Source of the DNA: Rhizobiales bacterium GAS188
Lineage (GTDB): Bacteria; Pseudomonadota; Alphaproteobacteria; Rhizobiales; Beijerinckiaceae
Direction: 5' to 3'
DNA: 64,000 bases
Assembly (NCBI GenBank): GCA_900104855.1
Contig: FNSS01000001.1
Coordinates: forward strand, 3,720,001-3,784,000
How positions within the stretch are numbered: the stretch's first letter is position 1; the number at the start of each line of letters is the position of its first letter. Shown here piece by piece: positions 1 to 64,000 of the stretch. A model generated the notes under the pieces. It ran no database searches and was not told where the DNA came from. It was given only the letters and a program-made list of their open reading frames with translations. The position numbers were made by a program, and so were the translations under genes.

Positions 1-2
1 AA

Positions 3-3000
3 CCGGGTTACGCGAAGCGGCTGCGGCAGGCGCGACCGAGGGATGTCACGCTCGAATTGGCGGTCGGCGCCGAGCCGGGGCGGATGGTCATCAACCAGAT
101 CCCCGGCACCGGCCTGTCGACTTTCAGCGAGGAATTCGCGGCACGCCATGCCGCCGCTGGCTATGGGCGCTCGCGGCTCGAGGTCGAAGTGGCGACGCTC
201 GCCGATATCTGCCGCGCCCAGGCGCCGGCCGAGATCCATTTCCTGAAGATCGATGTCGAAGGCGCCGAGGCGCAAGTCCTGCGCGGCGCCGACTTCACCA
301 GATATCGTCCGTTCGTGATCCTGGTCGAAGCGACCGAGCCGATGAGCCAGGCGCTCAACTACCATGAGGCCGATCAGATCCTGTCCGCGGCCGGCTATGT
401 GTTCGTCTGGTTCGACGGGTTGAACAGATTCTATGTGGCAGGAGAGCACGAGGCGGCGCTGCGTCCGGCCTTCGGTTCTCCTCCGAATGTCTTCGATGAT
501 TTCGTCCGCGCCGAGGAAGAGAGGCTTCGGGGTCGCGCCGCCGAGGCCGAGCAGGCGGCATCCGCCTCCTTGCAGGCCAGCAGCTTGGCGCAGGAGCGCG
601 CGCTGCACGCCGAGGAAGCCGCTTCTGCGGCCCTGGCTCAGAGGAGCCTGGCGGAAGGACGGGTGATCGGGGCCGAAGCCGCTGCCGCCGAAGCTGAGCG
701 CCGAGGAGACCTCCTCGAGATCGATCTGCTGCACGCGGAGAAAGCACGCCAAGACGTGCTCGCTGTGATTTCGGCGATGCGAGGTAGCGCCTCATGGCGC
801 CTGACCGCACCGGTGCGGGCATTCGGGTATTTGCGGCGCGGCAAGATCGGCGCTGCGCTCATCGACGCTGGTGCCTCGGCCGAGCGGATGCGGCGTCTCA
901 AGGCAGCGGCCGGGCCGGATGGCGGCCTCGCGGGACGGGCGGCGCGCCTGGCGGCCTATCTCGCCTCGCGCGGCCTGTCGCGCTTGACGGCAGCAGCGCC
1001 CGCTGGCGCCGCGAAGGACGTCGGCCCGGCCCCGCCGGACGGCCTCGAGCGGCAGGATGACGGTGAGCTCGGCGCGGCCGCCGACGCGGTCAGCCCCAGG
1101 GTCGGAGAGCGCAGAGCCTCGAGGCGCAGGCATGCCGTGCATCAGTTCCATGCGGGCTCCGCGGTCGGGGATGCGGTCACCAATGCGATGTTCATCATGC
1201 AGCGTTTGCTGCGCCGGCTCGGCTATCGCAGCGAGATCTTCGTTGAGCACCGCGATCCGAGGCTCGCAGACCGGCTCCTCGAAATCGGCGACCTGCCTTA
1301 TGGCGACGACTATGTCCTGATCGTTCGTCATTCGACGGGCTACGACGCCTTTCCGGCGATCATGTCGCTGCCCGCGCCCAAGATCCTCATTTATCACAAC
1401 ATCACGCCGCCGGAATTCCTGGAGGATGCTCCGGCACTCGCGGCCTATGCGGCCTTGGGGCGTCGGCAGGTCGCGCAGATGCGCTCGCTTGTCTCCGCGG
1501 CGCTGGCCGACAGCGAGTACAATGCGCTCGAGCTGCGCCGGATGGGCCATGAGGAGGCCGCCGCCTGTCCTCTCCTGTTCGATCTCGACGCCCTCCTTTC
1601 GAGAGCCCGCAGAACCGTGACGCGCGCCGAAACATCCGCCTTCACCCTCCTGTTCGTCGGGCGCATCGTGGCGTCGAAAGGCCAGGCCGATCTCGTCGAT
1701 GCCTTTGCCCAGTTCTTGCGCCTATGGGGAAAGCCCGGCCGATTGGTGCTGGTCGGACGCATATTGCCATCCAATGCGGCCTATGCGGCGGATATCGAGC
1801 GCCGGGCGCAACTGCACGGAATCGAGGATCAGGTCGTCCTCACCGGGGCGGTCTCCGATGACGAGCTCGATGCCTGGTATCGCAGCGCCGATGCCTTCGT
1901 GTCGCTCAGCCTGCATGAAGGCTTCGGCGTGCCCCTCGTCGAAGCCATGGCCTATGACGTGCCGGTGCTGGCCTATCCCTGCGGAGCCGTTCCCTACACC
2001 CTGGGTAATGCCGCCATCCTGCTTCCGGATCGCTCGCCTGACGCGGTCGCGGCCGCGCTGGTCCGGATCGCCGGCGACCCCGATTTTCGCGCCGCGGTGA
2101 TCGCGCGCCAGCGCCGCTCGCTCGAGCGCTTCGAGCTTGACCGGCACGTTCCTCGCCTGGTGCAAGCCCTGGTGAGCGCAGGCGCAGCCGTCCCGCCGGA
2201 CGTGGCGGCACGGCATTCGCTCGCGGAAAATCTCCACATCACCATCATGGGACCGGTCGGCGGGACATCGGAGCTCGCGGCGCTCAATCGCGCCCTGGCT
2301 TTGGCTTTGGAGGCGAGGCGCCCGGGCCTGCAACGCGTCCGATCGCAGGAGGACAACCACGACCTTGCCGATCTTCCGGACGCCGAGCGGCGGGTGATCG
2401 CGGACCTCGCCTCACGCCGGGATTCGCCGACCGAGCCGAGAGTCGTCATCCGCCGGCAACGCTCCATCCTGCCGCCCTCTCTCGAGTCGGACGAGGTCGC
2501 GCTCGCCATGCTCGACCACGAGGACGCGTTGTTGCCGGCCGAGACGGCTGCGATCCTCAATCGCGGCTTCAAGGCCCTGCTTGTCCCAACCGCGAGCGCC
2601 GCGAAGGCGCTGATCGATTCGGGTATTTCGCTTCCCGTCCGGATCGTCGGCCATGGTCAAGCCGAAGACGCATTGCGGCCGGAGGCGAGACAGCATGAGG
2701 CCTTCGCGGACCGCATCGTCGCGGCGGCGCTCGTGGCGCTGGCGCCGCCGCCCGCGCCGCTGCGCCTTGCCTGGGTCTCGCCCTGGGATGTCGGTTGCGA
2801 TGTCGCCGAATATTCGCAGGCGCTGCTCGCCTCGATTGCCACGGCCGAGCCCGAAATATTGCAGCCGGGTGCGTTGGAGCCGGCGATCATCCTGTGCGAC
2901 GACCGCACACCGCCCGCCGTTCAGGCCGACGGCACAAGGGTCATCCCCGCCTGGCGCCTCGGGGATGCGAATGCCATGGCGTCGCTGGCGCGCAAGATCT

Positions 3001-3410
3001 CCGTGTGCGATCCCGACGCGGTGGTCATCCAGCATCAGCCGGAACTGATCGGTTGGGGCGAGCTCGCCCGGCTCATCGGCGATCGCAGGGTGCGCGATCG
3101 AATCTCAGTCGTCACCTTGCACGCGGTCCCGCCTCTCGCCGCAGCGGCCGCAGCCGAGCGTGATATCGCGGTCGAGGCGCTTCGGCAGGCATCGCGGATC
3201 CTGGTGCATGGCGCTGCCGACCTCGACACGCTCGCCGGGCTCGGCCTTGCGGACAACGTGACCTTGTTTCCCCATGGCGCGACCATCGACGCCGATGGGG
3301 AGCGCGGCTTGACCGAGCCGAGCGGGGAGGCGCTGTCCCGCCGCCTGAGGGGCATGATCCTCGGGCTCAGGGCGAGCGGCTCGAGGCAGGCCTTGGGGGC
3401 CGATCCTTGA
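3..3410 (+). CDS. FkbM methyltransferase / glycosyltransferase fusion (5' end missing)
   Basis: The frame is open from the first bases of the window, so the gene starts upstream and only its last ~1,135 codons are seen. Domains in order: the C-terminal part of an FkbM-type methyltransferase (motif LKIDVEGAE near base 245); an Ala/Glu-rich coiled coil (about 500-780) ending in the SASWRLTAP motif often found beside polysaccharide glycosyltransferases; a GT4-type glycosyltransferase (VGRIVASKGQ near 1655, EGFGVPLVEAM near 1920); and a C-terminal segment resembling only the N-terminal half of a second GT4 domain (SPWDVGCDVAEYSQ near 2780). Family knowledge suggests glycan assembly with sugar O-methylation, probably of capsule, O-antigen or exopolysaccharide. 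The acceptor is unknown. The acyltransferase gene follows after 51 bases and fits the same pathway. Confidence 0.85.
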   Translation, partial: PGYAKRLRQARPRDVTLELAVGAEPGRMVINQIPGTGLSTFSEEFAARHAAAGYGRSRLEVEVATLADICRAQAPAEIHFLKIDVEGAEAQVLRGADFTRYRPFVILVEATEPMSQALNYHEADQILSAAGYVFVWFDGLNRFYVAGEHEAALRPAFGSPPNVFDDFVRAEEERLRGRAAEAEQAASASLQASSLAQERALHAEEAASAALAQRSLAEGRVIGAEAAAAEAERRGDLLEIDLLHAEKARQDVLAVISAMRGSASWRLTAPVRAFGYLRRGKIGAALIDAGASAERMRRLKAAAGPDGGLAGRAARLAAYLASRGLSRLTAAAPAGAAKDVGPAPPDGLERQDDGELGAAADAVSPRVGERRASRRRHAVHQFHAGSAVGDAVTNAMFIMQRLLRRLGYRSEIFVEHRDPRLADRLLEIGDLPYGDDYVLIVRHSTGYDAFPAIMSLPAPKILIYHNITPPEFLEDAPALAAYAALGRRQVAQMRSLVSAALADSEYNALELRRMGHEEAAACPLLFDLDALLSRARRTVTRAETSAFTLLFVGRIVASKGQADLVDAFAQFLRLWGKPGRLVLVGRILPSNAAYAADIERRAQLHGIEDQVVLTGAVSDDELDAWYRSADAFVSLSLHEGFGVPLVEAMAYDVPVLAYPCGAVPYTLGNAAILLPDRSPDAVAAALVRIAGDPDFRAAVIARQRRSLERFELDRHVPRLVQALVSAGAAVPPDVAARHSLAENLHITIMGPVGGTSELAALNRALALALEARRPGLQRVRSQEDNHDLADLPDAERRVIADLASRRDSPTEPRVVIRRQRSILPPSLESDEVALAMLDHEDALLPAETAAILNRGFKALLVPTASAAKALIDSGISLPVRIVGHGQAEDALRPEARQHEAFADRIVAAALVALAPPPAPLRLAWVSPWDVGCDVAEYSQALLASIATAEPEILQPGALEPAIILCDDRTPPAVQADGTRVIPAWRLGDANAMASLARKISVCDPDAVVIQHQPELIGWGELARLIGDRRVRDRISVVTLHAVPPLAAAAAAERDIAVEALRQASRILVHGAADLDTLAGLGLADNVTLFPHGATIDADGERGLTEPSGEALSRRLRGMILGLRASGSRQALGADP

Positions 3411-3461
3411 TCGAGCGGCGCCCGGGATGCGTCCCGCAGCCCGATCGGCTATGAGGGGCAG

Positions 3462-4517
3462 GTGTCCAAGCTGCCCTATGTCCAGATCCTGCGCGCCTTC
3501 GCGGCTCTCTGCGTCGCGGCCCTGCATGCCCAGAGCGATGCGGGCGTCGTCATGGCGCGGGCGGGGGGGAGCTTCGCGACCAGTTCCTCCTTCCCATGGC
3601 TCGCCGGCGTCGACATCTTCTTCGTCATCTCGGGCTTCATCATGGTTCATGCATCGCGCCGCCTGTTCGGCGCAGCGCGCGGCGCCCGCATCTTCCTCTC
3701 CCATCGCATTGCCCGGATCGTGCCGCTCTATTGGGCGACGACCGCGCTCTATCTCGTGGTGGCGCTGGCCTGGCCCGCCCTCCTCAACACCGACTATGTG
3801 TCGCCGGGTTTCGTCATCTCGTCCTTCCTGTTCATCCCGGCCGTGCGGCCCGACGGGCTCGTGCAGCCCATCTATTCGCTCGGCTGGACGCTCAATTACG
3901 AGATGTTCTTCTACGCGCTGTTCGCTATCGCCTTGATCTGGCCGCGCCGGCGCGCCGTGCCGTCACTGATCGCTGCACTCATCCTGCTCGTGGTGCTCGG
4001 AGCGGCCGCTGCGCCGCTGCCGCAGCCATTGGGGTTCTGGTGCGACCCGATCATCCTCGAATTTGCCCTCGGCATGGCGCTCGGCTTCATCAGCGAAGAG
4101 GGCTTTTGGCTCAACCGGCCGGCGCGCCTGGCGCTCGCCGTCATCGGTCTCGCACTGCTCAGCTTCGACTTCACCGCAGGCGGCCTGCTGCCGGCTCTGT
4201 CGCGGACGCTGGCCTATGGGGTTCCGGCGGTGCTGCTGCTCGCAGCGACCGTGCTCGCCCCGCGGCGCGATGCGGCGCCCGGCAAGGTGATGCGTCTCGG
4301 CGTGGCGCTCGGCGACGCCTCCTACGCGCTCTATCTCCTGCATCCCTTCGTGATCCGCGCCATGCGCGAGCTCTGGATCCGCGGCGGGCTCGCCTCACTG
4401 ATCGGCCCTTGGGGGTTCGTGGTCGTGGCGCTCGCCTGCGCCAGCGCGGTGGCGGTGCTGGTCAACCAGCTCTTCGAGCAGCCGGTGACGGCATCGGCGC
4501 GGCGCGCTCTCGCATAG
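3462..4517 (+). CDS. Acyltransferase 3 family membrane protein
   Basis: This 351-residue protein starts at GTG. The N-terminus (PYVQILRAFAALCVAALHAQ) carries the RAxAxxxVxxxH signature of the acyltransferase 3 (OafA/NodX/ExoZ-like) family, and the FFVISGFIM motif follows near residue 55. About ten hydrophobic helices span the rest. Such proteins transfer acetyl, succinyl or similar groups to sugars of surface polysaccharides from the cytoplasmic membrane. It lies 51 bases after the glycosyltransferase fusion on the same strand, so joint transcription is likely. The acyl group and acceptor cannot be read from sequence. Confidence 0.85.
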   Translation: MSKLPYVQILRAFAALCVAALHAQSDAGVVMARAGGSFATSSSFPWLAGVDIFFVISGFIMVHASRRLFGAARGARIFLSHRIARIVPLYWATTALYLVVALAWPALLNTDYVSPGFVISSFLFIPAVRPDGLVQPIYSLGWTLNYEMFFYALFAIALIWPRRRAVPSLIAALILLVVLGAAAAPLPQPLGFWCDPIILEFALGMALGFISEEGFWLNRPARLALAVIGLALLSFDFTAGGLLPALSRTLAYGVPAVLLLAATVLAPRRDAAPGKVMRLGVALGDASYALYLLHPFVIRAMRELWIRGGLASLIGPWGFVVVALACASAVAVLVNQLFEQPVTASARRALA

Positions 4518-4519
4518 GG

Positions 4520-4640
4520 AGGGCGAGTAGGGAGTAGCGAATGGCGAGTAGAGAGTAGTAAGGAGTGAGGGGCTTCTTGCAATGCAGTCAACGGCTTCAC
4601 TTATCGCTATTCGCTATTCGCTACTCTCTATTCGCCACCT
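4520..4640. repeat. Inverted repeat of degenerate GCGAATAG/GAGTAG units between convergent genes
   Basis: Units such as GGCGAGTAGAGAGTAG at 4543-4558 are repeated loosely to the left. They pair with their near-complement at 4621-4636 (CTACTCTCTATTCGCC), giving a 16-bp stem with one G-U pair and a loop of about 60 bases. Further ATTCGCTATTCGC units sit beside the right arm. The element fills the gap between two genes that end towards each other, so it may act as a two-way terminator. No T-run is visible. Confidence 0.6.
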
Positions 4641-4643
4641 CCT

Positions 4644-5627
4644 TCAGCGCTCCTTCACATAAGGAATGCCCGAGGCGCGCGGCGGGATGGCGCGCCCGAC
4701 GAAGCCCGCGAGCAGGATCACGGTCATCAGGTAGGGCAGTGCCTGGATCGCCTGCACCGGCACGCTGATGCCGCCCGGCAGCACCGCGCCCTGCAGGCGG
4801 ATCGCGACGGCGTCGAGCAGGCCGAACAACAGGCAGGCGCCGAGCGCCGGCCAGGCGCGCCAATGCGCGAAGATCAGGGCGGTGAGCGCGATGAAGCCCT
4901 TGCCCGCCGTCATCTGCGGCAGGAAGCCCGCCGCCTGCGATACCGAGAGATAGGTGCCCCCGATGCCGCACAATACGCCCGCGATCACCACCGCCCGATA
5001 GCGCAGCGAGGCGACCGAGACGCCGGCCGTGTCGACGGCGGCTGGATATTCGCCGACGGCGCGCAATCGCAGGCCAAAGCGGGTGCGGGCCATGACGAGG
5101 CTGGTGATCGCGACCGCGGCGAGCGTGAGATAGACCGGCGCGGGGTGGCCGGAGAGCACATCGGCGTAGAGCGGGCCGAGGATCGGCACGGATTTCAGCG
5201 CGGCGGCGCCCGGCAGCACGAGATCGGGAAAACGTCCCGTCCCCTCGAGCGGCGGGGTGCGCCCGCCCTGGCCGTACCAGGCATTGCCGACCACCGCCGT
5301 CAGCCCCGCCGCGAGCAGGTTGATTGCGACACCCGAGACGATCTGGTTGCCGCGCTGGCTGATCGAGGCGAAGCCGTGCAGCAGCGCGAAGGCGACTGAG
5401 GCGAGAATGCCGGCGCCAAGCCCGATCCAGGCCGAATGCGTCGCATAGGCGGCCGCGGCCGAGGCGAAGGCGGCGATCAGCATCTTGCCCTCGAGCCCGA
5501 TATCGACGATCCCCGAGCGCTCCGACCACAGCCCGGCGAGGCAGGCCGCGATCAGCGGCACGGAGAGCCGCAGCGCCGAGGCGAGGACCACGGCCATAAG
5601 AGCGACGAGGTCGGCGAGGTCGCTCAC
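4644..5627 (-). CDS. ABC transporter permease (YufQ/NupQ-like, BMP-type importer)
   Basis: A 327-residue hydrophobic protein of the BPD_transp_2 family, with the WSERSGIVDIGLEGKML motif near residues 33-50 typical of the second permease of nucleoside-type (BmpA/YufNOPQ, RbsC-like) importers. It starts at GTG; this start overlaps the stop of the preceding permease by four bases (GTGA), which implies translational coupling. It is the last gene of the five-gene operon running from 10326 down to 4644. Substrates known for this family are purine nucleosides and related compounds; the real substrate here is not shown. Confidence 0.85.
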   Translation of the reverse strand: MSDLADLVALMAVVLASALRLSVPLIAACLAGLWSERSGIVDIGLEGKMLIAAFASAAAAYATHSAWIGLGAGILASVAFALLHGFASISQRGNQIVSGVAINLLAAGLTAVVGNAWYGQGGRTPPLEGTGRFPDLVLPGAAALKSVPILGPLYADVLSGHPAPVYLTLAAVAITSLVMARTRFGLRLRAVGEYPAAVDTAGVSVASLRYRAVVIAGVLCGIGGTYLSVSQAAGFLPQMTAGKGFIALTALIFAHWRAWPALGACLLFGLLDAVAIRLQGAVLPGGISVPVQAIQALPYLMTVILLAGFVGRAIPPRASGIPYVKER

Positions 5628-6721
5628 GCCACCGCCCTCCTCGGCATCAGCGAGGCGACGGCGCGGCGGAACAGGCCGTCGAGCGCGCCGGCGAAAAGGA
5701 TCAGCACGCCACCGATGACCGTCACCATGTCGCGGGTGATGGCCGGGTGGACGAAGGAGAGCTCGGCGCCACCCTGATAGAGCATGCCGAACAGCAACGC
5801 CGCGAGCACGACGCCGACCGGATGGGCGCGCCCCATCAGCGCCACCGCGATCCCGACGAAGCCGTAGCCCGAGGTGAATTCGGGGAGGAGCCGCTGCTGC
5901 ACGCCCATCACCTCATTGACCGCGAGTCCCGCCGCCAGCGCCCCGGAGAGGGCCATGGTGAGCATGGTGATGCGCTCGGGCGAGACCCCGGCATAGACGG
6001 CCGCCGCCGGGCTCGCGCCGACGGTGCGGATCGCATAGCCGAGCCGCGAACGGTAGATGAGGAGCCAGACGCCGACGGCCGCGAGCAGCGCCAGCGGCAG
6101 GGAGAGGTTGAGCGGCGTCGTCGACATGGCGAAGCCGAGCCCGCGCGCGATATCGTGGATGAACGGCAGGCGGCCCGAAGCGCTGAAGGTGCGGGTCTCG
6201 GGGGCCATCGATTTCGGATCGCCGATCACGTTGACCAGGAGATAGACGATCAGGATGGCGGCGAGGAAGTTGAGCATGATCGTGGTGATCACGACATGGC
6301 TGCCGCGCCGCGCCTGCAGATAGCCGGGGATGAAGCCCCAGAGCGCTCCGAAGGCCGCGGCCGCGATGACGCCGAGCGGCAGCACGATGGCGGCCGGCAA
6401 GCCGTCGAGTGACAGGCAGACGAGCGTAGCCCCAAGGCCCCCGAGCGTCGCCTGCCCCTCGGCGCCGATATTGAAGAGGCCCGCGTGGAAAGCGACCGCC
6501 ACCGCAAGGCCGGTGAAGATGAAGTCCGTCGCGTAGTAGAGGGTGAAGCCGAGCCCTTCGCCCGAGCCCAAGCTGCCCTGGATCAGGATGCGCGTCGCAT
6601 CGAGCGGGCTCTCGCCGATCGACGCCACCACGAGGCCCGCAACCAGGAAGGCCGCGACCGTCGCCACCGCCGGCACCAGCGCCACATCGGCCCATTTCGG
6701 CAGCTCGACCGGGGCGCTCAC
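5624..6721 (-). CDS. ABC transporter permease (YufP/NupP-like, BMP-type importer)
   Basis: A 365-residue permease, if the GTG at 6721 is the start. That start overlaps the TGA of the ATPase gene in a GTGA arrangement, and the N-terminus SAPVELPKWADVALVP fits the family; a longer frame upstream is out of family. The NIGAEGQATLGGLGATL motif and GSHVVITTIMLNF mark the first permease of a BMP-type importer. Around eight to ten transmembrane helices are visible. It should form the membrane channel with the next gene. Confidence 0.85.
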   Translation of the reverse strand: MSAPVELPKWADVALVPAVATVAAFLVAGLVVASIGESPLDATRILIQGSLGSGEGLGFTLYYATDFIFTGLAVAVAFHAGLFNIGAEGQATLGGLGATLVCLSLDGLPAAIVLPLGVIAAAAFGALWGFIPGYLQARRGSHVVITTIMLNFLAAILIVYLLVNVIGDPKSMAPETRTFSASGRLPFIHDIARGLGFAMSTTPLNLSLPLALLAAVGVWLLIYRSRLGYAIRTVGASPAAAVYAGVSPERITMLTMALSGALAAGLAVNEVMGVQQRLLPEFTSGYGFVGIAVALMGRAHPVGVVLAALLFGMLYQGGAELSFVHPAITRDMVTVIGGVLILFAGALDGLFRRAVASLMPRRAVA

Positions 6722-8271
6722 GCGGCCTCCTCCGTGACGCCGGCCATCAACAGCCCGAGATCGCGCATATCCGTCGCCTCGCAGCGCCTTTCGCCGGTGA
6801 TGCGTCCTCCGCACATGACCAGGATGCGGTCGGAGAGGCTCATGATCTCCTCGAGCTCGACCGAGACGAGGAGGATCGCGACGCCGGCGTCGCGCAAGGC
6901 CACCAGCCGGCGATGGATGAACTCGATCGCGCCGATATCGACGCCGCGCGTCGGCTGGCCGACCAGCAGAACCTTCGGGGAGCGCTCGATCTCGCGCGCC
7001 AGCACGATCTTCTGCTGGTTGCCGCCGGAGAATTTCGAGGTCTTCAGAAAGGGGTCGCGCGGGCGGACATCATAGTCCTCCATGCGCGTCGAGAGGTCGC
7101 CGACCATGGCGGCACGGTCGAAGAGCCGCCCGCGCCCATAGCATTTCTCATGGGTGAAGCCGAGCGCGGCGCTCTCGAAGGCCGGAAACGGCGGCACCAG
7201 TCCCATGCGCAACCGATCCTCCGGCACATGCAATAGGCCGCGACGGCGCAGCTCGCGCGGATTGAGGGCGCGAGCATCGAGAATATGGCCGGAGAGCGCG
7301 ATCGATCCAGACTTCGGCACCATGATGCCGGAGAGCGCGGCCAGCAGCTCGCTCTGACCATTGCCGGCGACGCCCGCCACGCCGACGATCTCGCCCTCAT
7401 GCAAGGTGAAGGACACATCGTCGAGCCGTGTCACGTCACGTTCGTCGATGACCGAGAGGCCCTTCACCGCGAGCACCGGCGCGCCAGGCTGGCGCGGCGT
7501 CTTCTCGACGCGCAGCAGCACCTCGCGCCCGACCATGAGCGCCGCGAGCTCCCGCGGCGAAGTCTTCGCGGTGTCCATGGTCGCCACGATCTCGCCCTGG
7601 CGCATGACGCTGACGCGATCGGTCGCGGCCATGATCTCCTGGAGCTTATGGGTGATGAGGATGATGGTTTTGCCTTGCGCCTTGAGCGCGGCGAGCAGCG
7701 TGAACAGCGCCGTCGCCTCGGCCGGGGTGAGCACCGCCGTCGGTTCGTCGAGCACCAGCACATTGGCGCCGCGATAGAGGGCCTTGACGATCTCGACGCG
7801 CTGCTCCTGGCCGACCGAGAGGTGACCGACTTGGGCGTCGGGATCGATGACGAGGCCGTAATCCTTGGCGAAGCCTTGCAGCGCCGCGCGCGCTTTGCCG
7901 GCCCCCCGCGCCAGCAGGGCGCCCCCCTCGACCCCGAGCATGACGTTGTCGAGGACGCTCAGCTCATCGACCAGCATGAAATGCTGGAACACCATGCCGA
8001 TGCCGGCCTTGATGGCGATCTGCGAATTGGCGATGCGGACATTTCTGCCATCGACCCTGATCTCGCCGGCATCCGCCTCGTAGAAACCGTAGAGGATCGA
8101 CATCAGCGTCGACTTGCCCGCCCCGTTCTCGCCGACGATGCCATGGATCGAGCCCTTGGCGACCGTAAGATTGACATTCTTGTTGGCGCGCACCGGGCCG
8201 AAGCTCTTGTCGATGCCGATCAGCTCGATCGCCGGGGGCGGCATCGACAAAACGCCGGTCATGGGGGACAT
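6718..8271 (-). CDS. ABC transporter ATP-binding protein with two nucleotide-binding domains (YufO-like)
   Basis: A 517-residue protein with two ABC domains in tandem, as in sugar and nucleoside importers. The first Walker A (GENGAGKST) is near residue 49 and the first signature (LSVGQEQRVEI) near 151. The second domain has GVAGNGQSEL in place of a canonical Walker A, which is normal for this family, and the signature FSGGNQQK. It powers the two permeases downstream. The start at 8271 overlaps the 3' end of the upstream BMP gene by 13 bases; a second ATG at 8262 is also possible. Confidence 0.9.
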   Translation of the reverse strand: MSPMTGVLSMPPPAIELIGIDKSFGPVRANKNVNLTVAKGSIHGIVGENGAGKSTLMSILYGFYEADAGEIRVDGRNVRIANSQIAIKAGIGMVFQHFMLVDELSVLDNVMLGVEGGALLARGAGKARAALQGFAKDYGLVIDPDAQVGHLSVGQEQRVEIVKALYRGANVLVLDEPTAVLTPAEATALFTLLAALKAQGKTIILITHKLQEIMAATDRVSVMRQGEIVATMDTAKTSPRELAALMVGREVLLRVEKTPRQPGAPVLAVKGLSVIDERDVTRLDDVSFTLHEGEIVGVAGVAGNGQSELLAALSGIMVPKSGSIALSGHILDARALNPRELRRRGLLHVPEDRLRMGLVPPFPAFESAALGFTHEKCYGRGRLFDRAAMVGDLSTRMEDYDVRPRDPFLKTSKFSGGNQQKIVLAREIERSPKVLLVGQPTRGVDIGAIEFIHRRLVALRDAGVAILLVSVELEEIMSLSDRILVMCGGRITGERRCEATDMRDLGLLMAGVTEEAA

Positions 8272-9311
8272 GACCGCGTCGCGGTCCAGTCCGGCACGGC
8301 GAGCCTGCCCGCGACGATCGCGGCCCTGGCCTTATCGACCGCAGCCTGCATGGCGGGCGTGACCAAGTGCTTGTTGGCATCATCGATGGCGATGTCGAGC
8401 CCGCCTTCGGCGAGGCCTAAAAGCCGTGCGCCAGGCTTCCATTTGCCCGCTTCCGCATCTTTCAAGGCGAGATACACGGCGTTGTCGGTACGCTTGAGCA
8501 GGCTCGTCAGAACATGGCCGGGGAAGAGACCGTTCTGGTTGGAGTCCGAGCCGATGCCGAGCACATTGGCATCGGCCGCCGCCCGCAGCACGCCGAGACC
8601 GGTCTGACCGGCGGCCTGCAGCACCACATCAGCTCCTTGGCCGATCTGCGAGCGCGCCAGCTCCGCGCCGCGTGCCGGATCGGTAAAGGCTCCCGGCGTA
8701 TCTCCCGCATAAGCCTGCAGCACGCCAATATCCGGGCGCTCAGCCTTCGCGCCCTTCTCATAGCCGCAGACGATACGGCGGATGATCGGCAGATCCATGC
8801 CGCCGACCACACCGACCTTGCCGGTCTTCGAGGCCATCGCTGCCATCAGGCCGACCAAAAAGCCGCCCTCCTGTTCCTTGAACACGACGGATTGCACATT
8901 CGGCTTGTCGACTACGGCGTCGATGATGACGAAGCGCGCCTTCGGGAAGTCGCCGGCAACCTTGTCGACGGCCGAGGCGAAGGGAAAACCGATGGCGATG
9001 ATCGGGTCCTCGCCGCGCGAGGCGAAGCGGCGCAGCACCTCCTCGCGCTCGACATCGCTCTTGACCTCGAATTCCCGATAGGTGGTGCCGGTCTCGGATT
9101 TGAAGCGCTCGATGCCGCGATAGGCGCCCTCATTGAAGGAGGCGTCGAACTTCACGAGGTTGTAGAGGATCGCGGGGCGCGGCCCCTCGGCGCGCCCGGC
9201 TTGGGCCGTGAGCAACAGAGCGAGCCCGGCGAACGCCAGTCGCACGAGCGACAGGAGAGAGCGCCCGGCCGCAAGCGCTACAGGCCGGGCGAGGCGCCAC
9301 CGTAGAGTCAT
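8259..9311 (-). CDS. BMP family ABC transporter substrate-binding protein (second copy)
   Basis: A 350-residue secreted protein. I chose the ATG at 9311 because the N-terminus then reads as a signal peptide (Arg-rich start, hydrophobic core, cleavage near AQAGRAEG). The BMP/PnrA-like core is clear: KFDASFNEGAYRGIERF, IIDAVVDKPNVQSVVFKEQEGGF, GADVVLQAAGQTGLGVL and GSDSNQNGLFPGHVLTS. There is no lipobox Cys, so it should be free in the periplasm. It lies 10 bases after the other BMP gene and is clearly its paralogue, with an operon-mate ATPase overlapping its end. The two copies may widen ligand range. Confidence 0.88.
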   Translation of the reverse strand: MTLRWRLARPVALAAGRSLLSLVRLAFAGLALLLTAQAGRAEGPRPAILYNLVKFDASFNEGAYRGIERFKSETGTTYREFEVKSDVEREEVLRRFASRGEDPIIAIGFPFASAVDKVAGDFPKARFVIIDAVVDKPNVQSVVFKEQEGGFLVGLMAAMASKTGKVGVVGGMDLPIIRRIVCGYEKGAKAERPDIGVLQAYAGDTPGAFTDPARGAELARSQIGQGADVVLQAAGQTGLGVLRAAADANVLGIGSDSNQNGLFPGHVLTSLLKRTDNAVYLALKDAEAGKWKPGARLLGLAEGGLDIAIDDANKHLVTPAMQAAVDKARAAIVAGRLAVPDWTATRSCPP

Positions 9312-9321
9312 CACGTTGTCG

Positions 9322-10326
9322 TCAATTCGGGCACTTCTGATCCGACATGTAGTCATGCACCTGGATCGTGCCGGCGACGATATCGGCGGCCGCTTTGTCG
9401 GCCGCGGTCTTCATATCCGGGGTCAGCAGCGCTTTGTTGAAGTCGTCCTGGGCGTAGCCGACGCCGCTCTCCTTGAGGCCGAGCACATAGATGCCGGACG
9501 TCAACTTGCCGTTCTTGGCGTCCATGAAGGTGGTGTAGGTCGCGACATCGACGCGTTTCAGCATCGAGGTCAAAACATGACCGGGGAACAACCCGTCCTG
9601 GTTGGAATCGACCCCGATGCCGAGCTTGCCGGCGTCCGCCACGGCGCGCAGCACGCCGAGGCCAGTGCCACCCGCCGCGTGGTAGACGACGTCAGCGCCG
9701 CGATCCATCTGCGATTTCGCGAGCTCGCCGCCCTTGACCGGATCATTCCAGGCCGCGCCGGTGGTGCCAGTCATGTTCTGCAGCACTTCGACCGTGGCGT
9801 TCTTGTATTTGGCGCCGGCGACATAGCCGCAGGCGAATTTGCGGATGAGCGGGATATCCATGCCGCCGACGAAGCCGATCTTGCCGGTCTTCGAAGCTGA
9901 GGCGGCGAGCAGTCCGACGAGGAATGAGCCTTCCTGCTCCTTGAAGACGATGGAGCGCACATTCGGCTTATCGACGACCGCGTCGATGATGGCGAATTTG
10001 GTATCGGGGAACTCGGCCGCTATCTTCTCGAGTGCGCTCGCCTGGGCAAAACTCACCGCGATGATGGGGGTGTAGCCGTCATGGGCGAAGCGGCGCAGAG
10101 CCTGCTCGCGTTGCGCCTCGTTCTGGATCTCGAAGTCGCGATAATCGATGCCGGTGTCCTTCTTGAACTTGGTCGCGCCGTCCGCGACGCCTTCGTTGAA
10201 GGATTTGTCGAACTTGCCCCCGAGATCATAGACGATAGCCGGCTTGATGTCGGCGGCGAGCGCATGCGGGGCAAATGCCAGCACGCCCACCACGGCCAGG
10301 CCCAGGATCGATGCGTTTCGCGCCAT
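9322..10326 (-). CDS. BMP family ABC transporter substrate-binding protein (first copy)
   Basis: A 334-residue periplasmic binding protein. The ATG at 10326 is preceded by a GGGAGAG ribosome site and begins a classic signal peptide (MARNASILGLAVVGVL, cut near ALAAD). Core motifs match the paralogue downstream: DKSFNEGVADGATKF, IIDAVVDKPNVRSIVFKEQEG, GADVVYHAAGGTGLGVL and GVDSNQDGLFPGHVLTSM. Family members bind nucleosides, purines or similar ligands. It is the first gene of the importer operon, so its promoter should lie in 10327-10648. Confidence 0.9.
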   Translation of the reverse strand: MARNASILGLAVVGVLAFAPHALAADIKPAIVYDLGGKFDKSFNEGVADGATKFKKDTGIDYRDFEIQNEAQREQALRRFAHDGYTPIIAVSFAQASALEKIAAEFPDTKFAIIDAVVDKPNVRSIVFKEQEGSFLVGLLAASASKTGKIGFVGGMDIPLIRKFACGYVAGAKYKNATVEVLQNMTGTTGAAWNDPVKGGELAKSQMDRGADVVYHAAGGTGLGVLRAVADAGKLGIGVDSNQDGLFPGHVLTSMLKRVDVATYTTFMDAKNGKLTSGIYVLGLKESGVGYAQDDFNKALLTPDMKTAADKAAADIVAGTIQVHDYMSDQKCPN

Positions 10327-10648
10327 GAAGCTCTCCCTTGTTACACGGTCGGCGTCTTGCTGCACGAAGCCGCCGACGCCCCTTGAATGCCATGTTTTCA
10401 CAGTCCCGCGCGCCGAGCAAACCCAACTTCACGGCGCAGTGCCGCAATGAAGGCGCATGGCTTGCCCAGGCTCTTCACGAAGCTCGATGCACGCTGCATG
10501 CCATTTGGCCGCGCTGCGGCACTCCTTTTGTCGCAATATTCTGATATCCGGACATCGGGTATCTGAGCCATTGGGGCATCACGACTCGCGGAAATCCGTT
10601 CCGGCATCGAAGAGATACGGCGCGGCGCGAGCGAAAGGAGACGGGACC
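10327..10648. promoter_or_regulatory. Divergent intergenic region with an imperfect palindrome
   Basis: The 322-base gap separates the start of the BMP importer operon (minus strand) from the DUF4189 gene (plus strand). It holds an 8-bp inverted repeat, GATATCCG/CGGGTATC, at 10543-10550 and 10556-10563 with one mismatch and a 5-base spacer. That could be an operator or a small hairpin. I could not place a convincing -35/-10 pair. No other gene is evident. Confidence 0.4.
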
Positions 10649-11014
10649 ATGCGTATGGCGACACTACTGATCGGCGCGCAGATCGCGGCCATGAGCTGTG
10701 CTTTCGGTGCGACTGCGATGGCGGCGGGCGCCGTCGTCGTTTCGCCCGACCGCAGCGTCATCTATTGGAGCACCCGCAAGCCGAGCGTCGAGGCCGCGGT
10801 CAATATCGCGATGGGCAAATGCAAGGCTCGCTTCGGCAGTTGCGCGGTCGATAAGAGCTTCGTCAGCGGTTGCCTCGGCGTGGCGCTCTCGCGGAAGCCC
10901 AACGTCTGGGGTTTCGCGGTGCGCCCCTCCGCGAACGAAGCGCGCAGCGCCGCGCTCGGCCAGTGCGAGCAGAACGGGGCGAAGTGCGCCACCGAGACCG
11001 TCACCTGCGAATAG
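10649..11014 (+). CDS. Secreted DUF4189-like protein
   Basis: A 121-residue protein. The ATG at 10649 has an AAAGGAG site 10 bases upstream and starts a signal peptide (cleavage near TAMAAGA). The mature part has six Cys (58, 65, 75, 106, 113, 120), which could form three disulfides in the periplasm. The WGFAVRPSANEARSAALGQC pattern with spaced C-terminal Cys resembles DUF4189 domains. These are small secreted proteins of unknown function, found in many Proteobacteria and Actinobacteria. It appears to be a single-gene unit. Confidence 0.7.
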   Translation: MRMATLLIGAQIAAMSCAFGATAMAAGAVVVSPDRSVIYWSTRKPSVEAAVNIAMGKCKARFGSCAVDKSFVSGCLGVALSRKPNVWGFAVRPSANEARSAALGQCEQNGAKCATETVTCE

Positions 11015-11179
11015 CTGCGTCCGGTATCGTCGCAGCCGATCTTGGCGGCCAATCGGCTTTCGGTTCGCCAAAAGGCAACAGCCCTGCAACCCATTGGCGA
11101 GGCGCCGATTCTCGCCCTATGATCGCATCCGCGACGGGGACGCCACACGGGGCCGGCTGCGAGGCTGCGAGATCGATCC

Positions 11180-13468
11180 ATGAATTCCATCAGGAAGCTG
11201 CTGCTCCATCTCAGGAAGCTGCGGCTCTACCTCCTGGCTGTGGCTCTTCCTTTCCTGGTGGCGATCCTGATCGGCATCTCGCCCTTGCCGCTGCGCACCG
11301 ATCTGCAAAATCTCGTCTTCGACAACTACCAGCGCCTGAGCCCGCGCATCTTCGACCCTGAATCATCGCCGGTCAGGATCGTCGACATCGACGATGAATC
11401 GCTGAAGCGCTATGGCCGGCAATGGCCCTGGCCGCGCTCGCAGCTTGCCGCCTTCGTGAATGTCCTCAAGACGCATGGCGCCGTGGCGATCGCCTTCGAC
11501 TTCCTGTTCGCGGAGGCCGACCAGATGGGCATCGCCGATCTGATCCGCAATCAGCCGCGCGAGCGCGCCCTCGCCTTGATCGCGCAGGAGCTCGACAGGA
11601 ACGGCACCTATGACCAGGCCTTCGCCAACTCCCTGAACACCGCGCCAGTCGTGCTGGGGGCGGTGCTGGTCAACGATAATCCGCAAGCCAAGATCACGGA
11701 GAGCGAACCAGAGAATTCGAGCTTCCTGCCCATCAAGGCGGGCTTTGCCCATGCGGGTGACGATCCTTTGCTGTTCCTGCACGGATTCCAGGCGAGCATC
11801 GCGCCGATCAAGCTCCTGGCCGATCGCGCCGTCGGCATCGGCGCGCTGAACTGGGTGCCCGACCATGACCGCGTCATCCGCCAGGTTCCGCTGCTCTTCT
11901 CCTTGAAGAAAGAGATCGTGCCGAGCCTCGCTGCAGAGGCGCTGCGCGTGGCCCAGGGGCAGGGGGCGAGCTATTTCGTCAAATCCTCGAATTCCTCCGG
12001 CGAGACGGCCTTCGGAGCCGAGACCGGCATCGTCGCGGTACGCATCGGCGAGCTCGTGGTCCGCACGCAGCCGCAAGGCGAGGTCCGCATCCGCTTCACC
12101 AAGCATGATCAGCGCCGCTTCATCCCGGCCTGGAAGCTCATCAACAACGAATACGACCCGGCCGAGATCGAGAACAAGTTCATCTTCATCGGCTCGAGCG
12201 CGGCGGCACTCGGCGACATGGTGACGACGCCGCTCGACGCCTCGGTGCCGGGGGTCGAGATGCATGCCCAGCTGCTCGAGCACATCTTCAATGGCGACAG
12301 CCTGGCGCGTCCCGACTACGCGAATGGCGTCGAATTGGTCGCCATGGTCGCGCTCTCGCTCCTGATGATCACCGTCCTGCCCTTCGTCTCCGCGATCGTC
12401 GGAGCGGCGATCGGCGGCCTCGCGGTCGCCGGCATGGCGGGCGGAAGCTGGTGGGCTTTCACCCAGCAGGGCGTGCTCATCGACCCGGTCTACCCGAGCC
12501 TGTCGGCGGGCGCGGTGTTCCTCGCCGGAGTGCTCACCCTCTATGGCCTCAAGCAGTCGCAGGAACGTTTCGTGCGTCAGGCCTTCGGCCGCTTCGTCCC
12601 GCCAGCCGTGGTGCGGCGCCTCGCCGAGAATCCGGACAAGCTCACCCTCGGCGGTGAGAATCGCGAGCTGACCTTGCTGTTCTGCGACCTGCGCTCCTTC
12701 ACGACGCTGTCGGAAAGCTTCGACGCGCATGGGCTGACGAGCTTCCTCAACGAATACCTCACCCCGATGACCGATATCGTCTTCGATCATGGCGGCACGG
12801 TCGACAAATATATGGGCGACGCCATCATGGCGTTCTGGAACGCGCCGGAGGACGATGAGCGGCATGCCCGGAACTCAGCGATCGCCGCGCTCGCCATGCG
12901 CGCCGAACTGGTGAAGCTCAACGAACGCTGGCAGGCGCGTGCTGCGGCCGAGAGCCGGTCTTTCCCAGCGGTGCGTTTCGGGATCGGCCTCAATACCGGC
13001 ATCTGCTGCGTCGGCAATCTCGGCTCGCTGCGCCGCTTCGATTATTCGGCCATCGGCGATGATGTGAACGTCGCCTCGCGCCTCGAAGGGTCGACGAAAT
13101 TCTTCGGCGTCGACATCGTGGCGAATGGCGCGACGCGCGACGAGGCCCCCGAGCTCGCCTGGCTCGAGGTCGATCAGGTCCAGGTCAAGGGCAAGACGGT
13201 GCCCATCGTGGTCTACACTCTGCTCGGCGATGACACGGTCGCGGCGGGCGATGCCTTCAAGACGCTGGAAGCGACCCATGCGGCGATGCTCGCAGCCTTT
13301 CGTGCGCGCGCCTTCGACAAGGCGCTCAACCTCGCGCAGGACGCGGCATCGCTCGCGCCAACACCGATCCTCGGACTTTACGCTTTCTACCGGGCCCGCA
13401 TCGGCGAGCTCTTGGCCTCGCCGCCCGGCGCTGACTGGTCGCCGGTGCTCAAGCTCGAGGAAAAGTGA
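11180..13468 (+). CDS. CHASE2-domain class III adenylate cyclase
   Basis: A 762-residue membrane enzyme predicted to make cAMP from ATP. A short N-terminal helix leads into a periplasmic CHASE2 sensor domain (IVDIDDESLKRYGRQWPWPR near residue 65, through about 370). Three closely spaced transmembrane helices follow (about 380-450), then a class III cyclase domain (about 485-690). Both metal-binding Asp residues are present (D503 in LLFCDLRSF and D547 in KYMGDAIMAF), as is the GDDVNVASRLEG transition-state motif. The domain order is standard for CHASE2 cyclases. The sensed signal is unknown. It stands alone, with about 165 bases of non-coding sequence upstream. Confidence 0.92.
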   Translation: MNSIRKLLLHLRKLRLYLLAVALPFLVAILIGISPLPLRTDLQNLVFDNYQRLSPRIFDPESSPVRIVDIDDESLKRYGRQWPWPRSQLAAFVNVLKTHGAVAIAFDFLFAEADQMGIADLIRNQPRERALALIAQELDRNGTYDQAFANSLNTAPVVLGAVLVNDNPQAKITESEPENSSFLPIKAGFAHAGDDPLLFLHGFQASIAPIKLLADRAVGIGALNWVPDHDRVIRQVPLLFSLKKEIVPSLAAEALRVAQGQGASYFVKSSNSSGETAFGAETGIVAVRIGELVVRTQPQGEVRIRFTKHDQRRFIPAWKLINNEYDPAEIENKFIFIGSSAAALGDMVTTPLDASVPGVEMHAQLLEHIFNGDSLARPDYANGVELVAMVALSLLMITVLPFVSAIVGAAIGGLAVAGMAGGSWWAFTQQGVLIDPVYPSLSAGAVFLAGVLTLYGLKQSQERFVRQAFGRFVPPAVVRRLAENPDKLTLGGENRELTLLFCDLRSFTTLSESFDAHGLTSFLNEYLTPMTDIVFDHGGTVDKYMGDAIMAFWNAPEDDERHARNSAIAALAMRAELVKLNERWQARAAAESRSFPAVRFGIGLNTGICCVGNLGSLRRFDYSAIGDDVNVASRLEGSTKFFGVDIVANGATRDEAPELAWLEVDQVQVKGKTVPIVVYTLLGDDTVAAGDAFKTLEATHAAMLAAFRARAFDKALNLAQDAASLAPTPILGLYAFYRARIGELLASPPGADWSPVLKLEEK

Positions 13469-13658
13469 TCGGCCGCCGCTCGCGGCACATCCGCATCAGG
13501 CGTCGCAAAAAGGACACGGAGCCGTCTTCGGGCTCAATCGGAAGGGACCACGCACCAAGCTCCCGGCCCGAGCGGCTCGGAGGCCTTGGTCATGTGACGG
13601 GTGTGTGTCCGTTCGGCGAGCCGGAGACCGGTTCGCCGAAAGGCCTTTCAGCTTGGAT

Positions 13659-13682
13659 GCGGCCCCGCAATGTGGGGGCCGC
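13659..13682 (-). terminator. GC-rich hairpin after the DUF6481-like gene
   Basis: GCGGCCCC at 13659-13666 and GGGGCCGC at 13675-13682 form a perfect 8-bp stem with an 8-base loop. It starts 6 bases beyond the stop codon of the minus-strand gene at 13688, the right place for a terminator. No T-run is seen, so Rho-independent activity is uncertain. The rest of the gap back to 13469 shows no gene. Confidence 0.5.
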
Positions 13683-13687
13683 AGAGG

Positions 13688-14098
13688 TCAGCGGCGTCCG
13701 AGCTTGCCGAAGGGGCTGTTGAGGCGTTCGAGCTTGCGGGCCTTGCGGGCCGCATAGCGCGCATCGCGCTCCTTCTTCTTCTCTTCCTCGAGCGCTGCCT
13801 TCCAGGCGGTGGCTTCGGCGCGCTCGCGGGCTTCCCGCTCCTCGCGCTCGGCCTTCTCGGCCGCCTCCCGGGTCTCACGAGCGGCGCGTTCCGCCGCCTC
13901 TTGCGCCTCGCGGGCCGCTTTGCGCTCCGCGAGACGGGCCTCGCGCGCCTGGGCAATCGCCAGCCGCTCGGCCTGCTTCTTCAGGAAATCCGGGTCGCTG
14001 CCAGTGGCCTTGGCACGATATCTCTCAAGCACGCCCTGTTTGGCGGTCGCGGCGGCACTCAGCCTTTCGCCGAATCCCGGATGTTGGAAACTAGCCAT
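13688..14098 (-). CDS. DUF6481-like charged helical protein
   Basis: A 136-residue protein with a GGAGAG ribosome site before the ATG at 14098. The N-terminus (FQHPGFGERLSAAATAKQGVLERYRAK) matches what I recall of the DUF6481 family in Rhizobiales. The middle, about residues 45-115, is a continuous Ala/Glu/Arg/Lys-rich helix, and the end is strongly basic (ARKARKLERL). Function is unknown. The charge pattern allows nucleic-acid binding, but that is only inference. It is transcribed alone and away from the neighbouring cyclase. Confidence 0.7.
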   Translation of the reverse strand: MASFQHPGFGERLSAAATAKQGVLERYRAKATGSDPDFLKKQAERLAIAQAREARLAERKAAREAQEAAERAARETREAAEKAEREEREARERAEATAWKAALEEEKKKERDARYAARKARKLERLNSPFGKLGRR

Positions 14099-14549
14099 TT
14101 CTCTCCGTCTCGAATGGACTCATATGCTCTGCCGACCCGACTGAATGTCGGGACAGTTCCATCGGCATCTGGTTCAAGGATGGTCTCGGGGCGGCACGCC
14201 CCGCGCGCACACATGTTTCGGCGCGGCCTCCACGTCAAGCTCTATGTTTGCAGAGCTGATCTCCGCAAATGCGCAAGCCTCATGGCGGAGCCGCCCCATT
14301 AACCCGGAATCCTTGAGCATTCCGGAACTCGCGGATCGTGCTCAAACTCATAGAGTAGCGCCTGATCCGCAAACGTGCACAGCACCTTTGCGATAAGATC
14401 ATGCTCAAACTAAGGTGTGGCGGATGACCTTGTCGGCCAAGCGATGCGCTTGGCAGCGATCGCACTTGGCACGGATCGCATTTGGCCGGATCAAGCGCGA
14501 GCGCGCGCCCCTGGCGCCGCTCGGTGAAGCCTTCTCAGTGATAGGCTTC
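14099..14549. other. Intergenic region without a recognisable gene
   Basis: These 451 bases lie between the DUF6481-like gene and the 3' end of cydB, both on the minus strand. They contain a small hairpin CCCGAC/GTCGGG at 14138-14154, which may lie in the leader of the DUF6481-like gene. Several repeated words (CGGATC, TTGGC) occur near 14430-14500. I see no conserved reading frame or RNA gene. Confidence 0.4.
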
Positions 14550-14560
14550 TCAGTGATAGC
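14531..14560 (-). repeat. 15-bp tandem duplication covering the cydB stop codon
   Basis: CTTCTCAGTGATAGG and CTTCTCAGTGATAGC lie end to end. On the minus strand the unit encodes Tyr-His-stop, so the last codons and stop of cydB occur twice, in frame, 15 bases apart. Only the first stop is used. This is a recent slippage-type duplication and belongs with the other 14-17 bp repeats of the window. Confidence 0.8.
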
Positions 14561-15566
14561 CTTCGCCCTCGACCAGCTTGCCCCTGAAGGTCCAGTAGAC
14601 GAACACCGTATAGGCAAGGATCAGCGGCAGCAGGAAGACGACGCCGATCAGGAGGAAGATCTGGCTCGCCGGCGCCGCGGCCGTCTCCCACACCGTGAGG
14701 GTCGGCGGCACGAGATAGGGGAAGTTCGAGATGGCGAGCCCGATGAAGCACAGGACAAAGACCCCGACCGTCGCGAAGAAGGGTTCGACATGCCCGCCCG
14801 TCTCGATCGAGCGCCAGATGCGCCAAGTGAGGAAGGCGGTGAGCGCCGGCAGCGGCCACAGATAGAGGAGGTTCGGCCAGGCGAACCAGCGTTCGGCGAT
14901 GCGCGGTATGGCGAAGGGCGTCCACAGGCTCACCGCCACGGCAGCGGCGGCGACCGCGACGAGGCAGATCGGCGCAAGCCTGTGGGCGAGGGCTGCCGCC
15001 GCGCCTTCGGTGCGCATCACCAGGAACCCGGCTCCGAGCAGCGCATAGCCGGCGACGAGGCCGAGGCCGCAGAGCAGCGTGAAGGGGGTCGCCCAATCGA
15101 AGGGGCCGCCGGCGAAGGCGCCGTTCTCCACCTTGATGCCCTGCAGGAGGCCGCCGAGCACCGCGCCTTGCGCGAAGGCGGCGACGATCGAGCCGCCGCC
15201 AAAGGCCAGGTCCCAGAAGCCGTGATGCGGCTTCGAGACGAAGCGGAACTCGAAGGCGACACCGCGGAAGACCAGGGCGAGCAGCATCACCATCACCGGC
15301 AGATAGAGGGCCGGCATGATCACCGCATAAGCTCTCGGAAAGGCGACCCACAGGCCGCCGCCGCCCAGCACCAGCCAGGTCTCGTTGCCGTCCCAATAGG
15401 GCGCGATGGCATTCATCATCTGGTCGCGGGTGCGCTCGTCGCGCGCCATCGGGAACAGGATGCCGATGCCGAGATCGAAGCCATCGAGGATCACATAGAG
15501 CCCGACCGCGACGGCGAGCACGGCGGCCCAGATCACCGGCAGATAGAAATCCATGCTCATGCTCAT
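14550..15566 (-). CDS. cydB: Cytochrome bd-type quinol oxidase subunit II (CIO-like)
   Basis: A 338-residue membrane protein with the subunit II signature GFDLGIGILFP near residue 30 and DGNETWLVLGGGGLWVAFP near residue 80. It pairs with CydA to reduce oxygen to water with quinol electrons in the cytoplasmic membrane. The start (MSMSMDF; several in-frame ATGs) overlaps the cydA stop in an ATGA arrangement. The GFDLGIG wording and short length fit the cyanide-insensitive oxidase (CIO/CioB) branch. No cydX-like small gene or cydDC assembly genes are seen nearby. Confidence 0.92.
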   Translation of the reverse strand: MSMSMDFYLPVIWAAVLAVAVGLYVILDGFDLGIGILFPMARDERTRDQMMNAIAPYWDGNETWLVLGGGGLWVAFPRAYAVIMPALYLPVMVMLLALVFRGVAFEFRFVSKPHHGFWDLAFGGGSIVAAFAQGAVLGGLLQGIKVENGAFAGGPFDWATPFTLLCGLGLVAGYALLGAGFLVMRTEGAAAALAHRLAPICLVAVAAAAVAVSLWTPFAIPRIAERWFAWPNLLYLWPLPALTAFLTWRIWRSIETGGHVEPFFATVGVFVLCFIGLAISNFPYLVPPTLTVWETAAAPASQIFLLIGVVFLLPLILAYTVFVYWTFRGKLVEGEGYH

Positions 15567-16963
15567 GACGAAGCCTCCGGCAAGGCGGCACGCACGGCCG
15601 CGCTCGATCCCGAGATCGGTCGGTTTGGCAGGCCCTCCTCATCGGCGAGGACGAGCGGCTGGGGTCCTTTGTTGATCAGCTTGTTGATGAGCCTCACCCC
15701 CATGCCGAACACCGTGGTGTAGATCACGACGAACAGGATCAGCGTGACGAGCACCTGCACGGCCGGCAGCGGAGAGATGGCATCGACGGTGCGGATGATG
15801 CCGGTCGCCAGCCAGGGCTGGCGGCCGCTCTCGGTGACGATCCAGCCGCTGATGATGGCGAGGAAGCCGAGCGGCCAGGAGAGCGAGGCGAGGCGCAGGA
15901 AGAAGCGGTTCTCGAACAGCGTGCCGCGCAACCAGAGGAGACCGCCGAAGGCCGCGAGCGCGATCAGGTAGAAGCCGATGCCGACCATGGCCCGAAAGCC
16001 GAAGAATACGTTCACCAGGGGCGGACGATCGGCCGGCGCCACATCCTTCAGGCCAGGGAACTTGCCGTTCCAGTCATGGGTGATGATCAGGCTGCCGAGA
16101 TGCGGAATGCCGATCTCGTAATCATTGCGCTCGGCCGCCTGGTCCGGCCAGGCGAAGAGGACGAGCGGGGCGATCTCGCCGCCCTCCCAATGGCCTTCCA
16201 TGGCGGCGAGCTTGGTCGGCTGGTACTCGGCCGTCTTGAGGCCGTGCGCGTCCCCGATCAGCAGCTGGAGGGGCGCCAGCACCAGCATCAGCCCGAGCCC
16301 CATGCGGATCATCGTATAGGCGTGATCGGGGAAGCGTCCTGCCAGCAGATAGCGGGCTCCGACCGAAAGCACGACCACCGATGTGGTGAGGAAGGCCGCC
16401 GTCACCATATGGGCGAAGCGCAGCGGGAAGGTCGGGTTGAAGACGATGGCGAGCCAGTCGAGCGGATAGGCGATGCCGTCCTTGACCTCATGGCCGGTGG
16501 GGAATTGCATCCAGCTATTGGCCGAGAGGATCCAGAAGGCCGAGATCAAGGTGCCGACCGCCACCACGATCGCCGAGAGCGTGTGCAGCCAGACCGGCAC
16601 GCGCGTCCAGCCGAACAGCATGACGCCGAGGAAGGTCGCTTCGAGGAAGAAGGCCGCGATCACCTCGTAACCGATCAGGGGGCCGATGGTGTTGCCGACC
16701 GCCACCGAGAAACGGCTGAAATTCGTGCCGAACTCGTAGGAGAGCACGATCCCCGACACTACCCCCATGGCGAAGGAGACCGCGAAGATCTTGGTCCAGA
16801 AACGAGCGAGCGTGCGGAAGCGCTCCTGACCGGTGAGCGAAAAGCGCACCAGCAAGGTCGCGATGAAGGCCGAGAGCCCGATTGTGAAGGCCGGGAAGAT
16901 GATGTGGAAGGAGATGGTGAAGGCAAATTGCAACCGCGCCAGAAGCGAAGCGTCGAGATGCAT
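15563..16963 (-). CDS. cydA: Cytochrome bd-type quinol oxidase subunit I (CIO-like)
   Basis: A 466-residue haem-binding subunit. The N-terminus has the conserved LARLQFAFTISFHIIFP segment, where H20 corresponds to the high-spin haem b ligand. The GRQPW motif follows the quinol loop near residue 380. The Q-loop is short and the protein is about 50 residues shorter than Escherichia coli CydA, so it belongs to the short-loop, CIO-like group. These oxidases have high oxygen affinity and resist cyanide or sulfide. It is first in a two-gene operon with cydB. No regulatory site was recognised in the 139 bases upstream. Confidence 0.93.
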   Translation of the reverse strand: MHLDASLLARLQFAFTISFHIIFPAFTIGLSAFIATLLVRFSLTGQERFRTLARFWTKIFAVSFAMGVVSGIVLSYEFGTNFSRFSVAVGNTIGPLIGYEVIAAFFLEATFLGVMLFGWTRVPVWLHTLSAIVVAVGTLISAFWILSANSWMQFPTGHEVKDGIAYPLDWLAIVFNPTFPLRFAHMVTAAFLTTSVVVLSVGARYLLAGRFPDHAYTMIRMGLGLMLVLAPLQLLIGDAHGLKTAEYQPTKLAAMEGHWEGGEIAPLVLFAWPDQAAERNDYEIGIPHLGSLIITHDWNGKFPGLKDVAPADRPPLVNVFFGFRAMVGIGFYLIALAAFGGLLWLRGTLFENRFFLRLASLSWPLGFLAIISGWIVTESGRQPWLATGIIRTVDAISPLPAVQVLVTLILFVVIYTTVFGMGVRLINKLINKGPQPLVLADEEGLPNRPISGSSAAVRAALPEASS

Positions 16964-17102
16964 GCGTGCCTCCCCATTCGCCCTGCGCCGATGAGGGCTG
17001 AGAACTTACACCTGCTGGCCGGCGGCGTCGATGTCGAGGCGACGGATCGCCACGCGACATCGCGCCTCGTTCATCTTGGTCCCGCTCACCTTGGCGCCCC
17101 TC

Positions 17103-18023
17103 TCACCTCGGCAGGGACACGCCGTGCGCCCTCACATAGATGGCGTAGAGCGAGGTCGTCCCGCAGATATAGAGGCGATTGCGCTTGGGGCCGCCGAACT
17201 GCACATTGGCCACTACCTCCGGCACCCTGATCTTGCCAAGCAATGTGCCGTCTGGATGATAGCAATGCACGCCATCCGCGGCCGAGCTCCAGACGTGGCC
17301 ATTCTGGTCGCAGCGGAAGCCGTCGAACAGGCCCGGATCGCAGCTGGCGAACACCTCTCCGCCCGATAGGGTGCGGCCATCCGTGCCGACCTTGAAGCGG
17401 CGGATATGGCGCGGCCCATCCTCAACATGCGTCATGCCGGTATCGGCTAAGTAGAGCAGGCTCTCATCGGGCGAGAAGGCGAGCCCGTTGGGCTTGACGA
17501 AATCGGTCGCCACCGCCTCGAGCGCGCCGCTCGCCGGATCGATGCGATAGACATGGCTGGCACCGATCTCGGAATCCCCAGCGTCGCCTTCGTAATGGGA
17601 ATCGATGCCATAGGTCGGATCGGTGAACCAGATCGAGCCGTCCGACTTCACCACCACATCGTTCGGCGAGTTGAGCTTCTTGCCCTGCCATTGATCGGCG
17701 AGCACGGTGCGTGTCCCATTGTGCTCGGTGCGCGCCACGCAGCGCCCACGATGCTCGCAGGAGACGAGCCTGCCCTCGCGGTCGACGGTGTGGCCATTGG
17801 TGTTGTTCGCCGGCTGCCGGAAAACCGAGACCGAGCCGTCGCATTCGTCATAGCGCAGCATGCGATCATTGGGGATGTCCGACCAGACGAGATAGCGCCC
17901 GGCCGGGAAATAGGCCGGCCCCTCTGCCCAGCGGCAGCCGCTGTAGAGCTTCTCGAGATGTACATTGCCGTGGACGAGGCCTTTGAAGCGCTGATCCAGA
18001 ATCTCGATCGCTGCGGTGTACAT
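17103..18023 (-). CDS. SMP-30/gluconolactonase-family protein
   Basis: A 306-residue six-bladed beta-propeller enzyme, starting at ATG 18023. Conserved metal-site segments are visible: EGPAYFPAGRYLVWSDIPN near residue 35, LNSPNDVVV near 120, and VKPNGLAFSPDESLLYLADT near 180. Family members hydrolyse sugar lactones or related esters in the cytoplasm using a divalent metal. The substrate cannot be told from sequence. It is a single gene divergent from the phosphodiesterase at 18307. A weak 15-bp repetition (CTCACCTTGG-like words) touches its 3' end near 17069-17110. Confidence 0.85.
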   Translation of the reverse strand: MYTAAIEILDQRFKGLVHGNVHLEKLYSGCRWAEGPAYFPAGRYLVWSDIPNDRMLRYDECDGSVSVFRQPANNTNGHTVDREGRLVSCEHRGRCVARTEHNGTRTVLADQWQGKKLNSPNDVVVKSDGSIWFTDPTYGIDSHYEGDAGDSEIGASHVYRIDPASGALEAVATDFVKPNGLAFSPDESLLYLADTGMTHVEDGPRHIRRFKVGTDGRTLSGGEVFASCDPGLFDGFRCDQNGHVWSSAADGVHCYHPDGTLLGKIRVPEVVANVQFGGPKRNRLYICGTTSLYAIYVRAHGVSLPR

Positions 18024-18160
18024 CGGTCCTCCCTCTCCCTCGATCCCGGCTCGCGGCATTCGAGGTCTCTTCCGGCGTTGCGCAACGATAGCGTCCCGGG
18101 CTCGCCACGCGCAACATCGCAGCCCGCGCAACGTCGCAGAACGGCGATGCGCCGCGCGCC

Positions 18161-18232
18161 GTCGAAGTCTTGTGGTCGAAGCCTTGCGGTCGAAGCCTTT
18201 GCGGTCGAAGTCCTGCCTCGAAGTCTTGCGCC
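18161..18232. repeat. Five 14-15 bp degenerate direct repeats (GTCGAAGTCTTGTG-like)
   Basis: Units start at 18161, 18175, 18189, 18204 and 18218 and share the core TCGAAGYCTTGCG with a few substitutions. They lie in the 283-base gap between the divergent SMP-30 and phosphodiesterase genes. A pair of CGCAACRTCGCAG words precedes them at about 18110-18139. The array would sit in the 5' leader or promoter of one or both genes. No spacers are present, so it is not CRISPR. The rest of the gap holds nothing I recognise. Confidence 0.85.
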
Positions 18233-18306
18233 TGTCATCTCCCCCGCGTAACCAAGCTCCCTTTGCATTGCCCGGCGAGAGGCCGGCGCGACAAACGGGG
18301 ATCCTC

Positions 18307-19113
18307 ATGCTGATCGCGCAACTTACGGACCTGCACTTACGTCCACGCGGCATGCCGGCCATTCGCGTAGTCGAGACCAACATGTTCGCTGTGCGCGCTG
18401 TCGCCGCCGTGCTGGCGCTCGATCCGCGTCCCGATGTCGTCCTGGTCACGGGCGATGTCGTCAATAACGGCACGCCCGACGAATATGAGACGGCCCATCA
18501 GATCCTGCAGCGCTTGCCCATGCCGGTCTACGTCGTGCCCGGCAATCACGACCATCGCGAGAATTTCCGCGAAGGGCTGAAGCGCTTCCCCGGCGTCAAT
18601 TCGCATCCGCGCTTCGTGCAATATGCGATCGAGGATTATCCGGTGCGGCTGATCGGACTCGACACCCATATCCCGAAATCGAGCGCCGGCGAATTATGCG
18701 AGGAGCGCCTCGCCTGGCTCGACAAGACGCTGGCGGCCGAGCGCGGCAAGCCGACCCTGATCTTCGCGCATCATCCGCCCTTCATCTGCGGCATCGGCCA
18801 TATGGACAAGATCAGGTTGCTAGACGGCGCCGAGCGCCTGGAAGCCATCGTTCGCTCCAATCCGCAGGTCAAGGCGCTGACCTTCGGCCATCATCACCGG
18901 CCCATCGAGACGCTGTTCGGCGGCGCGCTCGCCTCGATCGCGCCCGGCGTCGCCCATCAGGTGGAGCTCGACCTGCGCGCCGGCGAGACCGAGGGGCAGA
19001 TCGCCATGGAGCCGCCGGCTCTGCGCGTCTGGCGCTGGGACGGCGAGCGCCTGGTGAGCCACATGGCCTATGTCGAGCGCTTTCCCGGGCCTTTCCCCTT
19101 TATCGAAGACTGA
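18307..19113 (+). CDS. GpdQ/CpdA-like metallophosphodiesterase
   Basis: A 268-residue calcineurin-type phosphoesterase with all five metal motifs: DLHLRPRG (D8, H10), GDVVNNG, GNHDHRE, HHPPF and GHHHRP. Family members hydrolyse glycerophosphodiesters or cyclic nucleotides; CpdA lowers cAMP, which would be relevant since two adenylate cyclases lie in this window, but the substrate is not proven. The start is the ATG at 18307. Its last 46 bases overlap the 3' end of the convergent TMEM43-like gene. Confidence 0.88.
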   Translation: MLIAQLTDLHLRPRGMPAIRVVETNMFAVRAVAAVLALDPRPDVVLVTGDVVNNGTPDEYETAHQILQRLPMPVYVVPGNHDHRENFREGLKRFPGVNSHPRFVQYAIEDYPVRLIGLDTHIPKSSAGELCEERLAWLDKTLAAERGKPTLIFAHHPPFICGIGHMDKIRLLDGAERLEAIVRSNPQVKALTFGHHHRPIETLFGGALASIAPGVAHQVELDLRAGETEGQIAMEPPALRVWRWDGERLVSHMAYVERFPGPFPFIED

Positions 19114-20297
19114 TCATCCTGCGGGCTGGCCGTTGCCGGCGCGACTGCGCGCCGGCCACGCAACCTGTGCGCAAGGACGACCAGCACCGCACCGCCGGCA
19201 AGCACCGCGACGGCGGTGAGCGGCCTGAAGGCGAACCAGGCGATGGCGATGGCAATGGGCGCGATGACGAGCGTCGCCAGCAGGGCCACGAAACCGAGAC
19301 CGAAGCCGACCATGCTTCCCACGAAGGGGATGAGGTCGGCGAACACCGCGAGCGGCCGCAGGCACAGAAAGCAGCCGACCCAGATCGCGATCACGAAGGC
19401 GGCGCGCAAGGCCCAGGTCAGGATGGTGTTCTCTTCCTCGGCCGCGGTGAACATGTCGGCGGCGCTCTTGATGCCGGGAGCGATCATGTCGAGCCGGTCG
19501 CCGGCCTGCGTCTGGTAAGGCGCGAATCCCTGCCCTGATTGGGCGGCGATGACGCTGAGCTCGCCGACCGGCATGAGCCGATAGGAGATGCGCATGTCGC
19601 CGATGCGCGGCGAGCCGGGATCCGGCCCGATATAAATCGTGCCGTCGGAGACGTGCATATTGGCGTTGTTGGTGGTGTTTTTGGCCTTGAGCTCCGCCGC
19701 GAGATCCGCCGACACCGCCAGGCGCTGATCGGCCGGGAGTTGCGACAACAGATCCGTGTCGAGCGCGAAGCCGCCGAGCTTTGCGCCCTGCGGGTACAAT
19801 TCGCGGCTCTCGACGGATTTGCCGGGGTTGCGGTGCTCCTGCGCATGCTGGAAGCGGCTCGAATCGATGGCATCTTCCGACCAGAGCTTCTGGTAGTCAT
19901 AGGTCGTGGTCTGGGTCTCGCTGCCGCCGACATTCTTGTGCGTCTCGGTGCGCTTATCCTCCTTCCACTGATACATCTCGGAGATGCGCTTCAGGCGAAG
20001 CGCCGGGGCGGAGACGCCGAAATCGCCGTCGCGCGGTGGCGAGGCGACGCTCGAGCGGCCAGCCACATGCACGAGCTTTCCCGCTTTTGCAGGGTCGAGG
20101 CTTTGCGCATCGACGTCGACCACGAGGCCGCGCCCTTGCGCCAGCGAGCGTGCGGTCTGCACCGCCCGGTGCTCGTTCCAGAAGATGCCGGCGACGGAGC
20201 CCACCACCAGCACGAGGCCGATGAGGATGCCGATGAACGCATTCTTGATGCGTGTGAACCAGGAAATCGTCGTGGTTTCGGTGAAGCTGTCCGACAT
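19068..20297 (-). CDS. TMEM43-family membrane protein
   Basis: A 409-residue protein starting at ATG 20297 (MSDSFTETTTISWFTRIKNA). One N-terminal transmembrane helix (about 18-40) is followed by a large extracytoplasmic domain with YQWKEDKRTETHKNVGGSETQTTTYDYQ-type content, then three or four helices near the C-terminus and a basic Ser-rich tail. This order matches TMEM43/LUMA, a family shared by bacteria and animals whose bacterial role is unknown. It overlaps the convergent phosphodiesterase gene by 46 bases. Confidence 0.8.
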   Translation of the reverse strand: MSDSFTETTTISWFTRIKNAFIGILIGLVLVVGSVAGIFWNEHRAVQTARSLAQGRGLVVDVDAQSLDPAKAGKLVHVAGRSSVASPPRDGDFGVSAPALRLKRISEMYQWKEDKRTETHKNVGGSETQTTTYDYQKLWSEDAIDSSRFQHAQEHRNPGKSVESRELYPQGAKLGGFALDTDLLSQLPADQRLAVSADLAAELKAKNTTNNANMHVSDGTIYIGPDPGSPRIGDMRISYRLMPVGELSVIAAQSGQGFAPYQTQAGDRLDMIAPGIKSAADMFTAAEEENTILTWALRAAFVIAIWVGCFLCLRPLAVFADLIPFVGSMVGFGLGFVALLATLVIAPIAIAIAWFAFRPLTAVAVLAGGAVLVVLAHRLRGRRAVAPATASPQDDQSSIKGKGPGKRST

Positions 20298-20401
20298 TTG
20301 CCCCAAGCCCCCGTCCCTGCACCAGGGCGGCCCGCCTGCCACCCTCGCCGCATCTTCAGGCAATGAGCCGGGAAAGCAAGCAGCGCTTCGCGGCGAGGCG
20401 C

Positions 20402-21139
20402 TCAGGCCGTCGAGCGCAAAACATCCGCGAGGCTCGGCGATTTCTTTTCGCCCAATGTCAGGTCGAGGCCCGAAAGCAGGTCGACGAGATGGCTTCGCAT
20501 CAGGTCCGCTGCATTTTTTGCGTCGCCTTTTGCGATCGCCTCGACCAGATCGTGATGCGCATGGGTTTCGCAGGTCGCGTCACGGCGCTGCCAGTAGAGC
20601 GCGATGATCAGCGACGACCGCGAGACGAGCTCCTCGATCATGCCGGTAAAGGTCGAGTGGCCGGCGATCCCTGCCAGCGCTACGTGGAAACGCGCCGACA
20701 GCGCGATGGCGTCGCTGTCCCGCCCGGTTTTGAGCGCAACCTGCTCTTCCTTGAGATGTGCGCGCAGGGCAGAAATGTCATCCCTCTTCGCGGAAGCCGC
20801 CGCGAGGGCGGCGACCCTCGGCTCGATCAGAGCGCGGGCCTCGAATATCTCCCGCGCTTCCTTCTTCGACGGTTGCGCCACGAAGGCGCCGCGGTTCGGC
20901 TCGAGCCGCACCAGCCGATCATGGGCGAGCGCTTGCAGCGCGGCGCGAACGACGCTGCGGCTCACCGCATAGATGGAAGCGAGCTCATCCTCGGGCAATT
21001 TGGTGCCGGGCGCGACGCGATGGGAGAGGATCGCATCCTTCAAGCCCGCATAGACCTCCGGCCAGCGCCTGACGGCCTTCGCCTCCGCCGGCCCTGCGCC
21101 GTTGATCTTTTGCCGAGCCATCATCCCAGTCTTTCGCAT
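20402..21139 (-). CDS. GntR-family (FCD/FadR-type) transcriptional regulator
   Basis: A 245-residue regulator. An N-terminal winged helix (about residues 27-95; GTKLPEDELASIYAVSRSVVRAALQAL) is followed by an all-helical FCD ligand domain (about 105-225; EIFEARALIEPRVAALAA, FHVALAGIAGHS, HHDLVEAI), where metal-binding His residues are expected. Met 6 or Met 7 could also be the start. It lies downstream of the racemase and importer genes, 118 bases from the racemase stop, on the same strand. It is the natural regulator of the island, and the TGTYRACA palindromes at 26777-26806 are its most likely target. Confidence 0.88.
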   Translation of the reverse strand: MRKTGMMARQKINGAGPAEAKAVRRWPEVYAGLKDAILSHRVAPGTKLPEDELASIYAVSRSVVRAALQALAHDRLVRLEPNRGAFVAQPSKKEAREIFEARALIEPRVAALAAASAKRDDISALRAHLKEEQVALKTGRDSDAIALSARFHVALAGIAGHSTFTGMIEELVSRSSLIIALYWQRRDATCETHAHHDLVEAIAKGDAKNAADLMRSHLVDLLSGLDLTLGEKKSPSLADVLRSTA

Positions 21140-21257
21140 TGCGTGAAAAGCGCCGGCTATCTAGCGCATCTTCCTTTGCGGTTGAAGCGATCGGGCCCAA
21201 GGGCAGACCCGCACCCGCGGGCGGCCCTGACGCCGGCACGCAAGAGCACAGCCGCGC

Positions 21258-22028
21258 TCACGGCAAGCCCGCCTTTCCAGGTGCGGCTTCGAGTGGCGTC
21301 TCAGCCGGTGAAAAGGGCGCGAAGACGCCGGAAAAGAGCTTGCCGCGCGGTGAGGCATAGCCTCCCGCCTTCGACGTCCTCAATCCGAGGCTGACGAGCC
21401 CCTCGCAGAGCTTGACGGCGCAGACCACGCCATCGAAGACCGGCACGCCATGCTCATGCGAGAGCGCCGCTGCGAGATCCGTCATGCCGGCACATCCGAG
21501 CACGATCGCCTCCGCCCGGTCCTCCCGGAGCGCGCGGCCGATTTCCTCGGATATCCGTTGGCGCGCGGCCGATCCCGGCTGCTCCAGCTCCAGGACCGGC
21601 ACGTCCGACGCCCGTACTTTGGCGCAACGCGCCGCAAGCCCGTATTTGACGAGATTATGCTCGATCGCCGGCACCGAGCGCGATAACGTCGTCACGACGC
21701 TGAACTTGCCGGCGATGAGGCTTGCCATGTGGAAGGCTGCCTCGCCGATGCCGATCACCGGCGCCCCGGTCACGCAGCGTGCGGCATCGAGGCCGGTATC
21801 GTCGAAGCAGGCCACCACATAAGCATCCATGTCGGGCGCCTTGTTGAGTTCCCCGATCAGCCCCGGCACCGAGAAGGCCTCATCGAAATAGCCCTCGATG
21901 CTGGGCGGCCCGTGCTCGGGATTGACCGCGACGATCTCTGTCCCCGCGGCTGCGACAGCCGCGGCGGCAGCTCCGATCTTGCGCGTCATCGACACGGTCG
22001 TATTCGGATTGATCACGAGTATGCGCAT
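21258..22028 (-). CDS. Asp/Glu (hydantoin) racemase-family protein
   Basis: A 256-residue protein; the ATG at 22028 begins the conserved MRILVINPNTTVSMT. Both catalytic Cys of the cofactor-independent racemase fold are present (C74 in VVACFDDTGLDAAR and C179 in VLGCAGMTDLA). The family includes hydantoin racemase, aspartate racemase and maleate isomerase; the INPNTT start is typical of the hydantoin racemase branch. It follows the livF-like gene by 32 bases, so it is probably the last enzyme gene of the importer operon and acts on the imported compound. Confidence 0.88.
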   Translation of the reverse strand: MRILVINPNTTVSMTRKIGAAAAAVAAAGTEIVAVNPEHGPPSIEGYFDEAFSVPGLIGELNKAPDMDAYVVACFDDTGLDAARCVTGAPVIGIGEAAFHMASLIAGKFSVVTTLSRSVPAIEHNLVKYGLAARCAKVRASDVPVLELEQPGSAARQRISEEIGRALREDRAEAIVLGCAGMTDLAAALSHEHGVPVFDGVVCAVKLCEGLVSLGLRTSKAGGYASPRGKLFSGVFAPFSPAETPLEAAPGKAGLP

Positions 22029-22060
22029 CGCAGTGCCTGCAGGTCTCAATGCTTGCCGCC

Positions 22061-22783
22061 TCAAAGTTCGCCGCCGAGATAAAGATGCTTCACGCGCTCG
22101 TCGCCGAGAAGCTCGGCGGACCTCCCCGACAGCGCCACCGAGCCGGTGGTCAGCGCGTAGGCCCGCTGCGATATTCTCAGCGCCATGCGGGAGTTCTGCT
22201 CGACCAGGAGGACGCTCACCTTCTCGTCGCGATTGATGGCGACGATCGAGCGCGCAATGTCCTGCACGAGCTTGGGCGCGACGCCGAGGGACGGCTCGTC
22301 GAGAAGCAAGAGCCGTGGCTTCGCCATCAGCGCCCGGCTGATGACCAGCATCTGCTGTTCCCCGCCGCTCATGGTGCCGGCAGCTTGCGAGTAGCGCTCC
22401 TTGAGGCGCGGAAAGCGGCCGAGGACCATTTCGAGGGTGCGGCCGATCTCCCCTTTGTCCGTGCGTGCGAAGGCGCCCATCAAAAGGTTGTCCTTCACCG
22501 ACATGAGGGGAAAGACGCGCCGGCCCTCGGGCACCATGGCGATGCCCAGCTTGACGATCTCGTCGGGCTCGAGCCCGTCGATGCGCCGGCCTTGAAAATG
22601 GATATAGCCTGACTTGATTCGCCGCAGCCCCGTGATCGCCCGCAGGATCGAGGATTTTCCAGCTCCGTTGGCGCCGATCAGCGCCACGGTCTCACCTTCA
22701 TTGACCTCGAGCGACACGCCCTTCAGCGCATAGACATGATCGTAATAGAGCTCGACGCTTGAGAAAGTCAGCAGCTGGCCCAT
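22061..22783 (-). CDS. Branched-chain-type ABC transporter ATP-binding protein (LivF-like)
   Basis: A 240-residue ATPase: Walker A GANGAGKSS, signature MSGGEQQMLVISRAL, Walker B LLLDEPSLG, and the LVEQNSRMAL switch typical of LivF. With the LivG-like gene 2 bases upstream it should drive the LivH/LivM-like permeases. The set belongs to the HAAT family, which takes up branched-chain amino acids, amides, urea or aromatic acids; operon context points to a compound handled by the racemase and flavoenzymes nearby. Confidence 0.9.
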   Translation of the reverse strand: MGQLLTFSSVELYYDHVYALKGVSLEVNEGETVALIGANGAGKSSILRAITGLRRIKSGYIHFQGRRIDGLEPDEIVKLGIAMVPEGRRVFPLMSVKDNLLMGAFARTDKGEIGRTLEMVLGRFPRLKERYSQAAGTMSGGEQQMLVISRALMAKPRLLLLDEPSLGVAPKLVQDIARSIVAINRDEKVSVLLVEQNSRMALRISQRAYALTTGSVALSGRSAELLGDERVKHLYLGGEL

Positions 22784-22785
22784 CG

Positions 22786-23565
22786 CTAGATTCCGATCGT
22801 CTCGTCTTCGCTGCCGAGATAGGCCTCGATCACCTTCTCGTCGCGCTGGATGTCGGCCGGCGTGCCTTCGGCGATCTTCTGGCCGAAATTGAGCACCACG
22901 ACGCGATCCGAAATCCGCATGACCGCCGCCATGTCGTGCTCGACGAGGAGAACCGTGACGCCGCGCTCGCGCACCGCGCGCACCAGCTCGACCGCCCGCT
23001 TGGTCTCGGCATGGTTCATGCCCGCGAAGGGTTCGTCGAGGAGCAGGATGGTGGGACCGGTGGCAAGACCGATAGCGATGCCGAGCGCGCGCAACAGGCC
23101 ATGCGGCAGGTTGCTCGCGATTTCAGTCCTGATCGAGCCGAGATCGAGGAAGTCGAGGATCTCGTCCGCCGAACGACCGAACTCCGCCTCGTCGCGGCGC
23201 GCGGCGGCCGAGCCGAGGAAAAATCCGGCGAGGCTGGCGGTGGAGCGCAGGTGATGGGCGATGATGACATTGTCGCGCACCGTCATGCCTTTGAAGATGG
23301 TGGTTTCCTGAAAAGTCCGGACGACGCCCTTGCGAGCCGCGATATGGGGAGCGAGGCCCGAAATGCGCTCGCCGCGGAAGAGGACCTCTCCGGCGCTCGG
23401 CCTCAGGAATGAAGAGATCAGCTTGAAGAGTGTCGATTTACCGGCCCCGTTCGGGCCGATGATCGACACGATCTCACCTTCCGCGATATCGAAGGAGATG
23501 TCGTTGACGGCGACGAGGCCGCCGAAGCGCTTCGTGACATGTGACACCTTCAGGAGATCGGTCAC
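22786..23565 (-). CDS. Branched-chain-type ABC transporter ATP-binding protein (LivG-like)
   Basis: A 259-residue ATPase starting at GTG. Walker A is GPNGAGKST, Walker B LLLDEPFAGMNHAE and the H-loop region LLVEHDMAAVM, all typical of LivG. The signature region reads LPHGLLRALGIAIGL rather than LSGGQ-type wording, a visible departure that is tolerated in some LivG proteins. It sits four bases after the LivM-like stop. It is one of the two motor subunits of the island importer. Confidence 0.88.
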   Translation of the reverse strand: MTDLLKVSHVTKRFGGLVAVNDISFDIAEGEIVSIIGPNGAGKSTLFKLISSFLRPSAGEVLFRGERISGLAPHIAARKGVVRTFQETTIFKGMTVRDNVIIAHHLRSTASLAGFFLGSAAARRDEAEFGRSADEILDFLDLGSIRTEIASNLPHGLLRALGIAIGLATGPTILLLDEPFAGMNHAETKRAVELVRAVRERGVTVLLVEHDMAAVMRISDRVVVLNFGQKIAEGTPADIQRDEKVIEAYLGSEDETIGI

Positions 23566-23569
23566 CGCC

Positions 23570-24544
23570 TCATCCCTGCTTCTTCGAAAGGAGACGCAGG
23601 CTCAAGAGCCCATTGGGCAAGAACAGCATCAGAGCGATCAGCACCGACGCGTAAATGAGCTGTTGGTATTCGCCGGTCTGGAAGAGGAAGTCCCAGCCGA
23701 AATAGAGGACGAAGGTGCCGACGATCGGGCCGAAGACGTAGCCGAGCCCGCCGAGAAAACAGTTCAGCATGAAATTGACCGAGTCGGTGACGGTGAAGCT
23801 CGACGGATAGATCGATTGCGAGATTGCCACGAACATAGCCCCGCCGATACCGCCCAGAAAGGAGGAGACCGCGTAGGCAATAACGCGCAGCCAGGCGATG
23901 TTCACGCCGATCGAGGACGCCAGCTCCTCATTCTGCTGCAGCGACATGCAGAGCCGGCCGAGGCGCGAATGCACCAGCCTGTAGAGGCCGGCAAAGCACA
24001 GTGCCATCAGGACGACCGACACGATGTAGAAGGCAAGACGCGGGTTCTGAAGCGTGGCGAAGTCCGGGACGAGCGTGAGGCCGAGCACGCCGATCGCGCC
24101 AGGCAAGGGAATGTTCACCATCCCTGAGGCGCCATGGGTGACCGGCAGCGCCAGCGCGAGAAGTCGTGCCACCTCGGTCAGGACCAGCGTGACCATGGCG
24201 AAATAGACGCCGCGCAGCTTGAGGATCGGCAAGCCGATCAGCACGCTCGCCGCCACGCAGAACAGCCCGGCGAGCGGCAGCGTCAGCCAGAAGGAGAAGC
24301 CGTAATCGACGACGAGGATGGCAGCCACATAGCCGCCGATCAGCGCATAGGCGCCCTGGCCGATATTGATGCGGCCGATATAGAAGGTCAGCCACACGCC
24401 GGCGCTGGCGATGCTGAGCAGTGCGACCGAGGTCAGCGTGTAATAGAGGTCGCTGCGCCCGGTGGCTGCGATCGCCCACGGCACGACGAGAAGCAGGATG
24501 GCGAGACATAGTGCCGTCGCTGCGAGCTTTTTCATTCGCGACAT
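23570..24544 (-). CDS. Branched-chain-type ABC transporter permease (LivM-like)
   Basis: A 324-residue membrane protein with the LivM motif NIGQGAYALIGGYVAAIL near residue 60 and the EAA-like loop near EELASSIGVNIAWLRVIAYAVSSFLGGIGG. About eight to ten hydrophobic helices are visible. It starts at ATG 24544 (a second in-frame Met three codons later is possible), six bases after the LivH-like stop. It forms the translocation path with the LivH-like subunit. Confidence 0.9.
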   Translation of the reverse strand: MSRMKKLAATALCLAILLLVVPWAIAATGRSDLYYTLTSVALLSIASAGVWLTFYIGRINIGQGAYALIGGYVAAILVVDYGFSFWLTLPLAGLFCVAASVLIGLPILKLRGVYFAMVTLVLTEVARLLALALPVTHGASGMVNIPLPGAIGVLGLTLVPDFATLQNPRLAFYIVSVVLMALCFAGLYRLVHSRLGRLCMSLQQNEELASSIGVNIAWLRVIAYAVSSFLGGIGGAMFVAISQSIYPSSFTVTDSVNFMLNCFLGGLGYVFGPIVGTFVLYFGWDFLFQTGEYQQLIYASVLIALMLFLPNGLLSLRLLSKKQG

Positions 24545-24550
24545 GCGACC

Positions 24551-25417
24551 TCAACCCCAAGGTTTGCCCATGAGCCCGTTCGGGCGCAGGCTGAGGAAGA
24601 CCATCAAAGCGGCGAAGATGACGAGATAGGTGATGTCCCCATAGGCATGCAGCACCGAAAGTCCGACCGATTCCATCATGCCTAAGATGAATCCGCCGGC
24701 GATGGCGCCCCCCACGACGCCGGCGCCGCCGATCATGACCATCATGAAGGCCTTGATCGAAATCGGCCCGCCAATGCCGGAACTGATGCCCGTGATCACG
24801 ACCAGCAATCCCCCGACGACGCCGGCGAGCATCGCGCCGAGCGCAAAGCCGATCATGGAATAGCGGTCGACCCGAACGCCCATCAGCTGGGCGGCAACCC
24901 GGTCCTGCGCCAGCGCGCGCATGGCGCGGCCGGGCTTGCTGTATTGCATGAACAGCACGAAGGCTGCGATGCAGACGATGGCGAGCGCACCGACGAGCAT
25001 GCGATCATAGGGCATGATCAGCAAATCGGAGGTGAACACGCCCCTGATGATCTTCGGCACGCCGCGTTGCTTCTCGCCGAACAGCAAAAGGATCAGCGCG
25101 TCGAGGAGGAAGGCGATCGCGGCAGCAAGAAGCATCGTGCTTTCTTCGCGCAGGCTCCGCCGGATCACCGGGCGGAACAGGAATTTCTCGATCAGCGCGC
25201 CGATGATCGCCAGCGTCACTCCGGAGGCGAAAAGTGCCACCACGAATGGCAAGCCCAGCCGCCCATAGATCGTATAGGTGACGAACCCCCCGAGAACATA
25301 CATCTGCCCATGCGCGAAGTTGAGCACATTCATCAGCGCGAAGATCAAGGTCAGTCCGAGCGCGATCAGAGCGTATTGCGCGCCGAGATAGAGCCCGTTG
25401 GCGAGGACTTGTTCCAT
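24551..25417 (-). CDS. Branched-chain-type ABC transporter permease (LivH-like)
   Basis: A 288-residue permease. The ATG at 25417 gives the family N-terminus MEQVLANGLYLGAQYALIALG; the open frame extends upstream but with unrelated content. Typical LivH features are LNFAHGQMYVLGGF near residue 35 and AQDRVAAQLMGVRVDRYSMIGFALGAMLAG near 190. The gene follows the substrate-binding protein after 73 bases and precedes LivM-like by six bases. Confidence 0.9.
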   Translation of the reverse strand: MEQVLANGLYLGAQYALIALGLTLIFALMNVLNFAHGQMYVLGGFVTYTIYGRLGLPFVVALFASGVTLAIIGALIEKFLFRPVIRRSLREESTMLLAAAIAFLLDALILLLFGEKQRGVPKIIRGVFTSDLLIMPYDRMLVGALAIVCIAAFVLFMQYSKPGRAMRALAQDRVAAQLMGVRVDRYSMIGFALGAMLAGVVGGLLVVITGISSGIGGPISIKAFMMVMIGGAGVVGGAIAGGFILGMMESVGLSVLHAYGDITYLVIFAALMVFLSLRPNGLMGKPWG

Positions 25418-25490
25418 GGAGGCGGGTCCGAGCTGCGAAGGGCTCGAGCGTCTGCCCGAGCCCCTGTGCTTTAAGGGAAGCGCCGCCCGC

Positions 25491-26690
25491 TCAGTCGACT
25501 TCGCCGACGAACAACGTCGTGAACTTGCCGTCCCTGTACTCGTTGACGACCATGGGCACCGAGATCTGCCGCTTCTGTCCGAAGGAGGCCTTGCCGACAT
25601 ATTTCAGCTTGCCGTCCCCCTTCACATAGGGATTGGCGGCCGCGAAGCTGTCCACGGTCTTCTTGAATTCATCGACATTGTCGATCGCCGCCGGATCGGC
25701 CTTCAGGGTCTCGAGAATATAGTCGAGGGCATAGACCTTGGTGTTCGACTCGTCATTGTATTCGCCGAATTTCTTGGTGTAGCGGGCGACGAACTCCTTC
25801 ATCGTGTCCGAGGCGATTTCCGGCGTCGACGCGCCGCCGACCGAGATGAAGCCGTTGGCGAGCTCGCCGGCGCCTTCCTCCAACACCTTTGCGTCTTGCG
25901 CCGTTTCGGTCGAGATCAGCCCCTGATAGCCGAGCTCGCGCGCTGCACGAATGAGCTGCGGCGCATTGCCGGGCGCGACGCCCGAAAGCACGAGGAGATC
26001 AGGCTTCAGCTTGACGACCGGCGTCAGCACCGGCGTGAAGTCGCGCGTGTCATTCTGGTAGGTATCCTTGTCGGCGACCACCTGGAGCCCTAGCGCCTTC
26101 GCCGCCACGACTCCGCCGTCGCGCTGGCTCAACGGATCGGATTCGTTGGCCGCGACGAAGGCGACCGTCTTCACGCCCTTATTGTCCTTGAGGTATTTGT
26201 AGATCGCCGGGCCCGACTGATAATTGGCGATCATGCCGAGAACGGCATTCGAGGCGGGCGCGACATAAAGCGACTTCGGAAACGCGTAGGGGAAGTAGAT
26301 GATACCCTTCGCCTCGGCCACCGGGCGGACGGCGGCTGCGCCGTCATCGACATTCGGACCGACCACGTAGTGGATTCCCTCCTGCGCCATCTTTTCCATG
26401 CCCGCGATGGCGCGCTTGGGGTCCTTCTGGTCGTCGAAAGTGACGATGTTGATGTCGTAGGTCTCGCCGCCGATCTTCACGCCTCCCTTTTCGTTGAGCC
26501 AATCGGCCCGGGTCTGCATGGACCGGACATTCGAGGTGCCCCAGGCCGCGGCCGGACCGCTGGTCACCCCGACAAATCCGATCTTGAGTGTTTTGTTGGC
26601 CGCGTCGGCGGAGAGCGTGCCCGCCATGATGGCCAGAGCCGAAGCGGCGCCAAGCGCCACGACATTCCATGCTGAGCGTCGGTTGATCAT
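25491..26690 (-). CDS. Branched-chain-type ABC transporter substrate-binding protein
   Basis: A 399-residue periplasmic protein of the Peripla_BP_6 family. The N-terminus is a signal peptide (MINRRSAWNVVALGAASALA, cut near LSADAANK), then the type I fold starts at LKIGFVGVTSGPAAAWG. An AGGAAA-like site precedes the ATG. It is the first gene of the importer operon. The ligand cannot be deduced; relatives bind amino acids, amides or aromatic acids. The promoter should lie in the gap to 27018, where a strong palindrome is found. Confidence 0.9.
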   Translation of the reverse strand: MINRRSAWNVVALGAASALAIMAGTLSADAANKTLKIGFVGVTSGPAAAWGTSNVRSMQTRADWLNEKGGVKIGGETYDINIVTFDDQKDPKRAIAGMEKMAQEGIHYVVGPNVDDGAAAVRPVAEAKGIIYFPYAFPKSLYVAPASNAVLGMIANYQSGPAIYKYLKDNKGVKTVAFVAANESDPLSQRDGGVVAAKALGLQVVADKDTYQNDTRDFTPVLTPVVKLKPDLLVLSGVAPGNAPQLIRAARELGYQGLISTETAQDAKVLEEGAGELANGFISVGGASTPEIASDTMKEFVARYTKKFGEYNDESNTKVYALDYILETLKADPAAIDNVDEFKKTVDSFAAANPYVKGDGKLKYVGKASFGQKRQISVPMVVNEYRDGKFTTLFVGEVD

Positions 26691-27018
26691 TGTTTTTTTC
26701 CTGTTGGAAGCGGGCGCGTCGGCGCCTCGTTGTCAGACCATCGCAGCAGGGAAAGTGAATTCCAGAATCGCGATCGTGTCAACAATCCAATTCGTTATTG
26801 TTGACAATTTGGTGCGGTGCGAGACGTCTGGCTAGGGCGCCGGCTGGGGCTCCTTCTCCCCGCAAGCGACCGCAAACGGGTAGAGGTGAAAGACGATGCT
26901 CCCATATGACCCACGCTGACTTCCACGGCGAATGAAACTGAGCCATCATCCGGACAATCGCTCAGGACGACAGTTGAATCCTGACTACCCCTTGGCTACG
27001 CCTGCAGGGAGGGAAGCC
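26691..27018. promoter_or_regulatory. Divergent promoter region of the catabolic island
   Basis: The gap between the importer operon (minus) and the flavoenzyme operon (plus) contains the inverted TGTYRACA pair at 26777-26806. The outer parts of the palindrome also spell TTGACA in each direction (26801-26806 on plus, 26782-26777 on minus), so both arms could serve as -35 elements for divergent promoters. No good -10 hexamer was found at standard spacing on either strand. Part of this region (26932-27018) is an open frame joined to the downstream gene. Confidence 0.55.
26777..26806. promoter_or_regulatory. Palindromic operator candidate for the GntR regulator
   Basis: TGTCAACAAT at 26777-26786 and ATTGTTGACA at 26797-26806 are perfect inverted repeats with a 10-base spacer. 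The right site extended by two bases, ATTGTTGACAAT, is itself a palindrome. FCD-type GntR regulators commonly bind TGTNNACA-like cores, so the regulator at 20402-21139 is the likely ligand. Repression of both operons would follow from the overlap with candidate -35 elements; this is inference. Confidence 0.65.
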
Positions 27019-28680
27019 GTGGAGACGCTCGAGGCCGACGTCATCGTGGTCGGCGCAGGCCTGGCGGGGCTGGTCGCCGCGGCCGAAATCGCGGAAGCCG
27101 GCAGGAAGGTCTTGATCGTCGATCAGGAGGGCGAGCAGAATCTCGGCGGGCAGGCCTTCTGGTCGTTCGGCGGCCTGTTCTTCGTCGATTCCCCCGAGCA
27201 GCGACGCCTGCGCGTGCGCGATTCCTACGAGCTCGCCCTGGCGGACTGGATGGGCACGGCTGGCTTCGACCGCGACGAGGATCATTGGCCGAAGCGCTGG
27301 GCCGAGGCTTATGTGGGTTTCGCGGCCGGCGAGAAGCGCTCCTGGCTACGCGCCCAGGGGCATCGCGTCTTTCCGGTGGTGGGCTGGGCCGAGCGTGGCG
27401 GCTACGGCGCCATCGGCCATGGCAATTCCGTGCCGCGCTTCCACATCACCTGGGGCACGGGACCGGGCGTGGTCGAGCCCTTCATGCGCCGCGTGCGTGA
27501 GGCTGCGCGGCGCGGCCGGCTCGTCTTCAAGTTCCGCCACCGCGTCGATGCCCTGACGACCACCAATGGCAGGGTCGAGGGAGTGCGCGGCGCCATCCTC
27601 GAGCCGAGCCTCGTGGAGCGCGGCGAGGCGAGCTCGCGCCGCACCGTCGGCGAGTTCGCCTTCAAGTCCCAGGCCGTGATCGTTGCCTCGGGCGGCATCG
27701 GCGGCAATCATGAGCTGGTGCGCGCCCATTGGCCTTCCCGCCTCGGCGAGCCGCCGCGGCGCATGATCAGCGGCGTGCCGGCCTATGTGGACGGCCTTAT
27801 GCTCGCCATTTCCGAGGCGGCCGGCGCCCGCATGATCAACCGCGACCGCATGTGGCACTATGTCGAGGGCGTCCATAATTGGAGCCCCATCTGGCCGATG
27901 CATGGCATCCGCATCCTGCCGGGGCCGAGCTCGATGTGGTTCGACGCGCGCGGCAACCGGCTGCCGGGGCCGCTCTATCCCGGTTTCGACACGCTCGGCA
28001 CCCTCGCCCATATCATGAAGACGGGCTACGACTATTCCTGGTTCGTGCTCAACCAGAGCATCATACGCAAGGAATTCGCCTTGTCGGGCTCCGAGCAGAA
28101 CCCCGATTTCACCGGCAAGAGCTGGAGCCTGGTGGCGCGGCGCGCCGTGGGCGACAAGGCGACGGGCCCGGTCGAAGCCTTCAAGGCCAAGGGCGTCGAT
28201 TTCGTGGTCCGGGACAATCTCGACGATCTCGTCGCCGGCATGAACGCGCTTGCGGGCGAGGCTCTGATCGAGGTCGAGGCGCTGCGGCGCGAGATCGCGA
28301 CGCGCGATCTGCAGATCGACAATCCCTTCTGCAAGGATGGCCAGATCACCGCCATCCACAATGCGCGCCGCTATGTCGGGGACCGGCTGATCCGCACCGC
28401 GAGGCCCCACAAGATCCTCGACGCCGCCCATGGGCCGCTGATCGCGGTGCGCCTCAACATCTTGACCCGCAAGACGCTGGGCGGGCTGGAGACCGATCTC
28501 GAAGGGCGGGTGCTGGGGGCGGACGGCGCCGCCGTGCCGGGCCTTTATGCGGCGGGCGAAGCCTCAGGCTTCGGTGGCGGCGGCATGCATGGCTACCGCT
28601 CGCTCGAAGGCACCTTCCTCGGCGGCTGCCTGTTCTCGGGGCGCGCGGCCGGACGGGCGACGGCCTCAGCCGTCGCATGA
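27019..28680 (+). CDS. FAD-binding dehydrogenase (3-ketosteroid dehydrogenase-like fold)
   Basis: A 553-residue flavoprotein. I chose the GTG at 27019 because a strong GGGAGGG site lies just upstream and the FAD-binding DVIVVGAGLAGLVAAAEIAEAG begins a few residues later; an in-frame ATG at 26932 would add 29 residues. The C-terminus carries GLYAAGEASGFGGGGMHG, the second FAD contact of the FAD_binding_2 family. Relatives include fumarate reductase-like and ketosteroid dehydrogenases, but this uncharacterised branch has no fixed substrate. It leads the plus-strand operon of the island. Confidence 0.85.
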   Translation: METLEADVIVVGAGLAGLVAAAEIAEAGRKVLIVDQEGEQNLGGQAFWSFGGLFFVDSPEQRRLRVRDSYELALADWMGTAGFDRDEDHWPKRWAEAYVGFAAGEKRSWLRAQGHRVFPVVGWAERGGYGAIGHGNSVPRFHITWGTGPGVVEPFMRRVREAARRGRLVFKFRHRVDALTTTNGRVEGVRGAILEPSLVERGEASSRRTVGEFAFKSQAVIVASGGIGGNHELVRAHWPSRLGEPPRRMISGVPAYVDGLMLAISEAAGARMINRDRMWHYVEGVHNWSPIWPMHGIRILPGPSSMWFDARGNRLPGPLYPGFDTLGTLAHIMKTGYDYSWFVLNQSIIRKEFALSGSEQNPDFTGKSWSLVARRAVGDKATGPVEAFKAKGVDFVVRDNLDDLVAGMNALAGEALIEVEALRREIATRDLQIDNPFCKDGQITAIHNARRYVGDRLIRTARPHKILDAAHGPLIAVRLNILTRKTLGGLETDLEGRVLGADGAAVPGLYAAGEASGFGGGGMHGYRSLEGTFLGGCLFSGRAAGRATASAVA

Positions 28681-29714
28681 GGGCACCGGTCTTGCCAGTC
28701 ACTGGTGCACCGGTCATCTGCGTCCACGGCGCCGGCAGCGTCGGCTGTCTCATCGGCGGGCTGTTGAGCGGCGTCGCCGATGTGGTGCTGATCGGGCGCC
28801 CCCGCATCGGCGCGGAAATCGCCGCCCATGGCTTGCACCTGACCTCATGGCGAGGCGAGGATCTGCGGCTCGGCCCTGACGAAGTGAGCTATCGGACCGA
28901 TGCCACGGCGGCGCTGCGGGCGGACCTCGTTCTGGTGACGGTCAAATCCGCGGCGACCGAGGAGGTCGGCCGCGAGCTCGCCGCGGTGCTGCAGCCGGCG
29001 ACCCTGGTGATCAGCTTCCAGAACGGTCTGCGCAATGCCGGCATCCTGCGCCGGCTGCTGCCTCGGCAGCGTGTGCTCGCCGGCATGGTGCCCTTCAACG
29101 TCGTGCATCGCGGCGAGGGAAGTTTCCATCGGGCCTCGCAAGGCGAGCTCTTCGTCGAGGACGACGCGGAGCTTGCCCCCTTCCTCGGTCTGTTCGCGGC
29201 GGCCGGCCTGCCGTTGCGGCGGCGCCAGGACATGCCGCAAGTGCAATGGGCGAAGCTGCTCCTTAATCTCAACAATCCGATCAATGCGCTCTGCGACTTG
29301 CCGCTCAAGGACGAGCTGGCGCAACGCGATTATCGCCATTGCCTGGCGCTGTTGCAGCGCGAGGCGTTGCGGGCCTTCGGCGCGGCCGGCATCCGCCCGG
29401 CGCGGCTCACGCCCTTGCCGGCGCATTGGATCCCGCCGCTATTGGATGCGCCGGACGGGGTGTTCCGCCTCCTCGCCTCGCGTATGCTCGCCATCGATCC
29501 GCTGGCGCGCTCCTCCACCTGGGAGGATCTGCAGGCCGGGCGCAGGACGGAGATCGACGAGATCAATGGCGAGGTGGTCCGCCTGGCGCAAAGCCAGGGC
29601 TTGACGGCGCCGGCCAATGCCAGGCTGATCGCGCTGATCCATGCGGCCGAAAGCGGCGCGGCGAGGCGCTGGAGCGGCCCGGAGCTCCTGGCCGAATTGC
29701 GGCAGGCGGCCTGA
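28677..29714 (+). CDS. 2-dehydropantoate 2-reductase-family (PanE/ApbA-like) protein
   Basis: A 345-residue oxidoreductase whose ATG overlaps the previous stop (ATGA). The NAD(P)-binding motif VHGAGSVGCLIGGLL is near residue 15, VTVKSAATEEVG near 85, and SFQNGLRNAGIL near 110. The C-terminal helical domain contains the LLLNLNNPINAL segment, where PanE has its catalytic Lys-Asn region (K of WAKLLLN). PanE proper makes pantoate, but many paralogues in catabolic operons reduce other 2-oxo acids. The operon context favours the latter. Confidence 0.82.
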   Translation: MRAPVLPVTGAPVICVHGAGSVGCLIGGLLSGVADVVLIGRPRIGAEIAAHGLHLTSWRGEDLRLGPDEVSYRTDATAALRADLVLVTVKSAATEEVGRELAAVLQPATLVISFQNGLRNAGILRRLLPRQRVLAGMVPFNVVHRGEGSFHRASQGELFVEDDAELAPFLGLFAAAGLPLRRRQDMPQVQWAKLLLNLNNPINALCDLPLKDELAQRDYRHCLALLQREALRAFGAAGIRPARLTPLPAHWIPPLLDAPDGVFRLLASRMLAIDPLARSSTWEDLQAGRRTEIDEINGEVVRLAQSQGLTAPANARLIALIHAAESGAARRWSGPELLAELRQAA

Positions 29715-29836
29715 GCGCGCCTTCCCCTGCAATGCGGCATGCTCGTTGCAGGCTTGCGCGGACGCGGCTTGTGACGCATGGCGAAAGGCAATTCCCGCGA
29801 TAGGATGCGGTTGAGACTGATGAGACCGGAGGATCG

Positions 29837-31249
29837 ATGAGCCAGGCAGCGACCAAGACCCAGTCCGCGACCACGAGCAAGCCCGCGCGGCGCGCGGCGC
29901 CGAGCTACGACATCGCGGCCTTCCGGCGCGACATCGCGGATGTGCCGGTGATCGACGATCAGCGGGTGGTGCGGCTGCGTTCGCGCGACTTCTTCTGGTA
30001 CAGCCCCGTCCTCAACGAACAGCTGCACGGCCTCGCGGCCGATATCATCGCGGTTCCGCGCCATGAGCAGGATGTGGTGACCGTGGCGCGCGCCTGCGCC
30101 CGCCACCGCATCCCCCTGACGCCACGCGGCGGCGGCACCGGCAATTACGGCCAGGCCGTGCCGCTCGAAGGCGGCGTGCTCCTCGACCTCACCGGGCTCA
30201 ATGCCATCGAATGGCACAAGGCCGGCGTGCTGCGCGTCGGCGCCGGCGCCAAGATGGTCGACATCGACACGAGCTTGCGGCCGCAAGGGTGGGAATTGCG
30301 CATGCATCCCTCCACCAAGCGCTCGGCGACGATCGGCGGCTTCGTGGCCGGCGGCTCGGGAGGCGTCGGCTCGATCACCTATGGGGGACTGCGCGAGCCC
30401 GGCAATCTGCTGGCGGCCCGTATCGTCACCCTGGAGGAGGAGCCGCGCCTCATGGATCTGCGCGGCACCGCCGCACAGGCGATCAACCATGCTTATGGCA
30501 CGACGGGGATCATCACGGCGCTCGAAATGCCGCTCGCTCCAGCCTTCCCCTGGATCGACCTCGTGGTCGCCTTCGATGATTTCTTCGAGGCGATCGCCTT
30601 CGGCCGCGAGCTGGCGCTGGCGGACGGCATCGTCAAGAAGCTGGCGACGCCCATCCAATGGCCGCTGCCGACCTATTTCGGGCCGCTGAAGCCGCATTGC
30701 CCCGAGGGCAAGCACTTGCTCATCTGCATGATCGCCGAGCCCTGGCTGCAGAGCTTCGCGGAGCTGCTCCGCGGACGCGGCACGATCACCTACCAGTCGC
30801 CGATGGAAGAGGAGCCCGGCAAGACGCCGCTCTACGAATACACCTGGAACCACACGACGCTGCATGTGCTGAAGCACGACCGCAAGGTCACCTATCTGCA
30901 ATGCCTGTTCCCTTCGGACCGCCTCATCGACAGCGTCCGGGAGATGAGCCGGATGTTCGGCGACGAGGTGCTCTACCATTGCGAGTTCCAGCATTTCGGC
31001 GGGCGCGTCACCTGCAGCGCCCTGCCGGTGGTGCGCTACACCACCGCCGAGCGCCTGAATGAGATCATCCGGCTGCATGAGGAGAACGGCGTGTTCATCG
31101 CCAATCCGCATGTCTACACGCTGGAAGACGGCAGCCGGCACAAGAAGGCGGATTCCGACCAGCTCGGCTTCAAGCATGAGGTGGACCCGCTCGGCCTCCT
31201 CAATCCAGGCAAGATGCGCAGCTTCACGCCGCGCTCGGCCGGAGCCTGA
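29837..31249 (+). CDS. FAD-linked oxidase (GlcD/FAD_binding_4 family)
   Basis: A 470-residue flavoprotein of the vanillyl-alcohol oxidase/PCMH superfamily, with GGAGGATCG before the ATG. The FAD loop PRGGGTGNYGQAVPLEGGVLLDLTGLN is near residue 95, and KRSATIGGFVAGGSGGVGS near 155. The C-terminus ends in VDPLGLLNPGKM, typical of D-lactate/glycolate oxidase-type enzymes. Expected chemistry is oxidation of a 2-hydroxy acid or an amine-like substrate. It is third in the island operon after a 122-base gap that shows no gene. Confidence 0.85.
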   Translation: MSQAATKTQSATTSKPARRAAPSYDIAAFRRDIADVPVIDDQRVVRLRSRDFFWYSPVLNEQLHGLAADIIAVPRHEQDVVTVARACARHRIPLTPRGGGTGNYGQAVPLEGGVLLDLTGLNAIEWHKAGVLRVGAGAKMVDIDTSLRPQGWELRMHPSTKRSATIGGFVAGGSGGVGSITYGGLREPGNLLAARIVTLEEEPRLMDLRGTAAQAINHAYGTTGIITALEMPLAPAFPWIDLVVAFDDFFEAIAFGRELALADGIVKKLATPIQWPLPTYFGPLKPHCPEGKHLLICMIAEPWLQSFAELLRGRGTITYQSPMEEEPGKTPLYEYTWNHTTLHVLKHDRKVTYLQCLFPSDRLIDSVREMSRMFGDEVLYHCEFQHFGGRVTCSALPVVRYTTAERLNEIIRLHEENGVFIANPHVYTLEDGSRHKKADSDQLGFKHEVDPLGLLNPGKMRSFTPRSAGA

Positions 31250-31251
31250 CG

Positions 31252-31839
31252 GTGAAGGTCCTCTATTTGTATTGCCATCCGTTGCCCGAGAGCTTCCACG
31301 CCGCGATCCGCGTCGAGGCGTTGGCGGGGCTCGGCGAGGCCGGTCATGAGGTCGATCTGTGCGACCTCTACGCCGAAGGCTTCAATCCGGTGATGAGCGA
31401 GGAGGAACGCCGCCGCTATCACGACACGTCGCGGAACCAGATCGGCATCGAGAGCTATGTGGCGCGCCTGCGGGCCGCGGAGGCCGTGGTGGTGCAGTTC
31501 CCCACCTGGTGCTTCGGGCCGCCGGCCATGCTCAAGGGCTTTCTCGACAAGGTGCTGGCGCCGGGCGTCTCCTTCGACATCTCCGATCCGCAGAATGTGC
31601 GCCCGCTGCTCGGCAATCTGAAGCTGGTCGCCGGCATCGTGACCTATGGGCGCGACCGGCTGCGCGCCATGGCCATGGGCGATCCACCCCGCAAGCTGGT
31701 GATGCGCTATCTGCCGCGCTCGGCGACCGTGAAGGCCCGCGCGCAATATCACGCGCTCTATCATATGAATGTCGCGAGCGAGGCGAAGCGCAAGGGCTTC
31801 ATCGCCGATATCCGCAAGGCAATGGCGCGTTTGCGCTGA
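31252..31839 (+). CDS. NAD(P)H quinone reductase-like flavodoxin-fold protein
   Basis: A 195-residue protein starting at GTG, two bases after the previous stop. The N-terminus KVLYLYCHPLPESFHAAI is the phosphate-binding loop of the NQO1/KefF (Flavodoxin_2) family, and QFPTWCFGPPAMLKGFLDKVLAPG is the isoalloxazine-contacting segment. Such enzymes transfer two electrons from NAD(P)H to quinones or azo compounds using FMN or FAD. It probably supplies or drains electrons for the neighbouring flavoenzymes. Confidence 0.83.
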   Translation: MKVLYLYCHPLPESFHAAIRVEALAGLGEAGHEVDLCDLYAEGFNPVMSEEERRRYHDTSRNQIGIESYVARLRAAEAVVVQFPTWCFGPPAMLKGFLDKVLAPGVSFDISDPQNVRPLLGNLKLVAGIVTYGRDRLRAMAMGDPPRKLVMRYLPRSATVKARAQYHALYHMNVASEAKRKGFIADIRKAMARLR

Positions 31840-31862
31840 TAAAGTTGATACGAAGGACGACC

Positions 31863-32651
31863 ATGCGCAAATTCTACTGGACGGATCTCACCACCAAGGA
31901 ATTCGAGACCCTCGATCCCGGCCGCACCATCGCGGTGCTGCCGATCGCCGCCGTGGAGCAGCACGGCCCGCATCTGACGGTCGCGACCGACACCGCCATC
32001 AATCAGGGCATGCTCGACGAATTGGTGAAGCGTCTGCCGCAGGAGCTGTCGATCCTGATCCTGCCCATCCAGGCGGTCGGTAAATCGAACGAGCATATCC
32101 GCTCGCCCGGCACGCTGACCTTGAGCGCCGAGACGGCGCTGCGGGCCTGGATCGAGATCGGCGAATCGGTCGCGCGCGCCGGGCTACGCAAGCTCGCCAT
32201 CGTCAACTCGCATGGCGGCAATTCCGATCTTCTGGGAGTCGTCACCCGAGAGTTGCGGATCAAATGCGAGATGCTCGCGGTGCACACCGCCTGGAGCCGC
32301 TTCGGCAAGCCCGACGGCCTGTTCACGGCGGCCGAAGGCGTCTATGGCATCCATGCGGGCGATGTCGAAACCTCGCTGATGCTGCATTTCCGGCCCGATC
32401 TCGTGCGCCCCGAGAAGGTGCAGAACTTCATTTCCTCGGCGCAGGCGATGGAAAAGGAATTCGCCTATCTGCGCCCGACCGGGCTGCAGGCCTTCGGCTG
32501 GATCTCGCCCGACCTCAACCCGCATGGCGCGGTCGGCGATGCCTCGCTCGCGACCGCCGAGAAGGGGCGGCTGACGGCGGAGCATCAGGTCAACGGCTTC
32601 ATCGCGCTCCTCGAGGACATGGCGAAGTTCGATCTGGCGAGGCTGGCCTGA
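31863..32651 (+). CDS. Creatininase-family amidohydrolase
   Basis: A 262-residue protein. Metal-site residues typical of the family are visible: E32 and H34 in AAVEQHGPHL, D43, H117 in VNSHGGN and the HAGDVETSLM segment. The creatininase residue E122 is replaced by Gly (SHGGN), as in many family members outside true creatininases. Expected chemistry is hydrolysis of an amide, possibly cyclic. It closes the island operon, which also holds flavoenzymes and, divergently, a hydantoin-racemase-like enzyme. Confidence 0.87.
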   Translation: MRKFYWTDLTTKEFETLDPGRTIAVLPIAAVEQHGPHLTVATDTAINQGMLDELVKRLPQELSILILPIQAVGKSNEHIRSPGTLTLSAETALRAWIEIGESVARAGLRKLAIVNSHGGNSDLLGVVTRELRIKCEMLAVHTAWSRFGKPDGLFTAAEGVYGIHAGDVETSLMLHFRPDLVRPEKVQNFISSAQAMEKEFAYLRPTGLQAFGWISPDLNPHGAVGDASLATAEKGRLTAEHQVNGFIALLEDMAKFDLARLA

Positions 32652-32717
32652 AGGGCTTGTCGCAGCGCAGGCACATGCGACGCCGGCGCTCGACGCCGAG
32701 CGTGGTGGTTAGCCGCC

Positions 32718-32742
32718 TTCCTCTCCCTGAAAGGGGGAGGAA
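32718..32742 (+). terminator. Hairpin after the creatininase-family gene
   Basis: TTCCTCTCCC (32718-32727) pairs with GGGGGAGGAA (32733-32742) around a 5-base loop, with one G-U pair. It begins about 65 bases after the stop codon of the last gene of the island operon. The stem wording resembles the repetitive hairpins near 40732-40891, so it may be a dispersed REP-like unit used as a transcription end. Confidence 0.5.
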
Positions 32743-32790
32743 TGAGGTGGGGGTCATTTGACGCACTTCGCCCACCGGAAGCACTTATAT

Positions 32791-33693
32791 ATGGATACAG
32801 TTCTAGGACGAAGGCAGGTGGCAGGTTTCGACAAACGGCTCACTGCGGCGCGTGCCGATCTCGCCGCCGCACATCTGAAGGGCAAGGTCGAGGCCGAACG
32901 CTATGTCGAGCCTCGGCCCATGCGCGTCAGCGCCGCCTCGGCGCCGTTGCGGCGCGCTCCGGGCAAGGACGCCATGCTCGATACCGAAGCCCTGTTCGGC
33001 GAGACCGTCGACGTCTACGAAGTCGTGGACGGTTGCGCCTGGGGGCAGCTGCGCCTCGACGGTTATGTCGGCTATCTGCCGGAGGCGGCTCTCGCGGCGC
33101 CGCGCGGCCAGCCGACCCATCGGGTCGCGACCTTGCGCAGCTATGCCTTTCCCGGACCTGACATCAAAATGCCGCCGGTGCATCTTCTCAGCTTCGGCTC
33201 GCTCCTCGAGGTGACCGGAAGCCGGGACGCCTTCCTGGTGACGGCGGAGGGTCTGCATCTCTGGGTCTCACATCTCGCCCCGCTCGATCTCTTGGCTCAG
33301 GATTATGTAGCCATCGCCGAGCGCTTCCTCGGCACACCCTATCTCTGGGGCGGCCGCACCAGCCTCGGCCTCGATTGTTCGGCCCTCGTGCAGCTCGCCA
33401 TGACGGCGGCCGGCTATGTCTGCCCGCGTGACAGCGACATGCAGGAGCGCATCGGCGAGCCGGCCGAGATCGACGCCGATCTCTCGGGCCTGCGGCGCGG
33501 CGACCGCATCCATTGGAAAGGCCATGTCGGCATCATGCTCGACGCGTCGCGCCTGCTGCATGCCAATGGCTTCCATATGCGCGTCGAAATCGAGACGCTG
33601 CGCCAGGCACGCGATCGCATCGCACGCATGGGCGGCGGCGAGATCACCGCCATCCGTCGCTCGGGGCGCGCAGATAAGCGCCCCGCCGGCTAA
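32791..33693 (+). CDS. NlpC/P60 family cell-wall peptidase with SH3 domains
   Basis: A 300-residue protein. The ATG at 32791 is the better-looking start; an in-frame TTG at 32758 with a GAGGTGGGGG site upstream is an alternative, but it lies in the tail of a repetitive hairpin region. Two SH3-like segments (about 42-100 and 110-163) precede the papain-like peptidase. C196 in LGLDCSALVQ and H245 in KGHVGIML are the catalytic pair. Relatives cleave gamma-D-Glu-meso-diaminopimelate bonds in peptides of the cell wall. No signal peptide is evident. It ends two bases from the convergent ABC gene. Confidence 0.85.
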   Translation: MDTVLGRRQVAGFDKRLTAARADLAAAHLKGKVEAERYVEPRPMRVSAASAPLRRAPGKDAMLDTEALFGETVDVYEVVDGCAWGQLRLDGYVGYLPEAALAAPRGQPTHRVATLRSYAFPGPDIKMPPVHLLSFGSLLEVTGSRDAFLVTAEGLHLWVSHLAPLDLLAQDYVAIAERFLGTPYLWGGRTSLGLDCSALVQLAMTAAGYVCPRDSDMQERIGEPAEIDADLSGLRRGDRIHWKGHVGIMLDASRLLHANGFHMRVEIETLRQARDRIARMGGGEITAIRRSGRADKRPAG

Positions 33694-33695
33694 AC

Positions 33696-35486
33696 TCACC
33701 CCGCCGCAAGGCCCTCCATCGCGGCGTCCACCGGCTCGGACACGCCATCGGCTGCAGGCTTGAGCTGGATATGCCGCTGATGGAAGGCTTGCAGCGTGTG
33801 GCGGTGCCCGATCGAGATCAGCGTCACACCCGGCAGCTTCTGCGGCAGCAGGTGGTACATCGCCTGCTCCAGGGGCTCGTCCAGCGCGGAGGTCGCCTCG
33901 TCGAGGAACAGCCAGTCTGGTTTCGCCAGAAGCGCACGGCCCAGCGCCAGGCGCTGCTGCTCGCCGAGCGACATGGTCTGGCCCCAATGCGCTTCCTCAT
34001 CGAGGCGATCGGCGAATTGCGACAGACGCACCTCGTCGAGCGTGGCGCGCACCATGGCGTCGGGGAAGGCGTCGGCGGCCGCCGGATAGGTCAGCGCCGC
34101 CCGCAATGTGCCGATCGGCACGTATGGCCGCTGCGGCAGCAGCATCACCTTGGCGTTCGCGGGCAGGCGGATCGCGCCGTCGCCGAACGGCCAGATCCCC
34201 GAGATTGCCCGGAACAATGTGGATTTGCCGGCGCCCGAGGGTCCGTTGACCAGCACGCTCTCGCCATGGCTCAAGGTCGTGTCCTTGATGCGCACCACCG
34301 TCTTGCCCATCGGCAGGGCGACCTCGAGCCCCTGCATGCCGAGATCCTGCCCATCCAGGCCGACCTCGATATGCGGCTTTACGCTGCTGAGCGCGCGGGC
34401 CTTGTCGGTCGAGGCCGCGAAGCTCGTCAGGCGGTCGACGACGGCTTTGAACTCGGCGATGGTGGAGTAGCTGTCGATGAAGAAGGACAGCGAGGATTGC
34501 ACGTTCGAGAAGGCCCCGACCGTCTGCATCATGATGCCCAGCGTCACCTTGCCGGAGAAATAATAGGGCGCGAGCAGGATGAAGGGCAAAACCGCATTGA
34601 CCTGATGGTAGCTTGCCGTGAAGGCGACGACCAGCTTGCGGCAATCGACGATCTGCAGGAAGTTGCCGATCAGGGCACTGAAGCGGCGGCTGAGGCTCGC
34701 ATGCTCGGCCTGTTCTCCCCGCAATAGCGCGACCTGCTCGCCATATTCGCGCAGGCGTGCGAGCGAGAAGCGGAAATCGGCCTCGTAGCGCTGCTGCTGG
34801 AAAAAGAGCCTGATGAGCGGGCGGCCGATCAGATGGGTGAGCCAGGTGACGAGGCCTGCATAGAAAAGCGCGACCCAGAACAGGAAGCCCGGCACCACCA
34901 GCTCCGTGCCCGGTATGGTGAAGCCGGTCGAGAGCGTCCACAGGATCACCGAGAATGAGACGAGCGTCGTGATCTTCGACAACAGGCCAAGCCCGAGCGC
35001 AAAAATGGTGGTGGTGAACTCGTTGATGTCATCGGCGATGCGCTGATCCGGGTTGTCGGTCGAGCTGCGGGCGAGCTGCATGCGGTAATGGGCGGAGCCG
35101 TCGAGCCAGTTGCCGATCGTCCTCTCGGTCATCCAGCGCCGCCAACGGATGGTCAGATAGGCACGCATCACCAATTGCAGCACGGCGCTCGTGATGCCGA
35201 TCGCCGCGAGAGGGCAGAACACGAAGAGGAGCTGGTCCCAGAATTCGACTGCGTTCTTGCCCTGGATGGCGTCGTAGAAAGCGCGGTTGAAATAGGAGAG
35301 GCGGACATGGATCGCCACCTGGCCGAGCTCGATGCCGATCACGGCGACGAGCAGCGAGAGGCCGATCCAGCGCTCCTGGGCCTTGAAGCGGATCGGCCAG
35401 ATCCGCGCCTCGCCGATGTCGCGCGTGGTGTAGTAGGGAACCGTCAGGCGCCAGATATCGCCAAGGGATTTCGACAATGCGCGCAT
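33696..35486 (-). CDS. YddA-type ABC transporter, fused permease and ATPase (copy A)
   Basis: A 596-residue protein of the SbmA/BacA-like ABC_membrane_2 plus ATPase family. Five or six helices lie in about residues 30-340, with the EADFRFSLARLREYGEQVALLRGE segment typical of this group. The ATPase has Walker A GPSGAGKST, signature MSLGEQQRLALGR and Walker B LFLDEATSALDE. Family members work as homodimers and export or import peptides, cobalamin-like compounds or lipids; the substrate here is unknown. The gene at 35767 encodes a full-length close paralogue of identical length, with the ATPase halves nearly identical. Confidence 0.88.
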   Translation of the reverse strand: MRALSKSLGDIWRLTVPYYTTRDIGEARIWPIRFKAQERWIGLSLLVAVIGIELGQVAIHVRLSYFNRAFYDAIQGKNAVEFWDQLLFVFCPLAAIGITSAVLQLVMRAYLTIRWRRWMTERTIGNWLDGSAHYRMQLARSSTDNPDQRIADDINEFTTTIFALGLGLLSKITTLVSFSVILWTLSTGFTIPGTELVVPGFLFWVALFYAGLVTWLTHLIGRPLIRLFFQQQRYEADFRFSLARLREYGEQVALLRGEQAEHASLSRRFSALIGNFLQIVDCRKLVVAFTASYHQVNAVLPFILLAPYYFSGKVTLGIMMQTVGAFSNVQSSLSFFIDSYSTIAEFKAVVDRLTSFAASTDKARALSSVKPHIEVGLDGQDLGMQGLEVALPMGKTVVRIKDTTLSHGESVLVNGPSGAGKSTLFRAISGIWPFGDGAIRLPANAKVMLLPQRPYVPIGTLRAALTYPAAADAFPDAMVRATLDEVRLSQFADRLDEEAHWGQTMSLGEQQRLALGRALLAKPDWLFLDEATSALDEPLEQAMYHLLPQKLPGVTLISIGHRHTLQAFHQRHIQLKPAADGVSEPVDAAMEGLAAG

Positions 35487-35601
35487 CAGGCTTTTCTCCT
35501 CGCTGGCGCCTTACGGGCCGAGATTGCCCATGCGCTCGGCGGCTATGATATCCAAACCCGACGGCAACGCAGCCGCCAATGGACAGAAGATAACTCACAA
35601 T

Positions 35602-35623
35602 ATTGAATCAGAACATGTTCAAT
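35602..35623. promoter_or_regulatory. Palindrome upstream of YddA-type copy A
   Basis: GAACATGTTC at 35611-35620 is a perfect 10-bp palindrome, flanked by ATTGAA at 35602-35607 and ending in TTCAAT at 35618-35623, which form a second nested inverted repeat. It lies about 116-137 bases before the start of copy A, in the 280-base gap between the two ABC genes, and is more AT-rich than its surroundings. An operator is plausible. The rest of the gap shows nothing else. Confidence 0.4.
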
Positions 35624-35766
35624 TTCGGCCGCTGAATAGCACCCAAAAGGTCTAATCGGTCCTCGCGCTTCGGCGCCGACCGAGCCTATTCGTCTTTCCA
35701 GGTGGTGGGCTGCTTTACCCGGCCCGCCTCGGCGCCGGAATATCGTCTCCGCAATTGCCAACTCGC

Positions 35767-37557
35767 TTACACTGCAACAAGCGTTACTGCCTGCACATCC
35801 ACCGGCTCGGACACGCCATCGGCCGCAGGCTTGAGCTCGATATGCCGCTGGTGGAAGGCCTGCAGCGTGTGACGATGGCCGATCGAGATCAACGTCACGC
35901 CCGGCAGCTTCTGCGGCAGCAGGTGATACATCGCCTGCTCCAGCGGCTCGTCGAGAGCCGAGGTCGCTTCGTCGAGGAACAGCCAGTCTGGCTTCGCCAG
36001 GAGTGCGCGGCCGAGCGCCAGGCGCTGCTGCTCGCCGAGCGACATGGTCTGGCCCCAATGCGCCTCCTCATCGAGGCGATCGGCGAATTGCGACAGACGC
36101 ACGTCGTCGAGCGTGGCGCGCACCATGGCGTCGGGAAAGGCGTCGGCCGCTGCCGGATAGGTCAGCGCGGCCCGCAACGTGCCGATCGGTACATAAGGCC
36201 GCTGCGGCAGCAGCATCACCTTGGCGTTCGCCGGCACACGGATCGCGCCGTCCCCGAACGGCCATATGCCCGAGATCGCCCGGAACAAGGTGGACTTGCC
36301 GGCGCCCGATGGCCCGTTGACCAGCACGCTCTCGCCATGCCTCAAGGTCGTGTCCTTTATGCGCACCACCGTCTTGCCCTGCGGCAAGGCAACTTCGAGC
36401 CCCTGCATGCCGAGATCCTGCCCACCCTGGCCAACCTCGATATGCGGCTTCACGGTGCTGAGCGCGCGGGCCTTCTGGGCCGAGGCCGCAAAGCTCGTCA
36501 GTCGGTCGATCACGGATTTGAACTCGGCGATGCTGGCATAGCTGTCGATGAAGAAGGACAGCGAGGATTGCACGTTCGAGAAGGCCCCGACCGTCTGCAT
36601 CATGATGCCGAGCGTCACCTTGCCGGAGAAATAGTAGGGCGCCAGCAGGATGAAGGGTAGGACGGCGTTGGCCTGGGCGTAGCTCTGCGTGAAGGCCACG
36701 ACCAGCTTGCGGCAATCGACGATCTGCAGGAAGTTGCCGATCAGGGCCCGGAAGCGGCCGCTGAGATTGACATGCTCGGCCTGTTCGCCGCGCAGCAGCG
36801 CGACTTGCTCGCCATATTCGCGCAAGCGCGCCAGCGAGAAGCGGAAATCGGCCTCGTAACGCTGCTGCTGGAAATAGAGCCTGATGAGCGGGCGGCCGAT
36901 CAGATGGGTGAGCCAGGTGACGAGCACGGCATAAAGGAGGGCGACCCAGAACAGGAAGCCCGGCACCACCAGTTCCGTGCCCGGTACGGTGAAGCCGGCC
37001 GAGAGCGTCCAGAGGATCACCGAGAAGGAGACGAGCGAGGTGAACTTCGACAGCAGGCCGAGCCCTAGCGTGAAGGTGGTGGTAGTGAACTGGTTGATGT
37101 CGTCGGCGATGCGCTGATCGGGGTTATCGGTCGAGCTGCCGGTGAGCTGCATGCGGTAATGGGCGGAGCCGTCGAGCCAATTGCTGATTGTCCTCTCCGT
37201 CATCCAGCGCCGCCAACGGATGGTGAGATAGGCGCGCATCACCAATTGCAGCACGGCGCTCGAGATGCCGACGGCCGCCCAGGGGCAGAACACGAAGAGG
37301 AGCTGGGACCAGAACTCCGGCCCGTCCTTATTTTGCAGGGCGTCGTAAAGGTCGCGACTGAAATAGGATAGGCGGACATCGATCCCGACCGAGCCGAGCT
37401 CGATGCCGATCACGGCGATAAGCAGGGACAGGGCGATCCAACGCTCCTGGGCCTTGAAGCGGATCGGCCAGAACCTCGCCTCTCCGATATCGCGCGTCGT
37501 GAAATAAGGAATAGCTAGGCGCCAAATATCGCCAAGGGATTTCAACAATGCGCGCAT
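35767..37557 (-). CDS. YddA-type ABC transporter, fused permease and ATPase (copy B)
   Basis: A 596-residue paralogue of copy A, starting at ATG 37557 with an AAGGAG site 10 bases before it; the same start context (MRALxKSLGDIWRL) as copy A supports this choice. Walker A GPSGAGKST, MSLGEQQRLALGR and LFLDEATSALDE are identical to copy A. Differences cluster in the first third (for example FSRDLYDALQNKDGPEFW here versus FNRAFYDAIQGKNAVEFW in copy A) and in the last ten residues. Tandem duplication with later divergence or gene conversion is the likely history. Confidence 0.88.
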   Translation of the reverse strand: MRALLKSLGDIWRLAIPYFTTRDIGEARFWPIRFKAQERWIALSLLIAVIGIELGSVGIDVRLSYFSRDLYDALQNKDGPEFWSQLLFVFCPWAAVGISSAVLQLVMRAYLTIRWRRWMTERTISNWLDGSAHYRMQLTGSSTDNPDQRIADDINQFTTTTFTLGLGLLSKFTSLVSFSVILWTLSAGFTVPGTELVVPGFLFWVALLYAVLVTWLTHLIGRPLIRLYFQQQRYEADFRFSLARLREYGEQVALLRGEQAEHVNLSGRFRALIGNFLQIVDCRKLVVAFTQSYAQANAVLPFILLAPYYFSGKVTLGIMMQTVGAFSNVQSSLSFFIDSYASIAEFKSVIDRLTSFAASAQKARALSTVKPHIEVGQGGQDLGMQGLEVALPQGKTVVRIKDTTLRHGESVLVNGPSGAGKSTLFRAISGIWPFGDGAIRVPANAKVMLLPQRPYVPIGTLRAALTYPAAADAFPDAMVRATLDDVRLSQFADRLDEEAHWGQTMSLGEQQRLALGRALLAKPDWLFLDEATSALDEPLEQAMYHLLPQKLPGVTLISIGHRHTLQAFHQRHIELKPAADGVSEPVDVQAVTLVAV

Positions 37558-38083
37558 TTGGCTTTTCTCCTTGGCCGCGCCGCCCGCGCCGCGGAGGCGA
37601 GATGGCTCCAAGGCGCGGCGGAATCATGACGCATAATGCTGCAGCGATTGGGTCTGCGGCGCTGCGTCGATTCTTCACTTACCATATCGACGACGCGCCA
37701 TGAGGAGGCATTCTGGTGTCAATCCTGTCGCAAACCTCACATTCTTGAGGCTCTAGCGCCACCTCCGATCACAGCTTCGAGAGCCCGCCTGATCGCCTTT
37801 GGTGCCCGCGGGCTTGCGCGGCGGTCCAGGCCATTACCCTTGACATTTGCCCGTCGAGAGCCGACCGGGGACGCAAAATATGCCCTTCCGGGCGCTATTT
37901 TGGAACGATTCCGAGAAGGGCCGATCTTTGGGCGGGCCTTTTGCCGGGGCCGGAGCGTCAGGTCAGCCCCAAAGGCGCAGCTGGGGCGAAAGCTGGCGGT
38001 CATGCCCCGTTTGTGACAGAATCCGGGGGCATGGCCCAGATGACCCGGCCCAGATGACCCGATCCGCCCAAAGGTAGGCATGC
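37558..38083. other. Intergenic region between ABC copy B and the first 2OG oxygenase
   Basis: These 526 bases separate divergent genes. Apart from the exact 14-bp duplication at 38034-38061 and the AGGAG-type ribosome site of copy B, I see no conserved frame, RNA gene or mobile element. Short open frames exist but show no start signal or recognisable content. Confidence 0.4.
38034..38061. repeat. Exact 14-bp tandem duplication before the 2OG oxygenase gene
   Basis: GCCCAGATGACCCG occurs twice without a gap, at 38034-38047 and 38048-38061. It lies 22 bases upstream of the ATG at 38084, so it should be part of the mRNA leader. It belongs with the other 14-17 bp repeats of the window. Confidence 0.85.
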
Positions 38084-38716
38084 ATGATTCTCGATTTCGA
38101 CAAGCTCGCCGCGACCCCTCTGGAGCGCGAACCTTACGAACATGTCGTGGTGGAACGTTTCGTCCATCCTGAGCAATTCCCCAAGGTCACGGCCGATTTC
38201 CCGGAGCTGCCGGGTCCCGGTTTGCATCCGCCGAGCGCCGTCGAGCTCAAGGGCGCCTTCGCCACCATGCTGGAGGAATTCTATGGTGACCGCTTCCGCG
38301 ACATCATCGCGGAGAAGTTCGCGGTCGACCTCAAGGGCAAGCCGCTGATGGCGACCATTCGCGGCTTCACCCGGGCCCGCGACGGGCAGATGCACACCGA
38401 TTCCGAGACCAAGATCATCACGGTGCTCATCTATCTCAACAACAGCTGGGATAAGGAAGGCGGCAATCTGCGCCTGTTGCGCAACGGCACCGATATCGAG
38501 AATTACGCCAAGGAGATCTCGCCGATCGAGGGCACGCTGCTCGTCTTCAAGCGCTCGGATCATTCCTGGCACGGCCATTTGCCTTTCGAGGGTCCGCGTC
38601 GCGCCATCCAGCTGAACTGGGTCACCGACCGCTTCACCGCCTTCAAGGAGAATGCGCGCCATTTCGTGGGCTCGAAACTCAAGGCCGCGCAGGAAACGCT
38701 GGGCACGCGCAGCTGA
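38084..38716 (+). CDS. 2-oxoglutarate/Fe(II)-dependent oxygenase (first of a pair)
   Basis: A 210-residue protein of the prolyl 4-hydroxylase-like double-stranded beta-helix group. The iron site is complete: H104 and D106 (MHTDSETK) and H163 (SDHSWHGHLPF), with R172 or R173 placed to bind 2-oxoglutarate. Expected reaction: hydroxylation of an unknown substrate coupled to decarboxylation of 2-oxoglutarate. No signal peptide, so cytoplasmic. A paralogue follows 60 bases later. Confidence 0.85.
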   Translation: MILDFDKLAATPLEREPYEHVVVERFVHPEQFPKVTADFPELPGPGLHPPSAVELKGAFATMLEEFYGDRFRDIIAEKFAVDLKGKPLMATIRGFTRARDGQMHTDSETKIITVLIYLNNSWDKEGGNLRLLRNGTDIENYAKEISPIEGTLLVFKRSDHSWHGHLPFEGPRRAIQLNWVTDRFTAFKENARHFVGSKLKAAQETLGTRS

Positions 38717-38776
38717 GCGGCCCGACCGAGATCAGGAACGCAAGACCTAACCGCTGAACAGAGGAGGCCTGACGCG

Positions 38777-39466
38777 ATGGCCATGACGCAACAAGCCGCG
38801 AGCGCCGCAACGGGACGTTTCCCTTACGCGGCTGCCTTCAAGGAACCGGTGATCGACATCGAGACGATCCGCCGCGCCGAGGTGTCGCGCGATCCCTATA
38901 CGCATATGCTGGTCGACAATGTGCTCAGCGCCGATGCGGTGCCGGCCTTGCGCGCCGGCTTCCCCAACATCACCAAGCCCGGCTTCCTCACCGTCGACGA
39001 AGTGGAGATGCGCGGCAAGTTCAAGCAACTCATCGACGAGCTCGAGAGCCCGGAACTCTCCGAGGTCATGTCGCAGCGCATGGGCATCGATCTGCACCCC
39101 TATCCGCGCCTCACCACCATCCGCAAGATCAGCCAGGCGAAGGATGGCCGCTCGCACACCGACGGCACCGCCAAGGTGATGACCTTGCTCGTCTATATGA
39201 ATGATGCCTGGAACGATGACGGGGCAGGGCGCCTGCGCGTACTCTACGGGCCCGACGGCTTCGAGCCCTACAAGCTCGAAGTGCCGCCCACCATGGGCAC
39301 CATGTTCGCCTTCCTGCGTGCCGATAATTCCTGGCACGGCCATCCGCCCTTCGCGGGCGAGCGCCGCGTGGTCCAGGTGGCTTGGGTCAAGGACGAGGCC
39401 GAACTCGCCCGCAAGAAGAAGCGCAACTCCATGGCGCAATTCTTCAAGGGCATTTTCGGGCGCTGA
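38777..39466 (+). CDS. 2-oxoglutarate/Fe(II)-dependent oxygenase (second of a pair)
   Basis: A 229-residue paralogue of the preceding gene with the same motifs: H127 and D129 (SHTDGTAK) and H187 (NSWHGHPPFAGERR). It has a longer N-terminus and a basic C-terminus (RKKKRNSMAQFFKGIFG). AGAGGAGG lies 8 bases before the ATG. It is probably co-transcribed with its partner. Paired family members of this kind are known beside polysaccharide and glycosyltransferase genes elsewhere, but the local context gives no substrate. Confidence 0.85.
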   Translation: MAMTQQAASAATGRFPYAAAFKEPVIDIETIRRAEVSRDPYTHMLVDNVLSADAVPALRAGFPNITKPGFLTVDEVEMRGKFKQLIDELESPELSEVMSQRMGIDLHPYPRLTTIRKISQAKDGRSHTDGTAKVMTLLVYMNDAWNDDGAGRLRVLYGPDGFEPYKLEVPPTMGTMFAFLRADNSWHGHPPFAGERRVVQVAWVKDEAELARKKKRNSMAQFFKGIFGR

Positions 39467-39541
39467 GCGGCGGCCGCGAGCTTGCGGGCATTTGCGATCA
39501 TGCCCTAGACTGACGCCATAATCGGCGATGGGGAGAAGCTC

Positions 39542-40714
39542 ATGTCGAAACGTCGCTCCATAGCGGTCGCCGGGGCGCTCGCCGCTCTGTTGGGCGCCTC
39601 GCAATTCGGTCTCGCCGGGCCGGCGCTCGCCGAGATCAAGATCGGCTTCATCACCTCGATGACGGGTGCCGCCTCCTCGATCGGCATTCCCTATTCCAAG
39701 GGCATGGCGACGGGCGCCGCGGCCATCGGCTCGGTCGGCGGCGAGAAGCTGACCTATATCCAGATCGATGACGGCTTCGACCCATCGGCTGCGGCGCGCG
39801 CCGCGCGCAAGCTGATCGAGGAGGACAAGGTCGACATCCTGTGCGGCTCGGCCGGCGCCCCGCCTTCGCTTGCGGCCGCTGCCGTGGCGGCCGAGCAGAA
39901 GGTGCCCTTCGTGGTGATCGCCAATGTGATCGTGCCGGGCGAGGGCGCCAACTGGTCGATCACCGTGCCGCAGAGCCCGGTGCTGATGGTGGCGGCCGAC
40001 GTCGAGCACATGAAGAAAGTCGGCATCAAGACCGTCGCCTATATCGGCTTCAGCGATGCCTGGGGCGATCTCGTCTACAACTCGCTGAAGAAGACGGCCG
40101 AGCCCGCCGGCATCGAGGTCCTCACCAATGAGCGCTATGCACGCGCCGACACCAGCGTCACGGCGCAGATCCTCAAGATCCTGGCGACCCATCCCGATGC
40201 GGTGTTGACGGGCGGCTCCGGCACGCCCGGCGCACTGCCCCATATCGCGCTCGCCGATCGCGGCTATACGGGGCCGGAATATTCCACGCATGCGATCATC
40301 AACAGCGAGTTCGTGCGCGTCGGCGGCGCGGCTGTCGAAGGCGTCATCGCGCCGACAGGTCCCATGGTCGTCGCCGACCAGCTCTCTGATTCCAACCCGA
40401 TCAAGAAAGTCGCGCTCGATTTCCTGAGCCTCTACAAGAAGGTCAACAATGAGCCCTCGACCGATGCCTTCGCGGCCTATGGCTATGACGGGTGGCTGAT
40501 CATCGCCGATTCGGCGAAGCGCGCTCTGGCGACCGGCGCCAAGCCCGGCACGCCGGAATTCCGGGTGGCGATGCGCGACGCGATGACCACGACCAGGGAG
40601 CTGGTCGGCACGCATGGAATCTACACCTTCCATCTCGGCCAGGCCTTCGGCACCGATGAGCGCTCGCGCGTGATGGTGAAGCTCGACAAAGGCGGCTGGA
40701 AGCTGCTGCCCTGA
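39542..40714 (+). CDS. Branched-chain-type ABC transporter substrate-binding protein (orphan)
   Basis: A 390-residue Peripla_BP_6 protein. A signal peptide (MSKRRSIAVAGALAALLGAS, cut near ALAE) precedes EIKIGFITSMTGAASSIGIPYSKG. No permease or ATPase gene adjoins it. The partial branched-chain-type set at 50034-51790 lacks a binding protein and could be its partner, but they are 9 kb apart. It is followed by a cluster of hairpin repeats and then the monooxygenase operon. Confidence 0.88.
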   Translation: MSKRRSIAVAGALAALLGASQFGLAGPALAEIKIGFITSMTGAASSIGIPYSKGMATGAAAIGSVGGEKLTYIQIDDGFDPSAAARAARKLIEEDKVDILCGSAGAPPSLAAAAVAAEQKVPFVVIANVIVPGEGANWSITVPQSPVLMVAADVEHMKKVGIKTVAYIGFSDAWGDLVYNSLKKTAEPAGIEVLTNERYARADTSVTAQILKILATHPDAVLTGGSGTPGALPHIALADRGYTGPEYSTHAIINSEFVRVGGAAVEGVIAPTGPMVVADQLSDSNPIKKVALDFLSLYKKVNNEPSTDAFAAYGYDGWLIIADSAKRALATGAKPGTPEFRVAMRDAMTTTRELVGTHGIYTFHLGQAFGTDERSRVMVKLDKGGWKLLP

Positions 40715-40731
40715 GGGTCCAAACGCCTCTT

Positions 40732-40891
40732 CCTTCTCCCGCTTGCGGGAGAAGGTGCCGAGGCGAAGCCGAGGCGGATGAGGGGCCGTCGTGCGCTTCA
40801 CCACCGTCCCTCATCCGCCCTCACTGCGCAGAGTCTTTCTGTTCACGACTCGCTTCCTTCTCCCGCGAAAGAGCGGGAGAAGGAAGCGAGT
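40732..40891. repeat. REP-like cluster of three hairpins
   Basis: Three stems are visible: CCTTCTCCCG/CGGGAGAAGG at 40732-40755 (10 bp, 4-base loop); GGCGGATGAGG at 40773-40783 with its complement at 40809-40819; and a 19-bp perfect stem, 40848-40866 with 40873-40891, around a 6-base loop. The first and third stems share TTCTCCCGC. The block lies just past the stop of the orphan binding protein and probably ends its transcript. The wording is typical of dispersed palindromic repeats in Hyphomicrobiales. Confidence 0.85.
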
Positions 40892-40916
40892 CATCATTGC
40901 GCGTCGCCGCAGCTTA

Positions 40917-40932
40917 TTTTAAGCTTGAAATA
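40917..40932 (+). promoter_or_regulatory. TTTTAAGCTTGAAATA motif upstream of the monooxygenase operon
   Basis: TTTTAAGCTTGAAATA, centred on AAGCTT, reads as a near-perfect palindrome (TTTYAAGCTTRAAA). It is 131 bases before the ATG at 41064 and 24 bases before the short ORF at 40957. The identical 16 bases occur, in the same orientation relative to the gene, upstream of the oligopeptide-type importer (48963-48978). A shared operator is the simplest explanation. Confidence 0.6.
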
Positions 40933-40956
40933 CTTCGCCGTGCATCAGGAGGCCTC

Positions 40957-41049
40957 ATGACGGACGCGATCCCCTGCCGGATGACCGTCGCCGGGACCAA
41001 GATCCGCGCGACTCGTCCGGGTTCCGCCACAGCCCCCTTCGCGTCTTGA
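40957..41049 (+). CDS. Short ORF with strong ribosome site before the monooxygenase gene
   Basis: A 30-codon frame (MTDAIPCRMTVAGTKI...). AGGAGG at 40947-40952 is four bases from the ATG, the best ribosome site in this part of the window. Its TGA overlaps a TTG (41046) that is in frame with the monooxygenase and lies 14 bases before the ATG at 41064. It could be a leader peptide that couples translation, or simply a remnant of an older start. Nothing in the peptide is recognisable. Confidence 0.35.
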   Translation: MTDAIPCRMTVAGTKIRATRPGSATAPFAS

Positions 41050-41063
41050 GCATCGAGCCTCTC

Positions 41064-42149
41064 ATGCACCCGATGCACGGACCCAATGCCTTCAAGCTCG
41101 GCGTCTTCTCCATCAATGCCGATGGCGGGCTCGCCCTCACCCGCGTTCCCGAACGCTGGCCGGCCGAGTGGCCGGATATCGTCGCGGTGGCGCAGATGGC
41201 GGACGCGGCGGGCTTCGAGTTCATCTTGCCGATCGCCCGCTGGAAGGGTTTCGGCGGCGAGATCAACAGCCGCGAATGGTCATACGAGACCTTGACCTTC
41301 GCGGCGGGCCTTGCCGGCGTCACGCGCGACATCGCCCTGTTCTCGACCGTGCATGTGCCGATGGCGCATCCGGTCTTCGTCGCCAAGGCGCTGACCACCG
41401 TCGACCATGCCTCGAACGGGCGCGCCGGGCTCAATATCGTCTGCGGCTGGAACCCCGAAGAATTCGCGATGTTCGGTCTCGAGATGATCGACAACCGCTA
41501 TGCGCAGGGACTCGAATGGTTCGAGGTCATGTCGCGCATCTACACCGCCGACAAGCCGTTCGATTTCGACGGCGCCTTCTACAAGCTCAAGAATGTCTCA
41601 GGGAGACCGCGGCCCCTGCAGCAGCCGCGCCCCGTCACCTTGAATGCCGCCTTCTCGCCGCCCGGGCGCGATTTCGCCGCCAAGGCTGCCGATTTCCTGT
41701 TCACCACCTTCACCGAGATCGATAAGGGCCGCGAGCATATCGAGGACATGCAGGCGCGCGCCGCGGCGGCCGGCCGCAAGGTCGGTGTCTTCACCACCTG
41801 CCATGTGGTGTGCCGGCCGAGCCAGAGCGAAGCCGAGGATTATTATCACCACTACGCCGTCACCATGGCGGATGATGCGAGCGTCGATCACTATATGGGC
41901 CAGAAGGAGAAATTCTCGGGCTCGCACGAGGCCGATGCCTATCGGCTGCATCGCAAGCGCTTCGCCGCGGGCGCCGGCACCTATCCGCTGATCGGCACGC
42001 CGCGCCACATCGCCGAGGAGATGGTGCGCATGCATCAGGCGGGCTTCGCCGGCACGACGGTGTCCTTCGTGAACTTCAAGACCGAGCTTCCCTATTTCAT
42101 CGCCGAGGTGCTGCCCCTGCTGCGTGAGGCAGGGCTGCGGGTGAAGTGA
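41064..42149 (+). CDS. LLM-class flavin-dependent monooxygenase (RutA-like)
   Basis: A 361-residue TIM-barrel oxygenase of the bacterial luciferase-like family. KLGVFSINADGG, the IARWKGFGGEINSREWSYETLTFAAGLAGVT block and NGRAGLNIVCGWNPEEFAMFG align well by eye with RutA, which opens the uracil ring with reduced flavin and oxygen. The start is ATG 41064; TTG 41046 would add six residues and overlaps the stop of the short ORF. It needs reduced FMN from a reductase, which is the next gene. The substrate is unknown; ring-opening or oxidation of a nitrogen-containing compound is a fair inference. Confidence 0.85.
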   Translation: MHPMHGPNAFKLGVFSINADGGLALTRVPERWPAEWPDIVAVAQMADAAGFEFILPIARWKGFGGEINSREWSYETLTFAAGLAGVTRDIALFSTVHVPMAHPVFVAKALTTVDHASNGRAGLNIVCGWNPEEFAMFGLEMIDNRYAQGLEWFEVMSRIYTADKPFDFDGAFYKLKNVSGRPRPLQQPRPVTLNAAFSPPGRDFAAKAADFLFTTFTEIDKGREHIEDMQARAAAAGRKVGVFTTCHVVCRPSQSEAEDYYHHYAVTMADDASVDHYMGQKEKFSGSHEADAYRLHRKRFAAGAGTYPLIGTPRHIAEEMVRMHQAGFAGTTVSFVNFKTELPYFIAEVLPLLREAGLRVK

Positions 42150-42173
42150 CAGCGATCGACTGAGGACCGCCGC

Positions 42174-42207
42174 CAGATCTTGGACCGGAACAGATCTTGG
42201 CCCAGAA
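42174..42207. repeat. 17-bp imperfect tandem repeat before the flavin reductase gene
   Basis: CAGATCTTGGACCGGAA (42174-42190) is followed directly by CAGATCTTGGCCCAGAA (42191-42207), with two differences. It fills part of the 112-base gap between the monooxygenase and the reductase genes. It is one of the series of 14-17 bp repeats in this window. Confidence 0.75.
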
Positions 42208-42261
42208 AGGACGACACATCGTGCCTTGCCGAACGACGCACCAGCCCTGACGTCCTAGACG

Positions 42262-43224
42262 ATGCAGCACGTCGACGCCGCGCATCTTACGGACGAGGGT
42301 GACCCCTCCGACAATCAGCGCGCCTTTCGCCGGGCGCTCGGCCAATTCGCAACCGGCGTCACCATCATGACGGCATGCGTCGGCGACCGGCTCGCGGGCG
42401 TCACCGCCAACTCCTTCACCTCCGTCTCGCTCGATCCGCCTCTGGTGCTGTGGTCGCTCGAATCGAAGGCGCAGAGCCTGCCCGTCTTCCGCGAGGCGAG
42501 CCATTTCGCCGTCAATGTGCTGGCGGCCGATCAAGTCGGCTTGTCGACCCGCTTCGCCCGCTCGCTCCCCGACAAATTCTCCTCCGTCGACTGGGTCGCG
42601 GGCCGCTCGGGCGCGCCCCTGATCGCCGGGGTCGCGGCGCAGTTCGAATGCGCGCGCGCCGCCGAGCATGAGGGCGGCGACCATCTCATCTTGATCGGCA
42701 AGGTCGAGCGCTTCGCCCGCTTCGAGCGCGAGGTGCTGCTTTTCGCGCATGGGCGCTACGGCCTTGCCGTCGATCATCCGGTGGCCGATGTGGGGCGGCG
42801 CACCCTGGTCGAGACCGGAGACCCGCATCCGCTCGACGACTTCCTGCTCCCGCAGCTGTTTCGCGCCTATGAGCATCTCTCGGCCGCCTTCGAGCAGCAT
42901 CGGGAGGCCGAGGGGCTGACCATCAATCAAAGCCGCATCCTCGCTTGCCTCGCGGCCAATCCGGGCTCCTCGATCGAGGCTCTGTCGCGCCTGTCCTATG
43001 TCGGCCTCGCGACCACCGAGGACGCGGTCTCTGTGCTGCTCGCCGCCGGCTTCGCCGCCATGCGGCCGCCCGCCGCCATCGCCATCACGAGCTTGGGCCG
43101 CAGCCGCCTCGCCGGCATCGTGGCGCGGGCCCGCAGCTTCGAGGCCGAGAGGCTCGCCCGCATTCCGGCGGCCGATCTGGCGGCGCTGCGCCGTGCGCTT
43201 GCGGCCCTCGGCAAGGATGGCTGA
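42262..43224 (+). CDS. Flavin reductase with C-terminal MarR-like domain
   Basis: A 320-residue protein. Residues 18-175 form a flavin reductase domain (FRRALGQFATGVTIMTA, GVTANSFTSVSLDPPLVLWSL, FAHGRYG). Residues 190-315 look like a MarR winged helix (LTINQSRILACLAANPGSSIEALSRLS, a DAVSVLLAAGFA segment, ITSLGRSRL). The same architecture and length occur in the reductase C1 of p-hydroxyphenylacetate hydroxylase from Acinetobacter baumannii, where the MarR-like part binds the aromatic substrate and stimulates flavin reduction. Here it probably feeds FMNH2 to the RutA-like monooxygenase upstream. Confidence 0.85.
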   Translation: MQHVDAAHLTDEGDPSDNQRAFRRALGQFATGVTIMTACVGDRLAGVTANSFTSVSLDPPLVLWSLESKAQSLPVFREASHFAVNVLAADQVGLSTRFARSLPDKFSSVDWVAGRSGAPLIAGVAAQFECARAAEHEGGDHLILIGKVERFARFEREVLLFAHGRYGLAVDHPVADVGRRTLVETGDPHPLDDFLLPQLFRAYEHLSAAFEQHREAEGLTINQSRILACLAANPGSSIEALSRLSYVGLATTEDAVSVLLAAGFAAMRPPAAIAITSLGRSRLAGIVARARSFEAERLARIPAADLAALRRALAALGKDG

Positions 43225-43250
43225 GCGGCGAGCGCGGCACGGAGAGGTTT

Positions 43251-43601
43251 ATGGCGGTGAAGCGGATCGTGGCGAATATCGCCACTCGGGATGTCGAACG
43301 AGCCAAGGCCTTCTACGTCGACGTTCTCGGACTGCAGGTGGTCATGGATCATGGCTGGATCTTGACGCTTGCCGGCGGAGGCAGCGCGGCGCCGCAGATC
43401 AGCTTCGCGACCGAGGGTGGATCAGGCACGCCGGTCCCCGATTTGTCGATCGAGGTCGACAATCTCGATGAGGTCCACCGACGCTCGGTGAAAGCGGGGG
43501 CATCCATCGAATACGGTCCGGCGATCGAGCCATGGGGTGTGAGGCGTTTCTACGTCCGCGACCCCTTCGGCCGCCTCCTCAACATCCTCAGCCATGATTA
43601 G
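43251..43601 (+). CDS. VOC-superfamily (glyoxalase-like) protein
   Basis: A 116-residue single-module VOC protein with GGAGAGG before the ATG. VKRIVANIATRDVERAKAFYVDVLGLQVVMDHGWILTL and RRFYVRDPFGRLLNILSHD are the typical first and last strands; the terminal E/H metal ligands are not all obvious (NILSHD in place of N-x-x-E). It may be a lyase, dioxygenase-like or ligand-binding protein. It is the last gene of the monooxygenase operon and ends three bases from the convergent ABC ATPase gene. Confidence 0.78.
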   Translation: MAVKRIVANIATRDVERAKAFYVDVLGLQVVMDHGWILTLAGGGSAAPQISFATEGGSGTPVPDLSIEVDNLDEVHRRSVKAGASIEYGPAIEPWGVRRFYVRDPFGRLLNILSHD

Positions 43602-43604
43602 CCA

Positions 43605-45467
43605 CTAAGGGGCCAGAAGCTCCGCCGCCGGCGCCTGCAGCGGCGCCCAGACCGTCGAGGGATCGTCGGGCGGGACTGCGGCGAGGAGGGTTCGCGTATA
43701 GGGATGGCGCGGCGAGGCGAAGATGTCGGCGGTGCGCCCGCTCTCGACGATCTCGCCACGCCACATCACCAGCACCCGGTCGCAGAGATTTCGTACCACT
43801 GCGAGATCATGTGAGATGAACAGCATCGAGAAGGAGAGCTCGCGCCGCAGGCGCCGCAACAGCGCGATCAGCTGCGCCTGCACGGACACGTCGAGACCGG
43901 AGGCGATCTCGTCGGCGAGCAGCAGCTTGGGCGTGGCGCACAAAGCGCGCGCAATGTTCACCCGTTGCTTCTGGCCGCCCGAGAGCTGCGACGGATAGCG
44001 GCCGCCGAGCTCCCCCGACAGGCCGACCTCGGCGAGCAGTTGCGCGGCCCGCGCCAGTCTCTCGCGTGTCGCGAGCCTCGGTGCCGCCGCCTCCAGCACC
44101 TGCGTCACGATGCTGGCGACGCGCCGGCGCGGATTGAGCGCCGATTGTGGATCCTGGAACACCATCTGCACGGTGTCGATACGCCGTCGGCGCGCCTCGC
44201 TGTTCGGGTTCGCGACGTCGAGGCCGCCGAGCTCGATGCGGCCGGACGTGGCGCGTTCGAGGCCGACGACGAGCTTGGCGATCGTCGACTTGCCGCTGCC
44301 GCTCTCCCCGACGATGCCGACGAATTCATCCTCTGCGACCTCGAAGCTCACGGCGTTGACGGCGGTGATCTCGCTCTTGCCGAACAGCCCGCGCCTTGTG
44401 CGGTAGCGCTTGGTGAGGCCGGCGACCGCGAGCAGCGGGGTGTTGCGGCCGGGTTTCTCGGTCGCTTGCGCCTCCGTCGACGCCGCGATGCCGGAAGTCA
44501 TCTCGACCCGGAAACAGGCGGCTTCGCGCCCTGGCGAGACGGTCGCGAGGTGAGGCTCGCTCTGCCGGCAGATCTCGCCGGCATTCGGGCAGCGCGGCGC
44601 GAAGCGGCAGCCTTGGAGCGCGTTCAGGCGGGCGATTCCCGGCATCTCGCCCGCAAGCGCGTAGAGCTGGCGCTCGGGCGTCGAGAGCGACGGAATCGCG
44701 AGCTGCAGGCAGCGCGCATAAGGATGCAGCGGCGCGGCCAAAAGGCTGCGCGCCGGGCCTTTCTCAACCGGGCGACCCGCATAGAGTACCAGCACGTCGT
44801 CGCAGATCTGCGCCGCGAGCCGCAGATCATGGGTGATGAACACGACCGCTGCGCCATAGGCGTCGCGCATCTCCGCCATCAGGGCGACGATGCGCGCCTG
44901 AATGGTGACGTCGAGCGCCGTCGTCGGCTCATCGGCGATCACGAGCCTCGGGCGGCTGGCGAAGGCCATGGCGATCAGCACGCGCTGGCACATGCCGCCC
45001 GAAAGCTGGTGCGGATATTGGTTCACGAGCTCGGCGGCGCGCGGCAGATGCACGGCTTCGAGCATGGCGCGTGTCTGCTCGCGCCGCTCGGCCAGCGTGG
45101 CGACGCCGATGCGGGCGAGGTGCTCGCCGAATTGCGCGCCGACGGTCAGGACCGGGTTCAGGGCGCTCAGCGGCTCCTGCGGGATGAAGGCGATCTCGCG
45201 TCCGAGCAGATGCCGGCGCCGGCCGCCCTCCATGGCGATCAGGTCTTCGCCCGCGAAGCTGAGGCTTCCGGAGGTGACGGAGAAGCCCGCCGGGAGCAAT
45301 TGCGCGATGGTGCGCCCGATCATCGACTTGCCGGCGCCTGATTCGCCGACGAGCCCGAGCACCTTGCCGGGCTCGAGCGTGAAGGCGATATCGGAGAGCA
45401 CCGGCAGGCGCTGCCCGTCGCGCAGCTGCGTCTCGACCGTCAATCCCTGTGCGGCGAGCAGGCTCAC
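43605..45467 (-). CDS. Oligopeptide-type ABC ATPase with fused DppD- and DppF-like domains
   Basis: A 620-residue protein with two complete ABC domains, as in YejF or GsiA. The first has Walker A GESGAGKSM and signature LSGGMCQRV; the second has GESGSGKST and LSGGQKQRV. An oligo_HPY segment with the CRFAPRCPNAGEIC Cys cluster lies between them. It powers the DppB/DppC-like permeases two bases upstream. Known substrates of the family include peptides, nickel, opines and glutathione. Confidence 0.9.
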   Translation of the reverse strand: MSLLAAQGLTVETQLRDGQRLPVLSDIAFTLEPGKVLGLVGESGAGKSMIGRTIAQLLPAGFSVTSGSLSFAGEDLIAMEGGRRRHLLGREIAFIPQEPLSALNPVLTVGAQFGEHLARIGVATLAERREQTRAMLEAVHLPRAAELVNQYPHQLSGGMCQRVLIAMAFASRPRLVIADEPTTALDVTIQARIVALMAEMRDAYGAAVVFITHDLRLAAQICDDVLVLYAGRPVEKGPARSLLAAPLHPYARCLQLAIPSLSTPERQLYALAGEMPGIARLNALQGCRFAPRCPNAGEICRQSEPHLATVSPGREAACFRVEMTSGIAASTEAQATEKPGRNTPLLAVAGLTKRYRTRRGLFGKSEITAVNAVSFEVAEDEFVGIVGESGSGKSTIAKLVVGLERATSGRIELGGLDVANPNSEARRRRIDTVQMVFQDPQSALNPRRRVASIVTQVLEAAAPRLATRERLARAAQLLAEVGLSGELGGRYPSQLSGGQKQRVNIARALCATPKLLLADEIASGLDVSVQAQLIALLRRLRRELSFSMLFISHDLAVVRNLCDRVLVMWRGEIVESGRTADIFASPRHPYTRTLLAAVPPDDPSTVWAPLQAPAAELLAP

Positions 45468-45469
45468 CC

Positions 45470-46327
45470 TCAGACCTCGCGCGCCTGCATCAGGCGTGGA
45501 TCGAGGGTGCGCCGCAAGCCGTCGCCGAGAAGATTGAAGCCGAGCACGGTGATGAAGATCGCGAGCATCGGCAAGACGAGGTTCCAGGCCGATTCATAGA
45601 TCGACTGGCGCGCATCGGCGATCATCTGGCCCCAGGCCGACTGGTTGGCGCCGACGCTCATGCCGACGAAGGACAGGACCGCCTCGACGATCACGGCGAT
45701 CCCCATCTCGATGCTGACGAGCGTTATCAGCAAGGGCAGGGTGGCGGGCAGGATCTCGCGGGTCAAGGTGCGCCAATGGCTGAAGCCAACGAGCCGCGCC
45801 GCCGCCACATAGTCCTGCCGCGTCGTGACCAGCACCTCGGCCCGCAGCACCCGGCAGAAGCGCGTCCAGTCGACGAGCACGATGGCGAGGATGACACTGC
45901 GCACCCCAGCGCCGAGCCCGGTCATCAGCACGAGCGACAGCACCACGGGCGGGAACGACATCCACACATCGACAGCGCGGCCGATTAGCCAATCGACCTT
46001 GCCGCCGAAATAGCCGCCGAGATGGGCGAGGGTTGCCCCCATCAGCATCGCGCCGAGGGAAGCGAGCACCGCGACCGTCATGGCGACGCGGGCCCCGTAG
46101 AGGAGCCGCGAGAGCACGTCGCGCCCGAGCGAATCGGTGCCGAGCAGATAGGTCGCATCGCCCGCCGCCGACCAGGACGGCGGCACCAGGGTGGCGATCA
46201 GGTTCTGCTCCTCTGGATCGTGCGGCGCGAGGAAGGGCGCGAACAGCGCGCAGGCGATGACGACCGCGACGATCGTCAAGCCGACGACCACCCGCAAGGA
46301 GCGCAGCGCCGCGAAACCCTTGCGCAT
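45470..46327 (-). CDS. Oligopeptide-type ABC permease (DppC-like)
   Basis: A 285-residue membrane protein. LLGTDSLGRDVLSRLLYGARVAM near residue 65 and the EAA loop VAAARLVGFSHWRTLTREILPAT near 180 are typical of DppC. Its ATG overlaps the DppB stop by one base (TGATG). It pairs with DppB-like to form the channel. A short N-terminal cytoplasmic part is normal for DppC. Confidence 0.9.
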   Translation of the reverse strand: MRKGFAALRSLRVVVGLTIVAVVIACALFAPFLAPHDPEEQNLIATLVPPSWSAAGDATYLLGTDSLGRDVLSRLLYGARVAMTVAVLASLGAMLMGATLAHLGGYFGGKVDWLIGRAVDVWMSFPPVVLSLVLMTGLGAGVRSVILAIVLVDWTRFCRVLRAEVLVTTRQDYVAAARLVGFSHWRTLTREILPATLPLLITLVSIEMGIAVIVEAVLSFVGMSVGANQSAWGQMIADARQSIYESAWNLVLPMLAIFITVLGFNLLGDGLRRTLDPRLMQAREV

Positions 46328-47343
46328 CAGGCCGTCCTCAGCCGCGGGTTGAGCACGAGATAGAGCCCGTCGATGATCATGTTGATGATCAGCACCACGA
46401 CCGCATAGGCGAGCGCCACCGCCTGGATGATCGGCAGATCGGCGTTGCGCACCGCATCGACCATGAGGTTACCGAGGCCGGGATAGGAATAGATCACCTC
46501 GATCAGCAAGGTGCCGCCGAACAGGAAGCCGAACTGCACACCCATCAAAGTCAAGGTCGGCAGAACGGCGTTCTTCAGCGTGTGGCGCAGCAGGATGCGC
46601 CCCTCGGATACGCCGCGCAGCCTCGCCTGCCGGATATAGTCGGCGTGGTCGACCTCATAGAGGCTCGAGCGCAGCACCCGCATGATCGGGACCGAGAAGG
46701 CAAGGCCAAGCGCCGTCGCTGGCAGGATCATGTGCTTGAGCGCATCCATGAACATGTCGAGCCGGCCCTCGATCAGCGTGTCGAGCAGCAGGAAGCCCGA
46801 ATGCATGGGGCGCGGGAAGCTCGCCGCGAGCCGCCCGGTGAAGGGCAGGATCGGCCAGGCGACCCCGAAGGCCAGGATGAATATCAAGCCGAACAGGAAA
46901 TCCGGCGTCGACATCAGCACGGTCGAGCCGAGATCGGCGGCCTCGCCGCGCCAGCTGCCGCGCAGATGGAAGAGCATCAGCCCGCCCACGAAGCCGAGCC
47001 CGGCGGCGATTGCCATGGCGAGGGCTGCGAGCTCGATGGTCGCCGGCAGGCTCTCGCCGATGAGCCCGGCAACGCCGCGCCGGAAATGGATCGAGGTGCC
47101 GAGATCGCCGCGCAACGTCTGGCCGAGCCAGATCGCATATTGCTGCGGCAAGGGGCGATCGAGGCCCATCTCCTTGCGCTTCACCTCGATCTCGTCCTTC
47201 GTGGCGTTGGGCGGCATGGACATCGCGGCCGGATCGACCGGCAGGACGCGCAGCACCGCGAAGACCAGGGCCGAGACCACGAGCAGGATGGGGATCGCAG
47301 CGGCAAGCCTTTTGGCGAACAGCGCCAGGACCGGCGCGATCAT
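46327..47343 (-). CDS. Oligopeptide-type ABC permease (DppB-like)
   Basis: A 338-residue membrane protein with the DppB N-terminus (LAAAIPILLVVSALVFAVLRVLPVDPAAM) and the EAA loop YIRQARLRGVSEGRILLRHTLKNAVLP near residue 245. It starts at ATG 47343, 39 bases after the substrate-binding protein stop. It is the second gene of a four-gene importer operon. Confidence 0.9.
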   Translation of the reverse strand: MIAPVLALFAKRLAAAIPILLVVSALVFAVLRVLPVDPAAMSMPPNATKDEIEVKRKEMGLDRPLPQQYAIWLGQTLRGDLGTSIHFRRGVAGLIGESLPATIELAALAMAIAAGLGFVGGLMLFHLRGSWRGEAADLGSTVLMSTPDFLFGLIFILAFGVAWPILPFTGRLAASFPRPMHSGFLLLDTLIEGRLDMFMDALKHMILPATALGLAFSVPIMRVLRSSLYEVDHADYIRQARLRGVSEGRILLRHTLKNAVLPTLTLMGVQFGFLFGGTLLIEVIYSYPGLGNLMVDAVRNADLPIIQAVALAYAVVVLIINMIIDGLYLVLNPRLRTA

Positions 47344-47382
47344 GTCGGGCGCGCCCGGCGCAAGCGAAATCCAAACAGGCCG

Positions 47383-48918
47383 TCAGCTCCAGCTCATGCT
47401 GTCGGCGCGCACCCAGCCATTGCCGTATTGGGTGTAAGAGAGGTTCTTCTTGCGCACCAGCGTCTGCACGCTCTGCAGCAACGGGATCGAGGCGCCGCTT
47501 TCGACCGAGTCCTTGTTCAACGCCTTGTAGCCGGCGATGCGCTCGTCGTAATTTGCGACATTGAACAGGTCGAGCGCCCTCTGGCCGACCTCCATGCCCT
47601 TCCAGGCCGAGAACGGCATCTTCGGATTGAGCAGATAACCGGAAAAGATCTCCGGGTCGCCCGTCGCGTTGTCCCAGCTGTAGAGGGTCGCTTCCGGCAG
47701 CTTGGCGCCGCGGTTCAGCTCGAAATATTTGGCGTATTCGATCACTTCGAGCTCGGCCTCGATGCCGACCTTCTTCCACATCTGCGCGATGGCGCGCGCG
47801 ATATCGTAGTCGGAGGGGAAATTGCCGTTGGTCGAGGCGAAGCTGAACTTGGCCGGCTTGTCGGCCGAATAGCCCGATTTGGCCAGGAGCTGCTTGGCGA
47901 GCTCGGGATCGTAGGCGAAATTGTAGTCCGGCAGATAGGCGGCGGTGCCCGGCGTCGCCATGACCGAGAGCGGCACCGCGGCTCCGCCATAGAAAGCCTG
48001 CGACAGCGCCTTCTTGTCGATCGCATGATGGGCGGCGAGCCGCACATTCGGATCGGCAAAACCGAGATCGTTGCGCACCTGCAGCAGGATCACGCGGGTG
48101 ATGGGATTGAGCTCGCCCGCAAGGTGCGGCTCGTTCTTCAGGCGCTGCACCTCGCGCACCGGCACCGAGACGGTGAGATCGACCTGCCCCGACTGGACGG
48201 CGGCGACACGCGCCGAAGGGTCCTTGATGATCTCGAAGGTGACGCGCCGCAGCTTGGGCTTCGGCCCCCAATAGGTTTCGTTGCGCTCGAGCACGATGCG
48301 CGAATTCAGTGCGTATTCGGCGATCCTGTAGGGGCCGGAGCCGACCGGCTTATCGCGGAAGGCATCGACGCCGACCTTCTCCATATAGTCCTTGGGCACC
48401 ACGAAGCTGCCGAGGAAGGAAAGCCATTGCGGTGCGGTTGGCGCCGGCGAATCGAAGCGCATCACGGCCTTGGTGGCTGAGACGATCTCGATATCGGTGA
48501 CCTTGCGCCAGGAATTGGCGATGTCGACCTTGTGGCCGGCCTTGATCCGCTCGAAGAAGGTGTAGCGGAAATCCGCCGTCGTCATCTTGTCGCCATTGTG
48601 GAAGGCGACGTCGTCGCGCAGCTCGACCGGCATGCTTTTGGCGTCGGCGGCGAGCTCCCAGGATTTCACGACATTGGGGATCAGCTTGAGCTTCGGATCC
48701 TGATCGAGCGGCTGGTCGAACACCATCTTGAAGATCGACTGGGCATCCGGCACGAAACGCTGATTGGGATCCCAGCTCGGCACGTCCTGCGGCCAGCCGA
48801 TGGTGACGCTGTCGGTCTCGGCGGCCAGCGCTTGCAGGACGCCGCCCAATGGGCGAAGGCCCGCGACGCCGAGTGCGGTCGCGCCAAGCACGGACCTGCG
48901 AGTGAATGCGGATGTCAT
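47383..48918 (-). CDS. Oligopeptide-type ABC substrate-binding protein (SBP_bac_5)
   Basis: A 511-residue periplasmic protein. The N-terminus has a twin-arginine-like signal (TRRSVLGATALGVAGL, cut near ALAAE). Typical family segments are SWDPNQRF, LRDDVAFHNGDKMTTADFRYTF and the PVGSGPYRIAEY turn. The ligand is unknown; relatives bind peptides, opines or other nitrogen compounds. It leads the importer operon, with the TTTTAAGCTTGAAATA motif 44 bases before its start. Confidence 0.9.
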   Translation of the reverse strand: MTSAFTRRSVLGATALGVAGLRPLGGVLQALAAETDSVTIGWPQDVPSWDPNQRFVPDAQSIFKMVFDQPLDQDPKLKLIPNVVKSWELAADAKSMPVELRDDVAFHNGDKMTTADFRYTFFERIKAGHKVDIANSWRKVTDIEIVSATKAVMRFDSPAPTAPQWLSFLGSFVVPKDYMEKVGVDAFRDKPVGSGPYRIAEYALNSRIVLERNETYWGPKPKLRRVTFEIIKDPSARVAAVQSGQVDLTVSVPVREVQRLKNEPHLAGELNPITRVILLQVRNDLGFADPNVRLAAHHAIDKKALSQAFYGGAAVPLSVMATPGTAAYLPDYNFAYDPELAKQLLAKSGYSADKPAKFSFASTNGNFPSDYDIARAIAQMWKKVGIEAELEVIEYAKYFELNRGAKLPEATLYSWDNATGDPEIFSGYLLNPKMPFSAWKGMEVGQRALDLFNVANYDERIAGYKALNKDSVESGASIPLLQSVQTLVRKKNLSYTQYGNGWVRADSMSWS

Positions 48919-48962
48919 GGCGAAACCTCGTCGAAGGTGACTAGATCACTTGGGGACGAAAT

Positions 48963-48978
48963 TATTTCAAGCTTAAAA
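48963..48978 (-). promoter_or_regulatory. TTTTAAGCTTGAAATA motif upstream of the oligopeptide-type importer
   Basis: On the minus strand, reading towards the binding-protein gene, the sequence is identical over 16 bases to the motif at 40917-40932. It sits 44-60 bases before the ATG at 48918, a normal place for an operator overlapping a promoter. Around it (48959-48990) the DNA is unusually AT-rich for this genome. Confidence 0.6.
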
Positions 48979-49059
48979 CGATTATTTCTGCGGCGCAACA
49001 GGATTGCGATTGGCAGTTTGCGAACCTGGCCTGAGGCTCGGTCCGCGGTGTGAACCGTC

Positions 49060-50037
49060 TCAATCGAGCAGGGTGATGCGCCGGCCGATGCCCCGTCGCT
49101 CCGCCTCGCAATAAGCGAGCCAGGCGGCCGCGAGGTCCTGGAAGGGCAGGCCGACGGCGCCGAACACGGTGATCTCGTCCGATCCTGTCCGGCCGGGCTT
49201 CTGTCCCGCCAGCACCTCGCCGAGCTCGGCCGCGATCGCCTCCTCGCCGAGACCGACATTGCCGATCGCCCCCATGGCGAGCGCGAGCTCGCGATCATCG
49301 GCGACGAAACGCGATGCCGAGATGAGCTCGGCGGAAAGCTCCGCCTTGCCCGGCTCATCGGGGCCGAGCGTCGTGACATGGGTGCCGGCCCGTAGCATGC
49401 CCGGGAACAGGAAGGGCGTTTTCGCCCAGGTGGAAGTCAGGACGATATCAGCCTGCGCGAGTACCTGTTCGAGGCTCTCACTTGCCTCGATGCGCAGGCC
49501 GAGCCGCTGGCCCTCGCTTCTCGCAAAGGCGATCGCCTTATCTGCGTCGAGATCGAAGACCCGCACCGCGGCGAGATCGCGGACTGATTTCAGGCATTCG
49601 AGCTGCAGGCGGCCTTGCTGGCCCGCGCCGATGATCGCGACCGTAGAGGCGTCGCGGCGCGCCAGCACATCGGCGCCAAGCGCGCCCGAAAACCCGGTGC
49701 GCAGCGCCGTGAGCCAGGTGCTTTCGAGGATCGCCAGCACGCGGCCGTCATCGATGGCATGCAGAATGATCACCCCCTTGATGGCCGGGTCGCTGCCGGG
49801 GAATTTCGCATGCACCTTGACCGAATAGGCCGGTATGCCGGGCACGAAGCCCGGTGCCAGCAGCATGGCGCCGGCGCCGACCGGAGCGGCTGCCGGCAAA
49901 GCCACTGGAAAGCGGCGCTCGCGCGCCCCCACGAGCCCGGAGCGTGCAATGAAGCCCGCCCGCAAGGCTTGAAGGATGGCGGCGGGCTCGACCAGCGCGC
50001 CGAGCTCGGCGCGCGTCAATACCAAGGTGTCGCTCAT
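49060..50037 (-). CDS. Ornithine cyclodeaminase/mu-crystallin-family protein
   Basis: A 325-residue enzyme starting at ATG 50037, which overlaps the LivM-like stop (ATGA). PAYSVKVHAKFPG near residue 75 and the Rossmann motif VAIIGAGQQGRLQLECL near 130 are typical. Family members turn ornithine into proline, reduce cyclic imines or make N-alkyl amino acids. It is translationally linked to an importer permease, so it likely acts on the imported compound. Confidence 0.87.
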   Translation of the reverse strand: MSDTLVLTRAELGALVEPAAILQALRAGFIARSGLVGARERRFPVALPAAAPVGAGAMLLAPGFVPGIPAYSVKVHAKFPGSDPAIKGVIILHAIDDGRVLAILESTWLTALRTGFSGALGADVLARRDASTVAIIGAGQQGRLQLECLKSVRDLAAVRVFDLDADKAIAFARSEGQRLGLRIEASESLEQVLAQADIVLTSTWAKTPFLFPGMLRAGTHVTTLGPDEPGKAELSAELISASRFVADDRELALAMGAIGNVGLGEEAIAAELGEVLAGQKPGRTGSDEITVFGAVGLPFQDLAAAWLAYCEAERRGIGRRITLLD

Positions 50038-51014
50038 GGCGTCGGCGAGGGCGTAGCGACTTTCAGCTTGCCGATCTTGCCGATCAGCGCGGCGAGGCCA
50101 CCCATATTGGCGCGCATCAGCGCGATCACCAGGACCGCATAGATCACCATGTCCCATTCGCCGTATTTGGCGAGATAGCTGTTGAGGATCTGGATCGGGG
50201 CGGCGCCGATCAGCGGCCCCGCGAAGGAACCGAGCCCGCCCACCACCGTCATGATCACGAGCTTCGCCATCTCGCTGAAATCGGCGATCTGCGGGGAGAG
50301 CACCACGACATAATGCGCATAGAGAGCGCCGGCGAGCCCCGCAAAGGCGCTGGAGGCGGTGAACACAAAGGTCTTGATGCGCGTCGCATCGATGCCGAGG
50401 CTTTCGGCGCGCAACTCGTCGTCGCGGATGGCGCGCATGAAGATGCCGAACCGCGAGCGCAGCATGGCATACATGGCGAGCACGCAGATCAGCGTCACCA
50501 GCACGAAGGTCACGTAGTAGCCGCGCGGCGTGAGGCCTTCGGCGAGCGGCGGCACGGTGAGGCCGAGCTCGCCGCGCGTGATCGAGTAGGCGGCGGTGAG
50601 CAGGATGTGCACCGTCTCGGCGAAGGCCCAGGTGGCGATGGCGAGGTAGATGGCGCGCATGCGCAGCACCAGCCGGCCGAGGCAGAAGCCCAGCGCCGCC
50701 GACAGCACGACGCCGCAGATGATGCCGATCACGGGCGGCACGCCATAGATCGTCGTGATCAGTCCCGACGTATAGGCGCCGATCGCCGCGAAGGCCTGTT
50801 GGGCCAGCGAGAACTGCCCGGTGAAGCCGGCGAGCAGGTTCCAGCTCGCGGCGAGGATCGTGTAATAGAGGCTGGTGATCAGCACATGCAGCACATAGTC
50901 GCTGACGAAGGGCGCGAGCGCCAGCAGCGCGATGCCGGCGCCGGTGGCGATCGCCAGGGGGAGGAGAAAGGCGCTGGGGCCTGAGCCTTGCACGGTCATC
51001 CCTGCGGCGCTCAT
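50034..51014 (-). CDS. Branched-chain-type ABC permease (LivM-like, partial system)
   Basis: A 326-residue permease if the ATG at 51014 is used; that start overlaps the stop of the ATPase gene (ATGA). NLLAGFTGQFSLAQQAFAAIGAYTSG near residue 65 and ELRAESLGIDATRIKTFVFTASSAFAGLAGALYA near 205 are LivM features. No LivH-like permease or LivG-like ATPase lies in this operon, so the transporter is incomplete here. Confidence 0.87.
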   Translation of the reverse strand: MSAAGMTVQGSGPSAFLLPLAIATGAGIALLALAPFVSDYVLHVLITSLYYTILAASWNLLAGFTGQFSLAQQAFAAIGAYTSGLITTIYGVPPVIGIICGVVLSAALGFCLGRLVLRMRAIYLAIATWAFAETVHILLTAAYSITRGELGLTVPPLAEGLTPRGYYVTFVLVTLICVLAMYAMLRSRFGIFMRAIRDDELRAESLGIDATRIKTFVFTASSAFAGLAGALYAHYVVVLSPQIADFSEMAKLVIMTVVGGLGSFAGPLIGAAPIQILNSYLAKYGEWDMVIYAVLVIALMRANMGGLAALIGKIGKLKVATPSPTP

Positions 51015-51790
51015 CCGACGAGGCATTCCTGGATCAGATCGCGGGTACGCTGCGGCGTGAACTCCGCCGCTGGCCCCTGCGCCTTGATGCGCCCGAGATT
51101 GAGCATGTAGACATGGTCGGACTGCGCGACCGCATCCTCGATATTCTGGTCGACCAGGAGGATCGTGGCGCCGAGCGCGCGTCTTGCCTGCTGCAGCAGC
51201 TCATAGACCTGCTCGACCAGCGCCGGCGCAAGGCCTGCGGTCGGCTCGTCGACCAGCATCAAGGAGGGTTCGGCCATCATCTCGCGGGCGACCGAAAGCA
51301 TGCGCCCCTGGCCTCCCGACAGATCGCCGGCAAGCGCTTTGCGCCGCTCGCCGAGCACGGGAAAGACCTCGTAGATGCGCGTCATGCGCGCCGTGAGGCG
51401 GGCCGTGTCGCGCCTGAAGGTCCAGCCGCCCATGCGCAGATTCTCTTCGACCGAGAGCAACGGAAAGGTGTTGATCTCCTGCGGCATGTAGCTCATGCCG
51501 AGCCGCTTCAGGGCGTAGGGCTCGCGCCCGGAAATCTCCTCGCCGCGCAGGCGGACGCTGCCCTGATGGGGTTTGAGGAAGCCGAAGATCGATTTCAGCA
51601 ATGTCGATTTGCCGGCGCCATTTGGGCCGATCACCAGAGTGAGGCTGTTCGCCGCGACGCCGAGCGACAAGCCTTGCAGGATGTCGACGCCGCTCTGATA
51701 GCCGGCATGCAGGTCCTCGACCGCGAGGAGCGGAGCGCTATCCACCGGTCGATTTGCCAAGAGTCGACTTGCCAACAGCTGATCTGCCAC
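51011..51790 (-). CDS. Branched-chain-type ABC ATPase (LivF-like, partial system)
   Basis: A 259-residue ATPase: Walker A GPNGAGKST, signature LSGGQGRMLSVAREMM, Walker B LMLVDEPTAGLAP and the LVDQNIEDAV switch of LivF. It is first in an operon with LivM-like and the cyclodeaminase-family gene. The N-terminal 15 residues (MADQLLASRLLANRP) are encoded by a 15-bp tandem repeat; without them the conserved part begins near LLAVEDLHAGY, so the true start could also be internal. Confidence 0.87.
   Translation of the reverse strand: MADQLLASRLLANRPVDSAPLLAVEDLHAGYQSGVDILQGLSLGVAANSLTLVIGPNGAGKSTLLKSIFGFLKPHQGSVRLRGEEISGREPYALKRLGMSYMPQEINTFPLLSVEENLRMGGWTFRRDTARLTARMTRIYEVFPVLGERRKALAGDLSGGQGRMLSVAREMMAEPSLMLVDEPTAGLAPALVEQVYELLQQARRALGATILLVDQNIEDAVAQSDHVYMLNLGRIKAQGPAAEFTPQRTRDLIQECLVG
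51748..51790 (-). repeat. 15-bp repeat encoding the N-terminus of the LivF-like protein
   Basis: On the plus strand the units are GTCGATTTGCCAAGA (51748-51762), GTCGACTTGCCAACA (51763-51777) and a shortened third copy GCTGATCTGCCAC (51778-51790). The period is five codons, so the copies stay in frame and give the loose protein repeat ADQLL-ASRLL-ANRPV. The array reaches the start codon itself. Confidence 0.75.
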
Positions 51791-52093
51791 TGGGCAACAG
51801 TCGCCTTGCCTGCGCTAAGGTGCGGCATCGATCGGAGGGGGATGGGCCTGGCGTGTTCACGACGCCCATTGTCGCGTCCGCAAGCCGCGGGTCAAGAGGG
51901 CGGGGTTGAGACTGAAAACCCGGTTTCCTCAAAACTTAGCCACAAAGACTTAGCCACGATAACTCGGCCGCAACAACTTGGCCGCCGCTTGCTCGCCCGG
52001 CACTGCGGGCGCATTCTTGCCCACGATCCAAGGCCGACCCGCTGAGGCCCGAGATCAGATCACGCCATCGCGCCTCGTGCGAGGTCTTGATCG
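51791..52093. promoter_or_regulatory. Divergent gap with a 14-bp repeat array
   Basis: These 303 bases separate the LivF-like gene (minus) from the large adenylate cyclase (plus). The only structure seen is a run of four 13-14 bp units at 51931-51985 (AAAACTTAGCCAC, AAAGACTTAGCCAC, GATAACTCGGCCGC, AACAACTTGGCCGC). It lies 109 to 163 bases before the cyclase start. No promoter elements were recognised. Confidence 0.5.
51931..51985. repeat. Four degenerate 14-bp direct repeats (ACTTRGCCRC core)
   Basis: Units begin at 51931, 51944, 51958 and 51972. The first two share ACTTAGCCAC exactly; the last two share the related words ACTCGGCCGC and ACTTGGCCGC. The period is 13-14 bases. Like the array at 18161-18232, it lies between divergent genes. 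Confidence 0.75.
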
Positions 52094-55000
52094 ATGAACT
52101 GCTCAGGTTGCGGCTTCGAGGTTCAGAGCGGCTTCGCGTTCTGCCCAAGGTGCGGCGCGAAGCAGCCGAGCTCGTGCCCCAGCTGCGGCCATATATGTGC
52201 GGCAGATTTTGCGTTTTGCCCGAAATGCGGTGCCCATATCGACGGCGTACCGCAAGCTCGAAACCAACGGGAAGCACCGACGTCGGTCGCGGCCGATCTC
52301 CGACCGCCAATGCCGCCTCCGGCTGCCGTGATCGAGCCGGCATCTCGGGCGATGCCATTCCCATTCGACATGGAGGCCGACCGCCGCACCGTTACGGTGC
52401 TGTTTGCGGATCTCAGCGGCTTCACCACATTGAGCGAGCGGCTCGACCCGGAAGTCCTGCAGACGCTCCAGAACGAATTATTCGAGGAATTGACGGCTGC
52501 CGTACAGAGCTTTGGCGGCTTCGTCGACAAATTCCTCGGTGATGCGCTGCTCGCCTTGTTCGGTGCGCCGGTCGCTCACGAAGACGATCCCGAGCGGGCG
52601 CTCCGCGCGGCTCTCGAGATGGTCAAGCGGGCAGCAGGCGTGGGGGAACGTTCGGATGCGTGCGCCGGGTCGCCGCTCACGCTCCATATCGGCATCAACA
52701 CCGGGCATGTGGTCGCGGGCGGATTTGGTGCGGGTAATTCCAAATCCTATTCTGTGACCGGCGACACCGTGAACACGGCTCAACGATTACAGTCGATGGC
52801 GTCGCCGGGCGAGGTGCTGGTGGGGCCGCTTACCTACCGCCTCACCCGGCATGCCTTCTCCTATGACTCGCTCGGCGACGTCGCGCTTCGCGGCAAGGTC
52901 GGCAGTGTCGAGGTGCATCGTCTGCTGAGGCCGCTTGACGCACCGCGTGCGGCACGAGGGCTCGAAACGCTGGGCCTCAGCGCACCGCTGATCGGGCGCG
53001 ACGCAGAGCTTGCCCGTATGTTGGGCAGCCTCGATCTGGCCTGTGGAGGAGCCGTTCAATTGGTGCGGCTGATCGGCGAAGCCGGCATCGGAAAAACGCG
53101 CCTGGTGAATGAATTTGTCGCGCGCGCCCGCGACGAGGATCGCTTCGCAGGCGTTGCGATCCGGCGGGCCACCTGCTCGCCGCTGGGCGAGCAGTCCTAT
53201 GGCACTCTCGCGGCGGTGCTGCGCAGCGCTTACGGCATCCCGCACAAAGCTTCGGCAGTGGAGACGCAGACCAAGCTCGTCGACGCGCTCACGGAGCTCG
53301 GCCTCGCGCCCGAAGAGGCGGAGCGCCTGCTGCCCCTCTATTTCTATGTTCTCGGCTTCGGCGACCCTGACGCCGCCCTGCAGCATGTTGAGCCGGAGCA
53401 ACTCAGGCGGCAGATATTTTTCGCGATCCGCACGGTCTTCGAGCGGCGCCTGGCGCTATCTCCCCTCTTGATCATCGTCGAGGACCTGCACTGGGCCGAT
53501 GCCGTGTCGCTGGAGGCGCTGCGGTTCGTGATGGATCGGCTGGAGCGCAGGCGGCTGATGTTGTTGTTTACACACCGGCCGATGCTCGAATTGGATCAGC
53601 TCGACTCGAGCCGGATCAGCCATGCGGCGCTGCGTCTGGCACCCCTTGACGTCGCTGACGGAGAGAAGCTGCTCGCGGCGTTTTTTGGTCACGGTTGGTG
53701 CAGATCATCCGGAAATCTATGCGATCGAATTCTCGAGCGCGCCAGCGGCAACCCACTGTTCGTCGAGGAAATCGTGCGCGGTCTCATCGAAAGCGGGGTC
53801 CTGAAACGTGACGGCCAGCATTGGCGGATCACGGCCACCGACGCAGCCGCTGACATTCCGGCGAGCATTCAGGCGATGTTGCTCACGCGAGTGGACCGAT
53901 TGCCACCTGAAGTGCGCAGGTTGGCCCAGGAGGCAGCGGTCATCGGCCCGCGCTTTGACGAAACCCTCCTCGGTGCGACCGCGGCCGATCCGGCAAGAGT
54001 AGAAGCGGGGCTCGATCTTCTGTGCGATGCCGAGATCATCGAGGAGGTCGCGGGCGCAAACTCCATTGCGTCGCAATCTTATCGCTTCACGCAGACATTG
54101 CTGCAGGATGTGATCTACCGGAACCTCCTCCTGCAACGGCGCACCGGGATGCATGGGCGGATCGGTGCCGCCCTGGAGCGGTCGTGTGGCGATGATCCCG
54201 AGCGGCTCGAAGACCTCGCACTGCTGGGCCATCATTTCAGCCTCAGCACCAACAAGCCGAAGGGCGCGCGCTACCTGATGGCCGCCGGTGACCGGGCGCG
54301 CGTGATTTACGCCAACGACGACGCTATCCGTCTCTATCGGCAGGCGCTCACGGTCTTGCCGGCCACCGGCGATCAAGAGCCGGAGCGGCTTGTGCTGTGC
54401 GAGCGAATTGCCGATCTTTGTGGGCCGACCGGCCGGCGCGACACCGCCTTTGAGCATTACGAGACGGTGTTGCAGGCTAGCCGCGTTGCCGGAAATCGTG
54501 CCGCCGCAGCGCGGATACTTCGCAAGCTCGGCCGATTGCTGTGGGACGCCGGCAAGCGAGACAAAGCGGAGGCGCATTACGGCGAGGCGGCCGCGCTGCT
54601 CGAAGGCATCGACGCGCCGATCGAGCAGGCGCATCTGCGGCAGGAGCGCGGTCGCCTCGCCTTTCGCATGGGCGATCACGCCGCGGCCGCGAGATGGGCA
54701 GACGATGCGCTCGGCTATGCTCAATCCGTGCCGCCCGATGTGGATGAGCATTCCAGACTTGAGGCGGCTCGCGCTACGGCGGAGGCGCTCAATACCAAAG
54801 GTGTTGCACTGGCGAGGCTCGGACGAAGCCAGGAGGCAGTCCGCGAGGTGGAGCTGAGCGTCGCGGTCGCCGAAGCCGCCGGCCTGCTCGGCGCAGCCTG
54901 CCGCGGCTACACCAATCTCGGCGTGCTCTACACGATCATTGATCCAGCGCGGGCGATGCAGGTGTGCCGCCGCGGCCTCGAGGTCGCGCGCCGCGTCGGC

Positions 55001-55408
55001 GATCTCGGCTTTCAGGCGCGTCTTCTCGCCAATCTGGCGGTCGCCTGCTGCACATTTACCGATAGATGTGCCGATGAGGGCGTGCCTGCTGCCGAAAAAG
55101 CGATCGAGCTCGACCGAGCGCTCGATCAGCGCGAGCATCTCGCCGTGCCATTGATCGTGCTCGGGCAGATTCATCAGTGCCATGGCCAGCCGGAGCTCGC
55201 TCTGCGCTGCTACAATGAGGCACTCGAGGTGGCACGCGAAACGGGCGAGCCGCAGCTGCTTTTTCCATGCTATGATGGTCTTGCGACACTGAACCTCGAT
55301 CTGGACGACACGCCCGAGGCCGAGCGGTATTTTGCCTTGGCACAGGATGTGTGCGCGCGGCATGCCCTCGATCCCGAGTCGCTCGTCGTCCTGCCGTTCC
55401 TCGACTAG
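52094..55408 (+). CDS. Zinc-ribbon/adenylate cyclase/AAA-type ATPase/TPR signalling protein
   Basis: A 1,104-residue soluble protein. Two zinc ribbons open it (Cys 3, 6, 17, 20 and 28, 31, 42, 45). A class III cyclase domain follows at about 97-280, with both metal Asp (D106, D150), the ATP-specifying Lys (K146) and the GDTVNTAQR motif (N227, R231). The ATPase domain begins near 298 with Walker A GEAGIGKTR (328-336) and Walker B LLIIVEDLHWAD. The C-terminal ~400 residues are TPR-like helical repeats. This order is known for large LuxR/STAND-like cyclases. It should make cAMP in response to a partner sensed by the TPR region. Confidence 0.9.
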   Translation: MNCSGCGFEVQSGFAFCPRCGAKQPSSCPSCGHICAADFAFCPKCGAHIDGVPQARNQREAPTSVAADLRPPMPPPAAVIEPASRAMPFPFDMEADRRTVTVLFADLSGFTTLSERLDPEVLQTLQNELFEELTAAVQSFGGFVDKFLGDALLALFGAPVAHEDDPERALRAALEMVKRAAGVGERSDACAGSPLTLHIGINTGHVVAGGFGAGNSKSYSVTGDTVNTAQRLQSMASPGEVLVGPLTYRLTRHAFSYDSLGDVALRGKVGSVEVHRLLRPLDAPRAARGLETLGLSAPLIGRDAELARMLGSLDLACGGAVQLVRLIGEAGIGKTRLVNEFVARARDEDRFAGVAIRRATCSPLGEQSYGTLAAVLRSAYGIPHKASAVETQTKLVDALTELGLAPEEAERLLPLYFYVLGFGDPDAALQHVEPEQLRRQIFFAIRTVFERRLALSPLLIIVEDLHWADAVSLEALRFVMDRLERRRLMLLFTHRPMLELDQLDSSRISHAALRLAPLDVADGEKLLAAFFGHGWCRSSGNLCDRILERASGNPLFVEEIVRGLIESGVLKRDGQHWRITATDAAADIPASIQAMLLTRVDRLPPEVRRLAQEAAVIGPRFDETLLGATAADPARVEAGLDLLCDAEIIEEVAGANSIASQSYRFTQTLLQDVIYRNLLLQRRTGMHGRIGAALERSCGDDPERLEDLALLGHHFSLSTNKPKGARYLMAAGDRARVIYANDDAIRLYRQALTVLPATGDQEPERLVLCERIADLCGPTGRRDTAFEHYETVLQASRVAGNRAAAARILRKLGRLLWDAGKRDKAEAHYGEAAALLEGIDAPIEQAHLRQERGRLAFRMGDHAAAARWADDALGYAQSVPPDVDEHSRLEAARATAEALNTKGVALARLGRSQEAVREVELSVAVAEAAGLLGAACRGYTNLGVLYTIIDPARAMQVCRRGLEVARRVGDLGFQARLLANLAVACCTFTDRCADEGVPAAEKAIELDRALDQREHLAVPLIVLGQIHQCHGQPELALRCYNEALEVARETGEPQLLFPCYDGLATLNLDLDDTPEAERYFALAQDVCARHALDPESLVVLPFLD

Positions 55409-55428
55409 AAAAAAAGAGGAGGTCGTCT

Positions 55429-56118
55429 ATGTCCAATCATCAAGACGAGGGGCCACTGCAACCTGGCGATCGGGCGCCGAACATCGTGCTCGATGCGATT
55501 ACCCGTGACGGTCAGATCGCGCTCGAGGATTTTCGCGGCCACAAGCCGGTATTGGTCGGCCTGTTTCGAGGTCTGCATTGCGCTTTCTGCCGACGCCAAA
55601 TCGCCGCCATGGCGCAGCTTGGCACGGCCCTGCGCGAGAAAGGCATCGAGAGTCTCACAGTCGTCAACACGCCGATCGAGCGCGCGCGGCTCTATTTCCG
55701 CTATCATCCCGTGCCCAATCTGCTTGCCGCGTCCGACCCCGAGCGCGTCTCGCATCGCGCCTTCGGCTTGCCAAATCTCCAATTCACGGAGAGCGAGAGC
55801 GACTGGCCCCACAAGATCGGCATGAATGCCATGACGGCCATGCGGATCGACATGCCAGGCGAGCTACCCGAGCCAATGAACCCGATGGCGGCGACAGAAT
55901 TCCTCAACAAGAAGGATGGATATGAGACGACCGAAGCCGACGATCGGATGATCGCAACCGGTCATGGTCAGCTCATCGGCGAGTTTCTGCTCGATCGGGA
56001 AGGTATCGTGCGCTGGAGCTTCACCGAGGTTTCCGGGGGCGGTCGTCACATGTTCGGAGTGCCGACGCCAGACGAGCTGATGTCGGCCGCGTCCCAGGTC
56101 GCAGGCCAAGCTGCATAA
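55429..56118 (+). CDS. Thioredoxin-fold peroxiredoxin-like (AhpC/TSA) protein
   Basis: A 229-residue protein. A very good AAGAGGAGG site precedes the ATG, which lies 20 bases after the cyclase stop. The N-terminus PGDRAPNIVLDAITRDGQIALEDFRGHKPVLVGLFRG is a redoxin fold, and the active site is HCAFCRRQ with C51 and C54. The pair CxxC is unlike classical peroxiredoxins (one peroxidatic Cys in a TPxC setting) and suggests a thiol reductase or atypical redoxin. Residues 120-190 hold an insertion with EPMNPM. Co-transcription with the cyclase suggests a redox link. Confidence 0.8.
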   Translation: MSNHQDEGPLQPGDRAPNIVLDAITRDGQIALEDFRGHKPVLVGLFRGLHCAFCRRQIAAMAQLGTALREKGIESLTVVNTPIERARLYFRYHPVPNLLAASDPERVSHRAFGLPNLQFTESESDWPHKIGMNAMTAMRIDMPGELPEPMNPMAATEFLNKKDGYETTEADDRMIATGHGQLIGEFLLDREGIVRWSFTEVSGGGRHMFGVPTPDELMSAASQVAGQAA

Positions 56119-56156
56119 GATGTCTCGGCGTAGGGCTCCTGGCGTCGCGCGGCCCG

Positions 56157-56753
56157 CTATTTGCCGACGGCGTAGAATTTGCCCGACAGCGCGGCGAGAT
56201 CGCTCTCCTTGATCTCTTCGCTGTCGTGCTCGGGCGTGAAGCGGATGCCGATTTCGAGCGCTTGGCGCCAGATGATCTCGGCTGTCCTGATCGATAGCTC
56301 CGAATCGTCGAACAGGCCGATCCGATCGGGGATCTCGGCGGGCTTAACGAGCAAAAGCCGCGCGCCCTCCTGCGAGCGCTCGCGGATCTGGCATTCGACG
56401 ATGAAGCGGTTGCCGGGATCGACGACCTTGCCGGAGCGCAGCCGGGTGCGGCGACGCGCGTCGTTGCGCCGATCTCCGGAAGCCGGATGCGCGGTCTCAC
56501 TCTCGACCACGCTGTAGGTCACGGCGTCGCTGCGCGGCAGCAACAGGCCTTTGACGCGCTGCGCCAGCCGGCCGGCCAGCGATCCTTGAGCGCGCTTCAC
56601 GCCTTGGAGAATTGAGCCCTGCATGCGGATCACGACGAAGCCGGCCGAATTCGTTCCCCCGCTCGGCCTGCGGCGTGGCACATGTCGGGGCGCGGTAGCT
56701 TTATCGCGAATTGCCTTGTCGATCACGAAGCTCTTCCCGGCGTGGTGAACCAT
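56157..56753 (-). CDS. PilZ-domain protein
   Basis: The frame has 198 codons. The C-terminal ~100 residues look like a PilZ domain: RRNDARRRTRLRSGKVV, then FIVECQIRERSQEGARLLL, and the closing IGIRFTPEHD. PilZ domains bind cyclic di-GMP through an RxxxR and a (D/N)xSxxG motif; here RRR is present and the second motif reads RERSQEGA. The upstream ~80 residues are poorly conserved-looking, so an internal start at 56624 (Met) is possible. Placement near flagellar genes fits a motility role. Confidence 0.7.
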   Translation of the reverse strand: MVHHAGKSFVIDKAIRDKATAPRHVPRRRPSGGTNSAGFVVIRMQGSILQGVKRAQGSLAGRLAQRVKGLLLPRSDAVTYSVVESETAHPASGDRRNDARRRTRLRSGKVVDPGNRFIVECQIRERSQEGARLLLVKPAEIPDRIGLFDDSELSIRTAEIIWRQALEIGIRFTPEHDSEEIKESDLAALSGKFYAVGK

Positions 56754-56882
56754 TCATTGCGGCCGGCGGCGAGCCTGGCGCTTATCCATCGATAGGGCGC
56801 GCCTTCGCGAAAACTCGGTTAATCGAAAGTTAACGATGATGTCTCAATTTGAGGCATCGACAATCGACTGGCGAGCCGCGAC

Positions 56883-57455
56883 ATGCCCAAGCCCTCTGCG
56901 GGGAAGACCGCCGTCTCTCTCGGCGCGGGCTCGTTTCAGGGCCGGGCTCGCGGCTGGCGGCGCCTGTTCACCTGGGAACGCGGCCTGGGCGCGGTGGGGT
57001 TCGGGCTCGCGGTCGCTTCCGGCTCCTTCGCGAGCTACATGATTTCCGATAGCGGCCGCCAGCCACATTTCTCCGGCGCGGAATATCTGACCGTCTTCGC
57101 CAAGCTGACACCGAGCGGGCATGGCTCGAATCGCGATGGCGGAGAGCCCGATGATCTCGCCACCGCCTCGGTCGGCCGCGATGCTGCGCCTGGCAGCAGC
57201 GACGGCGCCGACAAAAGCGCGTCGACGCGGGTCGACGTGGTCGGCTCGATCTCGGCTGCGCCGGCAATGGTGAGAAACTATGTGCTGCGCTCCGTGTCGC
57301 GGGGCACGGCGCTGATCGACAGTCCCGAGGGGCTCAGGGAGGTCAGGCGCGGCGCCATCCTGCCCAATGCCGGCCTCGTGACCGCGATCGAGCAGCGCGA
57401 GGGCAAATGGGTGGTCGTGACCTCGCAAGGCATCATCCGCGAACCGCGGCGCTGA
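56883..57455 (+). CDS. Unknown single-pass membrane protein
   Basis: A 190-residue protein. A basic N-terminus leads into one hydrophobic segment (about 34-55, GLGAVGFGLAVASGSFASYMI), then a disordered Gly/Ser/Asp-rich linker (about 80-120). The C-terminal ~60 residues (NYVLRSVSRGTALIDSPEGLREVRRGAILPNAG...) form a compact beta-rich module ending in GIIREPRR; it reminds me of PilP-like modules of secretion and pilus systems. I do not recognise a named family. It is divergent from the PilZ gene, 129 bases away, and close to flagellar genes. Confidence 0.6.
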   Translation: MPKPSAGKTAVSLGAGSFQGRARGWRRLFTWERGLGAVGFGLAVASGSFASYMISDSGRQPHFSGAEYLTVFAKLTPSGHGSNRDGGEPDDLATASVGRDAAPGSSDGADKSASTRVDVVGSISAAPAMVRNYVLRSVSRGTALIDSPEGLREVRRGAILPNAGLVTAIEQREGKWVVVTSQGIIREPRR

Positions 57456-57553
57456 CGCTCAATGCCGATGGGGTGCCGGCTCCAGCCGCCGGCGTCGAGG
57501 CAAGGCCGCAAGGCGAATTTCGAAACGCTGCCGTGATCAGCCCTTCGATCTCT

Positions 57554-57601
57554 GGGTCTTGGCATCGCAGGGTCTTGGCATCGCAGGGTCTTGGCCTCGC
57601 T
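57554..57601. repeat. Three 16-bp tandem repeats upstream of the MFS gene
   Basis: GGGTCTTGGCATCGCA occurs at 57554-57569 and 57570-57585 exactly, and GGGTCTTGGCCTCGCT at 57586-57601. The array fills part of the 236-base gap between the unknown membrane protein gene and the MFS gene at 57692. Apart from this I see nothing else in the gap. Confidence 0.85.
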
Positions 57602-57691
57602 TGCCAGGGGTGTCCGCGCTCCATAATCTACCTCGCAACAACGGGCCTCCTCGATCGTCGTCGGCTATTCGGCCGCCTATCGGAGTGCGCT

Positions 57692-58933
57692 TTGAGAGCA
57701 CTGCTGGGCGGCATCGGCGACGCGTTCGAAGACAGCAATTTCCGACGCTATTCGGTCGGTTCCGTCGTATCATGGCTTGGCTTCTTCGTTCAGGCCGTGG
57801 CTGTGTCCTGGACGGCGTGGGACTTGACCCATTCGACGCGCTGGCTCGCGATCGTCGCGCTGATGGATGCGGCACCGAACATCGTGCTGATGCCGCTCGG
57901 CGGCGTGATCGCTGATCGCCATGACCGGTTCCGCATCCTCCTGATCAGCTATGCGTTCGCCATGCTGCAAGCCGCCGCCCTCGCCGGGCTCGCCTTTGCG
58001 GGCCAGCTCACCATCGGTCTTCTCGCGGCGCTCGCCTTCCTGCACGGCACAATTCACGCATTCAGCGTTCCGGCGCAATTTGGCCTTCTGCCGCGCTTTG
58101 TCGAACGTCGCCGCCTCTCCTCGGCAATCGGCGTCTCCGCCGCCTATACCCAGTTGGGAATTTTCATCGGCCCGGCGCTTGCCGGCTGGGTGATCCTGCA
58201 TTTCGGATCGGCGATCGCCTTCGCGACCAACGTTGTCGGCTACGGTATCTTTTTCGGCTTCGTCGCGCTCCTGCGCACGCCGGCCGGCTACGAACAGCCC
58301 ACCGCGTCGGGCAAGGCCGTGATGGCCGAGTTTCTCGACGGCCTGCGCGCGGCCGCAAGGCATCGCGGCATTGCGGCCATACTGGCGGTGATGCTGTTCG
58401 GCGACGCTCTCGCCGCCGCCGTACGGCAAATGGCCCCGGCCTTCGCCGACACGGCGCTGGGCGCGGGCGTAGAAGGCCTTTCGATCCTGCTCGCCGGCGC
58501 TGGCGTCGGCGCCACGCTTTCGGCGCTCTGGCTCGCGCATGGCGGCGCCCGGCGTGCGGCGCCGTCGACCATCCTGTGGGCCTTCTTGGGGTTCCTGCTG
58601 GCCCTGGTAGCCCTGATGCTGGCCCAAAGTCTCGTTGCGGCCGCCCTCGCGATGATCGCCCTCGGTTGTTTCTTCGAGATCTGTCGCACCGGAACCGTGG
58701 CCCTTCTGCAAGTCTCGGTGCCCGACGAATTGCGCGGCCGTGTCATGAGCACGCAGTTCCTGTTGTTGCGCCTCGCCGGCGCGCTCGGCGTGCTTGCCGT
58801 CGGCGCGGCTGCCGAGGATTGGGGCCTGCGAGCGCCAATGCTTTGCGGTGCAGCCCTTGCGTTCCTCGTATGGGGCGCAGCGTTTCGGATGCGGGAGCGG
58901 ATCGCCTCGGCCTTCTCGGCGCACTGTGCCTGA
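57692..58933 (+). CDS. MFS transporter (MFS_3/EntS-like)
   Basis: A 413-residue membrane protein. The frame is open much further upstream, but the TTG at 57692, with GGAG seven bases before it, gives the family's usual length and N-terminus (LLGGIGDAFEDSNFRRYSVGSVVSW). The GGVIADRHDRFRILL loop between helices 2 and 3 is the MFS signature. About twelve helices follow. Relatives export siderophores, drugs or other small molecules. No ligand can be named. The flagellar operon begins 112 bases later. Confidence 0.85.
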   Translation: MRALLGGIGDAFEDSNFRRYSVGSVVSWLGFFVQAVAVSWTAWDLTHSTRWLAIVALMDAAPNIVLMPLGGVIADRHDRFRILLISYAFAMLQAAALAGLAFAGQLTIGLLAALAFLHGTIHAFSVPAQFGLLPRFVERRRLSSAIGVSAAYTQLGIFIGPALAGWVILHFGSAIAFATNVVGYGIFFGFVALLRTPAGYEQPTASGKAVMAEFLDGLRAAARHRGIAAILAVMLFGDALAAAVRQMAPAFADTALGAGVEGLSILLAGAGVGATLSALWLAHGGARRAAPSTILWAFLGFLLALVALMLAQSLVAAALAMIALGCFFEICRTGTVALLQVSVPDELRGRVMSTQFLLLRLAGALGVLAVGAAAEDWGLRAPMLCGAALAFLVWGAAFRMRERIASAFSAHCA

Positions 58934-59045
58934 AGGAAGATACGTGGCTGCCGAGCCTCGGCCCCAGCCTTCACGGCAATTCCCGAACAAGCTCTGAAGA
59001 CCAGCTTCAGGCAAGATTGCGGCCCTAAACCAGTCCCCGAGCCGA

Positions 59046-59441
59046 ATGCCGGAGCTGCCTGTGGGACCGATTCATCTCTTCGACATCGCCTCGCTGCAGG
59101 CACGCTGGCTGTCGATCCGTCAAACGACGATCGCCACCAATATCTCGAATGCCAACACGCCGGGATTCTCCTCTCTCGACGTGCATTCGTTCCAGGATGT
59201 CCTGGACAAGACCCAGCTCAATCTGGCCACCACCAATGTGAGCCATATCGCGATCAGCCCGACCGAGCTTTCGACGACCGCGGCCAAGACCAATGATCCT
59301 TGGGAGGTCACACGCTCGGGCAATTCGGTCAGCCTCGAGCAGGAGATGATGAAGGCCGGCGACGTCAATCGCAGCTTCTCCTTGAACACCAGCATCGTCA
59401 AAGCCTTCAACGCCATGCTGACACAAAGCGTGAAAGGCTAA
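59046..59441 (+). CDS. flgB: Flagellar basal-body rod protein FlgB
   Basis: A 131-residue rod protein with the N-terminal rod motif (ARWLSIRQTTIATNISNANTPGF) and a C-terminal helix (MNRSFSLNTSIVKAFNAML-type). It forms the proximal rod at the MS ring. The gene order that follows (flgC, fliE, flgG, flgA, flgI) is the standard rhizobial basal-body operon. No ribosome site stands out before ATG 59046. Confidence 0.95.
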   Translation: MPELPVGPIHLFDIASLQARWLSIRQTTIATNISNANTPGFSSLDVHSFQDVLDKTQLNLATTNVSHIAISPTELSTTAAKTNDPWEVTRSGNSVSLEQEMMKAGDVNRSFSLNTSIVKAFNAMLTQSVKG

Positions 59442-59444
59442 ATC

Positions 59445-59867
59445 GTGATCGACCCATTGCAGGCATCGCTGCGCATCGCGGGCTCGGGCTTGGAGGCGCA
59501 ATCGGCGAGATTGCGCGTCGTCTCCGAGAACATGGCCAACGCCCAATCGACCGGCGCGACGCCGGGTGCCAATCCCTTTGCGCGCAAGACGATCACCTTC
59601 GAGGGTGAGATGGATCGGGCCGTCGGGACGAAACTCGTGCACGTCAAGAGCATCGGCACCGACAAATCGCCCTTCCGCATCGAGCACGACCCCGGCAACC
59701 CCGCGGCCGACAAGGACGGCTTCGTCAAGCTCCCCAATGTGAACATGCTGGTGGAGATGGCGGATATGCGGGAAGCCAACCGATCCTACGAGGCCAATCT
59801 GCAGGTCATCAAGCAGACGCGCGACCTCGTGACCATGACCATCGACCTCCTGAAGGGGCAAGCATGA
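59445..59867 (+). CDS. flgC: Flagellar basal-body rod protein FlgC
   Basis: A 140-residue rod protein starting at GTG, three bases after flgB. The N-terminal heptad-rich segment ([29 protein letters not shown]) and the C-terminal [20 protein letters not shown] are typical. It forms part of the proximal rod with FlgB and FlgF. Its stop overlaps fliE by four bases. Confidence 0.95.
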
Positions 59868-60187
59868 TCTCCGCCATCTCGCCGGTCATTACCGGCATCG
59901 TGCCGGCCTCACCCTTGGAATCGGTCGGCCCGGGCCCCGCCGCCGTGAGCGCAACGCCGGGCGCAGGCACCTCGAATTTCGGCGACATGCTGGCGCAGGT
60001 GACCCATGACGCCGTCAGCACGTTGAAGGCGGGTGAAGCGGCCGCGATCTCGGGGATCGAGGGGCATGCCTCGGTGCAACATGTGGTCGAGGCAGTGATG
60101 AGCGCCCAGACGACATTGCAGACGGCGGTCGCCGTCCGCGACAAGGTCATCTCAGCTTATCAAGACATCAGCCGTATGGCCATCTGA
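59864..60187 (+). CDS. fliE: Flagellar hook-basal body complex protein FliE
   Basis: A 107-residue protein with [30 protein letters not shown] and the C-terminal [32 protein letters not shown], the usual FliE pattern. It joins the MS ring to the rod. It overlaps flgC by four bases, implying coupled translation. Confidence 0.93.
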
Positions 60188-60197
60188 GGAGAGTATA

Positions 60198-60983
60198 GTG
60201 ACAGCGCTTACCATCGCCGCCACCGGCATGAATGCTCAGCAGCAGAATCTGGAAGTCATCGCCAACAACATCGCCAACATCAACACCACGGCCTTCAAGC
60301 GGGCCCGGGCCGAGTTCAGCGATCTCCTCTACCAGACCGTGCGCCTGCCGGGCGTGTCCAATCGCGGTCAGGACAACACCATCCCCGAAGGTGCCCAGCT
60401 CGGCCTCGGCGTGCGGACGGCCGCCATCCGCAACCTGCATATCCAGGGCGCGCTCACCAATACCGGCAACCAGCTCGATCTCGCGGTGCAAGGTCGCGGC
60501 TGGTTCCAGGTGATCGGTGCCGATGGGCAGACGCTCTACACGCGGGCCGGCTCCTTCAACAAGAACGCCACCGGCCAGCTCGTCACCGTGGACGGCTATC
60601 AGGTCACTCCGCCGACCGTCATTCCCAACAACGCCGTCGCCGTGAATGTCAGCCAGTCGGGCATCGTCACCGTGACGCTCGATGGACAGGTCGCGCCGCA
60701 GCAGCTCGGCCAGCTCACCATCGCCAATTTCGCCAATGATGCGGGGCTGACCCCGCTCGGCGGCAACCTCTATCAGCAGACGGCGGCTTCGGGCGCCCCG
60801 ATCGTCGATGTGCCGGGCAATCCCGGCTTCGGCACCCTCAAGCAAGGCTATCTCGAAAGCTCGAATGTCGACCCGGTGGCGGAGATCACCGACCTCATCT
60901 CGGCGCAGCGCGCCTATGAGATGAATTCCAAGGTGATCCAGGCAGCCGACCAGATGTCGAAGACCATCACCGAAATCCGCTGA
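60198..60983 (+). CDS. flgG: Flagellar distal rod protein FlgG
   Basis: A 261-residue rod protein starting at GTG with GAGGAGAG just upstream. The N-terminus [34 protein letters not shown] and the C-terminal [25 protein letters not shown] are diagnostic of FlgG. Length is normal. It builds the distal rod through the P and L rings. Confidence 0.95.
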
Positions 60984-61000
60984 TCGGGGAAGGCGCGGCC

Positions 61001-61474
61001 ATGATCCGACATGTCTTGTGGGCGGCTCGCCTCGCGGCCGCGATCGCGATCGTCATGGTCGGGTCGCGCCCGGTTCTGCCCGCCGACCTCACCTTGCCGG
61101 TGCCGACCATCGTCCTCTATCCCGGCGATGTGATCAGGGACGGCCTTCTGGTCGACCGTGATTTCAGCTTTGACCCGATGGCGACCGGCGGCGTCATCGG
61201 GGATCGCTCGGTGCTTCTCGGGAAGATCGCTCGACGCACCTTGCTGCCGGGCAAGCCCATACCGGTGAATGGCGTCGGCGAGCCGAAAGTCGTCAGCAAT
61301 GGCGCTCAGGTCAAGGTCGTCTTCTCGGAGGGCGGCCTCACCATTACCACCTATGGCGCCGCCCTGCAGGCCGGCAGCGTCGGGGACCTCGTCAAGGTCC
61401 GCAATCCCGAGAGCGGGATTATCGTCACCGGCACGGTGCAGCCGGACGGGTCGGTCCGCGTGAGCGACAGCTGA
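61001..61474 (+). CDS. flgA: Flagellar P-ring assembly chaperone FlgA
   Basis: A 157-residue secreted protein. The signal peptide (basic start, hydrophobic core, cut near LPADL) precedes a SAF-type domain (KIARRTLLPGKPIPVNGVGEP, VKVVFSEGGLTITTYGAAL). FlgA escorts FlgI in the periplasm to form the P ring. Length fits the short alphaproteobacterial type. Its TGA overlaps the flgI ATG. Confidence 0.92.
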   Translation: MIRHVLWAARLAAAIAIVMVGSRPVLPADLTLPVPTIVLYPGDVIRDGLLVDRDFSFDPMATGGVIGDRSVLLGKIARRTLLPGKPIPVNGVGEPKVVSNGAQVKVVFSEGGLTITTYGAALQAGSVGDLVKVRNPESGIIVTGTVQPDGSVRVSDS

Positions 61475-62769
61475 TGCGCCTGATCTCGTGCCTGGCCGGC
61501 CTTTGCCTCATCGTCGGCGCCGCCTCGGCGGCGGATGTCGACGGGCCCGTTCCGCCGAAGGCCGCCGTGACGGCTCCGGCACGACCCGCCCTGAAAAAGC
61601 CGATCGAAGCCGAAAGGCTGCAGCAGGCGCTCGCGGAGATCGCGGAACTGCATCGCCGGATCGAGACCGAGGCGCCGCGCCATATCGGCGGCACGGTGCG
61701 CATCAAGGACATCTCCTCCCTGCAAGGGGTGCGCGACAATCAGCTCATCGGCTACGGCCTCGTGGTCGGACTGCAGAATACCGGCGACACGCTGCGCAAC
61801 AATCCCTTCACCGAGCAGGCGATCCAGTCGATGCTCGACCGCATGGGCATCAATGTGCGCAATGATCTGCCCTCGACGACGGGTGGCTCGAGCCAGCCGA
61901 TTTCGCTGCGCACCCGCAACGTCGCCGCGGTGATCGTGACTGCGGATCTGCCGCCCTTCGTCAGCAACGGCTCCCGCATGGATGTGGGCGTCTCGTCGCT
62001 CGGCGATGCGACCTCCCTCATGGGCGGCACCCTGATCCTCACCTCGCTGGCCGGCGTCGATGGACAGACCTATGCGGTCGCGCAGGGCGCGATCTCGGTG
62101 TCCGGCTTCGCCGCAGCCGGACAGGCCGAGGTGCTCACGCAGGGCGTACCGACCGCAGGCCGGATTCCGAACGGCGCCTTGATCGAACGCGAGATCCCCA
62201 ACCGCTCCCTCGAATCAGGGCCGCTGGTGCTGCAGCTGCGCAATCCCGATTTCAGCACCGCCGTGCGGGTCGCCGATGCCATCAACGATTTCAGCTATCG
62301 CTTCTACCGGATGCGAGTGGCACGCGAGCAGGATCATCGCACCATCTCGGTGATCAGGCCGCCGCGGGTCAGCGCTCCGCGCTTCATGGCCGAGATCGGA
62401 GAGCTCACGGTGCAGCCCGATACGCCGGCACGTGTGGTCGTCGACGAGCGGACCGGCACGGTCGTCATCGGCCAGGATGTGCAGATCTCGACGGTTGCCG
62501 TGACCCATGGCAGCTTGACGGTGCGGGTCACGGAGACGCCGCAGGTCTCGCAGCCGAACCCCTTCGGGAACGGCAGGACTGTCGTCACCCCCTCGACCGC
62601 GGTCGACGCCAACCAGACAGGTGGCCAGATCGCCATCCTGGCCGGCACCAATCTGCGCATCCTCGTCAGGGGTCTGAACCAGATCGGCCTCAAGCCGAGC
62701 GGCATCATCGCCATCCTGCAGGCGATCAAATCAGCAGGTGCGCTGCAAGCCGACCTCGTCATCCAATAG
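61474..62769 (+). CDS. flgI: Flagellar P-ring protein FlgI with N-terminal extension
   Basis: A 431-residue protein, about 60 residues longer than usual. The signal peptide ends near residue 20. Residues ~21-72 are an added Pro/Ala and charged-helical segment (KKPIEAERLQQALAEIAELH) absent from typical FlgI. The normal protein then begins at RIKDISSLQGVRDNQLIGYGLVVGLQNTGD. The conserved remainder is complete to LQADLVIQ. FlgI forms the P ring in the peptidoglycan layer. Coupled to flgA by ATG/TGA overlap. Confidence 0.93.
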   Translation: MRLISCLAGLCLIVGAASAADVDGPVPPKAAVTAPARPALKKPIEAERLQQALAEIAELHRRIETEAPRHIGGTVRIKDISSLQGVRDNQLIGYGLVVGLQNTGDTLRNNPFTEQAIQSMLDRMGINVRNDLPSTTGGSSQPISLRTRNVAAVIVTADLPPFVSNGSRMDVGVSSLGDATSLMGGTLILTSLAGVDGQTYAVAQGAISVSGFAAAGQAEVLTQGVPTAGRIPNGALIEREIPNRSLESGPLVLQLRNPDFSTAVRVADAINDFSYRFYRMRVAREQDHRTISVIRPPRVSAPRFMAEIGELTVQPDTPARVVVDERTGTVVIGQDVQISTVAVTHGSLTVRVTETPQVSQPNPFGNGRTVVTPSTAVDANQTGGQIAILAGTNLRILVRGLNQIGLKPSGIIAILQAIKSAGALQADLVIQ

Positions 62770-63132
62770 CCCCAGGCGACCTGGATCACGCCGGGACCTT
62801 TGCGGATTGGGGGCCTTCCTTGGGACCGCGGGCGTCCCGCCCGCCCTTGAGACCGCCGGGGGTGGCGCACCCGCTGGGAAGAGGGCGACCGAGACGGTCG
62901 CGGTCCCAGCGCTCCCGAGACGCAGCCAAAGGGTCGGCGCGAGCCAGCGCCTGCTCGCACGCACCTGGCCTCCTATATCTCGCCTTCTCCCCGTACTCCT
63001 TGGAACAAGTCCGAGGAGCGCGAGGGAGTTACGCCGGCACTATCACTCCAGCGCCGCCACGACCGCCAGCCCGACACAAGCTTGCACCGGCAGATTCCCC
63101 GGCAGATGTCTCGGGAACTCGCCGCGTCGCCA
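62770..63132. other. Gap within the flagellar operon with dispersed repeat
   Basis: The 363 bases between flgI and the MotE-like gene break an otherwise tight operon. The only structure is the inverted repeat at 62821-62908. No gene is recognised; open frames across it translate to repeat-like Ala/Pro/Gly-rich sequence and run through the repeat, so they are probably not real. Confidence 0.55.
62821..62908. repeat. Inverted repeat (TGGGACCGCG arms) in the flagellar operon
   Basis: TGGGACCGCG at 62821-62830 and its exact complement CGCGGTCCCA at 62899-62908 bound an 88-bp GC-rich unit with internal stems (GCGGGCGTCCCGCCCG). It resembles the dispersed GGGACCGCGGGCGTCCCGCC repeats known from several GC-rich bacteria. 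No target-site duplication was seen. It lies 51 bases after the flgI stop. Confidence 0.65.
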
Positions 63133-64000
63133 TGAATTTCGCTCGTGCCAGCATCTCCCATCGCTTCGGATGGCTCGTCGCGGTCGTGATCGCGGCTGCG
63201 CCCGGGCTCGCCCTCGGCAAAGAAGCCCCGAAGCCCGGCGCCAATGCCAAGCCTCTGGCGCTGCATCCGCCCGACCGTTCGGCGGCGAAGCGCCACAAGC
63301 TTGCCAAACATGTCCGCGACGAGCTGGCGCCCGCCGCGCAGGCCGCGATCGGCAATCCCGGTGGGTCGGCATCGGTCGCGCCAGGCTTGGCCGCGCCAGG
63401 CTTGGTCGCGCCAGGTTTGGCCGGGCAGCCGCAAGGCACTGGCGGCCGGGCGGCCGTGGCAGCGGCAGCAGGCGCACCCGGCGCCCCCGCCATGGCAGCT
63501 CCATCCGCCTCCGCGCCGGCCGCCAAGGCGCCTGTCGCGAGCGCCGAGCCGACCAAGACCTCACTCGACGTCAAGGCTTCTCCCGACGTCAAGATTTCGC
63601 CTGACGTCAAGGCAGCGCCCGACACCAAACCGATATCCGACGCCAAGGGAGCGCCCGGCACCAAGCCTGGCATCCCGGCCATCATCAGCGTGCCGTCCAC
63701 ACCCATGGAGACGAAGAAGCCTGCAGGTGCGCCCCCTGCTTCTGCCCCCGCCGCGAGCCTGCCGGTCCCGAGCGCGGCTTCTGTGGGAGCACCTGCCGCG
63801 AGTCCGCAATCGCCGCTCGCGGCGACGCAGAACGAGGCGCAGCAATATTGCTCGAACATCGCTGCCACGGCCGCGGATGCACGCTTTGCCTGGCAGGCCA
63901 AGCGGCTCACCGAGCTCGATGCGCAGCTCAAGCAGCGCATCGCCGAGCTCGAAGTCAAGCAGGCCGAATACAAGGACTGGCTGCAGAAGCGCCAGGAGTT
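63133..64000 (+). CDS. motE: MotE-like flagellar motility protein (3' end missing)
   Basis: The frame runs from the ATG at 63133 to the end of the window without a stop (289 codons seen). A signal-like N-terminus (VAVVIAAAPGLALG) is followed by a long Ala/Pro-rich linker with loose SPDVK/APGLV repeats (about 75-200). The region from ~232 (NEAQQYCSNIAATAADARFAWQAKR, then a coiled coil with IAELEVKQAEYKDWLQKRQE) matches rhizobial MotE, a periplasmic partner of the flagellar stator protein MotC. Position after flgI fits the rhizobial order. The downstream end is outside the window. Confidence 0.82.
63375..63419 (+). repeat. 15-bp tandem repeat inside the MotE-like gene
   Basis: GTCGCGCCAGGCTTG (63375), GCCGCGCCAGGCTTG (63390) and GTCGCGCCAGGTTTG (63405) lie end to end. 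The period is five codons and encodes VAPGL-AAPGL-VAPGL in the flexible linker, so copy-number changes would alter linker length without a frameshift. Confidence 0.85.

Follow-up and report, generated by a model that had tools for sequence, protein, structure and literature searches.

A repeated 16-base motif upstream of an oxygenase operon and an importer as a very probable MarR-type operator of tryptophan/anthranilate breakdown genes

Why should the same 16 bases precede both a luciferase-like monooxygenase operon and an Opp-type importer, and which protein would read them? We addressed these questions in a 64-kb stretch of DNA (the window), in its own genome (G000, 9,090,457 bases) and in 298 genomes of the family. 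We conclude that the motif is very probably bound by a MarR-type repressor, predicted from sequence to act also on promoters of tryptophan/anthranilate breakdown genes. Since the motif is common to those promoters, the oxygenase operon and the importer probably belong to the same gene set. The coordinates of the features are collected in Table 1.

Table 1. Features of the window block and the candidate regulator gene (window coordinates, except for MarR_A).
Feature	Position	Strand	Remark
Probable -35, TTGCGC	40897..40902	+	17 bases 5' of TAAGCT inside operator 1; by-eye assignment
Operator 1 (predicted), TATTTTAAGCTTGAAATA	40915..40932	+	5' of monooxygenase operon; kept in 3/3 congeners
Short upstream ORF, 30 aa	40957..41049	+	AGGAGG ribosome-binding site in front
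Luciferase-like FMN-dependent monooxygenase	41064..42149	+	SfnG/RutA neighbourhood, below both cut-offs
Flavin reductase, C-terminal MarR-like domain without DNA-binding wing	42262..43224	+	between both operators
VOC/glyoxalase-fold protein	43251..43601	+	PF00903
Importer ATPase, two fused ABC domains	43605..45467	-	profile match
Importer permease, OppC/NikC type	45470..46327	-	profile match
Importer permease, OppB/NikB type	46327..47343	-	profile match
Importer solute-binding protein	47383..48918	-	SBP_bac_5
Operator 2 (predicted), CGTTTTAAGCTTGAAATA on minus strand	48963..48980	-	5' of importer
Probable -35, TTGCGC	48993..48998	-	17 bases 5' of TAAGCT inside operator 2; by-eye assignment
MarR_A, MarR family	G000:C1:7430760-7431347		operon with short-chain dehydrogenase (SDR), enoyl-CoA hydratase, acyl-CoA-dehydrogenase-like protein, benzoate-CoA-ligase-family enzyme

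A scan of the 64-kb window returned the exact 16-mer at 40917-40932 (+) and at 48963-48978 (-), just where a preliminary description of this DNA had placed it. With up to three mismatches there were three matches (one being the reverse-strand reading of the 40917 site) compared to 0.03 expected, and none of 100 shuffles had as many; TTTYAAGCTTRAAA with up to two mismatches occurred at two places compared to 0.09 expected. The 40917 copy is 131 bases from the monooxygenase ATG (41064; the longest ORF starts at TTG 41046). The 44 bases between the other copy and the ATG of the importer binding protein (48918), also described earlier, were found again.

We observed that in the window and in three congeners (G043, G079 and G106) the motif was the longest conserved block 5' of both units, and the TTGCRC box and the ribosome-binding site ranked next. 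Both sites were conserved within otherwise diverged promoters, with 12 or 13 of the 14 core positions of operator 2 retained in the congeners. At the -35 positions, TTGCRC (operator 1) and GTTGCRCC (operator 2) were kept in the window and all three congeners. The identity of all 16 bases could also mean a recent duplication or a functionless repeat, a reading that we regard as practically negligible: by eye, the two copies have no longer homology beyond the promoter elements, each is kept at its own position in the congeners with diverging flanks, and more copies lie 5' of further genes that share a pathway.

Where promoters were examined by eye, the motif overlaps the presumed -10, as would also be expected of a promoter element such as an alternative sigma-factor -10. 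We consider it very unlikely that the motif is such an element rather than a repressor site, given that it is an 18-bp near-palindrome and that two different spacings separate it from the TTG box, namely 17 bases to TAAGCT at the window units and 16-17 to TAAAAT at kynureninase and most genes for the anthraniloyl/salicylyl-CoA hydroxylase (ACMR). Moreover, it is restricted to a handful of pathway genes and defines no general promoter class.

Across G000 the motif core had three exact places and five at up to one mismatch, while the reversed control pattern had none. Random scatter over the genome, which had been named beforehand as an outcome speaking against the motif, was not what the scan gave. 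Two of the exact places were the window copies and the third lay 5' of ACMR. The consensus TATTTYAAGYTTRAAATA matched at seven places with up to two mismatches and at ten with up to three (two for the reversed control); targets were assigned for the seven, with the three 3-mismatch places left out. Six of the seven stood 5' of the monooxygenase, the importer, ACMR, the SDR-MarR_A operon, kynureninase and a LIV-type binding protein.

The copies before the kynureninase-tryptophan dioxygenase genes (51 bases 5' of kynureninase), the MarR-containing operon (12 bases 5' of an in-frame ATG of its first gene) and the binding-protein gene were looser ones. The pathway enzymes scored above the respective equivalog cut-offs: ACMR with 1101 bits (NF006101, cut-off 1078), kynureninase with 285.6 bits (TIGR01814, 246.4) and tryptophan 2,3-dioxygenase with 417 bits (TIGR03036, 390.7). 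The remaining site (about C1:6743242-6743244, L005/L007), with one mismatch, falls where an unrelated ORF ends, 5' of a helix-turn-helix gene, and was set aside as fitting no regulon role. Around a second oxygenase paralogue (C1:7820748, L141) no site with at least 13 of 14 matches was present within 18 kb.

Conservation of the sites was followed in the congeners and then in more distant relatives. All nine sites found at up to one mismatch in the three congeners were 5' of the monooxygenase (4), kynureninase (2), ACMR (2) or the importer (1); the reversed control matched at 3, 1 and 1 places in G043, G079 and G106, respectively. ACMR matches were found in 112 of the 298 family genomes. The 30 best-scoring of these, chosen regardless of the motif, all had a match of 14-18 out of 18 starting within 90 bp of the gene start, compared to 10-12 for the reversed pattern and a single one of 1500 single-base shuffles reaching 14. 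Nine of the 30 genomes were among the 28 family genomes that have the exact 16-mer (the motif genomes). For 20 more ACMR genes, picked by hand, the scores were 13-18 (control 10-14); in five of them the best match was far from the gene, over about 180 bp upstream.

For the oxygenase promoter, 30 loci were scored with exact flanks and shuffles. Among the 26 outside the genus, five reached 14-15 out of 18, one reached 13 and 20 had 8-12; the reversed pattern reached 13-14 at 3 of 26 loci, and 5 of 1300 shuffles reached 14. The expected conservation 5' of orthologous operons thus held within the genus and was patchy before the oxygenase beyond it. One relative, G070, had a site matching at 12 of 14 positions 5' of the importer and none 5' of the oxygenase.

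The best candidate for the protein reading the 18-bp near-palindrome is MarR_A. It matched Pfam MarR_2 with 49.4 bits (cut-off 27), it matched 3boq of the MarR family (E 1.4e-23), and its wing is intact with the D-R-R residues (NDRRAQVVRL; TDRRATVISL in a relative). A size of 16-20 bp is given for MarR operators in a review (PMC10458429). The near-palindrome is within this range and occurs both at the pathway promoters and at MarR_A's own operon, as a palindromic operator of a MarR repressor would. MarR_A was present in 28 of 28 motif genomes compared to 83 of the 270 others (Fisher 9e-14, with kinship ignored), and of the 36 sites in relatives, 27 (spread over 22 of 27 genomes) were within 15 kb of its gene.

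On the other hand, MarR_A (111 genomes) and ACMR travel together: both were present in 104 genomes, including all motif genomes, and at the cut-offs used eight genomes had ACMR without MarR_A. Therefore, the co-occurrence is stronger evidence for a link of the motif with the pathway than for one with MarR_A itself. In G000 the MarR_A gene is 3.6 Mb from the window sites, so its link to them rests on the relatives and on one looser site at its own operon. The idea of a common regulator, put forward in the preliminary description, is strongly supported for both window units by congener conservation and the rarity of the motif; the regulon appears wider than was thought, with kynurenine and anthraniloyl-CoA genes and a probable regulator outside the block.

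A different regulator may read the motif, either an unseen one or, for instance, the MarR protein encoded divergently from kynureninase (L008 3160-3669), which is the nearest regulator found to one of the sites in G000 and has orthologues in the three congeners. We find this unlikely. At E 1e-25 the kynureninase-divergent MarR had a match in 40 of the 298 family genomes, but G000 was the only one of the 28 motif genomes among them, which rules it out as the general reader; an unseen regulator would need to travel with both MarR_A and ACMR.

The statement that no separate regulator gene lies in the block was correct, but it overlooked the C-terminal domain of the flavin reductase. Since Pfam gave no match for this domain, a PDB search, alignment and fold were used, and these revealed a reductase domain followed by a MarR-like domain, the architecture of C1-type reductases. 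The score against the C1-type equivalog NF045919 was 216.2 bits, below the cut-off of 340. The C1 reductase of p-hydroxyphenylacetate 3-hydroxylase from Acinetobacter baumannii (5ZYR, 5ZC2), likewise a flavin reductase with a MarR-like domain, was the best match in structure and sequence (35-36% identity), although the partner oxygenase in the window is luciferase-like.

As the only MarR-type fold found in the block, encoded between both operators, this domain could itself be a DNA-binding repressor, and the reductase a bifunctional protein with local autoregulation. However, it has lost 6-7 residues, the wing with its arginines among them, and the same holds for 29 aligned homologues (the suitable ORFs from 35 loci inspected, of 68 found). 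Its clear orthologues (E below 1e-30) are rare: five of the 298 family genomes have one, and two of these five belong to the 28 motif genomes. With E 1e-5 as the limit, the domain was found in 20 of the 298, three of them motif genomes. Furthermore, G070 retains the reductase and yet has no motif 5' of its oxygenase. The missing wing and the rarity lead us to reject the domain as the motif reader, a role that we consider highly improbable. By analogy with the C1 reductase, the wingless domain probably senses substrate.

In the model that we consider likely overall, TATTTYAAGYTTRAAATA is the operator of the MarR-family repressor MarR_A. A MarR_A dimer would cover the core promoters of kynureninase-tryptophan dioxygenase, of 2-aminobenzoyl(salicylyl)-CoA hydroxylase/reductase and of its own operon, as well as those of the branched-chain-type binding protein and both window units. 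During breakdown of tryptophan, kynurenine or anthranilate, an aryl-CoA intermediate, most likely 2-aminobenzoyl-CoA, would bind MarR_A and lift repression. The monooxygenase, flavin reductase, VOC protein and importer would then import and oxidise a compound feeding the same pool, with the reductase adding control at the enzyme level by means of a MarR-like domain that has lost its DNA-reading function. The site, its rarity and conservation, the gene neighbourhoods and the co-occurrence were read from sequence; DNA binding by MarR_A, repression, inducer and substrate are inferred from these. Importer and oxygenase may share a single compound, as was suggested earlier.

Several known MarR systems resemble this scheme. 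CouR of Rhodococcus jostii and Rhodopseudomonas palustris responds to p-coumaroyl-CoA, and its inverted-repeat operator overlaps the -35 boxes (PMC4737184, PMC10458429); the pathway proposed for MarR_A is instead kynurenine/anthraniloyl-CoA, and the operator is also found at a luciferase-like oxygenase and at transport genes. BadR, HcaR, FerR and FerC are tabulated as catabolic MarR regulators with CoA-thioester signals (PMC10458429), and words starting with anthranilate, aminobenzoyl or kynurenine have no occurrences in that review. IadR/IacR control auxin degradation, where the iad-locus route ends in anthranilate (PMC9613470); unlike the proposed MarR_A, they are described there as binding indole-3-acetate and as encoded in auxin loci. 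Among the listed results of a literature search, mostly of papers outside subscription, there was no description of a MarR operator for an aminobenzoyl-CoA or anthranilate-type pathway. The orphan oxygenase-importer block becomes a testable part of tryptophan/anthranilate catabolism; the strongly conserved operator can be used to map the regulon across this alphaproteobacterial family, and a candidate regulator gene is named.

The oxygenase had been called RutA-like, which proved a loose label: it is closer to SfnG (173.1 bits against TIGR04021, cut-off 382.95) than to RutA (125.4 bits against TIGR03612, cut-off 498.3), and scores so far under both equivalog cut-offs rule out either identity. 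The dimethylsulfone monooxygenase SfnG (8T0U, E 2.6e-40) and the pyrimidine monooxygenase RutA (E about 1e-27) are its nearest solved relatives, whereas the regulon around it concerns aromatics and neither sulfones nor pyrimidines. More tentatively, and with the balance somewhat against it, the window may encode an undescribed route that imports an anthranilate-yielding compound and opens it oxidatively into the anthraniloyl-CoA pathway. Two MarR folds would control it at two levels, MarR_A reading DNA and a CoA thioester, and the wingless reductase domain reading substrate and gating flavin reduction. Examples of such substrates are an N-aryl amide, a lactam or another tryptophan- or quinolone-derived aromatic.

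The 30-aa ORF upstream of the monooxygenase has counterparts in the three congeners, with starts of the form (M/V)(T/K)(D/H)(A/P)I, and possibly encodes a leader peptide.

The preliminary description had reported one 16-base sequence at two places in the window, and both copies were found exactly as it had stated. Two window matches to the motif core, TTTYAAGCTTRAAA, were observed at up to 2 mismatches compared to 0.09 expected. In the complete 9.09-Mb genome the core had 3 exact places and 5 places with at most one mismatch (0 for the reversed control, the pattern read backwards), while the extended motif, TATTTYAAGYTTRAAATA, was found at 7 places with up to 2 mismatches and at 10 with up to 3 (control 2).

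Motif sites and other features in the window and in the complete genome (C1)
Feature	Position	Remark
16-base copy in proposed operator 1	window 40917-40932 (+)	precedes monooxygenase operon
16-base copy in proposed operator 2	window 48963-48978 (-)	precedes importer
Motif site	C1:6687711	precedes ACMR (anthraniloyl/salicylyl-CoA hydroxylase)
Motif site	C1:1115474	precedes kynureninase-tryptophan dioxygenase; 51 bases to kynureninase ATG
Motif site	C1:7432118	12 bases ahead of first ATG of SDR-MarR_A operon (SDR, short-chain dehydrogenase)
Motif site	C1:3659673	precedes LIV-type binding protein
Seventh place at up to 2 mismatches	C1:6743242	no fitting target
MarR_A, a MarR-type protein	C1:7430760-7431347	proposed repressor
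Second oxygenase paralogue region (L141)	C1:7812000-7830000	
30-codon ORF	window 40957-41049	between operator 1 and monooxygenase
Inverted repeats	window 40730-40890	just upstream of operator 1

The ACMR of this genome scored above the cut-off of the NCBIfam family "bifunctional salicylyl-CoA 5-hydroxylase/oxidoreductase", an enzyme type that also acts on 2-aminobenzoyl-CoA. The kynureninase and the tryptophan dioxygenase both exceeded family cut-offs. The SDR-MarR_A operon further codes for an enoyl-CoA hydratase, an acyl-CoA-dehydrogenase-like protein and a benzoate-CoA-ligase-family enzyme; its hydratase and ligase reached an NCBIfam cut-off, the SDR and the dehydrogenase were below, and the LIV-type binding protein reached no family cut-off.

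Among the 298 family genomes, TTTTAAGCTTRAAATA was found in 28 and its reversed pattern in 1. Classification covered 29 loci among the 36 sites in 27 relatives: 20 were ACMR loci (6 also flanked by an SDR gene on the opposite side), 5 had a LIV-type binding protein and four were left unassigned, one being a tryptophan-dioxygenase-like gene and the other three, as read by eye, an FAD monooxygenase, an amidohydrolase and a carboxylesterase. ACMR itself was detected in 112 of the 298 genomes. The best 30 of these matches, taken without selection on the motif, all had a match of 14-18 out of 18 positions starting within 90 bp of the gene start, compared to 10-12 for the reversed pattern; a score as high as 14 was seen in 1 of 1500 single-base shuffles. 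Of the 30 genomes, nine belong to the 28 with the exact 16-mer, and 21 lie outside. Twenty further hand-picked ACMR genes, mostly more diverged, scored 13-18 (16 of them at least 15; controls 10-14), with the best match more than ~180 bp upstream in 5.

With up to one mismatch allowed, the motif was found nine times in three congeners, G043, G079 and G106 (reversed control 3, 1 and 1, respectively), and all nine copies preceded the same genes: monooxygenase in 4 cases (among them an additional gene copy at a contig end in G079), kynureninase in 2, ACMR in 2 and importer in 1. The importers of G079 and G106 retain CTTTAAGTTTGAAA (12 of 14 core positions) and that of G043 retains 13 of 14; the SDR-MarR_A operons keep a 15-16/18 match. 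When the promoters of the window and the congeners were aligned, no conserved block ahead of either unit was longer than the motif; a TTGCRC box and the ribosome-binding site followed, the remainder having diverged.

Outside the genus, 26 oxygenase loci gave matches of 14-15/18 in 5, 13 in one and at most 12 in the other 20; on these sequences the reversed control scored 13-14 at 3 of 26 loci, and 5 of 1300 shuffles scored 14. One of the five loci belongs to G185, the other four (L117-L120 in G055, G015, G087 and G112) to species of a single genus. These four species have oxygenases with 59% identity to that of the window and share an identical TAGTTTAGACTTGAAATT, which starts 115-127 bases ahead of the oxygenase match and may derive from the same operator by drift. 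G070 has a site at the importer only (12/14). Because the oxygenase-promoter site is patchy beyond the genus, and importer-only in G070, the block probably joined the regulon within this lineage; alternatively, the site drifted elsewhere. At L105 and L111 (G167 and G206), oxygenase orthologues adjoin a related importer and lack the motif; a different palindromic element, ATTTAATATACAGTATATTG, lies upstream of them, which suggests that another regulator acts there.

The plus-strand genes of the block code for a luciferase-like monooxygenase (PF00296), a flavin reductase (PF01613) and a VOC protein, and the minus-strand genes for a four-gene Opp/Nik-type importer. The closest relatives of the oxygenase are SfnG and RutA, with scores far under both equivalog cut-offs. 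The flavin reductase has a second domain without a Pfam match. In PDB sequence searches its residues 20-264 matched the C1 reductase of p-hydroxyphenylacetate hydroxylase, and the C-terminal 139 residues alone matched a MarR protein (E 1.2e-8). The predicted model (mean pLDDT 82.6, pTM 0.54, low confidence in the interdomain linker) had 5zyr and 5zc2 as best structure matches, at a TM-score of only ~0.64. In C1, according to PMC10816480, the reductase is self-inhibited, and binding of 4-HPA by its MarR domain lifts this inhibition; by analogy, the window's enzyme probably works likewise, responding to its own substrate. The L141 region holds the oxygenase paralogue (48% identical), a third luciferase-like gene and a MarR gene, as well as a further flavin reductase.

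As to the protein reading the motif, MarR genes adjoin ACMR in relatives, and the GAS188 genome has one close orthologue of these, MarR_A (61% identical; next best 33-36%), 3.6 Mb away from the window. At E ≤1e-30 MarR_A was present in 28 of 28 motif genomes compared to 83 of 270 without the motif (Fisher p 9e-14, uncorrected for kinship), and it lay within 15 kb of 27 of the 36 sites in relatives. MarR_A and ACMR co-occur (104 genomes with both), and therefore the association evidence cannot fully separate the regulator from the pathway. Two other candidates are poor: a MarR adjoining kynureninase (1 of 28 motif genomes) and the MarR-like domain of the reductase (clear in 5 of 298 genomes), which moreover lacks the DNA-binding wing in all 30 sequences aligned. 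Near the start of the kynureninase-side MarR gene (L008, 3660-3700) we observed a symmetric-looking element, GTGCGCATATGCAC, unlike the window motif.

By eye, the two promoters in the window share the form TTGCGC-17-TAAGCT; the proposed operator covers the second box, where a bound repressor would be predicted to block RNA polymerase. The ACMR promoter of the same genome reads TTGCAC-16-TAAAAT, and in most ACMR relatives a TTG box stands 16-17 bases ahead of TAAAAT or a near variant, also by eye; in a few (e.g. L269 and L270) a clear TTG box was not seen. The proposed mechanism resembles that of CouR in that the operator position would block RNA polymerase: according to PMC4737184, the inverted repeat bound by CouR shares bases with the -35 boxes, and p-coumaroyl-CoA releases CouR. 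By this likeness, our best guess for the inducer is an aryl-CoA. The tie of the block to the pathway is regulatory rather than biochemical.

The 30-codon ORF has an AGGAGG ribosome-binding site, and short ORFs beginning (M/V)(T/K)(D/H)(A/P)I occupy the same place in the three congeners; a leader peptide or translational coupling is possible. The inverted repeats around "cttctcccgc...gcgggagaagg" are imperfect and resemble a dispersed intergenic repeat element.
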